64,000 nt of DNA, taken from contig JAUFSD010000009.1 of the NCBI GenBank assembly GCA_033030425.1, positions 1,240,001-1,304,000 on the forward strand, written 5' to 3'. Below the pieces are notes generated by a model, which saw only the letters and a program-made list of their open reading frames with translations, did no database searches and had not been told where the DNA came from. The stretch comes from Verpa conica (Eukaryota > Ascomycota > Pezizomycetes > Pezizales > Morchellaceae). Of this stretch, positions 1 through 64,000 are shown in pieces (position 1 is the stretch's first letter; each line of letters begins with the position of its first letter). Made by a program: the position numbers and the translations under genes.

Positions 1-1568
1 GGTTTCCGTCGTCATCTGTAGGGGACTCAGATTTGAGGGCTCGTCGTAGAATAGACTCAACATCGGGCTGCGATAATTTACTCAGGGTAAAGGTTCGACA
101 GCGGGATAGTAACGCTGATTGGACCTTAAACGATGGATTTCTAGAACCACGGATTAGAATTGAAATAAAATCATATAGCTATGAGAATATAATACCTACT
201 CTGTAGTAGCACCAATTCTTCTAATATATCAGCAAGCCCATCCTAAATAAAAGCTATATACAATAAATCAAGCATACAACTCACAAAGTAATTTGCCCAC
301 TCTCTACCGGAGCCAAAAACACATCTTGCTGACTCTTCGTAAACCTATCGACCACATAATTAGCCCACCCCCTTTCCCTTAATTCCCCTATCTATACACA
401 TATTGTCGGGTAGCAAAAATACCCGTATATTTGCGTAGCAACACAACCTACTCCATAATATGACAACACAATTGACCAAAAATTACAACTACAAATAGCC
501 AAATGCCATCAGAGGAGGCTATAGACCTATGATAGTGGCTAAAAAAACATCTGAATGTACTTTTTTAAGCTAGGAATAGGTGAATGATGGCATGTCCAAG
601 GCACCCTCCAGGTGCTAGCCCTACTGATTATACTCAATCTCTAATTGAGCTTTTATCACAGAATTGCTATACTAATCTTCTCAATCTATACCCAAAGTTT
701 CAGGGTGCTTTGGGAAGAATTGGTTGTGTAATCATTAATTTATTGGAAGTCTTAATTTCCGGGATTTTTAGCACCTTAATATAGCCTGTAGTCTAGGGGT
801 CTATATAGGTATTAGGACTAAGCTCTTTTGAAATAAGTATTAATGTATATTCAATTATTTTTCACCATTTTATTAGACCTTTATTCCATACTTTTGTGGT
901 TGGTTTTTGCTCATTTGTGTTGGCTTCTGTTGCGTTGCCATGCCATTGTGCAAATGTACGGGTATTTTTGCTACCCGACAATACCTATGAATCTCATCAC
1001 AAAAAAGGATTGTCCTCCTCCCCGTCAATGCCAACTCACTCCTCGCCTCTGCAAAAATCTTCTTACACTCCGACACCCCACTCGCCGTCGCCGAAATCTC
1101 AATAAACCTACTCCCAGACCTCCCCGCCACTACCCTCGCAATAGTAGTCTTGCCGCACCCTGCCGCACCCCACAATATCATACTCGGGACCCTCCCCTCC
1201 TCTATCAGGCCCCTCAGCACACCATTAACCCCCACCAACTCCTGCCCGCAGATCTCATCCAATGAGCCCGGCCGCACCTTCTCCGCTAGTGGCATGGCAG
1301 AACGGAGGTGCGAGGTGGATGATTTGAGCTTCTTGGGCGACGGGGGCGAGGGGTCCTGTAAAGGCCGTTTCTGGGAGATGGTGGCATTGGGACGTGCTGC
1401 TGGTGGCGGTGGAGGTGGCTTTTTGGATGGGGTTTGGAAGATGAGGGCGACTTTCTTGGGGGAGTGGGCTTGTGGGATGGTTGTTGAAGAGGGGGCGCAG
1501 TTAGAGTCTAGATGTGTATTGATAGAGGTTAATGGGATCTCTTTAGAGCAGACGGGGCATTTCACCAT
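1..1568 (-). CDS. MGS1: MGS1/WRNIP1-type AAA+ ATPase, 3' part outside window
   Basis: Replication-fork maintenance ATPase (Mgs1/WRNIP1, related to bacterial RarA). Exons on the complement: 985-1568, 285-344, 200-217 and 1-140 (continuing off the left edge). Residues C4, C7, H19 and C24 form a RAD18-type UBZ ubiquitin-binding zinc finger; a proline- and lysine-rich linker follows; the AAA+ module has Walker A GAAGCGKT at about residues 134-141 and Walker B ILFCDE at about 187-192. Exon 2 reads FTKSQQDVFLAPVE, exon 3 IGATTE, exon 4 NPSFKVQSALLSRCRTFTLS, matching the family order without a gap. Read without splicing, the gene looks broken after DEIHR, because intron 1 (345-984) has been swollen to 640 bp by a MITE. 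The acceptor of intron 2 is either AAG (18-nt exon 3, keeping TLIGATTE) or the TAG 3 nt upstream. Identity is firm; the exact small-exon edges are inferred. Confidence 0.9.
401..983. mobile_element. MITE with TA target duplication inside MGS1 intron 1
   Basis: The outer ends are inverted repeats: TATTGTCGGGTAGC at 401 onward and its complement ending at 983. They continue through AAAAATACCCGTA and ATTTGC, about 33 bp in all. The TIR itself contains a small inverted motif CGGGTA...TACCCG. A TA dinucleotide sits at each border (401-402 and 982-983), as in Tc1/mariner/pogo-derived MITEs. No transposase is encoded in the roughly 580 bp. Removing one TA plus the element restores a 59-nt intron with a GTATGT donor. 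Confidence 0.85.
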
Positions 1569-2130
1569 TGTGTCGGTGGTGAGTGGGTTGGTGGGTTGTG
1601 GGCCAGAGATTATTATATATGTAGCTGCAGGGACCTAGCTCGCGTCGCTACGCGTAGAGTGAGACACGCCAAGAAGGTACATATATTTCCTAAACCTGGA
1701 TTCTATTTAGAATAAGCAGGGGGAGGGAAGAGAGGGAATTGGGGCCCTTTAAATGGTGGGTGGATGAGATATATTGTCTGCATGAGTTTGTTTCACGTGT
1801 GGCAGATCATTGACCTGTGTTGTCTCCGGATAAACACCATATGATACACCTTCAAGATTGCTAATATATTGTTTCTCCCATTGGATCATTGTCATTTTGT
1901 TTTTAAATATAGAAAAGACAGTATCTCGTCCAAGCTTCTACACAGGTTCCCGTTCATTCCCGCTATTCATTATCGCAGGTAAAAAATAGATTAAGAATAG
2001 ATAAATTAGATACCCCACAATCTGGACAAACGTTACCGCCGAGTGTATCATCCCCATCTATCATACACACTTCCCCCCACTCCCACACCTCAACCCACAC
2101 CTCACTGCCCCTTCGTGTCTACTGCCATGT
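1569..2130. other. intergenic region between MGS1 start and PEX14-like 3' end
   Basis: Upstream region of MGS1 (transcribed leftward) and 3' flank of the PEX14-like gene. It holds pyrimidine-rich stretches around 2060-2110. No ORF with family resemblance and no repeat were seen. Confidence 0.6.
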
Positions 2131-3502
2131 CTACCGTGACGCCGGAAAATTCTTACTACGCACAAATCAGTACTTAGACCTCACTATTCATCTCATCCCT
2201 TCATCCAACCCCCCCACACCTTCACTCACCTCCTCCTCCCATCCCAAAGCCCCTCAGAAAGAATAGGAACGTACCTATTCAACAATACACCCTTGACACT
2301 CCTAATTTCTGCCTTCACCTTCGCTACCGGATCATCCTTATCCTTATCCTTACCCGCGCCATACCCACCATATGGAGAACTATAAATACTCGTTCCGGGC
2401 CAATCGTACGTAAGGGTCTCCAGATAACTCGTCAGGTCCTCAAGCGCAAACGTGAGCTCATTATCGGTGCCATCTGAATGCGACTCAACAAGTGTCTGTA
2501 GCTGCGTGGAGAGATGCTCGAGCTTGCTGTCTGGGGAAAGAGAGCTGATATCCACCTCGTCACTGTCAAGCGGGAAGTTTTCTAGACTAGGGCTTGTCTG
2601 TGTCTGTGCGTCCACATGGAACATCTCCCCAGGGTCACTTGTGCTGCCGCTATCACTGTCGTCCTCTTCGGCAGGGATCCGGCGCTTGGTAGGGCCCTCG
2701 GGGGCGAGCTCTTTGAGACGGTTGTTAAGCTCGGTGAGGTTTGTCAATGCAGTGCTGGAGAGGTCAAGACGGGCTGCTGTAAGGGCGTCATACATAGGGG
2801 TGAGTACGAATTTGTTGGCGCCATAGATTGTTGCAGCAGCACCGGTGGCAAAGTAGAGTGCCTTTCCGATTGATTTTGCGGTGACGAGAGGGGGAGGCGG
2901 CGGTGGAGGGGCAGGGGTGAGGAACTCGGGGTATGTTACTATAGGAGCGATAGGAGCAGCTGTAGATGCCGCGGGTGTAGGTGTTGGGGCAGGTTTAGCA
3001 GCAGGGACAATAGCTGTTGAGGTGCTAGACTCGGCTTTAACAACCTATGTTTCCCCCTCAAGTCAGTTTATATGTTTATGTATTGTACGAGTGTAATTCC
3101 GTGACCCACCTCCTTTCCTTTCCCTTTATCCTTCGACACATCCCCTGCTACCCCCTTCTCCGCCATCTTCTCTAGTAACGCCTTCATCTCATCTCTCGTA
3201 AGACCCTTTGTGTGTAGGAAGTCCATCTTTTCCTTAAGAGGTGCATTCTTGATTGGAGCACTGTCCAGGAACTTTTCCGCTTGTTCAAGAAGTTGTTCTC
3301 GTGTCATTGTCTCTGGCTCCTGCTGTGCCTTCATTTTCGGGGTGCCTGGAGGGGAAGAGTGTACTATCTTGAGATCACCGATTGTTTGGGGCTCCGACTG
3401 TGAACCGACGGGTGGTGGAGTCTGTGGAGGCTGTGTAGCAGTTGTTTTATCGTTCCTGGTAGCAGGATTCTCCGAAACAGCAGTCTTGTCGTCTGTGGCC
3501 AT
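2131..3502 (-). CDS. PEX14: Pex14-like peroxisomal docking protein
   Basis: Component of the peroxisomal matrix-protein docking complex. Exons on the complement: 3110-3502, 2275-3044 and 2131-2155, giving about 395 residues. Roughly residues 64-115 (REQLLEQAEKFLDS..., ...FLHTKGLTRDEMKALLEKM) match the conserved Pex14 N-terminal domain that binds Pex5/Pex19. A Pro/Ala-rich linker follows, then a hydrophobic segment (ALYFATGAAATIYG) and a coiled-coil-prone region (LTELNNRLKEL), the usual Pex14 order. The last exon has only 25 nt and encodes SKNFPASR plus stop, a tail seen in filamentous-fungal Pex14-type proteins. Without it the ORF would run into intron sequence. Fungi also have a Pex14/17 (Pex33) paralogue, and I cannot fully exclude that assignment. 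The start is the first ATG before the acidic N terminus. Confidence 0.8.
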
Positions 3503-3831
3503 GATGCACGTTATGTTTATGATTTACCGTGAGTACCGTGGAGAAAGGAGAAGGAACCTCTGGCTGTTGTCCCTGTGAAGACACCGCCAGCCAACCTCGG
3601 CAATCTCCACAGGGCTGCGCTGTTCTGCTCTCAGTGGCTGTTGGCAGAGGGAGTGCAGCCCCAGCTCTCCGCGCCTCATGTGGCAGGCGCCTGGTCACGT
3701 CTTTCCGCGATTGCTTACTCGACAGGGTCTCTATAAACCTATAGGTCTAACACATTCACACTGACAATCACAGCTCTCAATTCCTCTCCCCCTCACACAT
3801 CCGTGCAGCATAATCATTTGCAATCATCATA
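3503..3831. promoter_or_regulatory. divergent promoter, PEX14-like / IES2
   Basis: 329-bp head-to-head spacer between two start codons. It contains a pyrimidine-rich leader just before the IES2 ATG (3770-3800). No TATA box or factor site can be assigned with confidence. Confidence 0.5.
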
Positions 3832-5576
3832 ATGTCATCCCGACTCAAGAAACGTGCTCAGGACCCTCCCCCAACAAGACAGGCTGCAAGTAAACGATCC
3901 CGTCGGTCACCCATCTCAGACGAGGACGAAGACTCGGCTTCTGAGTCTAGTGAGAGCGAGCTGAGTGATCTTGACGGGGAGCTCGAAGAGGAAACCATGA
4001 ATACGCTTATTGCCGGGGCTACCAAAGGAGGTGTGGAGGACGACGAGGACGAAGAGAGCGAAGAGAGCGATGAAGACACCCCGGAGGAAAGGGAGGATAG
4101 GTGTGTTTCCGAAAGTTTCCCGTGTTGTGGCTCCACTTGGAGTCCGGGGGGAAGGGAGGGGGGGCTTCCCTATGCATCATGACAAACATAGAATAAACAC
4201 TCCACTGCCAATAGGTATTTCATACTAATTATTTCATCACTGTACTAGCTACATCTACGAGGACTCCAACGATATCTCAGAACCCGACTCTTCGACCCCC
4301 GCGCCAAAGTCGAAAAAACTCTCTTTCAAGCCCCCCCCTGCAGCCCGCGCATCCACACGTCGTAAATCTGCAGTTACCCCCTCGCGGAAGAGTAACCTGT
4401 CAAAGGTGTCGGGACCAGACGACGTACACATGAAGGACACTATTACTGTTTCTGGGGGTCGTGGGGGAAAGAAGGGCGCTGTGGGAGCTAGAGGCGCTGT
4501 AAAGAAGGACGAGAAGCAAACAATAAAACTTACGTTGAAAATGGGTAAAGACAAACTCCGCGCCGCAACCTCCGCATGGACACCCCCGCCGAATCCAACC
4601 ACTGATAATCGCACAGGAAACAACAATGCAACAGAGGAGAGCAGTAGCGCTGAAGATAAGCCCTCGCGTGGTGGCGCGAGAGGCCGGAAAGTAGTGCAGG
4701 AGGAAGAAAGCAGCGATGAGGACGACGACGACGAAGACGCAGAAGGGGAGGAAGTATCCGATGAAGATGCCGAGGGCGAGGATGATGAAGACGCAGAGGG
4801 AGAAGATGACGATGGCTTGAATGATGAGGATGCGGAGGGGGAGACGGATGATGAGGATATGCTAGACTCTGACGATGACGCAGAGGGGACACCAGATTTT
4901 AGGAGCAGGACAGGAACACCTGATATGAGTAGGTTAACGAAGAGACAGAAGAGTAGGTTAGATGAAGTTTACAGCGCAGACTTATTGGAACTACCGACGG
5001 GGATTGGTAGGTCTTCAAGCATTAAGACAAATTCACAATTTATACTGACTTTATTCCAGAACGGCCAAGTGCAGCAAAAGCCATTCCACTGACAGCTGAC
5101 GAACAGGCATTGAAGAGAGCGGAGATGGCAAGACGCCGGAAAAACCTAACTGACCAGCGACTAGAGGAGGAAAAGGTATATCTCATTTTTATCCTCACTT
5201 ATCACCTACAGACTAACACCTTAACTCACAGATGGACACGATCAACAAACTCCTCAAGAAGCAAACTCCAAAGATGCGCAAAAACCAAGGGCGCCAAACA
5301 GGTGATGCCACCCCCGCTGGTACCGGAGGAGACACCAACCTCGACGGCGTTGCAGAAGCATTCCCGGTACCGAAAATGGTCCGGTGGGTATCCAACAAAG
5401 ACGGTATCCGTGTTGGTGTACCAGATTCATGGTTGACTGGTCCGGCCGGGAGGGTGTTTGAGAAGCAAGTGGAGAGCGAGGGGATGATTAGGGCAAGGAC
5501 TTGGGGGAGAAAAATGGTGGAGGAGATTGAGGATACGGCTATGAGTGGTGTCGTGCCGATGGAAATTGAAGTATAG
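3832..5576 (+). CDS. IES2: INO80 complex subunit Ies2 (PAPA-1 domain)
   Basis: Subunit of the INO80 chromatin-remodelling complex that stimulates its ATPase (yeast Ies2, animal INO80B). Exons 3832-4100, 4249-5006, 5060-5175 and 5232-5576 give about 495 residues. The N-terminal half is low complexity and very acidic, with tandem DEDAEGE-like units from about 4720 to 4900. The diagnostic PAPA-1 region crosses intron 3: KRAEMARRRKNLTDQRLEEEK followed by MDTINKLLKKQTPK. The C terminus (MVRWVSNKDGIRVGVPDSW) resembles the fungal Ies2 tail. Each junction keeps frame (AG+C, G+AA, phase 0). The acidic repeats probably mediate histone or nucleosome contacts, which is an inference. Confidence 0.88.
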
Positions 5577-6360
5577 GGTATTTTGGTTTGGTTTGGTTTG
5601 GTTTTATTACTCTTTTATTGTTATTTGGGGTTGTGTGATATGTATGATTATGGGATTTGGGAGTGGTGGTTTGTAATCCGAGATAATATAATATTATGTA
5701 TTCGAAAGGTGTTGTGAGTGCAAGTGGAACTGGGGGCATTTGATCTGGACTCTGTGGATTTGAATGTCCTTTCACCGTCCCGGGTTCCTATGGTCATAAA
5801 TAGTCCCACATCGGGCAGTAAACAACTTAATAAGGTTATCAATAATTCAGAATAAAGTAGATTGAAACTTATGTGCATGAATAGTAGGTATTTTATCCTC
5901 CTGTAACCTCTATAGTCTGAATTCCACCTATCCACCTAGACCAACCCCTGGGAAATACATGTACTACGTGTATCGAGTCTTCAGTGTCGCTGGGTCACTG
6001 TGGTCTCTACTTTGATGTATTTTAATATGGAATCTATAGGTATATCCTAGCTATTGACCAAGGAGGCAAGGCTTGTGGTTAAATTATTAACCCGAAATCC
6101 CTAACGGGGATATATTATATTATATTATCCAATTGATAATACCACCCCCCTACTCCCGAGTGATTTCCCCTGACCGAACACCGGCACTCGGTTGCTCTTC
6201 CTTGGCACCTCACGTGCCCCTGCACGCCACCAAGAACCAATATGTAAAAGAAAGAAAAAATAATAATCAAAACCCCCACCACCAAAAAAAAAACCACCCC
6301 CTCCAAACAATCTCCCCCCCCCCCCCTTCTTCTCCTCTTAAACCTACAAAAAAAAAAATC
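5577..6360. other. intergenic region with simple repeats
   Basis: Contains a short TTTGG microsatellite at 5583-5606 just after the IES2 stop. From 6240 to 6360 there is low-complexity A-rich then C-rich sequence, including a C run near 6313-6326, which probably forms the RRG9 promoter and 5' leader. No further gene was recognised. Confidence 0.6.
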
Positions 6361-7980
6361 ATGCCCTGCCTCAATTGTACCTCCCGAATTCTCCGAATAT
6401 TTCTCCACGATTCACTAATCCCCTCTCTACGACCACTATCACTGCGACAACGCCAATTTTTATTCCAGAGACCAGTGGGGGTATCAACATACTCACGACT
6501 TTCGTCCCACCTTTCTACAGGGCGGCAACAACAACAGCTCCGGAACCAGAGCTCTCTCGCGACATCAGAGTTGACAGACGACGATTACGTCCCATTCGTA
6601 TACCCCGCGCACCTTACTGTGCCGTCTGGCAAAGACGGGATTCTAAATGGCGGGAGTCATTCCGGATGGCCACCGCCGGTGCCGGAGGTTGGGGATGTAG
6701 TAGAGGAGGGGGGTTATGAGTGTGAGCCGGATATTGAACTTACAGAGCTGTATGGAGCGGGGGAGGAGGAGTGGTGGAGTGAGGTTGAAGAGGCGGTTGT
6801 GGGTGAGGATGGAGGGGAGGGTGTGTGGGATACTATGGTACAGGAGGGTGGGGAGGCGCCATGTGATGGGCGGCTTCTTACGAGGGATGGGAGTTGGACG
6901 TTGGATTCGTCGCCAGTGGTTTATAGGTTTCATACAGGTGAGGGTGGGAAGAGGCCTTCTGTTGCGGCTAAGAAGGAGAAACAGCGGCTTGAGAAGATGG
7001 CTAAGCGGGCAAGTGAGAAGGAGTTAGAGGATGTCTACGATGAAGCTACAGTGGCCGATGGGGTAAAGTCTAGGCCTAAAGAAATGGTGGAGAAGGAAGA
7101 GCCCAAGAAGAGGAAGAAGGCAACTGATGGGAAGAAAGAGCCATCGGCATCCAAGAAGACACGGAAAAACGCTGCACAGAAGGGTGAAGAAAAGAAGAAG
7201 GCATTGGTGAAGAAATCTGCAGAAGTCACGAAAGATAAAAAGTCACTAGAAAAGAAGGCCTCCCCTCAAAAACTCGAAAATTCTTCTACAGAACTCGGGA
7301 AAGAAACAGTTTCCCCCCCACAACATGAGAAAGGAATAGAATCACCAGCGAAAGAGCCTTATAGAAGGAAGCAAGTCACAATCCCCCGCGAGGGCGAATC
7401 CTTAGGAACTGGGTGGAAATCACGCTTGGATATAGTTCCCGATCACTGGGATCTCTTTCCCATTAAAGCAGAGACCGAAAAGACTCGTCTCGAAAAGTTT
7501 ATAGCCTCTAGACCCCGCAACACTATCGACCGGTGGATGATAGAAAAAGCAAACCTCCAAGCTAAATTCAAAGGTGCCAATTGGACACCGCTGAAAAAGC
7601 TGTCACCGGAAGCTCAAGAAGCCATCAGGGTGCTTCATAAGAGCTATCCGGAGTATACTACACCAAAGTTAGCGGAGAAGTTCGAAGTAAGTCCAGAGGC
7701 GATAAGGAGGATACTAAAGAGTAAGTGGAGGGAAGCAGAGAGGTCGCCGGAGAATATGAAGGAATGGGCAGAGCGGTGGGAGAGGAGAGGGGACAGTGTG
7801 TGGAAGAGATGGGTAGATATGGGGGTTGTACAGACGAAGAAGATGAAGAAGGAGTGGAGAAGGAATGGAGATGTAAGATTTGAGGGTAGAAACACTGGAG
7901 AAGAGGTCAATTCAGTGGAGGAGAAGAAGGCTGATGTACCAAAGGTCAATGTGGGGAGCTTTTCAAGTAGAATTTTGTAG
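6361..7980 (+). CDS. RRG9: Required for respiratory growth protein 9 (Rrg9/neugrin family)
   Basis: Mitochondrial protein needed for maintenance of the mitochondrial genome and respiration in yeast. It is a single exon of about 539 residues. I start at 6361 (MPCLNCTSRIL) because the upstream in-frame sequence is low-complexity A/C-rich leader, while the chosen N terminus is Arg/Leu/Ser-rich like a mitochondrial presequence. The centre (about residues 230-340) is a Lys/Glu-rich, highly charged linker. The conserved Rrg9/neugrin domain lies near the C terminus: WTPLKKLSPEAQEAIRVL and KFEVSPEAIRRILKSKW, at about 7580-7730. The protein is longer than yeast Rrg9 because of the charged insert, as in other filamentous fungi. 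Confidence 0.85.
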   Translation: MPCLNCTSRILRIFLHDSLIPSLRPLSLRQRQFLFQRPVGVSTYSRLSSHLSTGRQQQQLRNQSSLATSELTDDDYVPFVYPAHLTVPSGKDGILNGGSHSGWPPPVPEVGDVVEEGGYECEPDIELTELYGAGEEEWWSEVEEAVVGEDGGEGVWDTMVQEGGEAPCDGRLLTRDGSWTLDSSPVVYRFHTGEGGKRPSVAAKKEKQRLEKMAKRASEKELEDVYDEATVADGVKSRPKEMVEKEEPKKRKKATDGKKEPSASKKTRKNAAQKGEEKKKALVKKSAEVTKDKKSLEKKASPQKLENSSTELGKETVSPPQHEKGIESPAKEPYRRKQVTIPREGESLGTGWKSRLDIVPDHWDLFPIKAETEKTRLEKFIASRPRNTIDRWMIEKANLQAKFKGANWTPLKKLSPEAQEAIRVLHKSYPEYTTPKLAEKFEVSPEAIRRILKSKWREAERSPENMKEWAERWERRGDSVWKRWVDMGVVQTKKMKKEWRRNGDVRFEGRNTGEEVNSVEEKKADVPKVNVGSFSSRIL

Positions 7981-8753
7981 GTGTGGATATCTGTAAATTA
8001 CTGTTTGTGCTGTATATTGTGTTTTCTCTTGTCAATACCTTTCTGCATTGTATGGAGTTCTTTTATACGAGAGTTTTGTTTTGTTTACAGCCACTCAATG
8101 ATTATTCGAACAAGTAAAGTAGAACTGTACTCGTGTCAGGGCTAAAGTATTGGGACAGACCAGGCTGTCACGGATCTGAGCGGTCACTATTTTTCTCTGT
8201 TGCTACCACCGTGCTTCACTGTTTTTACTGCGTTTGATTGCGTCATGGGTCTGTGCAATCGTTATATTTCCCTTTTCAGCGTGTCCCAATACTTTAGCCC
8301 TGACACGAGTACAAAGGCACATAAAAAAAAAGCAACAATCTTGTGCGCATCACCAATCCTGCCCGCTGCCCCAGACCAGACGGACCCTGCAATTCCCACG
8401 GACAATCCCGAGCCCCACGCTAAGCAGCCAATGGCCCTAGTAGGCTGAAACCCTTACTGCAACGTTGCAGGTAGATTATAATTTCCTTTTCTCCTCTCAC
8501 CTCCTCTTCCCTTCCTTTTCACTCGTAGTACATGGTATAGGTAGGTTACTTATTGGCATACGTCCAGTCACACATAGCAAGTCATAATCATAGCTAGGTT
8601 CTGCCGCCTGAGTAACAGACAGCTGTTCCCCACTTCTTCCCTCCTACATATACACACACACATCACCACCGCACACATACGCACCTCACAGCCCGCAATC
8701 TTTGTTTTCCTCCTTCTCTAAAAAATATACCCTACAAGAAAGTAAAAAGAACA
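7981..8753. other. intergenic region holding a small MITE
   Basis: 3' flank of RRG9 and promoter of the following ER protein gene. It contains the 185-bp MITE at 8128-8312. A CT-rich tract at 8485-8520 and pyrimidine-rich DNA before 8754 fit a fungal promoter and leader. Confidence 0.6.
8128..8312. mobile_element. short MITE, TA-flanked with long perfect TIRs
   Basis: Inverted ends starting CTCGTGTCAGGGCTAAAGTA and continuing TTGGGACA are complementary between 8126-8157 and 8282-8313, about 32 bp with no mismatch seen. TA lies at both outer edges. The interior (about 125 bp) is not coding. The near-perfect TIRs suggest a recent insertion of a Tc1/mariner- or pogo-derived element. Confidence 0.85.
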
Positions 8754-9636
8754 ATGCGGCTATCTTCACTCTTACTATTGACCGGCGCGTCACTCGTTTC
8801 TGCGCAGTGGGGCGACTACCTTAGCCGTGTCCTGGGTACACAAAAGCCACTCACTGCCGATGTCGAGGAGGTCGACCAACGCGCGGTTATCGAGAGACGG
8901 GTGCGAAATATCACATCCGAGAACTGGCGAAGTGCCATCAACAATACTGCTGTCACCGAGGGTGAAGACGCGACCGAGACAGCTGAGGAATGGTATTTTT
9001 ACTTTACCACTAGTAATGTGAATGGTACTAGAAACGCGACAAAGTGGGATGATATCTTTGAGGTGTGTAGTTATCTTTTTTTCCTTCTTTCCTTCTTTTT
9101 TTTCACTACGCACATTTGGTTAACAAGAAGTGCTATAGGAAACAACCGTTCAGCTTGCTACTGCAGGTAATCTTGCTGGGCCTGCTCCAAAGATTAATCT
9201 TGGCAAAGTTGATTGTGCATCTCCCGAGGCTAAGGCGCTGTGCCAGACCTTCTTCTTGACATCCCAGAGGAAGCTTCCGGAATTTTATCACATCGCTTCC
9301 TTTGCCAATGGTACTGTCGGGATCAGAGAGGTTACTTGGCCTACTGAGTTTGTTGACGGGGAACAAGCAGCTCATCTGGTCAAGTTCCATACTGAGAGGC
9401 TGTGGGAGAGTGTTAACGCCTGGTCGGGTGTTTTCAACCCTATTGATGGAGAATTGAAGGACTTTGTTGTGCCTTACCTTGCTACTGCTATTGAATACTA
9501 CGAGACACTTCCTCCATGGGTCATGATGGTTACTATCAGTTTCTTGGGAAGGAACATTATGTTTGTCACCCTGTTTCTCTGGTTCTATAGTGTTGCTTAT
9601 CTGCTCATACTAATTCGATACACAGGTCACGGATAA
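8754..9636 (+). CDS. ER thioredoxin-like membrane protein
   Basis: Exons 8754-9062 and 9139-9636 give about 268 residues. The N terminus is a signal peptide (MRLSSLLLLTGASLVSAQ). The luminal part has three N-glycosylation sequons within about 75 residues (NIT, NNT, NGT/NAT region). A thioredoxin-like core follows (INLGKVDCASPEAKALCQTF ... LPEFYHI), with the dispersed cysteines of VDCA and LCQ rather than a CxxC active site, so redox activity is doubtful. The C terminus has two adjacent hydrophobic segments (WVMMVTISFLG, MFVTLFLWFYSVAYLLILI). It resembles an uncharacterised fungal ER thioredoxin-fold family. Function is not known; a chaperone-like role is only inferred. Confidence 0.75.
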
Positions 9637-10012
9637 CTAGATCCGCTAGCCCCACCCCGAGGGCCCCTCCTGCTGCTAATATTTCATAATTTCCTAGGAC
9701 CTTTGGGGTAGTGTGAAAGATTTGGGTTTGGCGCTTTGTTTGATTTTCTTTAGATGTGTGGTGGATATGGTTAGTCGTTATTGGGCTTGAGCAAGAATAA
9801 CGATTTGAGGGGGGGGCATAGTTATGAAGAGAGGAAAAAGAGGAAAGGATGGCTTTTTTGGATCTTGGAATCAGCATTTTATGTGATATGGTAGTGATAT
9901 TTATTACTTTGGGGTCTGAGACCGAGATGGAGGGGGAAATTACGCTACTTTTTCAATTATTTTTTCGGTCTTTAGTCTTATAATGTTGTACGTTCGCCTT
10001 ATCATGTAGCTG
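9637..10012. other. intergenic, convergent 3' ends
   Basis: Tail-to-tail spacer between the ER thioredoxin-like gene (+) and NKP2 (-). AT-rich; no gene or repeat was seen. Confidence 0.6.
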
Positions 10013-10657
10013 CTAAGATGCATTGTTTGAATGAGAATTAGGGTTCAGGGCTCGCTCGCAGGTATTGTGTAAGTTTTCTAGATCCGTGATGACTTTCCCA
10101 TCCAGATTTGTGTTTGTAAACTTTCCGTAGCGTAGATCACTGAGGTCTCCAATCGTAGATTTGAGCTCATCGAGCATGGCATCGCATTCCTCATCGAGAT
10201 CTTTGAACTCTGCATCAAGATCCTCAGTGGCAGCAGTCATCTGCTGAAGAAGATCCTTCAATGAGAGCTTCGGTTCTGCGGGTGCTGCACCAAAGAGCTG
10301 CAAGTAACCCCAATTAGTACGATGAGCAATTCACGAATAACTGATGAAACCCACCTCAATTCCGGTCATCGCATCATCTTCTATTCTCTGTCCCTCCCGT
10401 TGCTCTCGCTTCGCATCCCTCCGTTGCTTTGCACCGAGTCGTGCTTCAAATTGTATATTTTTCTTGACGCGATCACAGGTTTTGTTCCGCTGGAGCTGGA
10501 GCTCAGCATACAGGAGCTTGATCTGTGGGTTTGACCGCTTATCTTTTGGAAAGAGCTCTGTGAACTGACGAAGGGAGATGATATCCTGTAGGGATGCACG
10601 AGAGAGAAGAAAAGACGAGAGAATCTCGTACTCGAGTGCAGTAGTGCTTGAGGCCAT
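10013..10657 (-). CDS. NKP2: Kinetochore protein Nkp2/Cnl2 family
   Basis: Non-essential subunit of the inner-kinetochore CCAN (Ctf19/COMA-associated Nkp1-Nkp2). Exons on the complement are 10355-10657 and 10013-10297, giving about 195 residues; the intron is 57 nt and phase 0. The N-terminal pattern EYEILSSFLLSRASL ... ISLRQFTELFPKDKRSNPQI, followed by a long basic helix (KKNIQFEARLGAKQRRDAKR), is characteristic of the Cnl2/NKP2 family. The C-terminal half is acidic and helical. I use the ATG at 10657 (MASSTTALEYE) rather than the upstream in-frame ATG at 10705, because it matches the usual short N terminus. Confidence 0.83.
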
Positions 10658-10905
10658 TGGTAAGACTGTAGATATCGTTACTGTTTGTTTATCCTCCACC
10701 AACAATGATCGAGACAGAGAAAAAAGACCGAGTGACTAATCATGAAAGCAGGGTAACCGTATCCCCGTCCAAAAGGCCGTATCTGTTTAACTCCTAACGC
10801 GTCCTCCCAACGCTCCAGTTTCGCGCCTGCCCTTTCATCTCCCCTTCCCTAACCTAGCAACCGAAGCACACCCTTGAGGCAGAACCAAAAATTTGAGTCG
10901 ATATC
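10658..10905. promoter_or_regulatory. divergent promoter, NKP2 / EAF3
   Basis: 248-bp spacer between two divergently transcribed nuclear genes. CT-rich DNA lies at 10795-10860 upstream of EAF3. No specific site was assigned. Confidence 0.5.
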
Positions 10906-12154
10906 ATGCCCCCAGCAGCTGCGCAAAAGGTGCTTACTTACGACGTGCAGGAGAGGGTTTTGTGCTTCCACGGGCCTATGCTGTATGAAGCAAAGGTACT
11001 GGAGGTCAAAAAGTCTGACGATAAGAAGGAGCTACCGGAGTACAAGGTGCATTATAAGGGGTGGAAAAATACGTGAGTGCCTCCGGCGCAATTATTTTTT
11101 GAGGGGGGGGGAAGGTGTGGGGGAAAAAGAAGAATTTCTTGCTCTTCTTTTCTTTCTTTCAGGAGCTGTTTTATGATAGTCCGGGGGAAATTGGGATGGC
11201 GGAATTATCGTACGATGGGATTACTACTATTCTAGACCCACTGACAGCTGAAAAAAATAGGTGGGATGAATTTGTCCCTGCTGATCGCCTCCGCAAAATG
11301 AACGAAGAAAACCTACGATTGCAAAAAGAACTCAACGAGAACACAAAGCCGACATCGAATAAGCCGAAGCCTACACCCGACTCGAAGAAAAAGATGACCT
11401 CTAAGGCTGGCTCAGAAGACCTTCCGTCGGGATCCTCAACTACTCTCCCGCCGCGGGGCCAGAAGCGTGGGCGTGAGCTTGAGATTGAGAAGGTTTGTAC
11501 CCGAAGCGAGCTTGAGCTTTAGGAAACTTTGCTGATTGTCGCTTGTGTGAAGGAGGAGGACTTTATGAAGCGCCATGATGTAAAAATAAACATTCCGGAT
11601 AACCTAAAGGCGCTTCTTGTCGACGATTGGGAGAATGTTACAAAAAACCAGCAGCTTGTCCCGTTACCACGCGATCTGAATGTAGTACAGCTCCTACAGA
11701 AGTATCGCGAGTCTGTACCGAAGAAACGGGAGGGCTCGGCGGATGCGGATATTTTCGATGAGGTAATCGCGGGGTTGAAGCTTTACTTTGATCGGTCTCT
11801 CGGAACGATACTTTTGTATCGATTTGAGAGGCAGCAGTATTTGGAAATTCGGAAAGAACACCCTGGGAAGGAGCCGAGTGAGATCTATGGGGCGGAGCAT
11901 TTGTTGAGGCTTTTTGGTAAATTTCTCCTGGTCGGGATTTGGGTTAAGATGCGAGACATCTTTGCTTCAATTTCTTGCTAACTCGTAGTTTTAATGCCAT
12001 AGTCTCGATGCCGGAACTGCTCGCGCATACAAATATGGATCCCCAATCGATCTCAAAGCTTCGCGAACATATTGAGAGCTTGATCTGCTTCCTGGCGAAG
12101 AACCCAGAACAATATATTTCAGCACACTATGAGAGTGGTTCGTACCAACTTTAA
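10906..12154 (+). CDS. EAF3: MRG15/Eaf3 chromodomain protein (NuA4 and Rpd3S subunit)
   Basis: Reads methylated H3K36 and belongs to both the NuA4 acetyltransferase and the Rpd3S deacetylase. Exons 10906-11072, 11261-11492, 11553-11916 and 12003-12154 give about 304 residues. The N-terminal chromodomain reads ERVLCFHGPMLYEAKVLEV ... YKVHYKGWKNTWDEFVP, with the aromatic cage residues kept across intron 1. A Lys/Pro-rich linker follows, then the MRG domain (EEDFMKRHDVKINIP ... ALLVDDWENV ... LAHTNM ... CFLAKNPEQYISAHYESGS). Intron 2 uses an AAG acceptor at 11552, which gives the conserved EKEEDF junction. The 3' end is read unspliced to TAA at 12152-12154; a weaker alternative splices 12137 to 12260 and ends at 12279. 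Intron 1 (188 nt) is long for this genome. Confidence 0.88.
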
Positions 12155-12815
12155 TTACTACCTCTACTCTACCTTAATTCCCCATTCCCCCCATTTCTTT
12201 CAAACTCTCATATCTTATTTTTTTTCATTTTTTCATTGATTATTTTGGGTTCAAAACAGGTGGTTCTGACCGGAACTGACGATCTATCTGCGTTTGACCA
12301 CCTTTCGCGCGTACACAGCTTCTCCGCGCTATATCGATCTTTCTAGAGGGGGATAAGGAATTCTAATAAGGCGTTCGGGTTTTATCATGAGGGGTTGGCT
12401 GGACTTTTGTGTGATGGGAAATTTATGGTGTAGTACGTTGTAGGAACTGTGGAGGGTAAATGGAAATGGCGGGATGTAAGGTTGCATTAGGGTGCTTGTA
12501 AGATTATCTGATGGCTACTGAAGAAATAATGACCGATTCTCATGGAGCGGGGATTGGGTTTTTCCTTGGTAAATTCGGTCTAGTTCTGTTTTTATTCCAT
12601 CTACAATTGTGGTTAGTTACTTGTAGTTGTTTCTTATTAGTAATTGGGGTTAGGGTAAAGTTTTGTAGTGGTATTATTTGGCTTCTGAGGCTCTAAGCCT
12701 TGCAGGTATACAGCCATTCAGAGGATCAGAATTAAAAGGGGAGTAATCATGTCGCACTTATGTAGCACCTAGATGAGGGGTATCCTGGATCTATTCAAAA
12801 AACATTGTCTTCAAC
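12155..12815. other. intergenic region EAF3 / NLR
   Basis: Polypyrimidine/T-rich 3' flank (12180-12250), then AT-rich DNA up to the NLR start. A 61-codon ORF at 12511-12696 has no recognisable features. No repeat was noted. Confidence 0.55.
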
Positions 12816-15800
12816 ATGGCTACCACGAATTCTTTATCAAGCGTATACAACGATGCCCTCCAGAATTACGAAGAACTATATCGCCGAGGGAAGCTCAAGA
12901 GCACAGAGTTAGCTCTAATCAAAGGCAGGGCTAGCATTGGCGACGTGCTGAAAGAGGTTGATCAGGCGAAAACGAAAAATGAACTGGGTAGGAGCGCTGC
13001 GACGAAACTAATTCATAGGATTACCCCAGTTTATGTTGAGAGGTTGGAGCGGTTCTCGAAGATTATAGAGGTGGCTATCCAGTCAAGTAGGTATCTCACT
13101 TTATTAGCAAGCGTAGGAGGGTGTTGTAACAATGGGGGGTACTGATGTTTTTATTGTTTTATACCCTAACTGTTCTCTTGGGTGTTCTAATTCACGATTG
13201 TATACTCATGTACTGTCTCTAATGATACATGTAATTGTAGATCCGGATATTGCGGCTCTTGTATGGAGTGGCGTCAAGTTTGTTATTATGGTATACCAAA
13301 GTCCCAAGACCTACATTTGGGTAGATATATTCTGACCAATATTACGCGTATAGATATGTCAAGATGTTTTTGATGCATATGATAGGATATGTGAGATTTT
13401 GGAGAAAATATCGCTCTGCCTTGAAAGGTTTTCCGATATTGTTGACATGGTTGGGGTGACGGAGCTTCTTGGATCGAGGCTCGCGACGTTTTACGGTGAT
13501 ATTATGGAGTTTTGTTTGGAGACGACAAAGTTCTATGCTAGATCGAAGTGGAGTATGCTTGCCAGGGTTTTTTGTTTTCTGAGTATCATCTTTGATCTAA
13601 ACTGTTACATAGGGACAATTGTAGTGTCAATATCGAAATCGTTGAGCGAGCCTTTCGACAAGCTGCTGTGCCAGGTTCATTCTCATACGGAAGAAATCGA
13701 TAAGGCTGCAGCCGTTGAACATATGAGGATGACTAGAAATGGTAAGTTGAAATATGATTATAGATTTTTGCTAGACTTTTGCTAGATTTTTGCTAAGATT
13801 TATATAGCACTTCAGCCACAGGGTGGGTATCTATCTATCCTAGGGAAGCAATCAATGCATGGATTTTGTCTTACTAGATTACAGTACATAATATTCCATA
13901 CTCTCCACCGTCAAAGATATTTTTGGTGCCCGACCTCCTACACCGCCACTTCACCGGTCGGGCTAAGCAGCTTCAGCAAGTAAGCCAAATTTTGGAGAAC
14001 TCTCCCCTGAGTTCCAAACGAGTATCAATCTATGGTATGCCCGGTGTTGGAAAGACTCAGCTCGCCCTCAAATACGCACATGAGAATATTAATCTCTACA
14101 CAAACGTTTTTTATATCCAAGCAACAGGGAGGGAACAGCTTATTCAAGGATATCAAAATGTTTTTGGGCTGCTTCAACTGCCCGAATCCTCATCTCAAGA
14201 GCAAAATCTTAAAATCGAAGGGGTTAAGAGGTGGCTTAGCAACAATCCTGATTGGCTAATCGTATTCGATAATGTTATTAATGCCCCCATGGTTCGTGAA
14301 TTTCTGCCTGCCAGTGCTACTGGTTCAATATTCTTCACCATGCGGGATAGGGGCATAGCGGGGGAACTTGGACTAGGGGGAACACTTGAGCTTTTGCCTA
14401 TGGAAGAGGCTGATGGAGTCGAGTTGATACTTAATGTCACAGGAGAATTTGGCTCATCAACGGACCCAACGGCCCGAAACTTGGCTATTGAGATTACTCG
14501 TGAGCTTGGTGGCTTGCCTCTCGCACTGGAACAAGGCGCTTCTTTTGCGAATGATCGGAAATGGCCTCTGGAACAGTACCTTAGTCGACTACGGACACAG
14601 AAAACCGAGACTCTAAAGCTGGAGACCGGGAACCAGGGCATCAGTCATTCAAATTTTTATTCATCGTTTAGGCTTGCTATACAAGGAGTCACGCCAAAGG
14701 CTGTCATACTTTTGAAAGTCCTTTCACATCTGGACCACCAAGATGTTCCGTTGAAGCTTTTCGAGTACGCCAATAAGAGCTCAGAGTTGGTTGATTTTCT
14801 TGATGGCCTTGAGAAATCTTCAGTCCTCCCGACAGATGCAACAGCATCTAGGATTAAGAGATTGTCTAGTCGAATAAAGGTCCGACTCGCCCCTTCTCAC
14901 CCCGGAAAAGTCGTATACGATTCCATCAATTTGTACAATATACCTGAAGGTAGTAACGTCGTAAAACTGTTACGAGAGCTTGTCTCAGATATGGATGAGC
15001 TCGAAAAGGCGGTATCAAATCTCCAAGCCTCTTCACTTATTCGGAGGGAGGAGGTAGGGAGTATCTGGATGCACGATCTTGTCCGTGATATGAGCGAAGA
15101 TCTCATAGATAACAGAGAGAAGAAGCTTTTTGCGACCTCAGCAATCGTCCTGACAAAAAGTGCCTTCCCCTCAAACCCATGGGACCACAATACATGGAGC
15201 ATATGTGATATTTTTGCATCACATGTAGTCACTGCGTCTCGCCATGGAGAAATCCAAGAAATACCATTCGTAGAGGTAACAAACGCCGCAAGTGGTCTGG
15301 CTGAGTATTATCTTGAGAAGGGTCGCTATAACGAAGCATTGTATTTGTACCAACAGGTGTTAGAGAGCCAAGGGAAACCCCTTGGGAAAGACCACCCTGA
15401 TACTCTTGCTACAGTCCATAATATGGCTGTAGTGTTCAGTAAGCAAGGGGAGTATAGCAAGGCATTGGAGTGGTACGGACGAGCGCTTGATGGGAGGGAG
15501 AAAGCCCTTGGGAAAGACTATCCTAGTACTCTTGCTACAGTCCATAATATGGCTTTAGTGTTCAGCAGTCAAGGGGAGTATAGCAAGGCATTGGAGTGGT
15601 ACGGACGAGCGCTTGATGGGAGGGAGAAAGCCCTTGGGAAAGACTATCCTAGTACTCTTACTACAGTCCATAATATGGCTTTAGTGTTCAGCAGTCAAGG
15701 GGAGTATAGCAAGGCATTGGAGTGGTGCGGACGAGCGCTTGATGGGTTTGAGAAAGCCCTTGGGAAAGACCACCCTGATACTCTTACCACAGTCCATTGT

Positions 15801-16277
15801 ATGGCTGTAGTATTCAGTAAGCAAGGGGAGTATAGCAAGGCATTGGAGTGGTACGGACGAGCGCTTGATGGGAGGGAGAAAGCCCTTGGGAAAGACTATC
15901 CTAGTACTCTTACTACAGTCCATAATATGGCTGCAGTGTTCAGCAGTCAAGGGGAGTATAGCAAGGCATTGGAGTGGTACGGACGAGCGCTTGATGGGTT
16001 TGAGAAAGCCCTTGGGAAAGACCACCCTGATACTCTTACCACAGTCTATTGTATGGCTGTAGTATTCAGTAAGCAAGGGGAGTATAGCAAGGCATTGGAG
16101 TGGTACGGACGAGCGCTTAATGGGAGGGAGAAAGCCCTTGGGAAGGATCACCCTTATACTCAAGGAACCGCCAACTCTCTTAAGGAGCTACAAGAAAAGG
16201 AAAGACTTAAGGCTACAAAAGTCGAAAGTGACTGTGCATCAGTGGTTATACCTAGTCTCCAAGCATTTGAACGTTAA
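12816..16277 (+). CDS. STAND/NLR receptor: fungal N-terminal domain, NB-ARC, TPR repeats
   Basis: NOD-like receptor of the type used in fungal non-self recognition and heterokaryon incompatibility. Exons 12816-13086, 13241-13290, 13354-13552, 13613-13741 and 13885-16277 give about 1013 residues. Residues 1-215 match the helical fungal STAND N-terminal domain (SNPDIAALVWSGVKFVI ... FYGDIMEFCLETTKFY). NB-ARC begins RHFTGRAKQL, with P-loop GMPGVGKTQLA at about 266, Walker B WLIVFDN, RNBS-like FFTMRD, GLPLA (GGLPLALEQ) and an MHD motif (WMHDLV). From about residue 693 there are seven 42-residue kinesin-light-chain-type TPRs, six of them almost identical in DNA. The N-terminal domain carries no known effector fold, so signalling is unclear. 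No frameshift or internal stop was seen, so the gene looks functional. Confidence 0.88.
15370..16161 (+). repeat. high-identity 126-bp TPR-coding tandem repeat
   Basis: The motif AGTATAGCAAGGCATTGG recurs at 15451, 15577, 15703, 15829, 15955 and 16081, exactly 126 bp (42 codons) apart. Units differ at only a few codons: YPS versus HPD, REKA versus FEKA, SKQ versus SSQ, and HN versus HC. These variants are shuffled between units, as expected from unequal crossing-over. A more diverged unit lies immediately upstream. Confidence 0.95.
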
Positions 16278-17719
16278 GATGACCTGCTAGTTCTTCATTC
16301 CTTTTCCGTCAGAATTATTCTCGTTTATTTGGAAGATAGGTACTTGTTCGTGTCGAGGCTTTCTTATTTTTATTTATATATTGCATGTGCTGGAGGGTCG
16401 GATAGTCTTGGTAGAGGTGGCCATGGGCTAGTGAGCGCTGGGGGAATACAGAAAAGGTACTTCGCTTCCATAATTAGATTTTGGTTTATGTCTAGTATAT
16501 TAATTGAGTTATAGCGGCAAGTAATGAAGTATGGCTGGGATATTTTTGTGACTTTCTTGAAACTTACAGACAATTGACCATACCTGTAGTGAAGCCCATT
16601 TCGATCGTCGAGACCAGTCAGAAAGTCCTTGTTGAACTATATGGAAAAGAAATTAGGAGGGTTAAGCTTTAGGGTGGGTGTGTATTAGGTAGTGCCCCAT
16701 GTATATAGGAGTCACCATCTTGAGCGTGCTGACGTCCGTACATTACTCCTCAATATAGTGTACTCCGACCACCGCCTTGAAAAACTTTACCAACTACGGA
16801 GAATATTGCAGTGATATATACGTATACAGGTACTAGGGTCTTTAGGAGATAAGCGGGGATTGGTAGTGCTGTGGCAATAATCGCTGCTACCAGCGTAGGA
16901 AATGGGGCTCTAGCTGACCATATATAGGGAATTGGTATTGGGTAGATAAATATAGGTTATTAGGGTATTATATACTATCAACAAAAGAGATAGATATCTT
17001 TCCAGGTATTTCAGGATTTCAGTCTTGAGGTGTTTAGTGGTGTTATATTACTCCAAGAAATTATAGCAAGTACAGGCAGTACCTAAAATAGGTTGACTGC
17101 CAAAGTTAAATAAACTGGTTTGGAGTGCTGGAAAGTGGTGCACATTTTGGCCTAGAAACATCTAAATACCTATGTTTTGTCAATATAGTCCTTGGTCATA
17201 ATAATATTGACCTATTATACTATGGAATAAAATAACTGGTGTCACTTTGTGAAAAATAAATCTATTAAGTGGGAATTAGCGCGCACTAGGGTATCTGCTC
17301 TTAATCCTAAGTGCTAGGATGGTAGATACATAGTTATGGACTTGAAATATTTTATTGGGATTAGAATTTACACACCCTAAATTACTCTAAGATTCTTGAC
17401 ACGAGTTAGATTGTTGAGAATCAGCATGGTTTCTTCGAATGTGTATTATTTTTTACCACCTCATGGACATACTTCTTAGGTTAGCAGACTACGAGCAAGC
17501 GTTCTGGCCACTGAGTTGCTCGACAAGGAAGGTTAACGCGATCATGGGAGATTGCCCCACCTTAGCAGTCAATAGGATGCACCCCGCACCACGCAGCGGC
17601 ATGTATCCCTAAACCAACATTCTCCTCTCATAATCGGGTGTACCTAACCCACATGCAGCCCTCCGAATAGTAGTAACTCTAAAGAAACAACCGTCCAATC
17701 TCAGATAAAGATCAATAAA
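16278..17719. other. AT-rich gene-free stretch
   Basis: 1.4 kb between the NLR and ureG with stop codons in all frames. Only ORFs of about 60-67 codons occur, without recognisable domains. It could include decayed transposon DNA, but no terminal repeats were seen. Confidence 0.55.
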
Positions 17720-18822
17720 ATGTCTCACGCACACGACCATTCACATGACTTCCACGACCACGGCCACTCCCACGAGATCCTAGACGGTCCGGGCTCTTAC
17801 CTTGCCCGTGAGCCTCCAATTGTTGAAGATAGGGACTGGAGTGAACGTGCATTCACTGTTGGAATTGGAGGGTTCATCATTTCCCTCAATCTCTTCAATT
17901 GTTCCTTTTACTAATGGGTTATTTCGGGGGTGAAGGCCTGTAGGTTCCGGGAAGACAGCGCTGATGCTGGAGCTGTGCAAGGCTTTGAGGGACCGATTCT
18001 CCATCGCTGCAGTTACAAACGACATCTTCACAAAGTTGGCTTACCCATTCACCATCTGTTCGGTTCTAGGATTGCTTAGTGGGCGAATTGAGGATACGGA
18101 GTGGCTTGGGCTGAGCTAACTTTATCGTAGAGAGGACCAAGAATTCCTTGTCCGCAACCAGGCACTTCCCTCAGAAAGAATCAAGGCAATCGAGACCGGC
18201 GGCTGTCCTCACGCTGCAGGTAATTCCAGCCCTATATATCTCTTATATGCAGACCCTGGCTGATATAGGACGGAAAAATAGTCCGCGAGGACATCAGTGC
18301 GAACCTCCAAGCCCTCGAGGACCTCCACCGCGAGTTCAATACTAAGCTCCTTCTGATCGAGAGCGGTGGAGATAACCTTGCGGCGAACTACTCTAGGGAG
18401 CTGGCAGACTTTATTATTTATGTGGTAAGTAGGCATCAGACTCTCTCCTACTAGGCTCATAACACAGAAAGTCGCTTACAATTTTATTAGATTGATGTCT
18501 CCGGGGGCGACAAAATCCCCCGCAAGGGTGGCCCAGGGATAACTCAATCTGATCTCCTGGTCATCAACAAGACAGACCTTGCAGAGATCGTGGGTGCGGA
18601 TCTTAACGTGATGGATCGCGACGCAAGGAAGATGCGGTTAGTATAATTTTTTTTAAAGTTCTTTACTGCTTCTGTTTTCTGGTTCTGACACAAGGCCCAT
18701 GGGATAGTGAGGGAGGACCCACAATTTTCGCCCAGGTCAAGAACGGGAAGGGTGTTGATGGGATCGTGGACTTGATTCTCTCATCTTGGAGAGCTAGCGG
18801 GGCTTCTGGCCCGGGCCTCTGA
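17720..18822 (+). CDS. ureG: Urease accessory GTPase UreG
   Basis: SIMIBI-class GTPase that drives nickel insertion into urease. Exons 17720-17871, 17936-18034, 18131-18219, 18282-18424, 18491-18636 and 18708-18822 give about 247 residues. The N terminus is His-rich and metal-binding ([19 protein letters not shown]). The P-loop GPVGSGKT is rebuilt across intron 1 at about residues 51-58. Other signatures are NDIFTKED, ETGGCPH (the Cys-Pro-His nickel motif), [28 protein letters not shown] and NKTDLAE. Every splice junction restores the conserved frame, so the gene appears intact despite short unspliced ORFs. Intron 1 uses an AAG acceptor. Neither urease nor UreD/UreF is in the window, which is normal for the dispersed fungal pathway. 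Confidence 0.93.
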
Positions 18823-20002
18823 GGACGGAGATGAATTGAGTATTTGTTAAATAATAGTTGCTTATCTTAGATCGAGCAAGCATGAAGATAAATACCTACG
18901 TACGTGTGGTTATCACACGCCATACATGACCCCTCTAAATCTCTTGAATGGCAATAATTTATTCCTTAATAAGGGTTCTACTCTGGCTCTCATTTACAGC
19001 AAAGGGATATCTAGATATAAAATGAGATGGAAAGTGATCAGGGGGGGGGAAGTATAGTTACTACCCTGTAATTTTATTATTATTTACCTGGATTTCGGTC
19101 CTCTTGTGGGGTAGAGTTCCTATATCATCTGTGGCCTAAGATCCGCATGTTGAGCTAAAGAACTGCTGTTATAAGTACACTACTCTACAACACCCTGCTC
19201 ATAATACATAAAAAACTTAACATTTAGCCCTATCACTAGAGCACTGTATTATACAAAGGGAGTGGGGAAAATGTATGAAGGTCACCGCCCATAGTAGATA
19301 GGTTACCATTGGAAGACTACTGGGCCTTCTAACACAGCTAGCAGCTGCGCAGCATGTAGAGAATTTTTGGTAGTAAGGGATAGTAGGATAAATAAACATA
19401 GTCAAGCCTTAGGGAGGTACTAAGGAATCTATACGTCTAAAAGGCTAGCCTAGTTTAGAGTCCGATTTATATAAAAATGAGGTTTTCGTATAGGCCTCGT
19501 GTGCCAGAGGTCGGGGGGTTTAGTATTTGGCGACGAAGAACACTCAATTAGACGAATCACATCCTAAAGCACCTGTTTCTTTTTTAACCAGCAAAGTACA
19601 TGCATGCAGCGTTATCTCCCATACAGGGGATGTTTTCCTTAAATAAACCCCAAGTAACATAATAAAGGCCACAAACTCTGGCTAACAAGTTTCCCCTAAA
19701 ATTGCCCTAGGTTGAATCTTTACAGGTCATAGTTAAGAGACAGAAAAGTCAAAGAAAACACCCGTTACATTTTTAGTCTGTTAATCAAAAAAGAATCCAC
19801 ACAATAGTACGGCAATAGACGGTTACGACTAAATAATACCAGATTTAAGGTTGCTTGCGGGAGGCTACTCTGGGGGAAGCAAGATATTAGCGACATTATA
19901 AGAACCTTAGAAGTAAACAAAGATAGTGGAATTACGTTACCAGGATTTAGTCATGCGCCATTCTAAAACAGTGTAGTACAACTACACCTCCAAAACCGGC
20001 GT
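18823..20002. other. intergenic AT-rich region
   Basis: No gene-like ORF and no inverted terminal repeats were seen. A short G run occurs near 19041. Confidence 0.55.
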
Positions 20003-20950
20003 CTATAGATCAAGCGCTGTATTCCCAAACTTATCCATGATAGTATAATCTGCTCCGTATCTGAGCAATAGCGCCGCAACATCTTTACACCCAGTAGCGA
20101 ATGCCTTATGAAGGGCAGTCCTTCCGTTGGTATCCTTAGCATTAATGTCAACAGATGTTGCCTCACCGAGGTTATCCAAAAGATCGATAACCAACACGAG
20201 ATGCCCATAGATTGCTGCTAGGTGTAGTAGTGTATTGTTGAAAAAGGATTTATCGGTGAAATTTCGGTCTGGTTCGTTCTCCAGAAGCAACCAAACAACC
20301 TGTAGTAGGTCATCTTCGGTTTTGGATTCCCTAATTGAAGTATGCGCATAGTTCACTCTTGCATACTGCAGTGCTGAACTCCCTATAGCATCCTTAATTC
20401 TCACATCCGCTCCATATTCGAGTAGGTGCCTGACAGAAGCCGCATGAGTTCTTCTGGCGGCTCGGTGTAGCGGGGTGAAGCCCAGAGAGTCTTTCTGGTT
20501 GACGTATTGACTTGCATCTCCCTCCAACACACTCTGTAGCAGACCATGATGACCGTTTTCAGCAGACCAGTGGAGTACTGTCCAGGTTTTAGGATCCTGG
20601 TCCTCCTTCAACCCTACTCGAACGATGAGTGCTGCTGCCTGATCCATCACAAATCTGACCACTTTCTCATGGCATGAATTCGGGACCTGGTGCAATACCT
20701 TATACTCCCTATTTCGTGATGTTGACTCGATTTTCATGATTGGTGACATGACAGCGATTCCCTCCCCATTCTCGAGGACAAATCTGGCAAGTCTTTTGTT
20801 GCTCTTCGCAACTGCCCAGAAGAGTGCTGTTGCTGCGTATCCTTTACTCTTAAGGTTTTCCTTCATAAGCTGTAACTGAATTCGTTTTAGGCCTCTCTCG
20901 AAGTTCTTCTCCGAGAACAAGGCTATATAGCGGGGTTCCAGGTGAGACAT
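20003..20950 (-). CDS. Ankyrin-repeat protein
   Basis: Single-exon 315-residue protein. Ankyrin units are visible as TVLHWSAENGHHGLLQSVL, GFTPLHRAARRTHAASVRHL, NTLLHLAAIYGHLVLVIDL and GRTALHKAFATGCKDVAAL, with diverged units before and between them. There is no signal peptide, membrane segment or catalytic domain. It could be a stand-alone adaptor or a fragment of a larger STAND-type protein; no nucleotide-binding domain lies next to it. Isolated ankyrin genes like this are common in accessory regions of fungal genomes. Function not assigned. Confidence 0.75.
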   Translation of the reverse strand: MSHLEPRYIALFSEKNFERGLKRIQLQLMKENLKSKGYAATALFWAVAKSNKRLARFVLENGEGIAVMSPIMKIESTSRNREYKVLHQVPNSCHEKVVRFVMDQAAALIVRVGLKEDQDPKTWTVLHWSAENGHHGLLQSVLEGDASQYVNQKDSLGFTPLHRAARRTHAASVRHLLEYGADVRIKDAIGSSALQYARVNYAHTSIRESKTEDDLLQVVWLLLENEPDRNFTDKSFFNNTLLHLAAIYGHLVLVIDLLDNLGEATSVDINAKDTNGRTALHKAFATGCKDVAALLLRYGADYTIMDKFGNTALDL

Positions 20951-23210
20951 CTATGGTATGGTGTTTTTATTGGAGGAGGAAGTTGAGAGCTTGGGTACGT
21001 GTCTATATTTCATGTTAGATTATAGGATAAACGAGGTGGGAAAGTCAGAATTGGATTAAGATATATGGGAATTTGCCAAAAGAAGCCTACTTTGGGTTCT
21101 TCCGAGAGAAAATATTTCTCCCGAGGAGCCTGAAGAGTCTGAAAAGCCTTAAAAGTCACCCGAAAAATACCTGGAAAGACCAGGGGTTTAGAGGAAAAAA
21201 GGATTCAATACCGGCCAAGGTTCTTCTAGTATCAGACTCTTCAGCTTCCTAGAGCGAAAATTTTCTTTCAAGAGAGCCTAAAGGTAAGTTCGCCTTGGCT
21301 GGAGGAAGTAGAGTATACCAAAAGGGGGGGTGAAAACCCCAATGAATTTTTTGTGTAAGATCTTATGTTACCCTAGGATTCGAATACAAGTGCTTGTATG
21401 TGAGAACGAAGTGGTGAGTTTCAGTATATATAGATGCGAAGTCTACGGAATGAGGCGTTTGGCTCAATGAGATCCCTATTTAAAGGCCACGATTTTGGGT
21501 TTCAATAGCCTACTACTACTTGTATTTACTTGGTAGATTTTATAAAAAAAAGAGGTGAAAATGGTATAGCGCTGCTAAAATTTTTTTTTCGCTCTATTTC
21601 TAAGTATATGACGCAATATACTATTACTAGAGAGAATTGCGCGCAAAAATATAAGGCCTACAAGAGTCTAGGGGTCGTACTAAAGTTGCGTAAATACGTA
21701 ATGTTGAAGTGAGTCATTTCTAGTGAATTTCAAAGATTTAAGGCTTGAAAATGTGAGTCTAGTAAACAGGCATAAGCCCCATTACCTTAAAAGGACTGAA
21801 ATAGTATAAACTGTTTATCAAGGAAGTGGATTCACAAAACCCCTATTATTGGGGTATTGCAAGAGTGTTTTGGACAAGAAGCCTCTAATCTATTCTATGG
21901 GCCGGTGCATCTGTTTTTGTATCAGAGTTTCTGCCTCCCATATAGGCGCTATTCTACAGTTAGCTATAGTCTTGGCGGTGAGTTGTTTATTTCAGCTAGT
22001 GCTAGTAAAAATTTGAGATGGTGTGATAGAGTATTGGATATGTAATTCGGGTAGATAAATGATGACGAGGTAGGTGGAGAGAATACTAGGGAGTAAGTAT
22101 TTAGGTAAAGAACATTCTTAGGCGAAGCTTATTTCATTTAGGAACCCTCGAGAGTTCTATTCCCATAGACTTTATATATCATTTATTGCCACCCTAGATT
22201 CCAAAAGACCTCTAGTTCTTTCAAACTAGAGGCCCTTCCTAGAAGAGAGTAACTACTGATTTACAGCAGCTGCATTGTAAGCCTAAGTAACCACAATTCC
22301 CACCGTTTATCGATATCTATAATAGATAGGTTCCAAATTGATTACTTCCTACTCGTAGTACATCCCTTCTTCACCACTGGACTTGGTATCCTTAAAACCG
22401 AGGCTCACATCGATATTATAAAAATACTGCTTCCTATACCTGAAAACCCTCGCCTCTAAGGTAGCCAAGTATTAAGCTTCTTCACAGATAGGACGAGCTC
22501 GATGTTTCAGTATATTAGTATAGATTACCTAACTTTAGACAGTAGATATTAAGTATATGTGTTGTTATTCGAGTTAAAGTGGGCATGTTATAAGACACCT
22601 ACAGAAAATTCAGGGGGTTTCTCGCTGTATTTGATTCATGAAATATCACTCGCTTGGCTCTGGCTGAATTAGAATGAATGAATGAATTTATCATTTATGT
22701 ACATGCAACCCTGAGGTTATGGTACCCTGGCTGAATTAGAGACGTCCTTGATCCTATAGGAGTTTATCCCTGACCAATTAGACAAGGAAGTTAAACTCTG
22801 CAGTTATTTGGATCTCCCTAGAACTCAATGATCTAAGGTCATTAGATATTGAGCTCTGTGGTAAGTTATCCTTACTAAAAGCTTAATTATCGAGTTGGCA
22901 GCAAGAAAGGTTCTTATCTACAGGAACCTAAGAGGTCGGTCCAGAGTATCGTATTAATTAAATTATACTATGGGCTGAGACTTGATATAGGTAAAGATGT
23001 AACATAAAATCCTGTCTAGAGAATATACTGAGCGAGCATCAATGTTGCATTGGAAGACTCCTAGGGAGGGTGTTGAGTCCAGGAAGAGAACATAATTTAT
23101 TCAGCTGATAACTAACAAATCCTGACTCATACATCCCAATAAACTCGGTAGTGTCTTCTACCGACTTTATCCACCCTTCACCCTGAGTCACCACCACAAG
23201 AAAGTGCTTC
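20951..23210. other. AT-rich gene-poor region
   Basis: 2.26 kb with only short ORFs (60-62 codons at 21530 and 21857) that show no domain. A local hairpin (CCTCTAGTT...AACTAGAGG) lies near 22208-22233. It looks like decayed, AT-enriched DNA; no terminal repeats define an element. Confidence 0.5.
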
Positions 23211-23939
23211 TCAGGCGTACAGTTTTCTCAGTTTCCTCTCTTCTGCTCTTACCTTTCCTATATTCAACATATTAGCCAACAATATATTCTGTAAACGGTA
23301 AAGCTCGTTAGCTTTATACTTACTGCGCATAGTATACTCGTTCCGGTGAATCTCATCCCCCTTGGCCAGATGTGAGTTTAAACTATTATAAGGATTCAAC
23401 AATTGTGGAATTCTCTCAGGATAGTTGGTAAAGTCGGATTTACAGCCGTCGATAGGGCAGTGAAACATGGGTATAATACCCAGCGGAGTAATTATTTGAG
23501 CAGATTGAGTAATAGGGTAATACAAACGCTGGTTTATTGGAGGTGGTGGCGGCGGTGGCAATGGTGGTAGAGGAGGAAGATGAAGTGGTAGAAGAACAGT
23601 AGGTTTGGGGGCCATGAGGGAGTGCGCTGGTGCCATCCCACAACTATAGGCTTTGTACCAGACACGGGGGTCATCTTTTTCAATGTTTGCCCACCACAAG
23701 GGATTCAGGGGCGGTATTTCTGACGGTGTACCGGCGACTCCGGAGAGGTATCCTAGGGGGTATATTGGTTCTTTATTAGGCCTAGGGGTCTGCGAGGGTG
23801 GAAGGACCACTTCGAGAGGCCGGGGGCAGTTCACTAGCTGGATATCTGGCCTCTTCACTAATACGGCCGGCGGTTGGGCCGAGTAGAGATAGAGGTCCGG
23901 GTATAAACTCTTGTACATAGACTTGTGTATGTTGGCCAT
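23211..23939 (-). CDS. Orphan protein with C2H2-like motif
   Basis: Single ORF of 242 residues, not recognised. The N-terminal third is Pro-rich (LEVVLPPSQTPRPNKEP); the centre has a polyproline tract (PPLPPLPPPPPPP). A CPIDGC...LNSHL...EIHRNEY pattern near residues 165-205 resembles a degenerate C2H2 zinc finger (Cys-x4-Cys, then His-x8-His-like spacing). The C terminus is basic and helical (RLQNILLANMLNIGKVRAEERKLRKLYA). The composition is protein-like, unlike the surrounding AT-rich DNA, which supports a real or recently active gene. Missing upstream exons are possible. Confidence 0.45.
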   Translation of the reverse strand: MANIHKSMYKSLYPDLYLYSAQPPAVLVKRPDIQLVNCPRPLEVVLPPSQTPRPNKEPIYPLGYLSGVAGTPSEIPPLNPLWWANIEKDDPRVWYKAYSCGMAPAHSLMAPKPTVLLPLHLPPLPPLPPPPPPPINQRLYYPITQSAQIITPLGIIPMFHCPIDGCKSDFTNYPERIPQLLNPYNSLNSHLAKGDEIHRNEYTMRSKYKANELYRLQNILLANMLNIGKVRAEERKLRKLYA

Positions 23940-26594
23940 CTCCAGGTAAAGTCAATTTATTTTTTAAATCGTGATGGTAGGTGATATGAATAACCACAGT
24001 GAAAGTTACAGACTGCTCTTCAGCCAGCGATGGAGAAGGTGCTCTTTAATATTCAGAATGAACTCCCCACCGCTTCCAGACTCTTCGATTTAGTCCACCC
24101 AGTATCTCGTCCTAATATAGTGCTAGCTAGTTCGTCCAGTAATTCTTAGTGCTAATTTGATTCTTACAGTACTAAAGCGTGGTAGCTCCTGTGGCTAGTT
24201 ATCCCTTTCGCGTAAGTTTGAATATTTTTTATGATAGGCACATTCACGTCTAAAAGCCTGTGGCAAGCGTAATACGTATTGATGTGAACAATATGGAGAC
24301 GGTACGGCGTTTTTTAAAGAAGCCTGTGAGTCGTTATGAAAAATGATACCTGAGCTAAAATTTACCCTATAGATTTTCTCCAGGTACAGACAGATACACC
24401 GATCTAGGCCTATCAGTACCGGCTTTATATGCACTAATGACGCCTGGAGAAACTGTAGAAAGATAGCCTATAGAATAAGATACCGAAGGACAGAATTAGG
24501 CTTTTCTAGCCTTCCTTCACACAACCATCTTTCACAGACCTTTAATTCCCACCCGCCCCCAGATTTTCTCCCTTCCGTTATATCCTTCTTGACAAACTTC
24601 CCACTTTCTTTGTCCTCCTCCTCACCGCCCCTATTTCACCCACTATAACCAATATATTAGTTAAATATCTATAATATAAGAAACATAATTTATATACGTC
24701 ATATTTTACATGGAGATCCGCCCTCAACCTCGATAGGTGTGAGCTGAGGCTGTTACATCTATTAAATATAGTCTGAAAATGTAACTCACTAGAATTGAGG
24801 TGCTGACTAGCGGCAGCTGAGGGTTCTGATTGCTATTGATGGGGTAGCAGCTTGAGTGGATAGTAGTGGATCGGAGTGTTGACTGAAGAGGAGAAGACTG
24901 GGGAATAGGAGAAGGGAGTTGGTGATGTCATATTAAAAACTAGAGCCAGATCTAGAGTTCTATTAATGAAAGAATTTGCTTCGTCGGGTAACAACCCAGA
25001 TCAATACCATACTTGTCTATAGCCCGCATTTCAAAGGCGGGAACAGGTAAAAAACTAGAGGTGTGAGAGGCTTTCTATGTAGACGGTTCTAGCCTGCGAT
25101 GGCACAGCTGCGGGGACGTACATGCCGATGCAGGGTTTCCCATTTCAAGCGGACGTTTCTTTGATGGGTAACCTGATGTAATTGAAAATGTTGCCGCAGT
25201 AGAGTAGGGTAGAGCGGGCAGGCGGACGGCAACGCGGCTCCGTTCGGCCTATACTTATACCAACGACTTTCTAAATGCAGAATATTCCCCTTCTCCTATT
25301 AGCTTGATGTACTTATAGTGGGCGCTCGGGTTTTTAGACCTATTAGCACAAAGACGCTGTACAATATATAGGAACTACATACAATCATAGGACATCACTC
25401 AGCTAAGAATCAGGTTAAAGTATTGATTGCCGACTGTTTAGATGCTTCAGACTTAGCTATCCAGCGCACATGGGAGGAACCAGCAATAATCCTATAAGGG
25501 GAGTTAAAAGATCAATGGGAGCATGTATAGTAAGCATTAATTACCTATATGTACTCTTTGCTTAATAGATAATATAACCACATATAATATAAGTATATTG
25601 TTTAGAGTTAGATATTACTAATGAACTAATTGTAGCTGGTGTAATTGACCTTGTAGCCTGATGCTGGGCAATGATACATGTAGTTATTATAATAATCGGT
25701 GTGGTTTTCTCTAGAGGCATAAAAATTTTATACTGTCAGGTAGCAAAGGAAGTCAACAAAAACAAGTAAAAATTAGCAATAAAATATAGAATAAAGGCCT
25801 GATAAAAAGATGAAAATAGATGGATATAAATTGATACTTATTGTAGAAGAAGCTAGCTCTGGACCATGGCTGTGCTAAGGTGCAAAAAACTCTGTAGTGA
25901 TTGCACCATAAATTCTTGCCCGAGAGCCCCCTTAATACACCTCAAAGGTACTAGATCTACTAAAGCTTTCAGGTGAAGATGGCCTACCGGTATACCGGGA
26001 AGCCTAGTCGCACTTATTCTGGGACAAGTGAGAAACGGTCCGCGGTTCAGCCCCTGGGAGACACTTTTTTTTTATTTTAATGTCCGGGTATTTTTTCTCC
26101 CCGAGAATATATCTAGTAGTTTGGACTTAACTACACACTCATAGACTATCACTCAACCATAGAATTTGTAGAAGAAGAAATTATACCTATGGCGATATAT
26201 ATAATATCTGACAAGATATGGAAATCTTACGATGCATATGTCCGTAGGCTTAGTAGTTAGTAGTTGCTTATGGGGAAGTAGTTTTGAGGCATTTGTTTGG
26301 ATACACCTGTTAAGTACTTTATTCTGAGGTATTTTTCTTTCAACGGGGGGGTAGTTTAAGGTAGTTGTCCGACGGGATGTAAGGACCCTTAAGAACAGCC
26401 CAATATGTAGTACATAGAACACTCTCCAAACAGTGCATTAAACACCCTGCTGATCGCGTCATGCCGCCAAGCCCCGCTTATCTGCGGCCTTGCCCGATAG
26501 GTACCAGCAGTGCGGCACCTACCCCTCCGTCACCTGGGTCCCACAAACTCATCTCAACTTAATTCCTCTACCACAGCATTTTTTTTATACATAC
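23940..26594. other. AT-rich gene-poor region
   Basis: 2.65 kb without convincing coding sequence. The longest ORFs (79-89 codons) lack domains and lie in AT-rich DNA. The last 130 bp before 26595 is GC-richer and probably BNA3 promoter and leader. No structured repeats were recognised. Confidence 0.5.
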
Positions 26595-28436
26595 ATGCGC
26601 ACCGCTGTCCTCCCAATCCTTAGGCGTGGAATTTGTGGTAGTCGAGTTCCTTTGTTTTCTCTCCGCCTAAATATTTCCGTTCCATCAGTAGTTAGACCAG
26701 CAGTGGTAATTCATACAAGAGCCATGGCGAGTAAAGTTAGACCAGCGGCAAGAGTCATGTCAAGGAGGAAAGATGTTTGGTATGTGAATTCATTTTACTT
26801 TTCACTTTCGTTTCAGCTTTTATAGGGAGAATTGTAGCTGATAATCTTAGGTCCATTGTGAACGAAGCTGCCAGAGCCGTAACGGCCGAGGGGAGGGAAG
26901 TTACTAACCTCGGCCAAGGGGCTTTGTATATCTCCCACTTTGAAACTCTGCTGATGAGGGAACAGAGGGTTAATTGTTTAATTGGGATATTCTAGTGGCT
27001 ATAATCCCCCAGATTTTGTACTGGACGCTGCAAGGAAGGCACTGGATCAGGTCGAATGTAACCAATACTCGCCGACTCAGGTATAGCGCAAAACACCTCC
27101 CAACCCCAATCCCCGAGGTACCGGCAAGAAAACCTGTGGGTAGATTTGGGCTGACTTCCTCTAGGGCCGCCTCAGACTCCGTCAGGCCCTCTCCACTGCC
27201 TACTCTCCCTACTTCAACCGTACCCTTGACCCAGCTACCGAAATTGTCATAACCTCCGGCGCAAATGAGGGCATGCTCTCTGTATTCATGGGCTTCATTG
27301 AGCTCGGTGATGAAGTGATAGTCATGGAGCCATTCTTCGACCAGTATATCTCAAACATTGAAATGGCAGGCGGTGTCGTAAAATATGTACCACTACATCC
27401 GCCAGCGAAGGGAGACACAGAGACCTGTCCAGCAAGCGAGTGGAAATTGGACCTTGAAGAGTTTAAGGCTGCTATAACTGAGAAGACACGGATGGTTGTG
27501 ATTAATACTCCACATAATCCCATAGGGAAGATTTTCTCAAAGGAAGAGCTAGAGGGGATTGGGAAAGTATGCGTGGAGAATAATATCCTGATTTTGAGTG
27601 ATGAGGTTAGTTCTTTACTCTTTTTAACCCCAAGATGATTTAAGTAGGTTTGTGAGATATCACGAATAGGGTCCTTCGTCTAGTAGAGGAAGTTTTCAGG
27701 CTCAAACCTGAACCTTCTAGTTATATAGGATAGGAATTTGACTGTGTAGCTTGTGTGGATAGGTTTATGATAGACTCTACTACACCCCTTTCACACGGAT
27801 TGCGACCCTCTCAGAAGAAATCAACAACCTCACGATCACTGTCGGTAGTGCAGGAAAGAATTTCTACTGCACTGGTTGGAGAGTCGGTTGGTTGATCGGG
27901 AAGCCGGAACTAATAAGATACTGTGGTGCAGCTCATACTCGTATTTGTTTCTCATCCGTCTCCCCGCTCCAAGAAGCCACTGCTATCGGATTCGAGGAGG
28001 CAGATGAGAGAGGGTTCTGGGAACAGAGTAAAACAGATATGAAAGCTAAGATGACACTTTTTAACAAGGTTTGGGATGAGCTTGGACTTCCTGTAGGCTA
28101 TCATTTTACCCCACGCTCGTATAGCTATCTATGTACTGATTGAGATGGCAGTACACGGATCCCGATGGTGGATACTTCGTTCTCGTTAATATGAGCAAGG
28201 TAAAGATTCCTAAGGACTACTATTTTCCACCGCACGTTGCCGAGAGGGCAAGGGATTTCCAGCTTTGTTGGTTCTTGATCAAAGAGATAGGAGTTGCTGC
28301 GATTCCACCAACGGAGTTCTATACGGCGAAGAATGAAAAGGAGGCAGAGAACTACTTAAGGTTCGCAGTGTGTAAAGAGGATAATGTCCTTGAGGCGGCA
28401 AAGGAAAAGTTGAGGAAGCTGAAGGAGTACATGTAG
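26595..28436 (+). CDS. BNA3: Kynurenine aminotransferase (Bna3 type)
   Basis: PLP-dependent class I/II aminotransferase converting kynurenine to kynurenic acid (kynurenine-oxoglutarate transaminase). Exons 26595-26779, 26851-26925, 26996-27080, 27165-27605, 27763-28092 and 28152-28436 give about 466 residues. Key pieces are NLGQG...YNPPDFVLDAARKAL, QYSPTQGRLRLRQAL, ITSGANEGM, NTPHNPIGKIF, LSDE-VYDRLYYTPF, the PLP-lysine segment TVGSAGKNFYCTGWRVGW and the C-terminal LRFAVCKED. The first ATG gives an Arg/Ser-rich presequence (RTAVLPILRRGICG), and a second in-frame ATG at 26724 (MASKVRPAARVMS) would give a cytosolic form, so dual targeting is plausible. TRP5 lies about 10 kb downstream, but there is no sign of clustering. 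Confidence 0.92.
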
Positions 28437-28882
28437 TGCCTGCTCGTGGACATCTGGTTATCTCTCTCTTTCGTTTTGTGGGTGTAGATAGCGTGTGTAA
28501 CTCTAGAGAATATTTAAGAAATGACCGTTAGATTACGCCGACTTCCGAGATCCTAGTAACTACCACTCATACCTCCTACTCTCTAGGTATAGGCAGGCTT
28601 GGTTACTCCACCTCCCTTCCTAGTGGCTGGGATCTGTGATGGCAATCCTCCTATCACACTGAAACTCCCCGGGAAACTCGGCTACCGTATGCAGTTGCGT
28701 CTTCAGGCAGCGCCACAACCCAGTTGGATAACCTTGGGTGCCGAGTGACGGCCCGGGGATGGCTATCCGGGAAGACTCTTCATGAACAAGTAACTTCGCA
28801 CTCTCTATCTCTTACTCTTCGAGATTTGCGTTCTCTAGAGTTTTTTATCTATTTTTCTGGTGAAGAGCAATACATATCGACT
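28437..28882. other. intergenic region BNA3 / DMT transporter
   Basis: 446 bp of 3' flank and promoter. In-frame sequence upstream of 28883 is open but lacks transporter homology, so it is treated as 5' leader. A pyrimidine-rich tract lies near 28800-28850. Confidence 0.5.
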
Positions 28883-30365
28883 ATGCCGGGCAAACAAAAT
28901 CCCTACAGTGCTCTCGCAGCCTCTTCAGACGATAACATCTCCCACATCCCACCATACGATCCTCAAGACTCACCAAGTGATGGCACTAGCCCCTCCAAAG
29001 ACTTCCTATCGCTTCCCCTCCAACCCGCCCTATATGCGAGTTCTACACATTCAGCCTCTTCTATCTCGCTAGGAAATGTCCTCTCATCACAAAAAAGATC
29101 AGTATGGGCGAGGTTCAAAACGACGGCGTATAATAACCGCGGGATTATGTTAGTACTGCTGTCGCAATTTTTTGGTTCCCTGATGAACCTGGCAACAAGA
29201 ATCTTGGAGACATCTTTTCCAGAACAAAGGTTCCATGCGCTGCAGATCCTATTTGCGAGGCAGATTATTACATGCGCTCTAGTGTGGGTATGGCTGTGGT
29301 GGAGGAAAGTTGAACATGCACCTTTTGGGCCGAAGGGAGTAAGATTGTTATTAGTAGCAAGAGCGACTGGGGGCTTCTTTGGTGTTTTTGGATTATATTG
29401 TGAGTACTCTTCTATCTGCCCTTTTAGCTTACGAGCGGGGTGATTGATCGTCATTCTTTTGTGGTACCTAGCGAATCAGGCTGACTGATGTGAAACTCTA
29501 TATAGACTCACTCTCATACCTTGACCTATCCGATGCCACAGTAATAACCTTTCTTTCGCCCATCGTCGCCTCTATAGCTTGCTCCCTGGTTCCATCTCTC
29601 CGTGAGCCATTCACGCGTACTAATCTACTTGCCTCGCTCTTCTCCCTCGCTGGTGTCATCCTTATCGCACGTCCCACATCCCTCTTCACATTTGGCCGGT
29701 CTGGTGACGATGGCTACGATGAGATCATCCCTCCTAGCTCTCCAGCCCGTCGTGATATCTTCCCACGGGCAATCTTGTCTTCTGCTCCTGCTCATCTAGA
29801 TGTCACACCATACCAACGTCTTATCGCTGTCTTGGTTGCACTTCTGGGTGTCTTTGGTGCTGCGAGTGCTTTTACGACTATACGGTGGATTGGAAAACGC
29901 GCCCATCCCCTTATTTCTGTGAACTACTTTAGCACATGGTGTATGGTTGTCTCACTAGTTTCTCTCCTCTCGGTGCCTAGTGTGGGTGGTATCATCTGGC
30001 CACGCACCCTGGTACAATGGGCGCTCCTCATCGGTATTGGGGTGTCAGGCTTTGTGATGCAATTTTTATTGACGGCAGGGCTCCAGGTTGAGAAGGCATC
30101 CAGAGCGACGACTATGGTGTATGCGCAGATGTTGTTTGCGCTTTTCTGGGAACGTATGGTGTGGGGAACTACACCTGGAGTACTTAGTATTGCTGGGAGC
30201 ACGCTGATTCTAGGAAGTGTTGTATGGGTTGGGGTTAAGAAAGATAGCGGGGTAAAGGAGGCAAAGTTTGATGAAGAGGGAGGAGCTGTGATTGTGCCGC
30301 TTGTTAGAGGGAGAAGTAACAGCTATGAGGAGGATGAAGAAGAGATGGATAGGAGGCGAATGTAG
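28883..30365 (+). CDS. EamA/DMT-superfamily transporter
   Basis: Drug/metabolite-transporter family membrane protein of unknown substrate (YMR253C-like group). Exons 28883-29399 and 29506-30365 give about 458 residues; the junction rebuilds GLYYSLSYLDLSDATVITFL. About ten hydrophobic segments are visible, including MLVLLSQFFGSLMNLATRIL, ATVITFLSPIVASIACSL, LLASLFSLAGVILI, LIAVLVALLGVFGAASAF, VQWALLIGIGVSGFVMQFLL and VLSIAGSTLILGSVVWVGV, forming two EamA halves. The N terminus is a Ser-rich cytosolic tail and the C terminus is acidic (YEEDEEEMDRRRM). I chose the ATG at 28883 (MPGKQNPYSAL) over the upstream in-frame one at 28724 because homologues start with a short Ser-rich tail. Confidence 0.82.
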
Positions 30366-31177
30366 GGTGGCTTATGATTATGATATGACTTTATGATTGC
30401 GAATTTTAGATTGGGCTTTGTTTATGATAGGCTTCTTTTAGGGACAGGATGTATGAGTGGGTCAGGGAATACGGTATTTTTGTGGCATATTGTAGTATAT
30501 TTACTCTAGTCAATAAATCTTTTCGAATTTATTCTTTATTCTCAGACTTATAGACATCCCTTGCGACCGGTGGGGCAGAGACGCGAGTGACGCCGTGTGA
30601 TCAGTAAATTTCACCAGGATCATTAACGCTAGTACTTAGTGCAGTGTTCAATCATAAAACACCACATATAGCCCCCTCCCCCTTGTCTCCCTCCTCCCCG
30701 TTCTAATTCCTTAATTTACACAAGAACCATTGAAGGAGGGTGGCCTTAGAATAAGACCTGATAGTAAATCCAAAGTCAATTTATAAACCATTCGCGCTCC
30801 GAGACTGATAACATCGAAATATGATCTGGGATCGGGGTCCATTACCAAACTATCTATAGCATCTACCTCCGAAACACATCCAGATGCTAGAAAGAATTTC
30901 TTTAGGCTTTTACTCCTAAGCCACTAGTGCCAAATAACAATCTATTCTTAGCTGCAAAAAACGAAATATTACAACCAGAGGACATTTATTATAGGTCCTG
31001 ATACCGGCCGTAGTATTCTATCAGGTTAGATGCTGAAATCACTAGTAGAGCTATGTTTTATTCACGGTATTGTTGTTCTAATATCCTTTTTGGACGATTT
31101 CTTGGGCTTATTTTAACTAACTACATGCAGAAGTAAATATAAGATGATTATGGTACTAAATATATTACAAAAAGATT
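30366..31177. other. intergenic region
   Basis: 812 bp between convergent genes. AT-rich with no gene-like ORF and no repeat recognised. Confidence 0.55.
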
Positions 31178-32284
31178 CTAAGCTTCACCTCCTAATCTTC
31201 TGATATCTTTCGTAACTGCCTCAATCCCCCTTATAACTGCTCCATATCTCTCGACCAACCCCTTCATATCGCTCCCCGCCTTTTCATACCTCTTTAGTTC
31301 CTCTTCTACTGTCCTCTGCCTTGCCAATAGGCGTGAGTTTGTATCATGTAGATGCATTCTATAATTCTCTAGAGCATCTGCCGCCTCCGGATCATAAATC
31401 GCCTGCAGCGCTTCGTACTTCATCACGCTTAGTTTCCCAGCCATACTGCTAGAGACGACAGCGAGGTGCGCGGATTTCGCGTGAATTGACTTGTGCACTG
31501 GGGGGAGAAGTGTTGAGTGTGTATAATTTAGAGTTAGAGAGGTGAGAGAAGTATATGTGCTCAACAACTGAAGAGTAAGAGCGGCAACGGAAGCACGCAT
31601 TGTAGAGAGGGCTTCAGCGGTGTGAAGTAGGGTTTTGCGGCGGTGAGCTGTGTCGGCAGGGAGCAAGTCAATTTTTGAGTCGAGGATCAGAGAGTTCGTG
31701 TCTATAGTAGTGATTAGAGATTTGATATTTAATTTGAAGGGTTGGTCCTACCTTCAGGATACGCAATCTTGGCAATATCGAGAGCGGAGGCGGACAGGGA
31801 CTTTGAGATTGTTTCTCCAAGCAACGGTAGCGAGGCATGAAAATCATCTATAGACCCGGATAGAAGTTGTAGATCAGATAGAGAGCGAGGTGGGGTGGTT
31901 GTGAGATCTATTATTTCTTTAATCTGTCCCTGGTTAGCAATTGAGCTCCTGTGTATTTGGGTAGGTATTTGCGGGTAGATATACCTCATCTGGTAGCCCT
32001 GAAGACCTTGTTGTTACTGTCTCTAACTCCCTCTGTAGTAATTGTGATTTTGCGAGTTCTGCACGGTGGGTTCGGAGTTCCTAAACCATCAATTGTTGGT
32101 TCTGCTAGCTACGTATTGAATTGTAAAGGGCTTTGTTGCTAACCTGGTCGAGGACATGGTGACTCCGGGATGCAGAACGTGTTGTTTGGTCTTCGGGGTT
32201 TAGGATCTTGGTCGTGAGGTTTTCATAGAGTGTTTTGAAAAGTGGGTTGGCAGTGAGTGTATCTTCGGGGACGGGGGGAAGCAT
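31178..32284 (-). CDS. Coiled-coil protein, possibly HAUS/augmin-like
   Basis: Exons on the complement: 32144-32284, 31985-32080, 31752-31929 and 31178-31701, about 312 residues. All four exons join in frame with canonical donors and introns of 50-63 nt. The protein is almost entirely helical: an N-terminal heptad-rich stretch (LRTHRAELAKSQLLQRELETV), a middle helical bundle, and a conserved-looking C terminus (KYEALQAIYDPEAADALENY ... EELKRYEKAG ... RYGAVIRGIEAVTKDIRRL). The C-terminal pattern reminds me of fungal HAUS4-like augmin subunits, but this is only a resemblance. No membrane segment or enzyme motif is present. Confidence 0.65.
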
Positions 32285-33137
32285 TGTTCGGCGTGGGGCA
32301 AGTCTTTGGGAATTTCAGGGTGTAGTCGCGGGTGAGGTCAGGGATGGGTAACGCTAAGGGTTAGGGTGAATGCGGGCCTGCACTAAAGAGCCGAGTGAGA
32401 CCCTATGGCAGAACTTTCCCTGTTAAGGGTTTCTGGGGCTTGAAGTTCCTATTCCTTTATCGGTATATCAGTGATAGGATTGGATTTCACTCAAGAGAAT
32501 TCGTTATTGGTAGTGGTTATAACTCTCTATTCACCTATACTATCAGGTCTAGTTGATGAACTTCTCTCCTTCAAATACGATAGCCTAGAGTAAATTGGAA
32601 ACGATAGTAGATGTTGGCCAAATCATTCTCTTATAGATTCTCCTTTGCAAACTAAGTCATTATCAGTACTACTCATCATAATTCAGAAGTTACCTCTAGA
32701 TTTCACATCCCTAGATTACTTTCTAAGTACATGTAATCATATTTAGGCCTTGATTAAAATACCTTTGTGGGAAATATATTACTAGAATATTATCAACATA
32801 ATGCCTAGGTAAGACAAATTCTCTTTAGAATATACATAAGATCTTTTCTCCCACTGCTATATATACTTAAGAGGATTAATATTTATAGGTAAGAGTTCAG
32901 CATCATAGTTGGTTAACTACATCATGATTGTGAGTGGTAAGATGAGATAAGATAAGCCTCACTACCCGTCATCTTTCCATAACCCGGGTTTGTGTTACAG
33001 AGCACTCACAGCCTCTTAGATTCTACACCATAGGTCCAGCGTACCACAACTCCTACTTTTTCTCCTATAAAGTTCCCGTAACTTTCCGGTTCCGGATATC
33101 CCAGTTATCTCCGTGGGTCAATCCACCCAGCACGGCC
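32285..33137. promoter_or_regulatory. divergent intergenic region, coiled-coil gene / phytochelatin synthase
   Basis: 853 bp between two divergent starts. The DNA is AT-rich from 32460 to 32990. No metal-response element could be assigned by eye. Confidence 0.5.
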
Positions 33138-34712
33138 ATGGAAGTTCCAAGATCATTCTACATGCGTGAACTCCCAAAGGAATACTTGATAGGCTATGAA
33201 ACAGTAGAGGGTAAGCGGTTATTTAAGCAAGCGCTACTTGAGGGTGGACTAGAGGCATTCTTTCCATTATCACAGCAGTTTCTAACGGTAAGCTCTACCA
33301 CTGCCTAAGGTGCTTCCGGATGACTCATAGCTAACTCTATTTTACGGTCCTTAGCAAAACGAACCTGCATGTGCGTAGTACATATCTTATCTAGTTTGCT
33401 TCTTGATCTATAATATGGGCATTGATTGTATATTGTGCTAGTTAGATTGTGGCCTTGGGACATTGTGTATGATCTTGAATGCACTGAAGGTTGATCCGGC
33501 AGTTACATGGAGAAAGCCATGGCGGTGGTTTACACAAGGTGAGAAGCAATATCTCAAGTTATACCGTGTAAAACAAATGACTGATTTTGAGAATACAATT
33601 GTAGAAATGCTTGACTGCTGCCAGCCATTAGAGCATGTTAAACAATTTGGAATCACACTAGCCGAATTTTCCTGCCTAGCAAAATGCAATGGTTTAGAAG
33701 CGAATACTAAGTTTGCCAACAAAACGTTTGTTTTTAATTGAGTAGTGCTCTACACTCCTTTTACATGGTCTAACATGTGTAAAGGGCATTCGAAGAATTT
33801 GAGCAAGCAATCAAATCAAGCACATTCTCTTGTGGACAGTTTCTGGCGGTTTCGTATTCGCGGGCGTCATTAGGACAGACAGGTTCTGGTCATTTCTCAC
33901 CAGTAGGAGGTTATTGCTCTGATAACGGTGGGATGGTTTTAATATTAGATGTTGCTCGATTCAAGTAAAATCATACCTAACCCCCATAAGAGTTCAATAC
34001 TCTAACAGGAGCTAGATACCCTTCATACTGGGTCCCTATAAAGATGTTATTCGAATCGCTCATCCCTGTCGATCCAGCAACAAACCAACCCCGAGGCTAC
34101 TGTATCCTCCGGCGCTCTCGCCCCGATGAAAGCACACCGGGCTCTCTCCTCCGCCTAAACGCTACCAAACGAACCTGGAAATCCCTTTTCGACCCATTAT
34201 TGCTGAGTAGTATATTGGCGAGTAACTATAAGGACCTCACGAACTCCCTCGTACATGCTCTTGACAATAGTTCCAACCCGGTTCTATCCCGTTACGAAGA
34301 TCTCTCATCTGATCCTCCTAGTGATACTTCAACACTTCCCATACCTGACCATTCTACCGCCTCGGGGAAAACTCCATATGCCACCATTGAGGGTGTGAGG
34401 AGTAAGCTGGAGTACCAGAGTAAACTATACGCATTCCATGAGCATCTCGAGCGAAGATGCGTACTCTATGGCATCATTGATGTTGGGGTTTCAAGGCTAG
34501 AGATCACAATTTTCTTTCTAGCGTTATTTGGGATGCAGACATTCCTAGACCATCTAGCACCAGCGCTAAAGGATGAAGTTGTCGAGAGAGCCGGAAGGGA
34601 TCTTCAGGATTCATGGATAGCGAAAGAAGCAGGCGCAATTAGACGACAGATGGAGAGCGTAGATGTTTGCTGTAAAGCGGAGGGGAAATGCTGTGATAAT
34701 AATTATAATTAA
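33138..34712 (+). CDS. Phytochelatin synthase (glutathione gamma-glutamylcysteinyltransferase)
   Basis: Papain-fold enzyme that makes phytochelatins from glutathione for heavy-metal detoxification. Exons 33138-33287, 33355-33370, 33446-33538, 33605-33725, 33785-33964 and 34016-34712 give about 418 residues. The catalytic triad is complete: Cys57 in EPAYCGLGTLCMILNAL, His163 in GSGHFSP, Asp182 in LILDVARFKYP, at almost the same numbers as the plant enzyme (56, 162, 180). Other hallmarks are FFPLSQQF, WRWFTQEMLDCC, CLAKCNG and SYSRASLGQTG. Exon 2 has only 16 nt. The intron 33539-33604 is 66 nt, in frame and stop-free, so it is easily mistaken for coding sequence. The C-terminal domain (from about residue 225) is less conserved but ends in a Cys cluster (DVCCKAEGKCC), typical of the metal-sensing tail. 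The enzyme is uncommon in fungi. Confidence 0.92.
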
Positions 34713-34939
34713 GAATTAATCAATCAAGAGTGCTTTTGTAAATAAATTTGACTGGGCGTTGTAGGGAGATCATAGCTATTGAGGGAGTGAAAAAGGTAGC
34801 TAAGTTGGATGGGCTGTTTTGGCATGACCTAATCAATTGAGGGAAGTTGAGTGGTACATCTGATTATTAGTTATTCTATGTAAATAGATACCCTTTTGCG
34901 AGGTTTTCGGTTTAGGAAGAAAAAAATCAAAAAGTTATT
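34713..34939. other. short spacer before tRNA
   Basis: 3' flank of the phytochelatin synthase gene. No feature apart from AT-rich sequence; a run of T on the minus strand, at about 34919-34932, could terminate the tRNA. Confidence 0.5.
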
Positions 34940-35020
34940 TGATTTCGCCCGGGCTCGAACCGGGGACCACAAGTGAAACTAATGTTAGACTTGTGTGATA
35001 ACCAACTACACCACGAAACC
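34940..35020 (-). tRNA. tRNA-Val(AAC) with a short intron
   Basis: Minus-strand cloverleaf: acceptor GGTTTCG/CGAAATC, box A TGGTGTAGTTGG, box B GGTTCGAGCCC, T stem CCCGG/CCGGG. The anticodon stem CAAGT/ACTTG encloses C-T-AAC-A, then about 7 extra bases (TTAGTTT), then C. This fits anticodon AAC interrupted by a very short canonical-position intron after base 37. The mature body resembles other ascomycete tRNA-Val(AAC). It is followed on its own strand by T-rich sequence. Confidence 0.93.
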
Positions 35021-35198
35021 TGGATATGATGGCCTTGAAAAGCCACATCATATTTCAAGATAAAATATCTAGTCATAAATAGAGAGGAGTTTAAATTAGA
35101 ATAACGCCGCCCAAAATTGTTCCTTTTATCCTTTTTGTACATACTTTCTATACAAACCAATCAATGGCTTATAAAATACTCGTACACATGTCCACCTC

Positions 35199-37703
35199 CT
35201 ACCGGCCAGCTATTTCAACTTCTCCGTGATTATTATCCGGGGCTACCCACTCTTTTGGTACAAATCCTAAATCTTCCTTTCCTCCCTCAAGACCCAGCCC
35301 CTCACTCACATTCGGAACTACACTTTCTCCTTCTTCCTCTCTATCTTCTATGTTTTCCTCATCGTCCTCATCTTCGTACTCCTCAATAGCAGCAGTCTGT
35401 GTATTCGCCAATACCTTCTCGTGATTATTAAGCACATGTACTTTCCTCTCTATCTTAATATTCTTCAGAGCGAGATCGATAAGTTTCTCACAGAGGGACT
35501 TAAGTTCTTGAGTAGTTTCACGTGGAGTGAAGGTTGAGGGGAAACGCCATCTTTTCAGATTCCATTAGCACTATATATCCAAGTATCGCAAGGGAAGGGA
35601 ACTTACGATAGCCATAAATATAATAACAAACTCTTATGTAGTCCCTCTAACCTCCTTAACTCTTCTGGTCTTGTCGGGTTTTCGATATCAAGGATATCAA
35701 GATCAAAAGACTTCATCTTCAGCACGCTTCCATCTTTACTACTCGCTAGTGTCTGTGCCATCTCTAAAGCTGCCTCTTGTACCATAAAGTCACTGCTAAT
35801 AGGTGCCATACAGAACGTGAGCCGCTCAGAGATGGATAGTCCCTGTATTTTCCTCAGTGCATGAGCAACTTTGATATGGTCGTCAAACGAGCACAAATGG
35901 AAAATGCTTTTCGTCAAACGAGCATGCTCCTTGATACTCCTGAGGATCTTCGCAAGCTCGGTCTCAGGTGGGAAGAGGGCCGCGTAATGCTCGATATGTC
36001 CAGTGGAAGGCAAGATCCCAGCGGTGCGGATAGGTTGAGGGGTAATAGACATTGAATATTTAAGGGGTGCAAGGTCCCGTATCTCAAGTGTTGTTACGAG
36101 CCCAGGTGCAGGGGCAGCGGGGAGAGGTATGCTGACATCTGCGGGTGGAATTATGACAGCTGGCTGTGGGACTTTAGCGTTGGCAACGCGGAAACGCCCT
36201 GCACGCCCTGCAATCTGTTTAATCGCAGGAACAGAGACTGGAACAGTCTCTTTGCCATTGAATTTTACCGTTGTTTCGAAGACTATTCTTTTCACGCTCC
36301 TGTTTTGTGTTAGTGAGTAGGGTCAATGATTAAAAGGAGGAGAAAATAGTACAAGTTGAGACCCATTCCAACTGCATCTGAGGCGATCAGGATCTCGTAA
36401 TCACTATCAGGGTCATTGAAAAGTCGTGCTTGAATACTACGGGTCTCTGGGGGAAGAGAACCGTAGATAACAGCACATTTTTTTCCTGTGACGCTCTCGA
36501 TCTCCCGCTGTAACGCAAAAATGTTTTTGCGGGAAAAGGTAACTACACAGTCGCCTCGTTCGAGTTTCATAAGGTCTCCCTCGAGGCTGTGCTTCATAAC
36601 CTCCAAACCGCCCAATCGTTTGTAGTGTTTAACTACTAGCTTCTCATTCATCACCGTAGCAAGGTTTTGAATAAGTTCAACAGTCCGCTCCTCGCCACAC
36701 AGATGTACCTCCTCCGCCTTTACTCCAAGGAGTGCTTGAGTCCACGCCCAACCTCGTTCAGTGTCCCCAATCATTTGAATCTCATCTAGTACCGCGACTT
36801 GAACCCTCCTATTCAAGTCCACCATCTCCACAGTGCTAGAACAAATATTCGCAGTCTCGCTCACAATCTTCCGGTCGTCACCAGTGATAAGATTACAAGG
36901 TATTCCCTCTGCATTCATACGCTCGTAGACCTCGTGGGCAAGGAGTCGTAGTGGGCCGGCATAAATACCACTCTCACATTCCTTGAGCCTTTTCAACGCA
37001 TTATAAGTTTTCCCACTGTTTGTAGGACCAACGTGAAGATACCACGTTCTTTGCTGCTGCCTTGTAAGTGGATACCACTCCTGTGGAAACCGTAGATCTG
37101 CCGCATTATCCAGTGCAAACTTCTCTACACTAGGGGTTGACCTTTCTTCTACATAATCACCAAACTGGTTCTTCAGCCAAAGTGCCAGACCTCCAGGCTC
37201 AGAGATAGCAGTAACAATTTCCTCACGGGTTGCGAAAGTTTCAATGTTCTGGTCATTTACTTTCTTCGAGCTCGCGGCTATTAAAACCTCATTTGAGAAT
37301 TTTCGAAATTGCTTAATTAGTTCTCGAGGGGGAAGGCTGGTTCTAGTGAGGTAATCGGGGAGAAAAGTAGAGTGAGGGTAGGCTTTTGCTCCTGGTTCGA
37401 GTGATGGAGGACGCATTCTCTCGAATAAAGCTTCGAGGATTCTTCTGAGCTGGGTGTCGCTGAGGGCATTTTGATTCCGGAGGCGAATGTCTTTTAGGAT
37501 CTGAAGAGAGGGCTGATAAAGAGAGGTCAGCTACCTGTTTTTCAAGTGAGAGTATGGAAAGTTACCTTGGTTTTAACAGACCTGAAACGTACTGTTCCAG
37601 GGATTGTGCCTGGGGGGTTCCTGGAGAGGGTTTGAGTTGATCTAGGAATAGCGAAGGTGCAGAATATGTACCGGTTCGTTAATCCTCGCAGCCTAGCTGC
37701 CAT
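35199..37703 (-). CDS. SUV3: Mitochondrial degradosome RNA helicase Suv3
   Basis: ATP-dependent RNA helicase of the mitochondrial exoribonuclease complex. Exons on the complement: 37566-37703, 36353-37500, 35607-36299 and 35199-35550, about 776 residues. The N terminus is Arg-rich and mitochondrial (MAARLRGLTNRYIF). Helicase motifs: I VGPTNSGKT at about residue 203, Ia GPLRLLA, II LDEIQM (DEIQ, Suv3 type), IV VVTFSRKN, V ASDAVGMGLN and VI QIAGRAGRF. The C-terminal Suv3 domain (LHKSLLLYLWLSWRFPSTF) crosses intron 3, which uses an AAG acceptor. The tail is a Glu/Asp-rich extension. The tRNA-Val gene lies 180 bp downstream of its stop, on the same strand. Confidence 0.93.
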
Positions 37704-38688
37704 TGTGGGTTTTGGAGGGGTTGAAGCTCAGTGGATGTGTTTCTGGTGAGAAAGATAAACTGCCGTAGAAGTTGAGGCGAAATGTAAAGTCTTGGCTCGA
37801 GATTTTTTTTGGGGTGATGCAGGCGCCCCACCCCACCGTTAGGACAGTAGTGTTGAGCCTCATCATTGGTGACAGGGAGATGTCTACAGTAGAGATGGCC
37901 AGGGTAGGAATTGGTACTCTGCAGCGCGGTGAGCTCTGTCTATCTATAATTAATTAGGGGCCAATAAATTGATCCTATGAAGGGCATTTGCTCACCTACT
38001 GAATCCCAACCTCCCGGCTTAGTGGCCTGGGTACAGTATTTGACCGGGGGTCATACTGTAGTACAGACATTGTGGCCGTTATCTCAATATTTGGTGTTTA
38101 ATCACCAAATAGACTTATAGACTTAAAGCCAATATATCGTCGGCTAGTTACCGAGAGAGGATTTGGTGATTAAACACCAAAGATCAACTTATATCAGTCT
38201 CTGGAAAAGGTTTTGGGGGCGATAACTATAGGTTATCAGTACCTATAATACTCATCACCCGGTATGGTATTAGGCGGCCGGGCTATTTGGTGTTTAAACA
38301 CCAAATCGCGTAAAAATAATGGCCGGTGGATAGGCCACGTGTGGGGTATTTGGTGTTTAATCACCAAATTATCACCTCTCGGTACAATTCCTACCCAATT
38401 CAGTATTAGGCGACAGGGTTATTTGGTGATATTTCACCAAATGCAATTTGCATCGGCCGGTTGTTGCTCGGGATTTGGTGTTTAATCACCAAATTGCCAT
38501 CTTATCGGGGTTGCGGCTCCACTTGCCGGGAACTGGCCGTCGCCACAAATTGCCCCGCCAACCCCTCCAACTCCTAACTCAGGCACGAGAGACCCAGCGA
38601 GCTTATAAGGAGCAGGAATTTGCATTCTTCTTTTTCTCACTCCAACAGTCTCCTCCCTCCTGATTATCAAAAGAATTATACAGAAACA
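37704..38688. promoter_or_regulatory. SUV3 / TRP5 divergent promoter region
   Basis: 985-bp spacer between the SUV3 start (-) and TRP5 start (+). Its middle (38089-38494) carries the six-copy palindrome array described separately. The last 150 bp before TRP5 is pyrimidine-rich (CTTCTTTTTCTCACTCC). No TATA box stands out. Confidence 0.6.
38089..38494. repeat. six copies of a 22-bp palindrome ATTTGGTG-N6-CACCAAAT
   Basis: Copies start at 38089, 38161 (opposite orientation of the asymmetric centre, last arm base changed), 38285, 38348, 38421 and 38473. Arms of 8 bp are perfectly kept in five copies, while the 6-bp centre varies (TTTAAT, ATTAAA, TTTAAA, ATATTT). Spacing is irregular (72, 124, 63, 73 and 52 bp). 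The DNA between copies is only loosely similar (TATTAGGCG, CGGCCGG fragments). This suggests either an array of binding sites for a dimeric factor acting on TRP5 and/or SUV3, or a degenerate satellite whose palindrome is preserved. Confidence 0.9.
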
Positions 38689-41053
38689 ATGGCCGATGGA
38701 ATTAAGAAAGCTTTTGCGAGGTGCAAGGCCGAGGGCAGGGTGCGTTTCAACTTTTCAACTTTTCTTCTTGTTTCAAACGGGCGCTCACGATTCAATAAGA
38801 AATTGAGAGCTAATTTTTTTCGTCATAAAAAATAGAGAGCCCTTGTTACCTATGTCACTGCTGGGTATCCTACAGCTGGCGACACTGTTAGTGTCATGCT
38901 TGCCATGGAGGCTGGTGGCGCTGGTACGAATCTACATCCTCATCTTTACAGTCATACCTCAATACTAACCTACCCTAGACCTCATTGAGCTCGGCCTCCC
39001 CTTCACTGACCCCATTGCAGACGGTCCTACGATACAAAAGGCTAACACTGTTGCACTACTCAATGGTGTCTCTATCACGACTACCCTCGCTGTAGTCCGA
39101 GATGCGCGCGCAAAGGGCCTCACGGTTCCAGTCCTATTCATGGGCTATTATAACCCCATTCTTGCTTATGGGGAGAAGAAGTTCGTTCAGGATTGCAAAG
39201 CAGCCGGTGTAAATGGTTTCATCATCTGCGATCTTCCCCCAGAGGAGGCCGTCAAGTTCCGTGGGAACTGTACCCAGGAGGGGTTGAGTTATGTACCACT
39301 CATTGCACCGGCGACTAGCCCATCTAGGTTGAAGCTGCTATGTAGGATTGCGGATTCTTTTATTTATGTGGTGTCGAGGATGGGTGTTACTGGTGCGACC
39401 GGGACTCTTAACGCTGGCCTTGGGGAATTGTGTAAGAAAGTGCATGAATACTCGGGTAACACTCCCCTCGCTGTTGGATTTGGTGTTTCGACCCGCGAGC
39501 ACTTTCTCTCAGTAGGTGAGTTTGCGGAGGGTGTAGTCATTGGCTCGCAGATTGTCAATGTCCTCGACCAGGCGGCACCGGGTGAGGGATCTGAGGCGGT
39601 CAGGAAGTACTGTGCACATATCGTCGGCAGGGATAGCAATGCTACGACACGCGAGATCGGGATTGTTGAGGCTGTTGGAAAAGCTATCGAGACAGGAGTT
39701 GGGCATCCCACTGCAGTGATCACGGATGAAGATGTTCCTTCGGGCCCTGGTCTTGGGGACCAGCTTGTGGCTTTGAGTGCCGCTGAACTTAACCCTCATG
39801 TATATCCCTCGTCTCCTAACAAAATATTACTTACTAATTCACTCTCTTAGGCCCTTCCTGATCGTTTCGGCGAATTTGGTGGCCAATATGTACCCGAATC
39901 TCTGATGGACTGTCTCGCTGAACTCGAAGCCGGTTTCGTCACCGCCAACAACGACCCTGCCTTCTGGGAAGAGTACCGCTCCTACTACCCATACATGGGA
40001 CGTCCCGGACAGCTCCATCTCGCCGAGCGTCTTACGGAACACTGTAATGGTGCAAATATCTGGTTGAAGCGTGAGGATCTCAACCATACTGGCTCCCACA
40101 AGATCAATAACGCACTTGGACAAGTCCTCATTGCACGGAGATTGGGAAAGACCGAGATTATCGCAGAGACGGGTGCCGGACAGCATGGTGTTGCAACTGC
40201 AACTGTGTGCGCAAAGTTTGGTATGAAGTGCACAGTCTATATGGGTGCTGAAGATGTCCGCCGTCAGGCTCTCAACGTATTTAGGATGAAGCTCCTAGGC
40301 GCACAAGTTGTCTCTGTTGAAGCCGGCTCTCGCACCCTCCGTGATGCCGTCAACGAGGCCCTCCGTGCCTGGGTTGTCAAACTTTCCACAACCCACTACA
40401 TCATTGGTTCTGCCATCGGACCACACCCCTTCCCCACAATCGTCAGAACCTTCCAATCCGTCATTGGCAACGAAACAAAGTCGCAACTCAAGGCTCTCCG
40501 TAACAAGCTCCCTGACGCGGTCGTCGCATGTGTCGGTGGTGGCTCTAACTGCGTGGGAATGTTCTATCCCTTCTCAAATGACACCACCGTCAAGCTCCTT
40601 GGTGTTGAAGCCGCTGGTGATGGTCTTGATACTGCTCGTCACTCTGCCACTCTCACAGGGGGTACAAAGGGTGTACTTCATGGTGTCCGCACTTATGTGC
40701 TACAGAACCTTGAGGGTCAAATCGACGAAACCCATTCCGTCTCTGCTGGCCTAGACTACCCTGGTGTTGGTCCAGAACTTGCAAGTTGGAAGGATTCAGG
40801 AAGAGCAGAGTTCATTGCTGCGACTGATGCGGAGGCATTTATTGGATTTAGAACATTGTCTGAGCTGGAAGGCATTATCCCTGCGTTGGAGAGTGCGCAT
40901 GCGATTTTCGGAGGGATGGAGTTGGCCAAGAAGATGGAGAAGGGCTCGGATGTGGTGATTTGTTTGTCTGGTAGGGGAGATAAAGATGTACAGCAGGTTG
41001 CGGAGGAGCTACCGAGGTTAGGGCCCGGGATTGGATGGGATTTGAGATTCTAG
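38689..41053 (+). CDS. TRP5: Bifunctional tryptophan synthase
   Basis: Final two steps of tryptophan synthesis; the fungal fusion of alpha (indole-glycerol-phosphate lyase) and beta (PLP) domains. Exons 38689-38739, 38836-38923, 38979-39799 and 39851-41053 give about 720 residues. Alpha domain: [11 protein letters not shown], the catalytic Glu/Asp pair in [44 protein letters not shown] and GFGVSTREH. Beta domain: [14 protein letters not shown], the PLP lysine in [39 protein letters not shown] and CLSGRGDKD. The linker between domains is about 45 residues. Length and domain order are normal. Codon use in the beta exon is C-rich at third positions, suggesting high expression. Confidence 0.97.
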
Positions 41054-41439
41054 AGACTGTGCTAGATTTTCAATGGGGGTTAAAGTGTGAGGTTTGTGTT
41101 GGAACTTTTTCTATTAGGCTCGGTTTCTATGTTATGAGTTTTTTTCTTTTTCTATAAATAAAAAGTGTTTTGGATAGAATTTTAAAGACCTTCGTTTTCC
41201 CCCTGATTTTTCCCAATGTAGTAAACCTACCGAGTGATTACTTATGACCCATGGCGGTTGGTAGAGAACAGTTAATAGATTGATTATTCATAAGAAGTAA
41301 TAGTATAAGCTAACCATAAATATAATATTTCATATGTGCAATTGCTAATCAAGTACGCCAACTAAACAGATATTTATCAAACTCCTAGACCCACAATAAA
41401 ACCCACTCCCAACACTCTGGACCCACAATAAAATCCAAC
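41054..41439. other. intergenic, convergent 3' ends
   Basis: 386 bp between TRP5 and the first F-box gene. AT-rich; a small direct repeat (ACCCACAATAAAA / ACTCCCAAC) at 41390-41455. Nothing else was seen. Confidence 0.5.
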
Positions 41440-42381
41440 TTACTCCCAACCTTCGTCGAGCTTAAATCTCTCGATAACCCTCTCAACACCTAACATCTGG
41501 AGATCAATCTCCTGTGGGCAAATATCAAGACTCAATACAACACCTATAACCCCACTCACCCTACGTCTCTCCTCGCGATTAAGTCTAAAATGCATCATTA
41601 CCTTCATATAAAGCAATGAATTAAACTGATCAAGTCTATCAGGATCAAAATCATCTTCCACCCACCGTGGCCTAAACAACCCTCCCTGCAAACTCTTTTC
41701 AATAAGCCCACAAGCCCGTGGAGTATTCACCTGCATGATACAAGCCACCAGGTGAAGATCTGCATATTGCTTCTCCGAGCACGCAGGATAACCCATCCAG
41801 GTGGTGATGCTATCATGGAGAAATTGGAAGTGCATCAGCCACACCTTATAAAATAACTCAATCGATAAAGCATCCCTGTAGATGGGAATGCTCCTGGCAG
41901 CAAGAGTTGGTTCTCTAAGAAATCCAGCGGGGATAAAACCTGGAGCCTCTGCCTTGTTAAAAGAGCAGATATTAAAGAACGTCTGGTTTGCAACCAGCTG
42001 TGGAATATCGGTTTCCTGGAGGGCGAATGGAGTAGCCAGGTCCTTTTTCAGAGCAGTGTAAGGCCTTGAAGTGTTGATGTGTCGTTGATGGATCAACACT
42101 TTTGAGACTTCGGACCAAATGGCAGGACCGTGGTAGGTTTTGGAGATAGTGGTGTAGATTAAGGTGTTGAAATGCTTAGCAACACGGTAGAAGATTGAAG
42201 AAGTTAACATGAGAGCATGAATGTCGCTAATGAATGAAAGGTGGAGGAAGATGTTGAGGATAAGCTCTGGTGCAAGGTTTTCTATGGCAGGAACTGGCCG
42301 AGAGATCTGGCCCTCGAAGGAGATTGAAGACGTGTCTTCAATATTAACAGTTATTGTGTCCTCAAGAATGGATGTCGACAT
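41440..42381 (-). CDS. F-box-like protein, paralogue of the gene at 43100-44101
   Basis: Single exon, 313 residues. An F-box-like helix set lies at about residues 30-75 (IENLAPELILNIFLHLSFIS, HALMLTSSIFYRVAKHFN), probably linking a substrate-binding region to Skp1/Cullin-1 ubiquitin ligases. The rest is helical without leucine-rich or WD repeats. The block PFALQETDIPQLVANQTFFNIC matches PFSMKHTDLHHLIGNQRFFNVC in the neighbouring gene, which shows common descent. Members of such expanded fungal F-box families have no assigned substrates. Confidence 0.7.
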   Translation of the reverse strand: MSTSILEDTITVNIEDTSSISFEGQISRPVPAIENLAPELILNIFLHLSFISDIHALMLTSSIFYRVAKHFNTLIYTTISKTYHGPAIWSEVSKVLIHQRHINTSRPYTALKKDLATPFALQETDIPQLVANQTFFNICSFNKAEAPGFIPAGFLREPTLAARSIPIYRDALSIELFYKVWLMHFQFLHDSITTWMGYPACSEKQYADLHLVACIMQVNTPRACGLIEKSLQGGLFRPRWVEDDFDPDRLDQFNSLLYMKVMMHFRLNREERRRVSGVIGVVLSLDICPQEIDLQMLGVERVIERFKLDEGWE

Positions 42382-43099
42382 TATGCAAAACGATGTTTAG
42401 TAGCAAGAATTTATAGAAAATAGCCTTAGAGAGAGAGAAGATGTGTATTTATCGTAGGAGGGTGCCTAGGGTAAGGAATATTATACATATCATAAAGTGG
42501 TCGGTGGTCGGTGGTGGTGAAGCTTTTAACGAACAGGCTGGAGGGAGATTCAATTAAAAGGCAATAGATAATATAGAGGGGCAGCTCGGGCTGGTGATAG
42601 AAATTAGTGTTGCTGATCGCCAATACGCTACGCGGCGGGCTAGCATGTATTGGATATGGTAGAGAAAATATCCTCAAGCAGATATACGTAACTGATATTT
42701 AGTACAGTTTTAGTAGGGCTATAGTTCCGTAGCTGTCATTAAAATATATCACCTACCTATGTAGAATAACTAGTAGAATAACTAGTAGCTAGACGTTCCA
42801 TAAGCTTCGTTGAAGAAAGATTTTTCTGCATTATCTGGGAAAGTAGCTGTAAGACTTATAGATATTTCCCAAGGCCATCATTGAATTCAGTTATTATCAG
42901 TCCCCTACCATAAATTCTCACTACAGCCATAAAAACCGAAATATTTATCAGAAACAGTATATATAGTATTTATGCTAACAAATACCAGACTACCGTATCA
43001 AGATCCTAAAGTATAAGAAACAGTGGTACATGAATATAATTTAACCGACATAAGGTTTCCTACTGCTTACTATCCTTTCACACAATGTTTTCTCTCACG
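42382..43099. other. intergenic region between F-box paralogues
   Basis: 718 bp, AT-rich. It includes a small tandem AGAATAACTAGT (42764-42788). An 83-codon ORF on the minus strand at 42426-42677 has no domain and is not called. Confidence 0.5.
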
Positions 43100-44101
43100 C
43101 TATTTCCAATCCTGGTCGAGCCCATACTCCTTCACCAAGTCCTCCACACTTTTAGCCAGATAGTCGGCTGAAACTCGGCCCGCTAGTTCGAAGTAGTCCT
43201 CACCACGCTCATCCTGCTCATTGATATCCAAAATCTGAACAAAAATCTTCTCGAAAAGAGGGGGGTTAGAGTACCTGTGGCTGAGACATGACATAGGCCA
43301 CATATTCCGGAACGCTCTCCGGAGATGGGAAATTATAAATGTTCCGCTTTCGATCCCATGCTCATAATCATACCAATCGAAGTCCTGCGCTTTATCGGAC
43401 ATAATGTTCATGGTCGGAACAAGGGTCCTATATTCTTTATCGAGGATTGGCTCGTGCTTTGCGAAGGTGCTAATACTGTCGTAGTAATACTGGACGCTCA
43501 AGAGCCAGATTCGGTAGAAATCCTTGTGAGAAGCGATAAACGAGAAAGGTGCGTTTGTGTTGTTTGAATAAGAATTGAGAGAACCCAAGCTCCCAGCACC
43601 TCCTAAGCACACGTTAAAAAACCTCTGGTTACCGATAAGGTGGTGTAGATCTGTGTGCTTCATAGAAAACGGTTTCTGCAGGTCGATTTCAATTACTAGA
43701 ATTGCATCGAGGTAGCTTCGTTTAAGGTAACGCTGGTAGACTAGCAAGGAAGTAGCATATTTCCAAGCTTCCCCGAGATGGGTCTTCCCAACTTCCGTAT
43801 ATATAGTGAGGCAGTATTTTATACATAATCTATAACACAGGGGAGATGATGTGATGAGGGCATGCAAGTCGTCAAGAGTATTGCTGAAACGCAAAATATG
43901 CACAATGACATCGAATGGAAGTGCCTCGAGAGGAAACAAAGAGGGACTTTGAACATTACCTGCCCAAAGCAAAGCCTTGAAGCTGCTGATGTTAGGCTTA
44001 GGTTTCTCCAACATGTCAGTCACAATCTTGGGCCTAGTCCCTCTTCTAGGGGCCCTACACCAAGCACAAAGTTTGGTGTCCTTGGGTTTAGTCTTGGCCA
44101 T
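43100..44101 (-). CDS. F-box-like protein, second paralogue
   Basis: Single exon, 333 residues. It starts with a short basic segment carrying a CAWC pair (LCAWCRAPRRGTRPK). The F-box-like region is LEALPFDVIVHILRFSNTLD, HALITSSPLCYRLCIKYC, at about residues 58-105. The downstream body aligns with the gene at 41440-42381 over several blocks (WKYATSLLVYQRY; FSMKHTDLHHLIGNQRFFN), at clearly diverged sequence. It ends in a related C-terminal helix (VEDLVKEYGLDQDW versus VERVIERFKLDEGW). Likely an old tandem duplication, both copies open. No substrate can be named. Confidence 0.7.
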   Translation of the reverse strand: MAKTKPKDTKLCAWCRAPRRGTRPKIVTDMLEKPKPNISSFKALLWAGNVQSPSLFPLEALPFDVIVHILRFSNTLDDLHALITSSPLCYRLCIKYCLTIYTEVGKTHLGEAWKYATSLLVYQRYLKRSYLDAILVIEIDLQKPFSMKHTDLHHLIGNQRFFNVCLGGAGSLGSLNSYSNNTNAPFSFIASHKDFYRIWLLSVQYYYDSISTFAKHEPILDKEYRTLVPTMNIMSDKAQDFDWYDYEHGIESGTFIISHLRRAFRNMWPMSCLSHRYSNPPLFEKIFVQILDINEQDERGEDYFELAGRVSADYLAKSVEDLVKEYGLDQDWK

Positions 44102-44484
44102 TGGATTGGTATTTAGTACCTGGGGGGATTATTATGGAGGTGTTGTGCTTCACAAGAAATTTGTGGTTTGTAATAAATATTGTGGCTCGTGGTTCCTAAG
44201 GAATATTATGAGAATAAGTTATAAAGGTGCTAAAAGGAAGTCAATGGCATCGGTACCAACCCCTCTATTTACATGGCTATGTCCCTGCATAATATATCAC
44301 TCGGTAAACTGTGCTATGCTCTAAGGGGACATCTCAGTGCCAGCACAAGAGACACTCCTATCTTCTCAGCCAGAAAGAGTGATAAGCCCCTCATAAATCT
44401 GACTTTTCCTAGATACATATATGTATATATTATACAGGGGAAATTGTCACAAGGTATAAGATTTGTGGTATATAGAGGTTGAGC
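44102..44484. other. spacer up to the mobile island
   Basis: Promoter side of the second F-box gene. No gene; AT-rich sequence leading to the ATAAGTA target duplication at 44485. Confidence 0.5.
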
Positions 44485-44491
44485 ATAAGTA

Positions 44492-44817
44492 TACGGCGGA
44501 CGGTTTGGTGCGCAACCGCAGAAATCATGTTGTATGGCTTATGGCAACCACCTTAGAATTATCGCTTATGGCAACCACTTTTAGTCTTTAATCACCTCTT
44601 GTAGCTGATTATGAAGAAGAGAAAGACTAAATACTGAGCCTTATAAGACCTATGTAAAAAAATTCATTTTCATAAAGGAAAAGGAATTTCATTTTATTTT
44701 GGTGTGTGTCAAGAAACTGTCCTCATTTACCTAAAAGGGTAAATGAGGACTTTTGACTTAATTTCTAGTAGTGAATTTTTAGTCTCATGCCCAGCCACAT
44801 TATTTACTACGCAGCAC
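44492..44817 (+). repeat. left terminal inverted repeat of the nested element
   Basis: 326 bp. Pairs with 51862-52167 at high identity; it is longer by two small indels (about 7 and 13 bp). It contains an internal hairpin GTCCTCATTTACC...GGTAAATGAGGAC near 44721-44752. Confidence 0.93.
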
Positions 44818-45013
44818 CATAGGGTCTGAAGCAGTAAAATTCTGAGAAGTATTAGAGATATCTCCAAATGTGAAAGTACAGGTACAAGCAATAGAATACG
44901 CCTAGAGGAGGGGGTAAGCCCAACCTCTTATACCCTACATGCCTATGTAATCGACCGCTATTAACTATACTCCAATACCAAAAACCTCTGGATTTCTTGG
45001 AAGATTGGGCTAG

Positions 45014-46054
45014 CTTGGGAGGCTTTTTAAAGAGCAGCCGGCACCCAAGGCAGCCCAGCAGAAACAGCAGCCACAGCAACAACAGCAACAACAGCAGCAA
45101 CAACAACAACAGACGCAAAAAAGCTACGCCAGCGCAGCAGCCTCAGGCTCTGAGGTAGAGGGAAGCTGGAAAATTTCGAAAGTCATAAAGAAAAAGAAGG
45201 TCCCTCTGTTCAAACCAGCCTTCTCCAAAGTCAACAGAGAAATCGTGGTCAAAACGGCCACCAACATCCCTTCCACCATCACCGACAACGCCATACTCCA
45301 CCACATCAACAAGGAACTGGAAACACAACAACAGCGAGCCCTTATGGCGAAGAAAATCGGCCAACAAACCGTTATTGTTACAGCAACCTTCGAACAAGAC
45401 GCCCAACATCTCATGAAGTGGGAAAACGAGATCAGGGCAACCCTCATCAGGTGCGGGCTAGACGTCTGCGATATCAAAGCCAACACCAAAACCACCAAAT
45501 TCCTCCTACACGGAGTCCCCACAGACATCGGAAGAAATCCCCTGGAAGCCGGAGAAGAAGTAGCCGCTACCATAAAGATGAACTACAGACAGTTCACCCT
45601 GGCTCAAATTCCATACTGGCTCAGTAAGGAAGAAAACAGACAAGGAAAAGCATACTCCACCATGGTCATCGCCATTAACGGCACTCACATATTCGAAAAT
45701 CTCGGCCTCAGGTATCTGGCCATTCACAACAAATTCTGCCGCTTGGAAATGTACCACCAGTATGGACCAGCCACGCAGTGCAAAAATTGCTGCAGACTCG
45801 GACATCCCACGGCCCTCTGTAAGGAAAAGACCCCCACCTGCGCGGTATGTGCAGGAACCCACGACACCCGACAACATAAGTGCGAACAGTGCAAGGGAGG
45901 CTACCAGTGCACCCACACCCCACACAGATGCGTTAACTGCAACAACAGCCTACACAAGTCATCAGAGCCCACATGCCCCGCCAAAGCCAAAGCCATTGAG
46001 TCAATCAGAGCCAGGAGAACCCAACCCGAGGACATCGAGGTAGAGCAATCATAA
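45014..46054 (+). CDS. LINE ORF1 (gag-like, zinc knuckles), 5'-truncated
   Basis: Nucleic-acid-binding ORF1 of a Tad-like non-LTR retrotransposon. The frame is open from 45014 but has no ATG at its start, so the element is probably 5'-truncated. The beginning is a CAG/CAA-coded polyglutamine stretch (45064-45115). A central domain resembles RRM-like ORF1 cores. The C terminus carries three CCHC-type knuckles: CKNCCRLGHPTALC, CAVCAGTHDTRQHKC and CVNCNNSLHKSSEPTC. The stop overlaps the ORF2 start as TAATG (46052-46056), suggesting translation by termination-reinitiation. Confidence 0.87.
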   Translation, partial: LGRLFKEQPAPKAAQQKQQPQQQQQQQQQQQQQTQKSYASAAASGSEVEGSWKISKVIKKKKVPLFKPAFSKVNREIVVKTATNIPSTITDNAILHHINKELETQQQRALMAKKIGQQTVIVTATFEQDAQHLMKWENEIRATLIRCGLDVCDIKANTKTTKFLLHGVPTDIGRNPLEAGEEVAATIKMNYRQFTLAQIPYWLSKEENRQGKAYSTMVIAINGTHIFENLGLRYLAIHNKFCRLEMYHQYGPATQCKNCCRLGHPTALCKEKTPTCAVCAGTHDTRQHKCEQCKGGYQCTHTPHRCVNCNNSLHKSSEPTCPAKAKAIESIRARRTQPEDIEVEQS

Positions 46055-48536
46055 TGCCTCCTCACAAGCCAGGCATAGCCCTAGCGCTGCAGCTGAATTG
46101 CGCTAAGGGACAGGCCTCCACTTTTTCAGTTATCCAAAAAGTTAGCTCACAAAAAAATGTTTTTTCCCTATTTTTACAAGAACCATGGGTTTCAGAGACG
46201 GGCTCCCCACCCGTCATGCAAAATTTTGATATGTTTATTCCATCCATTAACCCAAAGTGCGTCACCTACATACGGAAAGACTGGGGCCTCAACCCCAGTG
46301 TGTCAATGAAAATCAACAACTCCTTTCTAGGAGTCACAGTTACCATTAACAACACCCGCATCGAACTCTACAATTTGTATTCACCAGGCAGATCCCTACA
46401 TCTCAGAAAAGTTTTGCCCAATTTACGACCCAGTCAAAACTGTTTTATCACCGGGGACCTCAACTGCCACCACGAATGGTGGTACGGTCACAAAACTCCA
46501 ATCCATCCAGCCGTCATAAGAAACGATTCATCCGCCAGTCACATAGTAGATTGGCTTACGGAAGAAGGATTCCAATTACATAACAAATCAAAATACACTC
46601 ACTTCCCTCGCAACGGATGCCTGCCCAGCATTATCGATCTCACTTTCTCAAGAGGCATTCCCAATCAACTCGTACAAGAATGGACTACCGACACGGACGC
46701 ATCACACGGATCGGACCACGCCTGCACACAGACAGCCTGGCTACTAACCCCTTCCAAGACTACACCAAGAAGAGCCTGGAACAGAGCGGACTGGGCAAAA
46801 TTCGATACAATCATCTCAGCCATCGACCCCGCAACACTTAACTGGAACACAGTCACAGCAACGGTCGAAAACACAGACACCATCCTAGCCACTATCGACG
46901 GTGCGATCGAAAAAACAGTCCCCTTTAGAAAAGCCGGCACCAAAGGGCACCCCTGGTGGTCAAAACATTTAGACGACCTAAAAAACGCTGCCAGAAAAGC
47001 AACAAGAAACTACAGGAAAGAAGCCACAGAGGAAAACAAAAAACTAAGAAACAAAGCTCAAAACGACTGGAAAAAGGGAGTCAGGTATGCCAGGAAAGAT
47101 TTCCTCGACCAGGAGCTCAACAACAAAAACAGTAGGACAGTGTGGAGGGCCCTGAAAGGCCTTAAAACATCCACCAGCATACCAGACATACAAGGTGAAA
47201 GCACATTTCGGGGGAAAGTCCATCTTCTTAACAAGACGTTCTTCCCCCATAATGGACGCCCCCCGACTTCCCTCCCCCTAGAGTTCATTTCCCCATTTAC
47301 TAGAAATCTTAGTGATCACTACGCTGCAGTTACGATCGAAGAAATCAACGCCGCCCTTAAACGCGATACAAAAACAGCTCCGGGAATAGATGGCATCGGC
47401 TGGCCAGTAGTCATTCGCATACAACAGGCCAATCCCAGTCTCCTGACCACCCTGTACTCACAACTTCTTTGGCACGGCATACACCCGGAGAGATGGAAGG
47501 CAGCCAAGTGCGTACCCATTCTCAAACCCAGGAAAACAGACACCCTGGACCTGAAATCCTACCGTCCCATATCCCTACTTCCTTGCCTAAGCAAGCTGCT
47601 GGAAGCAATAGTAGCAAGAAGACTCGACCAGTACGGCACACAGTGCGGAGGGCTCTCCGATCAACAAATGGGGGCTAGACCGGGAAAGTCCAGTATGGAC
47701 GCCCTCATGACCATCATGACACCAGCACAGAAGTGGCTCCGCATCAAGAAAGTTACCGGTCAAGAACCAACAAGACCAGCCATTTTAACCAACGATGTTA
47801 AAGGAGCGTTCAACTCGGTTGTCCACTCAACACTCATGCAAATCATGAAGGAAAAGAAGTTCCCGGAGTACATCTGCAAATGGGTCAACAGCTTTAACAC
47901 CAATCGCAGGATTCACTTCGCGTTTGACGGGGAAATGTCACACTCCCTCCCATACAACTCAGGCGTTCCACAAGGCTCCCCACTTTCACCAGTGCTCTAC
48001 ATGATTTTTGCAGATCCCCTGCTACCAACAACAACATCGATCAACGAGGTCAACACCGTATACATGGATGACGACTCCATGCTACAGGGAGGCACTACCC
48101 CACACATTATCAGCAAAAGACTTGGGGACAGGATGGCGGTTAAGGAAGCCAGAGCTACAACCCTTGGACTAGAATTCGCACCAGAGAAAGCGGAACTCAT
48201 ATTTTTGCTCCCCACAACAAGCAAAAGTTCCCCTCCAACAACAACAGTACCCCTATATCAGAAACCCATCCCCCCAGGAGAAGCCATCAAGATTTTAGGA
48301 GTCTATATAGACCAAAAATGCACCTTCAGGGAACAAACCGGCAGAGCAGTCTCCAAAGCCATCACCATTTCGGCAATGATCCGCAATTTTCTAAGGAACC
48401 AGAACATTACGCCACTAGTCACCCACAAGCTAGTACAGTCTCTATTCATCCCAGCCATACTGTGGGGATCGGAGCTGTGGTGGACAGGCGCGGATCACAT
48501 CATTAGAAGAATCAAGCCAGCGTATCTGAGGGCAGC
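46054..48536 (+). pseudogene. LINE ORF2, 5' part: endonuclease and reverse transcriptase
   Basis: First 2483 nt of ORF2. It has an apurinic-type (EEP) endonuclease domain (LQEPWVS, ITGDLNCHHEWW, ASHGSDHACT) at about 46070-46760. The reverse transcriptase follows at about 47330-48300: SYRPISLLPCLSKLLE, NDVKGAFNSV, GVPQGSPLSPVLYMIFADPL, and an active site with YMDDD rather than the usual F/YADD. The frame is open up to the insertion point at 48536/48537, where a solo LTR begins; read through, the ORF stops within the LTR at 48624-48626. It is a pseudogene only because of this insertion: no other stop or frameshift was seen. Removing the LTR and one target-site copy would rejoin the two parts in frame. 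Confidence 0.9.
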
Positions 48537-49794
48537 TGTAACGGGGGTACTCCCAGGGGAGTACTGCCGTACCAAAAAAAACCAACAACCTCCCTTTCTG
48601 ACGAGAAGCTTCAGCAGCGAGGCTTAGAACCGCTCGTCAACACGGAAGGTCGACAGTCCCTAGGCAAAACAGGAATAAGGATTTAATGGATCGATAACTA
48701 AAGACTTTAAAAGGCTCTGCTTCCTAGGGGAAGACAAACGTCTTTAGCAAAGAGTATGAGGGTCTCGGAACAACGGTTGTTCGTTGACTAGCAAGAATGA
48801 ATGTCCTGGGGGAAGGACCGGTTTAAGCTATGATTTTGATTGCGAGCAGGCTGCCAAGAAGCGGGGGAACAATTCCTCCGCGCTTGGAAATCAACTGAGT
48901 CTAGAGCGCCCCTAAGAACTAGCGGGGTCGATAGGCTAGCGACTAAAAAGCGTTGGTTACTAAAAGCTCTGTAACTATTGCTAAGATGGTCCGATTTCAA
49001 ATCCGATTGCACCTATGGACTCGCAGCACTGTCCCCCATATACCCTCCGAGTTAGGTTTGGTTGGACGAATTTTCCTGACGGTTTTGGGGTTATTTTTGG
49101 GGTCCAAAACTTGTCTTTTTGTTAGGGAATCAGCAACTCAGGGGGGCCCCCTCTGCAAACGGCGGGTGGCACAGTGAGGCGCCTCGGGGGTGTTAGAAAA
49201 CATAGAGTCCCCTAGGCAGGGTAACCCACTGGTGATTCCTGCCGTTGCTTAGATTCCTTTCCCACGTTCCTAGTCCAATCTGGGGTCGTGGCGGAGAGGT
49301 AATCTTGATCCATAAGGACCTTAGGGCGACGCACAAGGCCTAGCCCCGTATGGTTCGATTCGTGACGCCGCCAGGTTAATTACTACTTTTGCTGGCGGCC
49401 CTAACTACTAAGCATAGCTTTGCTCTCGTTTCATGGCTCTCGGCCTCTCATAAGATTGGCCATCAACGAAGCTTGTTATTATTCCTCCTAGAGGGACAGG
49501 AGCTTAACTCTGTCCATGGAGGTAACTGCTTCAGTCTCATTGCACTAGTATCTCCCGTAGCTATAAGCTACGGACGCATTACTCTGGTCTCTGTCGCATA
49601 CCGACGACGGTGAGCTTCGCTCCGTCCTAGGAGCTCGCCAGCTCGCTTAGGGATCGGGCTATCATAGTAATGACTTTCCTTAGTATCTATTGACCGGAAT
49701 GGGATAGCTAGTCCTATGCCTCAAGGGAGATCCTTAGGTGTCTCTGCATGGAGAGGTACTTGAGACTAGTCATGACGATGGTTAAATCGTCACA
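48537..49794 (+). mobile_element. solo LTR A inserted in LINE ORF2 (Ty3/gypsy-like)
   Basis: Begins TGTAACGGGGG and ends TCGTCACA, i.e. the TG...CA ends of an LTR, 1258 bp. It is flanked by a perfect 5-bp duplication GCAGC (48532-48536 and 49795-49799). There is no internal retrotransposon sequence, so it is a solo LTR left by LTR-LTR recombination. Its first ~390 bp is nearly identical to the minus-strand LTR at 51250-51725. The remaining block (about 48945-49700) is absent from that copy. The length is large for a fungal LTR. Confidence 0.88.
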
Positions 49795-49799
49795 GCAGC

Positions 49800-50946
49800 C
49801 CGGCTCATCACCGGCCTCCTCAACCACACTCCCGCCAAAATAACCCTACAAGAAGCAGGTCTCCCTACCCTGGAAAACTTGCTCAATTCGAAATCCATTG
49901 GATACGGCGTCAGGACACTCCTTAGCCCGGACTCCAATAAAATCAAAAAAAAACTGCTTCAACTCCTCCGGAAATCTACCCAGAAAACAGGCTTCGGCTT
50001 GGAAAGAATAGCACATCTTTTACAGACAGCATTACACGGCCTTCCAATAGAAGACGCCTCAGACATCTCCGCACCCTGGCTCCCTCAGACACACATTTAT
50101 ATAGCCAGAACCGACAAAGAGACGGAAAGCGCCAGCCACCAAGAATGGGTCAAAAACGCCCCAGACATCTACAGAGTATACACAGACGGCTCCAAAGACG
50201 AATCGGTAAGCGCAGCCTGGGTATCCATAGTCAGTGGCACCGTTCAAAACAAAGGCTCTCTCAATTTAGGCCGCTTTGCAGACATCCTAGACGGCGAACT
50301 AGAAGCCATTTCCCACGCACTCGGCCACCTTAACCACAATAACATCACCAACACCCCCATTTGGCTCTGCGTAGATAACCAGCTGGCTATCCAGCGCCTT
50401 GCGGGAGCAGCAGCTCCAATTCTTGCGCCAGTTCAAAAGTCTCTGCAACACATACAGGTTCTAAACAACAGGGGCTGCGTAGTCCGCGTCCGGTGGACAC
50501 CCTCACACGTCGGTATCAAAGGCAACGACCTAGCAGATAAACTAGCTAGGGACGGTCTCTCACTACTTTGCAATAACCCTATAGTTTCACTCACTTGGCT
50601 AAAAGGACTTCCTCACCGGCTCAGACACGACGGACTCCCACATCACATACCCACTCTCCATCTAGCGTCAGTCAATAAACGACACGCCAGCATTATGTGG
50701 AAAATCAGAAACTCAGTTACCCATCTCGATCAATCCCATTTTTACACACCACCGACTTGCCAGTGCGGAGAAGATATGTCTAGCAAACACATACTACTCG
50801 ACTGCCACCGATACGACCAGCAACGAAAACTCATGATCGAGGAACACTACCCCTCCCACTCATGGGACCAACTCATTAACGATAGCAACTGCTATCCCCT
50901 CATACGATTTGCGCTCAGTACGGAGCTCAATACCAGAAGGAAATAA
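49800..50946 (+). pseudogene. LINE ORF2, 3' part: RNase H and zinc motif
   Basis: Continuation of ORF2 after the solo LTR, in the same frame. It resumes with RLITGLLNHTPAK, the conserved segment after the RT thumb. The RNase HI domain has its four acidic residues: D in YTDGSKDES, E in DGELEAISHAL, D in LCVDNQLAIQ and D in GNDLADKLA, with the catalytic His in WTPSHVGIKG. A CQCGEDMSSKHILLDC zinc-like motif lies at the C terminus, as in Tad and other fungal LINEs. Stop at 50944-50946. Confidence 0.9.
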
Positions 50947-51143
50947 CGGGGCGACCTGCGCGGAGGAAGTTTTTCCTTTGTTTGCAGGCGAGAATGGATA
51001 CGCGGATTTTCTTTTCTTTAAGCTTAAAAACGTTATATGCTATTTGTATTTTTGGGGACGTTTTTGTAGGCGGTCGCTTAGCGACTTACTTAATGGGCCG
51101 AGGGCCTAGATAGGAAATAAATTCTCTCTCTCTCTCTCTCTCT
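50947..51143 (+). mobile_element. LINE 3' untranslated region and CT-rich tail
   Basis: Short 3' UTR after the ORF2 stop, ending GGAAATAAATT followed by a (CT)n run at 51122-51142 instead of poly(A). The element border is taken at the end of this run; a target duplication could not be defined. The function of 51144-51249 is unknown. Confidence 0.6.
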
Positions 51144-51249
51144 TCAGTTAGATTCAATACAAGCTTCTTTCTTCGCTGCCTCTCTGCTGCTTCATCGCTT
51201 TGCGATCGCTGAAACCACTTCTTACTTCGCAAACCTTTGGTATTTTGCT

Positions 51250-51725
51250 TGTAACGGATAGTTACCTTGCCATCGAGTTAGTTGTATCCTGTGGTTACGC
51301 TGTCCTCACGCTGTCCCCCTTGAAATCTATTGACCCCGCTAGTTCTTAGGGGCGCTCTAGACTCAGTTGATTTCCAAGCGCGGAGGAATTGTTCCCCCGC
51401 TCCTTGGCAGCCTGCTCGCAATCAAAAATCATAGCTTAAACCCGTCCTTCCCCCAGGAGAATCATTCTTGCTAGTCAACGAACAACCGTTGTTCAGAGAC
51501 CCTCATACTCTTTGCTAAAGACGTTTGTCTTCCCCTGGGAAGCAGAGCCTTTTAAAGTCTTTAGTTATCTATCCATTAAATCCTTATTCCTGTTTTGCCT
51601 AGGGACTGTCGACCTTCCGTGTTGACGAGCGGTTCTAAGCCTCGCTGCTGAAGCTTCTCGTCAGAAAGGGAGGTTGTTGGTTTTTTTTGGTACGGCAGTA
51701 CTCTCCTGGGAGTGCCCCCGTTACA
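51250..51725 (-). mobile_element. solo LTR B, short form of the LTR A family
   Basis: On the minus strand it starts TGTAACGGGGGC and ends CTATCCGTTACA, giving an 8-bp terminal inverted repeat TGTAACGG/CCGTTACA. 476 bp. About the first 390 bp matches LTR A nearly base for base; it then continues directly into a short ending of about 85 bp. Flanks TTGCT and CTTAA do not form a target duplication, so one border has been rearranged. Confidence 0.82.
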
Positions 51726-51861
51726 CTTAAGTTTGTATGATGACTTCATACAAATGTAAGTACCTAATTTCCGCCAAAAATCCCCAAAAGCCCTTTGAAA
51801 GAAATATCTCCAAAAAAAATAATTAGGCAAGCTTAGAGGGGTTAGCAAACAAGACTCTGCA

Positions 51862-52167
51862 GTGCTGCGTAGTAAATAATGTGGCTGGGCATGAGACTAA
51901 AAATTCACTACTAGAAATTAAGTCAAAAGTCCTCATTTACCCTTTTAGGTAAATGAGGACAGTTTCTTGACACACACCAAAATAAAATGAAATTCCTTTT
52001 CCTTTATGAAAATGAGGTCTTATAAGGCTTAGTATTTGGTCCTTCTCTTCTCCATAATCAGCTGCAAGAAGTGGTTAAAGACTAAAATTAGTTGCCATAA
52101 GCGATAATTCTAAGGTGGTAGCCATAGATCATGGTTTCTGCGGTTGCGCGCCAAACCGTCCGCCGTA
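51862..52167 (-). repeat. right terminal inverted repeat of the nested element
   Basis: 306 bp, reverse complement of 44492-44817. Followed directly by the ATAAGTA duplication at 52168-52174. Confidence 0.93.
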
Positions 52168-52174
52168 ATAAGTA

Positions 52175-52510
52175 CCTAAATATTAGTTTCGGCACAGCTT
52201 TGGGCAATGATTTATATAAAGCGACTATTAGTATAATTGGCTAAATTCCATGGATTTTAGATTATATCAAAGGGTTTGGCAGTCACGACTCACGAGGAAT
52301 CTAGAATATTCTGATAAGACCATAGATGATCAGATAAGATAAAACTTGATAGTTAATTGGCTTGGCACTCACTTGCCCCTTCAAAGAAAAAATAACGCCT
52401 AAGCTCTTAAAATTAAGTGTCAATAATTGTTGCCCGAGGAAATTTCAACTCATCACCGTGCAAGGGCAGCCTGAAAAAAACCTGCCTCCCCACATCCATC
52501 GCTAAGGCTG
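52175..52510. promoter_or_regulatory. spacer and leader upstream of AAA ATPase gene
   Basis: 336 bp right of the mobile island. AT-rich, becoming GC-richer close to the start at 52511. An upstream ATG at 52417 opens a different frame and could be an upstream ORF, since it overlaps the start. Confidence 0.45.
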
Positions 52511-55500
52511 ATGCAAGCTGTCACCCGACGGGCGCTTCTGTCAGTGCTCCCCATTGCGCGACGAAGACCACTCCCGCACTTCCCTATACGACACCTCCGA
52601 AACACAGCGAGATGCTTTCATATCACCCCCAGAGTTTCCCAATCCGACCCAAATGATTCTTCTAAAGCAACCGGTACTCCCACTGATTTCTTTACGAAGA
52701 AGACTGATATTTCGGAGGGCTCGCCACTGAGAGAGACCAATGGTGCTGGAACTGCCGATAGGGGAAATGCAGAATATGGGGAAACTGCAATAACACCGGA
52801 GGCGGAGGAATTTATGGGAGGTAATGGTGAGGATTCACTAGACCGGCCTCAAAGACCACGGGGGCGACCTACGGGCTCAAAATCAAGAAGAGTAATGCCA
52901 AAGGCAGTACCGATAATACAGAAGCCAAATGTACCGCTTTGGTTTCTCGAGCATGGGGTAACGCTGCTGGAGGACAGCATACTAGATCCGGCGAGTAGGA
53001 AACTTGGGATTTCTCCAAGTAAGCCTATCTCAGAGCCCGAGGAGGTATCATCTGAAGAGAAGCCAGTATCGGAAGGGTCGAAGCCTCAAGATACTATGGA
53101 CAAAGCGGTTGACCAACTGCTAGAGGAGATACAGGAGAGAAAGAATCATCGGTACTGGATAGAAAATGTTGTATGGGAGGAGATTAAGGCATATGTACAA
53201 GCCGGATTAATATTGCCCAAAGCACCCTTCCTGGATAGTTTTGCATCGATGAAGTCGAATTGTCTTCTCCACTTTCCAAAAGAAGGTGGTATCTACTGTT
53301 TAGATTCAATAGTGGAGTCTGTGGCATCAGATGTTGGGGCGGATTTGGTTAGGATTGATGCTCAAGATTTGGAGGAGATAGCTGGTGATTTCTTGGGTGA
53401 TTCTCGACATAGTAAGTAAAGACTAACTATGCCAAAGATAATATTTTTCAAGGTCATAAAGCTAACAACTATATAGTGTCTTCCTCTTCTGGATTCTCGT
53501 CTCGTGCAATTCGCTCTCTAGGATATGATGCTCAACTTTCTTCTTCTCTTTCGAAAGAGGCAGAGGAAGTAGAGGAAGATACTGAGGAGAACGAAGAAGA
53601 GGAGTTCGAAGAGGAAGAAGAAGATATTGAACAAGAGAACCCCTTTAATGCTACACCACAAAAGTCATATCAAGCAAATTTTCTCGGCGGTCTTCCTACC
53701 TCTCTACGACAGCTTTTGTTGTCCGGACGATTAGCTGGAGCAACGGTGGTCCCTATATCTTCAGTCGACAGAGAGTCACCGCTCTTTGGTAAACCCCATG
53801 ATATGGTCCTTGACCATTCAAACGAGAAGAAAATACAAGCTCTTTTGGAAGCTCTTATCACTGCCGCCAAAACAAAACGGGCAGCAAAGTCTACCCCCCA
53901 ATCCGCCCCCAATCCACCTTCAGGACCTACGAAATCACAAAATCCACCAACACAAAATAGGACAATAGTTCATATCCGAGATTATCGCGAGCTAGAGAGA
54001 ACAGACTCTGGAGATGCTCTTATCCGTATGCTTCACGAGATAGTGCAACGACGGCGCAGGGAAGGCGAAAGTATCATAATTCTTGGCACAACATCAACGG
54101 AAGAAACTTCAGAAAATCTCACTAAAGCTGGCCTACGCCTGATACAATCTCAACCTGAGGATTCGTACGAGAGGACAATCGTCATACCCCCCCACATTTA
54201 CAACGCTGCGAGTGAAGTTTTTAAGCATGACAAAGAAGCGCGGATACGAGAAGTTAATATTCGACACCTCCGTGATGTGATCCACAGGAGAAGTGGGGAT
54301 ATCGGCCAAGCTGTCACTTTAACAGTTCCGATAGACTGGCACTTGAAAAAAGATGAGGCTCAAAGAACAATCCCGGGGATTGTAGATACAATCTGGAATT
54401 TTGATCGAGTTCACCGTGTTGTGACCACGGTGCTTGGTCAGCGGCTAGACAAAGGAGGGGAGGTTGGAATCGAAGATATCAAACAAGCAGTTCAGCTCCT
54501 TGACAGTAGTGATGCGGTTAAATTTTCCTGGGCTTCAAATGAGCGTCTTCGACAAAAGGCCATAAAGGAATTTGTCGAATTACAAGGAGAATTCAATTCG
54601 ACCATGGCAAATGTTGATGGGCAATGGAAGCGTACGAAGGTGAAATTACCAAAAGACTGTACGCCACATGAGAAGAAACTATTGGGTGGTGTCATAAATC
54701 CCGAGAATATTCACACAGGATTTTCTTCAGTGCGGGCTCCGGATGACACAATCGATGCACTAAAAACTTTGACTTCAATGTCGCTAATCAGGCCAGAAGC
54801 GTTCAAATATGGTGTTTTAGCAACAGACCGGATACCAGGAGTACTACTATACGGACCCCCAGGAACTGGTAAGACCTTGTTGGCGAAAGCTGTTGCCAAG
54901 GAGAGTGGGGCTACTGTACGTCAATTTCCCTATTTGTTACTCAAAATGTGTTACTAACTTTTATTATAGGTTCTTGAGGTCAGTGGATCAGAGATTTTCG
55001 ACATGTATGTCGGTGAAGGCGAAAAGAATGTCAAGGCTATCTTTTCTCTCGCCCAAAAACTCTCTCCCTGTGTTGTATTCATCGATGAGGCCGACGCCAT
55101 CTTCGGCAGTCGCCACAGTCACTCAACCAGGACTGCTCACCGCGAGATCATCAACCAGTTCCTGAAGGAATGGGCCGACCTTACAACCACTGCCTTTATC
55201 ATGGTAGCTACAAACCGCCCCTTTGACCTTGACGATGCTGTCCTCCGCCGTCTCCCCCGTCGAATACTTGTCGATCTTCCTACTCGCGACGACCGTCTTG
55301 AGATTCTCAAGATACACCTTGCAAGCGAAGTCATAGCACCATCGGTATCGCTTCAGGCTATTGCTGATCAGACGAATCTGTTTTCCGGATCTGACCTGAA
55401 GAATGTATGCGTTTCTGCTGCGCTCGCTTGTGTCCGTGAGGAGAACGCCGAAGCGGCAAAGGCAAAGGCCGCGGGGAAGTCATATACGTACCCGGAGAAG

Positions 55501-55707
55501 AGGTTATTAGAAGACCGTCACTTCTCCAAGGCACTTGAGGAAATTAGTGCTAGTATCAGCGATGATATGTCCTCGCTCACGGAAATTAGGAAGTTCGATG
55601 AGAAGTATGGAGAGAAGAAAGGGAAGAAGAAAAGAAAGGCAAACTGGGGCTTTGGGCTGGGTGATCAACCTGAGGCGCAAGGTACGGGTAGAGTAAGGGT
55701 TGATTGA
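52511..55707 (+). CDS. Mitochondrial AAA ATPase, Msp1/ATAD1-related
   Basis: Exons 52511-53411, 53477-54915 and 54970-55707 give about 1025 residues. The N terminus is Arg-rich with a mitochondrial-type presequence (MQAVTRRALLSVLPIARRRP ... ARCFHITPRVS). The first 650 residues are a fungal-specific extension with an acidic tract (EEDTEENEEEEFEEEEED). The AAA module has Walker A YGPPGTGKTLLAKA, the split TVLEVSGSEIFDMYVGEGEKNV across intron 2, Walker B VVFIDEADAIFGSR, sensor 1 MVATNRPFDLD and LRRLPRRILVDLPTR, the pattern of the Msp1/ATAD1 subgroup. Probable role: extraction or quality control of mitochondrial proteins. It ends in a basic KKGKKKRK segment. Family assignment is strong, the specific substrate unknown. 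Confidence 0.87.
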
Positions 55708-57119
55708 TTGGCTACCTTTTGCTTTTCCTATTCTATGATTTGGGAAATAGACAAAATAAAACGAATTCAATGGCGTTATGTGTAGCCTTTGTAATATATG
55801 ATGATATATCTTGCGATTTTTCCTTCCTCCACACTGTATTTAGATTTCGGGCTTTTGGGTTACCTGTTGATACTTGTGATCTAAACTAGGAAATGGTAGT
55901 GGGGTTGTAATCTGTGATAATGGATTACATATAAGTATCATGAAATAGTCTGAAATAGTTTGATATCCTGCAGATGAAAATCACACTGCCCAGAGTGAGC
56001 TTCTCCCCTCCTCATCTCAATCATATTGTGTAAACATATGGAAGCCCTATTGACTATTCGGAGATAATTCTTACCGCTGAGTGGTAACCTCCTGAGCCAG
56101 TGGAAAAGGGGGCTTGTACACTCTGAAGTAACGTTTGTGATATGACGGGGCCAAGCACAGCCCAGCTGCTCAAATAGACGCAAATATAGCTCACTTACGG
56201 GAGGCCCGGTCTCCCAATAGAAAAGCCCCCACACCGATTGCAGAGGACCGCACGTTCCAACCATTGCAAAGATATATTCTCAAGTCCCGTATTGCTATTT
56301 AGCTATGTATCGCCTTTGTTTCTCCCAGTGATCGGGTACGATTCTTGCTTGCATACTACATGTACTATAACTTATTGGCCTAACGGTGCATACTCTAGGG
56401 GTATATTCCCTAGCATGAAGTCATTCCCAATAGTTTCTATTCACCTCTTCAGGCTACTATCTGAAGAGGCGAGGGCCTCAATATACATAGAAATTTAACC
56501 TGTTACCTCTTTTTAAGCCTTTATATTAGCCTTAAAAGATAATACTCTCTTTTTTGAGCCTAGATAACCAAAGCTAGCAGTTTTATATTCTCTCGAAGTA
56601 ATATTCATGTACTATACACCAGAATAATTCATATACCCGAAAATACATGTAGTATAAGATTTCTTTCTAGAGCCCCCACCACTCTCCGTAACTCCACAAA
56701 ACAAAAACACCACTCAATCAATACTATGAAGAAAATTTTCACCACATTAGCAAGAGACTGGGAGCCCCCACTATTAGAGCATACCAATGCAGCAATTATT
56801 CACTTATTTACAACCTACCTTGCTAATTCACAGGTTCTCACTCGTGGCTCGATACTCCGGTCTGAGCTGGTTCCTTGAATCTATGGACATCTAGGCCTCG
56901 AGACACTATCCAGTCTTGATACTTTTAGGATCTCCTATGAAGAGCCCTATATATACACATACTTTTGGTTGCTACGCACTGGTGTAGAACAAAATATTCC
57001 CTCGGTGAGGTTCCCTCCTCTTTAACCCTACTTACTGCTGGAGGGCATTTTTTTATTCTTCCTGAATGTGGACGGAAAGCCCCCCCCAGACTTATGACAG
57101 CAAAATTCTATGTACAGAA
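55708..57119. other. intergenic region
   Basis: 1.4 kb. A 108-codon ORF on the minus strand at 55938-56264 has no recognisable domain and is not called. The rest is AT-rich; no repeat was identified. Confidence 0.5.
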
Positions 57120-57216
57120 GTTTATAAAAACCCCTCCCCCAGTTCTCCTTCTCCTTCTCCTTCTCCCCCTCCTTCTCTCCTTCTCTCCTTCTCCTCCTCC
57201 TCCCCTCCTCCTCCAC
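57120..57216 (+). promoter_or_regulatory. TATA box and CT-rich initiator of the structured-RNA locus
   Basis: TTTATAAAAACCCC at 57120-57133 is a good TATA box. It is followed by a long CTTCTCCTTCTCC tract (57142-57215), the usual fungal layout of TATA then CT-rich DNA before the transcription start. The CT tract is also a low-complexity microsatellite, so part of the signal may be chance. Confidence 0.45.
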
Positions 57217-57620
57217 ATTCTCTCCTTCGTCACCATCACCACTACCACCTCCTTCAACAGCACCGGAGTCGTCAGCACAAACAATACCAACGGTAAGTTC
57301 TTCATAGTTAGTTCGCTAGTTTGGCTAAATCTAACTAATTTTCCTGTCTTTTGAATAGATTCTACAGCACCACGACTCCCCTCGCTCAAAGCCCGAAGAG
57401 TGCCTCGCTCTAAAATGTGATGTAGTCCCTTCCAATATTTTTAGTAATGAATTGCAGCTAACTCTCTTAGGTGACCACCTCCAAAACACGGTTTACATTT
57501 TCCTAGGAGGTATGTGATTCTAACTTTGGTGTTCACATAACTAAAAAAATTTATAGGACCCTATTCCCTCCCTAACCTCTCCATTGTGTCGACAATGGAG
57601 AGCGTGTCATTTTTATTCCC

Positions 57621-57824
57621 GGTTAGACGTGAATGAGCTTGCTCGCACGTCTTCCCGATGCCGTTGCCAATTCCCTGCGCTTGAAAAACAGCGTGAAAAC
57701 GGTAGAAGCGGAGCGAAGCTCTACATTTCCCCACCTCTGGTGTCGTGCGATCTGTAGGCCGGATGACATGGGATGCTTTTAGCACCATGATCAGTCCGCC
57801 ACGGTGTGTGTGACACAGCCGTGG
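57621..57824 (+). ncRNA. structured RNA module 1 (class unknown)
   Basis: About 204 nt. Pairings visible: 57625-57631/57646-57652 (with inner GAGC/GCTC), 57661-57665/57698-57702, 57678-57681/57690-57693, 57721-57725/57753-57757 enclosing 57732-57735/57739-57742, 57767-57771/57785-57789, and 57799-57804/57819-57824 with inner 57805-57808/57814-57817 and one bulged G. Invariant unpaired or tertiary-looking segments shared with module 2: CCAATTCCCTG, GCTTGA, GAAAA, GCGAAGC, TTTCCCC, GGCCGGATGA, ATCAGTCCGCC, GGTG and CAGCC. It does not match tRNA, 5S, SRP, RNase P/MRP, U1-U6, box C/D or H/ACA snoRNA, TPP riboswitch, hammerhead, HDV or group I patterns that I know. Confidence 0.8.
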
Positions 57825-58010
57825 TTAAGATCACCTACCGGGTGATGATTCCGCTACCAATTCCCTGTGCTTGATTAAGCAAGAAAAGTGGTCGAAGAGA
57901 TGCGAAGCCCTGTCTTTCCCCGCTCGGGCGTTGTGTGAACTGACAGGCCGGATGAACATGGTCTCCATGGAATCAGTCCGCCTTGGTGCCTCAAGGCAGC
58001 CAAGGTTTTT
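57825..58010 (+). ncRNA. structured RNA module 2 (class unknown), followed by a T run
   Basis: About 186 nt, about 190 nt downstream of module 1 in register. The same stems are kept with different bases: 57830-57835/57841-57846, 57851-57855/57887-57891, 57868-57872/57877-57881, 57909-57914/57942-57947 enclosing 57921-57923/57928-57930, 57957-57961/57965-57969, and 57981-57986/58000-58005 with inner 57987-57990/57995-57998 and the same bulged G. A G-T pair in the second stem (57853 with 57889) fits RNA of the plus strand only. TTTTT at 58006-58010 directly after the last stem could terminate Pol III or simply end the module. Confidence 0.8.
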
Positions 58011-59421
58011 CTGTCACGTTTTGTGCAGAATGTAACATTGTTCTCTGGCCTCTGTGCGAGGGAATGAAGTTTCTGATTTGGGCTTAAATTTGGCTTTTGG
58101 TTTGGCTTTAGTTTGGATTTTAGTTTGGATTTTGGCGTTTGACCCGGATTTGTCTTTGGAGTTGGCTTTGATCCGACTTTAAAGCCCCTTGTTCGACAAA
58201 CTAAGATCATGATGTCCCATAAGTTTGTTTCTCTAGCTCATTTATACCTATCTAATAGTGAGGAATTATCCTACACTCTCCTAGGTGATTGGATATACCC
58301 CGATAACCTCCCTTAGTACTTTCACGCCTCTTGGTTCCTGAGAAATCCGTGATACTAGGAAGAATTAAGTACTTAGAAAATGAGTCTCTAATATCCTTGG
58401 CGCTTTTTATTATCTCTTGGAAGTTACGGTGAGAAATTATCTCTTGCCCGGGTATCCTAAAATAAACTTAGTTAAATAAAATCCGTTTACACAAACTTTA
58501 GATTGTTAATTTTAGGTGGTGAAAATACAATTATGAAAAGAGAGACAGAATTAATCCTGCCATCGTTCTTAAAAACCTCAGATCGATGCTATGAGTTGTT
58601 CTACACTTTTTTAAAACTAAGCTAAGGCTTACGGGAATTATATTATCGGGTGGAATTGGAATCTCTCATTTCTTATAGGTACACTCTAGCTTTAGTAACG
58701 CGGTTTACTATTTCTATCTTATCTAGTGGTAAGGTAAACTCCCCCCCCCCCCCCTCAGTTTGGTGGGGTATAATCTTTGCCGTCTACCCCATGTGGGACA
58801 TGAGATCTCACTCGATAGATAGCGAAAAACCATAACGGGATTAATAATTTCTTAGACCTATTAAATAAGTCCGGAAGGCGGGAAGTATTGCTTTATTACT
58901 ATCTTGGTGTAGGGTCAGTTTAGGAAACTTTGGCCTACACTCACTTTTCATAGTTCAGACCTCTTAGGTAGAATGAGACTACATGTAGTTCACCTAGAAA
59001 AAGGATTTACCATGAAAAACTTAAAAGCATTTTAGAAATCCTATGGCTATGTGATAGTACTCCTTCCCATAACTCCGGCAAAATAACTCACAAAAGTTCC
59101 AACACAATCTATATTCCGTCCTCCCCACCAGGCCTCAAAACCAGAGGTTAGATCTTACATAAGCCCAACCCTAACCTCCTACCCAACACCCACCCCCTTA
59201 GTCCTCCGAACCATACTTACGTGAAATAATATATAACACCCTATCAAAAACATGAGAAAGCAAAAAATAGACCCAGCAAATAAAAAAAAGTATGTAATAA
59301 AAAGTAAACCCTTTCCTTCCTGCCGTCTTGTCACCATGTTCAACTTCCACCACCCTATAATTCCTAAGCCCAACTCCACTGGATACATTATCGCCCACTC
59401 CTTCACTTACCTAGAACTAAG
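58011..59421. other. intergenic region with TTTGG-rich repeat and C run
   Basis: 58075-58175 is a degenerate tandem of TTTGGCTTT/TTTGGATTT units. A pure C run occupies 58741-58754. The rest is AT-rich with no gene recognised; on the minus strand the ORF at 57875-58210 is only the KP-rich translation of this repeat plus module 2. Confidence 0.55.
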
Positions 59422-61209
59422 TTACCTCTCCTCTTTACTCAATCCTCTTCCAAACGCCTTCTCCGCCTCACTCCACTTCCTCCTTTCCATACTCATCCTA
59501 TCCGCAAACGCTCCCGCAAATTTCCACACCTCCGTACCACCCAAATTCCATGCCTCAACTACTTTCCGCAACCTCTTCTTCTTCCCGCCATCTTTTGCAC
59601 TAAACGCATCTTTATGGGTTGTCTCCAGTAGTTTTTTCTGGTGTACGTCAGGTTTTTGAAGATCAAGCTTAAGCTGCTCCTCTGTTGGAAGAGTGAAGCC
59701 AAGATTCCATTCAATATCTTGGAAATCAGCGTCCGAGGTTGAGAGAATGGTCGCAAGATTCGGGTCTGTAGTAGCCCGTTTAATTGTTAATACGCGCGGA
59801 ACGGGGCCGACAGAGTCAGGTACTGTAACACTGCGGAGCCATTCGTCGCGTTCAGTACGGCGGCGGATGTAGCGGATGGATTTTTCTTCAGAATCAGTGG
59901 AGAGGTTGATCTCAGTGTAGTGAAGGGCTATGAAAGTATATGGATGTGGAATAGTGCCCAGGGAGAAGATTCCAGTTTTGTTGACAAGTCTCTTGGAGGG
60001 TGTGATCGTGAGGGCTTCTTTACATGATTTACAGACCTGTTTATTGCTAGGACATGACCCTGGTTCCGGATTATCGACCGGGCATGATGCAAGGCGGTTC
60101 GCAAGGACCTGAGATGGATACTGCAGTGCGCCGAGGTCCTCCGGGAATGGTGAGAGGATAGAAATTCCATTGGGGTAGGCGGAGAGCCAATTCTCATGGA
60201 GGTGCGAGTTGATTAGACTGGGGAGATCGCTGAACTTAAGTTTAGGGTATTTAGACTTGATCGCCTCGGGGGTGTAGTCGGCGAATGATTTAGGAATTGG
60301 ATCAATATGGAAGAGCGTATCGCCGGCCGCTTTAGTAGCTCCCTCGATTGTCACAGTGTCGTTTTCCATTTTATTAGATGTGATGTGTTTCAGGATCGCA
60401 TCCACCGAGGATTTATCGCCGGCAAAGACTCTGTGGCCCCAGTTCTCGTAGCGGGTAGCGTAGGTAAAATCGCATCTTCGGAGAGCCGTGAGTGTGTGAT
60501 CATCCCATGGCGCCATAGGAATAACCTAATTCACTCGTTAACCATCAATTGACTTATCTTGCACTCCCGGTGATCTATCGCATACCTTATAATCCACCAA
60601 GACTCCAGTTCCCATCCGACTCCATGCAAGCCACCTCATAAGCTCCCTCTCAAAGTCAGGATTAAAGTTTCCAGTATCCCTCACAACCCTATACAGCCCG
60701 TGTTCCTTCGCATCTCCCATCCCTAAGATTACAGGCTTAAATCCCTGCGCCCAGAATGCCCTTCTCCACGCGAGTAACAGGTGGTCCTCCACCTCTGCAT
60801 CTTCGCCTTTTGCAGCCGAATCGTAGAACGTATAAACCGGACACCTTTTCTGCAAAGGTGGCAGCACAGATCTCTCCTCATCCCCTAGGGCGATGTTGCT
60901 CGAAAAAGGGTTTAGCCATTTCCAGCTCGAGAACCAGGAATCGCTCGAGGCGGTTGAGTTTGATGATGGCGGGGGCGGTTTATGTGATGCTTGTTTGAAT
61001 GGGTTGAGCTCGGTGATTGAGTCCGAGATATGAGGGAGGTCGAACCCTGTCACAGATTGTTCGGCGGTATCAATGAGGGAGGACGGGATGAACAAGAGGG
61101 CAGAGATAGATAGGAGGAGGATTCCGGAGAGAAATATGAGGAGGCGGCGGGTAGAAATTGACTGGCTCCCAGAGATGAGACGGCCTTTGAGCCCTGGAGG
61201 TGGCTTCAT
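59422..61209 (-). CDS. Type II membrane protein, conserved fungal family of unknown function
   Basis: Exons on the complement 60586-61209 and 59422-60525 give about 575 residues; the 60-nt intron is phase 0 and rejoins GVLVDYK to VIPMAPWDD. A short basic cytosolic tail (MKPPPGLKGRLISGSQSI) precedes one membrane anchor (LLIFLSGILLLSISALLFI), then a Ser/Pro-rich stem and a luminal domain: CPVYTFYDS, LLAWRRAFWAQGFKPVILG, LMRWLAWSRMGTGVLVDY, TYATRYENWGHRVFAGD. The layout (type II anchor, stem, globular domain, conserved Cys in SCPVDNPEPGSC and CKSC) is that of Golgi glycosyltransferase-like proteins. I know it only as an uncharacterised family in ascomycetes; an enzymatic role is inference. Confidence 0.75.
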
Positions 61210-61716
61210 TGCAAGGGGTGGTAGAATGAGGCTATCAGCTGGTCAGAGGGTCAGGAGGAATTGACAGTTGTTCAGCGAGTCAGTTATTCAGGATGCATCC
61301 GATGAATAATTAATCCAAGGGGAGTTGTTGGTAAAAAAAAAGTTGGACGTCGTATACTCTTTGTGCCGAGTCCGAATAGTGCTGTTGCTGATACGGCTAC
61401 GTTGAGCCCCTTTGTGGATCAAAAGATTGACACTTGGGCCTGACCCTTGCCAAGCTTCTTGGCAACGATACCAGCCTTGTCACAGCATCACCCAGTCTCA
61501 CTCGAATACACACTCCCACTTTATGGCTTCAACGCGAACGTTTTTCATAGGCTAAATACATTCCATATATACCTCTGATTCATGTTCCCCTATTTCACCC
61601 GCGTAACTACAGAAAAACAAATATCCGCGCCATGAAAAATCATTCGCTTCATAACTAAATTATACTACAATAATAAAACCCGGACCGGCAACAACACGCG
61701 TCCAGCGCTAGCATAA
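61210..61716. other. intergenic region
   Basis: 507 bp between the start of the membrane-protein gene and the stop of the transporter gene (both minus). No gene or repeat was seen. Confidence 0.55.
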
Positions 61717-63466
61717 TTACTCTTTATGATCAGCAGTAACAGCTTGCTTATGGTCAATCTCCAACTCCCTCTCATGAAGGTCTGCGAGATAGTCTTTGGT
61801 CTCCATGGTTGGAACGAACCAAGGTGCATTCTCCCAGAGGTTGTCCATAGCTTCGAGAGGAACCTTTGCAGTCTCAGGAAGGAGGGCCCAGAAAAAGATG
61901 GCGTTAGTGAAATTGCAGACGACCTATAACACGTATGTAAGCAATTGCATATTTACCCAGTCATAGTGAGTATCAAGGACTTACGAAGAGGATAAAAAAA
62001 CGCCACTGGATATTAGTCATAGCGATAGGGGTAACCTGTCCAATCATGGTGTTCATGGCAAAACTCATCATGGTAGCTAAAGACACACCACGAGACCTAG
62101 TAGCCGTGTTAAAGACCTCAGAGGGGACAATCCAGGATAGTGGACCGCAGGTGGAGCTGAAAGAGAAATTGTAAATCCAAGTAGTGGCGATGAATCCAAT
62201 CTGGGCGCTTCTCGGGTTATCTTCACCAGGAGGGAAAGATGCGAGGAGAGCAGCTCCAACAATAAACTAGTAAAGGAAATCAGCTTACACTTTTCACAGA
62301 AGGTATCCTCAGCAAAAGAAGCAAAACTTACAGTAACGCAATTTCCCAAGTTTCCCAAGATTAGAGGCCAGCGACGTCCAAAGTGATCGATAAACAAGAT
62401 ACAAAGGAACTGTCCAATAAGAGCAATAATCGAGTTACAGGCTTGGTAAAGCAATGTCCTCTCAGTACTCACACCAATCTGACTAAAGATAGTGGGTGAA
62501 TAGTACTGAATTGCGCTGACTCCGGTCATCTGGATTGACGCCTGGAGGGCCACACACAAAAAGACCCTTCTGAAGTTGGACTTTGTCTTAAATAGCTCAC
62601 CCCAGCTCTTGGCAGAGTGTTCATGTTCGTGAGTAATCTGTTCTTGAATCTGCTCGAATTCAGCGCGAACCCATGGGTCATCCTCGTTTCCATGTGCGTG
62701 GAGCTTTGCAAGCGTTTTGAGGCCTTCGTTGACTTTGCCGTTATCGATGAGCCAACGGGGTGATTCAGGAAACAAGAAGATAAGGAGACCGAGGATAGCT
62801 GCTGGGACACACTGGATCGCAAGGGGGATACGCCATTGGCGGTCATCGGTGGGGGCAAAACCCTTGTAGGCACCATAACCAATCCAAGAGGCACAGAGAG
62901 CACCAATTCCCAACATAAACTGCTGAAGAGCAGTAACACGACCACGGATTGAAGGATGTGCCAACTCGGCCTGGTAAAGTGGGACAATCATACAGAGGAC
63001 ACCGACACTAGGTTATTTTAGCTATAACGCCCTAGGGTATGTGGTTAGGGAGGGAAATAGCTTACCCTATACCAGCAACGAAACGTCCAGATTGAAGATA
63101 CGCGATACTTTCACCTCCAGCCTGCAAACCACCACCGAGAATAAAAGTCGCTGTGGCAATTGCAATGGTACCACGACGACCAACCCAGTCACCAAGGTAC
63201 CCGGCGAAGAAAGAACCACAGAAAGCTCCTGCAGTGAACAAAGATACGACAAGACCTCTGTAGACTCCAATTAGCATATGCCCCGTATCAACTTAGTAAG
63301 GAAGAAAAACGGCATACTTCTCATTATCCGACGGATTGAACTTGGCAGTAAATGAATCGGAAGCTACAACTTGAGCAATAATACCCAAATCATAACCATA
63401 ATTGAATGAACCTATTGACGCGAACAGGCCGACAAGGAACTGGTACCACTTTGGTGGAATAGCCAT
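61717..63466 (-). CDS. MFS sugar transporter
   Basis: Hexose/sugar-porter family. Exons on the complement: 63318-63466, 63066-63257, 62332-63007, 61985-62266 and 61717-61923, about 501 residues. It starts MAIPPKWYQFLVGLFASIGSFNYGYDLG, has the GYLGDWVGRRG loop, SGRFVAGIGVG, the PESPRWL signature, IQYYSPTIFSQIG, FIDHFGRRWPL, STCGPLSWIVPSEVF and the end-of-domain ALLPETAKVPLEAMD. Twelve hydrophobic segments are expected and seen across the exons. The unspliced sequence shows three overlapping frames near 63257, all resolved by introns of 58-65 nt. The substrate is unknown; it looks like the fungal hexose or galacturonate-type group. Plasma membrane. Confidence 0.92.
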
Positions 63467-64000
63467 CTTGAAAGATTTTTGGGGCTTCTGTCTCAGGATC
63501 AAAAGTCACACACTGCACGAATAAACTTGCAGCTGCTGTTGGATGGACGGACAAAGAGAGCAGGAAGAGCCTGGCTGCGGGGGGCCTTCCCAGGTCATTT
63601 AAATACTTATACTGTATGCTTCGCTTCCTGTCGCTACGCTGGTCATTTCCCCATACATACTCCGGATTATTTGATATCACGCTGCCCATGGGGCAAGAGG
63701 TATGCGGCGCGCGCCACCCCTGCTAAGCCTGTAATTCCCCATTTCCCCATTTCCCCAGGTCGACCCCAGGCGTCTCCAGGCCGCCCCCCCACCGCGCCGG
63801 GATAGCTCTAACGCGGGGGATGGGATGTCAATTACAGGATACATGTAGTAGAGATATTGGTACAAGGAAGTTTAACCTAGCAGTTATAGTTCTAATTGGA
63901 ATTAGAACAGCTCTACGCGAGCAAGCTGTTTCACGAGCAAGGTAAGGACGGGGTATTGGGACTCGAGTGAGAAGCTTCTTTGGGTTAATAGGCATGAAAA
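63467..64000. promoter_or_regulatory. promoter region of the sugar transporter
   Basis: Upstream flank of the minus-strand transporter. Contains a short tandem CCCATTTCC (63738-63758) and a GC-rich patch at 63690-63805. No further gene was recognised up to the window edge. Confidence 0.5.

Follow-up and report, generated by a model that had tools for sequence, protein, structure and literature searches.

RNA elements in which structured units are repeated are known from several systems. The glycine riboswitch carries two homologous, aptamer-sized folds in tandem ahead of a coding region and is matched by Rfam, and the ToxI RNAs of bacterial type III antitoxin systems use arrays of structured repeats as the functional unit, in their case short pseudoknot repeats next to a toxin gene. 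To our knowledge, structured non-coding RNAs beyond those with housekeeping roles have rarely been described in fungi as families spread over several loci. The nearest lead is the conserved intergenic structure 2 of Gao, Jones and Rivas (2021, PMC8216456), a stand-alone structured RNA of Pezizomycotina of about 144 nt with 24 covarying pairs, reported there from 223 sequences in 207 genomes, so that a few genomes have two copies. The large ornate bacterial RNAs GOLLD, ROOL and OLE are likewise many-helix structured RNAs of unknown role (PMC12286853). With respect to 3′ ends, hairpins cut by the RNase III enzymes Rnt1 and Pac1 are found at the 3′ end of Pol II-transcribed fungal snRNA and snoRNA genes (PMC8421224).

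Here we describe a locus in the genome of Verpa conica (45.8 Mb, 25 contigs) that combines tandem structured units with a 3′ hairpin common to many loci. It lies in a stretch of 64,000 nucleotides (C9:1240001–1304000), hereafter the window, to which all positions without a contig name refer. On the evidence of this one genome, we document covarying folds, the common 3′ hairpin (3HP), the change of the preceding RNA body from locus to locus and the absence of a match in Rfam.

Two structured units with compensatory base changes

A first-pass annotation had placed a tandem pair of in-register structured units at 57621–58010, and all of the motifs and stems named in it were found at their place. 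The units do lie in this interval; its end, however, was set too early, as the conserved hairpin at 58024–58080 belongs to the feature as well (Table 1). In a hand alignment of 173 columns, the two units are identical at 115 of 154 positions. The differences include double changes that maintain pairing: three in TCTACA/TGTAGG (unit 1) versus CCTGTC/GACAGG (unit 2), two each in CCACGGT/GCCGTGG versus CCTTGGT/GCCAAGG and in TGTGT/ACACA versus TGCCT/AGGCA, and one each in CCGTT/AACGG versus CCGCT/AGTGG and in CGCT/AGCG versus TGCT/AGCA. Summed over stems with at least two of them, the double changes amount to 9, while 1000 column shuffles gave a mean of 0.33 and a maximum of 5, none reaching 9, in agreement with the selected RNA fold that had been proposed. 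One of the four stems behind this sum (CGTG/CACG versus CAAG/CTTG) is incompatible with the model and possibly a chance match; leaving it out lowers the sum to 7, which exceeds the shuffle maximum all the same. Unit 1 folds better than shuffled sequences (z −3.05); for unit 2 taken by itself, the difference is not clear (z −1.28).

The resulting model of a unit comprises P1 with a conserved 12-nt 5′ loop strand, P2, a linker containing GCGAAGC, P4 with an internal loop containing TTTCCCC and YGTGYGA, P5, a P6 interrupted by single-base bulges, and a P7 that carries one bulged G. Two possible alternative pairings were noticed without being established: CCCTGY in the loop of P1 would pair to the 3′ arm of P4, and CGTG/CAAG after P2 to P7. 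The RNA is most likely read from the + strand, since two G-U pairs, in P1 and P4, would become A-C mismatches on the − strand.

Table 1. Features of the RNA locus in the window
Feature	Position	Strand	Basis
TATA box (TATAAAA) of a putative promoter, with a C+T-rich tract reaching to about 57230	57123..57129	+	read from sequence
Putative leader intron, GTAAGT ... CTAACT ... AATAG	57293..57358	+	by eye, inferred
Possible second leader intron, GTATGT ... TATAG	57510..57556	+	by eye, weak
Perfect 11-bp inverted repeat (hairpin) ahead of unit 1	57577..57602	+	sequence analysis
Hairpin P0 ahead of unit 1, AGACGTG/CACGTCT	57625..57652	+	sequence and fold
Structured unit 1 (P1, P2, P4, P5, P6, P7)	57657..57824	+	alignment and models
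Hairpin ahead of unit 2, ATCACC/GGTGAT, without sequence identity to P0	57830..57846	+	sequence and fold
Structured unit 2	57847..58005	+	alignment and models
Common 3′ hairpin (3HP), also at at least 18 other genome loci	58024..58080	+	alignment, patterns, covariation, models

Genomic setting of the tandem units

The locus is flanked on its 5′ side by an AAA-ATPase gene on the + strand (ORFs 53476–54957 and 55003–55707; Pfam AAA and DUF7608) and on its 3′ side by a convergent gene on the − strand (59422–61209), for which no Pfam match was obtained. A neighbouring protein shares 44–46% identity with its nearest named relatives, from Tuber and Choiromyces, and 66–77% with eleven unnamed ones, which fits a probable place of the organism in the Pezizales. 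The putative TATA box upstream of the units is followed, after the first bases, by 40 nt that are 93% pyrimidine. The TTTATAG that closes the possible second leader intron could alternatively belong to a second TATA-like start region. Within the putative leader, ATGTGA at 57416–57421 contains a start codon with a stop codon directly after it. The only tRNA gene that ARAGORN reports in the window is a tRNA-Leu (taa) gene on the − strand at 34940–35020.

Two compact tandem units with conserved unpaired motifs, preceded by putative leader introns, might be expected of a tandem cis-regulatory aptamer in a long leader, comparable to the glycine riboswitch, and a tandem aptamer had been among the initial suggestions. 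We regard this as very unlikely. No + strand ATG ORF of at least 60 aa is found in the ORF list between the units and the convergent − strand gene (shorter spliced exons fall outside this list), so that no coding sequence was found downstream for a riboswitch to control. The + strand ORFs 3′ of the units are one GTG ORF of 61 aa and one ATG ORF of 135 aa that overlaps the 3′ part of the convergent gene. In contrast to the glycine riboswitch, the window units neither precede a coding region nor match Rfam; moreover, a paralogue on contig C3 lies in another context and the same 3HP follows other bodies, as described below. When an antisense ORF over unit 1 was run against the protein database to look for spurious ORFs in relatives, there were no matches.

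A second tandem pair in the same genome

A covariance model (R1) was built from the two window units, and a further locus on C3 was reached via mismatch patterns of two conserved motifs. R1 scores the first C3 unit with 94.7 bits (E = 3e-26); the second C3 unit was missed by R1 and recovered by alignment. The C3 locus is a paralogue: it likewise has two units, its junction is more compact and its 3′ part is conserved. Blastn aligns it to the window at 68.8% over 465 columns in a block confined to 57617–58071. The 11-bp inverted repeat ahead of unit 1 is only weakly kept at C3.

Because the structure had been derived from the window pair, the C3 units provide an independent test of the fold. 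In them, 49 of 57 pairs form, whereas 2000 shuffles averaged 22.3 and never exceeded 35. Nineteen pair states occur in C3 that are absent from the window units; 12 of these still pair, 5 of them being double changes. The paralogues thereby add to the covariation. Across all four units, 91.7% of the cells pair and double changes are seen at 12 pairs; in controls with the partners displaced by 1 to 3 columns, the values are 31–42% and 0–3, respectively. The weak points are P1, which is paired in 70% only in the four-unit alignment, and P7, which has apparently been lost in the first C3 unit. R1 gave no match on ten other loci of the same genome. DNA searches within the genome carry little weight as negatives because a query with unit 2 did not return unit 1, to which it is 75% identical; mismatch patterns did better.

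A common 3′ hairpin ends at least 19 loci

Both the window and the C3 locus end with the 3HP, which is present at 16 further loci examined and, with the C2 locus described below, at no fewer than 19 loci of the genome. A first 3HP pattern led to two C19 loci besides C3 (control, 0). A shorter pattern, allowing up to 3 mismatches, found 33 places, 14 of them with at most 2, while the reversed-pattern control found 5 in all; within the window it found one where 0.02 are expected by chance. Eighteen of the 33 places were examined, the other 15 comprising one with 2 mismatches and 14 with 3, eight of the latter in one C4 repeat. In the RNAalifold consensus of the 18 loci, the apex is nearly invariant, with CUGGC/GCGAG around a 6-nt loop. 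The arms of the basal stem vary between loci yet pair, and the sequence 3′ of the hairpin is not conserved. The covariation score of the alignment is 0.410, whereas shuffled alignments gave 0.256 (sd 0.025; 0 of 500 reached the observed value) and slid alignments 0.18–0.26. Two of five measures are weaker (10 of 500 and 40 of 500 shuffles), which weighs against the reading as a gene family. A hairpin model (R2) finds, in 173 kb, the 18 loci from which it was itself built and nothing else; in 324 kb of other loci, including the surroundings of the U3, RNase MRP and RNase P genes, it finds nothing at E ≤ 1.

The strongest rival to the reading as one RNA family is that the 3HP is a 3′-end cleavage or termination hairpin of the RNase III type (Rnt1/Pac1-like) shared by unrelated non-coding RNA genes, in which case the loci would form no single functional family and the tandem units would be one structured RNA among several. 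In favour of this rival, the 3HP lies at the 3′ end of the similarity and has a stem of about 14 bp plus apex, the basal part of which is free in sequence but pairs. According to a study on fission yeast, Pac1-cut hairpins end snRNAs, snoRNAs and some coding transcripts; Pac1 is described there as requiring a stem of at least 20 nt and as tolerating extensive variation in the length and sequence of the loop (PMC8421224). The 3HP stem has 14 pairs in the model plus about 4 in the apex, being longer by eye at some loci, and its loop, unlike the free loop of Rnt1/Pac1 hairpins, is nearly invariant. Furthermore, R2 detects no 3HP around either of the two U3 loci or around the MRP and RNase P loci, and a promoter box is common to several 3HP loci. 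The nearly invariant apex, together with the absence from the examined surroundings of two U3 loci, one MRP locus and one RNase P locus, argues against a general terminator, while leaving room for a dedicated one. Altogether we consider the terminator explanation unlikely.

Changing bodies upstream of the common hairpin

The 18 putative transcripts, whose start points were partly set by hand, were compared by pairwise blastn (best hit per pair, E ≤ 0.001). A common body was found for five pairs of loci only, namely C9/C3, C19a/C19b, C18a/C18b, C1/C1b and C4/C12 (254–579 nt), and the other pairs with a match share 17–85 nt at or around the 3HP. Hence, the bodies are mostly unrelated between loci, and each body type was found at one or two loci. 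Some bodies are themselves tandem arrays. The C18a and C18b loci hold 2 and 3 copies, respectively, of another module, about 80 nt long, whose core GCACGAATACGGACGTTAGGGGCCGTTCAC has one substitution in each C18a copy. The stem of this module covaries over the 5 copies, which were picked by hand, with three pairs broken in some of them. The C19a and C19b loci contain arrays of several other repeats that are longer than those of the window, C3 and C18. When the bodies were subjected to column-shuffle tests, the observed value was reached in 0 of 200 shuffles for C19a/b and in 1 of 200 each for C4/C12 and C18a/b; the results for C9/C3 (21 of 200) and C1/C1b (106 of 200) are weaker and weigh against the gene-family reading. 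The sense ORFs measure 8–120 aa; at 9 of 18 loci they are longer than the mean of the shuffles, above all at C3, C21, C10, C18a and C18b, so that some of these loci may be coding, which weighs against the gene-family reading.

Some further details of the bodies were recorded. Of the C18 arrays, L113 is read on the reverse strand, L114 being the other. The motifs CACGAAT and GTTCAC of the C18 module recur in a C19 repeat. C19:723050–724310 and C19:760040–761350 are related loci with long arrays of several hairpin repeats before the 3HP, the latter including one 81-nt and one 137-nt tandem repeat. By eye, the C1, C1b, C10 and C21b bodies contain a hairpin with U-rich strands on both sides (in C1, GGTCTTTTT ... 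CTTTTAAAT), which is reminiscent of ENE-type nuclear-retention elements.

A common 3′ end with changing bodies is also known from SINE- and Helitron-like elements, and the similarity between the C9 and C3 loci indeed spans nothing beyond the RNA body and the 3HP. That the loci represent a mobile or formerly mobile family of this kind nevertheless appears distinctly improbable to us. Each body type was found at one or two loci, unlike a SINE. In addition, the arms of the 3HP differ but covary while the sequence 3′ of it is not conserved, the fold of the units has been kept after strong divergence, and Rfam gave no match in 17 member loci at E ≤ 1.

A promoter box at part of the loci

The sequence TCGGCCAAAT occurs 5′ of the TATA box in exact form at 5 of 18 loci and with one mismatch at 2 more, compared with no exact copy and four copies with one mismatch in a background consisting of the window and 69 kb of C19. 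At the other 11 of the 18 loci, including the window, the box is absent within one mismatch, which weighs against the gene-family reading. A genome search for CGGCCAAAT-GCCAAG-TATA, in which the hairpin was not consulted, returned 6 distinct sites (reversed control, 0), three of them known members and three new, and a 3HP follows 4 of the 6. Among the new sites, one led to the C2 locus as 19th member; its hairpin, missed by the 3HP pattern and not among the sequences used for R2, scores 44.2 bits (E = 1.8e-10). At the two remaining sites, C10:928837 and C23:1112690 (both − strand), no 3HP was found at E ≤ 10 within 1251 nt. Since both have the GCCAA-GCCAA-TATA arrangement without a 3HP, and an open frame starting with ATG follows the promoter at C10:928837, promoters of this kind are not confined to the RNA family; the missing 3HPs and the open frame, too, weigh against the gene-family reading. 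At 11 of 19 loci, the sequence 5′ of the 3HP contains a TATA-like site with at least 75% pyrimidine after it, compared with 29 of 1381 background sites, a generous comparison in that the best site per locus was set against single background sites.

Comparison with known RNA families

As in the first-pass annotation, the units could not be matched to a known RNA family: Rfam 15 gave no match in the 64-kb window at gathering scores and none in the region at E ≤ 1, so the clear Rfam match named in advance as a refuting outcome did not occur. At E ≤ 10, the region matched only two lncRNA models on the opposite strand (E 1.6 and 5.1), with scores well short of the cut-offs; positions 55700–59420 gave no match at E ≤ 5, and neither did the 17 member loci, the C2 locus left out, at E ≤ 1. 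An identity with RNase MRP, RNase P or U3 was rejected, as the genome has its own loci for each, all above cut-off (MRP C1:53675; RNase P C22:795623; U3 C3:1843489 and C10:1327811). An H/ACA snoRNA was rejected as well, because by eye neither unit has an H box (ANANNA) between two hairpins together with a 3′ ACA, and there is no Rfam match.

The loci are rich in hairpins and apparently non-coding, and fungi make small RNAs from hairpins (PMC9757828). Precursors of such milRNA-like RNAs, or of a ribozyme, are in our view highly improbable here: the conserved part of the 3HP is the apex and not an arm, Rfam matched no known self-cleaving ribozyme in the region (E ≤ 10) or in the 17 member loci (E ≤ 1), and the HDV order of helices was not found by eye. 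Of the original proposal that a tandem complex fold indicates a ribozyme pair, a tandem aptamer or a selfish RNA, the part that stood is that the fold is selected and duplicated; the ribozyme reading found no counterpart among the known self-cleaving ribozymes of Rfam, and the three suggestions were not supported as worded, the pair being one body type among the 3HP loci.

Homologues in viruses or prokaryotes were also considered and rejected. The pattern GGCCGGATGAN{6,34}TCAGTCCGCC matched three viral contigs, seemingly in one phage coding region, and 30 bacterial or archaeal contigs. Over these 33 loci, R1 gave 11 matches of 6.4–16.7 bits (best E 0.0055). These are held to be chance matches because R1 scores the window units from which it was built with 180–203 bits and the first C3 unit with the 94.7 bits given above. 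Further sequence patterns, two in viral contigs and one in genome contigs, had no matches.

As to the published RNAs, the text on intergenic structure 2 mentions neither tandem units nor a common 3′ hairpin (PMC8216456), a comparison of descriptions under which one of the modules may still be identical with it. None of the 15 fungal motifs of Li and Breaker (2017, PMC5640933) seems to match, judged by section headings and passages of that paper. GOLLD, ROOL and OLE are bacterial and reported to form homo-oligomers (PMC12286853), in contrast to the tandem modules, changing bodies and common 3HP of this fungus. The ToxI arrays differ in being bacterial, in their short pseudoknot repeats and in lying beside a toxin gene, a kind of gene not seen here. 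In those parts of the literature that were searched, no description of such a fungal RNA family came to light. In the tests made, unit, 3HP and gene plan matched no known family.

A proposed modular RNA gene family

We give an even chance to the reading that the window locus is a stand-alone non-coding RNA gene of Pol II type, with a modular body and a common 3HP, and belongs to a family of 19 or more loci of this kind. Judging from the sequence, the RNA would be transcribed by Pol II from the TATA box and the C+T-rich start region, and its leader is probably spliced. Each body module may serve as a binding unit for a protein or another partner, so that tandem copies would confer multivalency and the RNA would act as the scaffold of a ribonucleoprotein particle (RNP). 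The tandem-array bodies range from 2 module copies at the window and C3, through 2 and 3 copies of another module at C18, to longer arrays of several modules at C19. The 3HP could be a common element at the RNA level, either a hairpin for 3′-end cleavage or stability or the docking site of a common protein, and would make different bodies into one kind of particle.

Somewhat more tentatively, just short of an even chance, we suggest that the loci form a gene family made of RNA only but built like modular protein families, with one promoter style, exchangeable and tandemly repeated modules and one terminal hairpin, all members being cargo or subunits of the same RNP. If this is true, it would constitute an undescribed class of RNA whose bodies diversify quickly while its ends remain fixed. 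The evidence is self-contained in one genome, in which paralogues reveal the fold, the 3HP ties the loci together and some bodies are tandem arrays. If transcribed, the RNAs would be a directly testable new class with built-in comparisons between paralogues, for instance for the partner of the 3HP and the ligands of the modules.

A complementarity between units and terminal hairpin was observed in addition. ATTCCCT, present in both units (57670–57676 and 57860–57866), is complementary to AGGGAAT in the 3HP (58059–58065), which is either chance or may reflect a long-range contact; by eye, the second C3 unit and the C3 3′ hairpin also contain a complementary pair.
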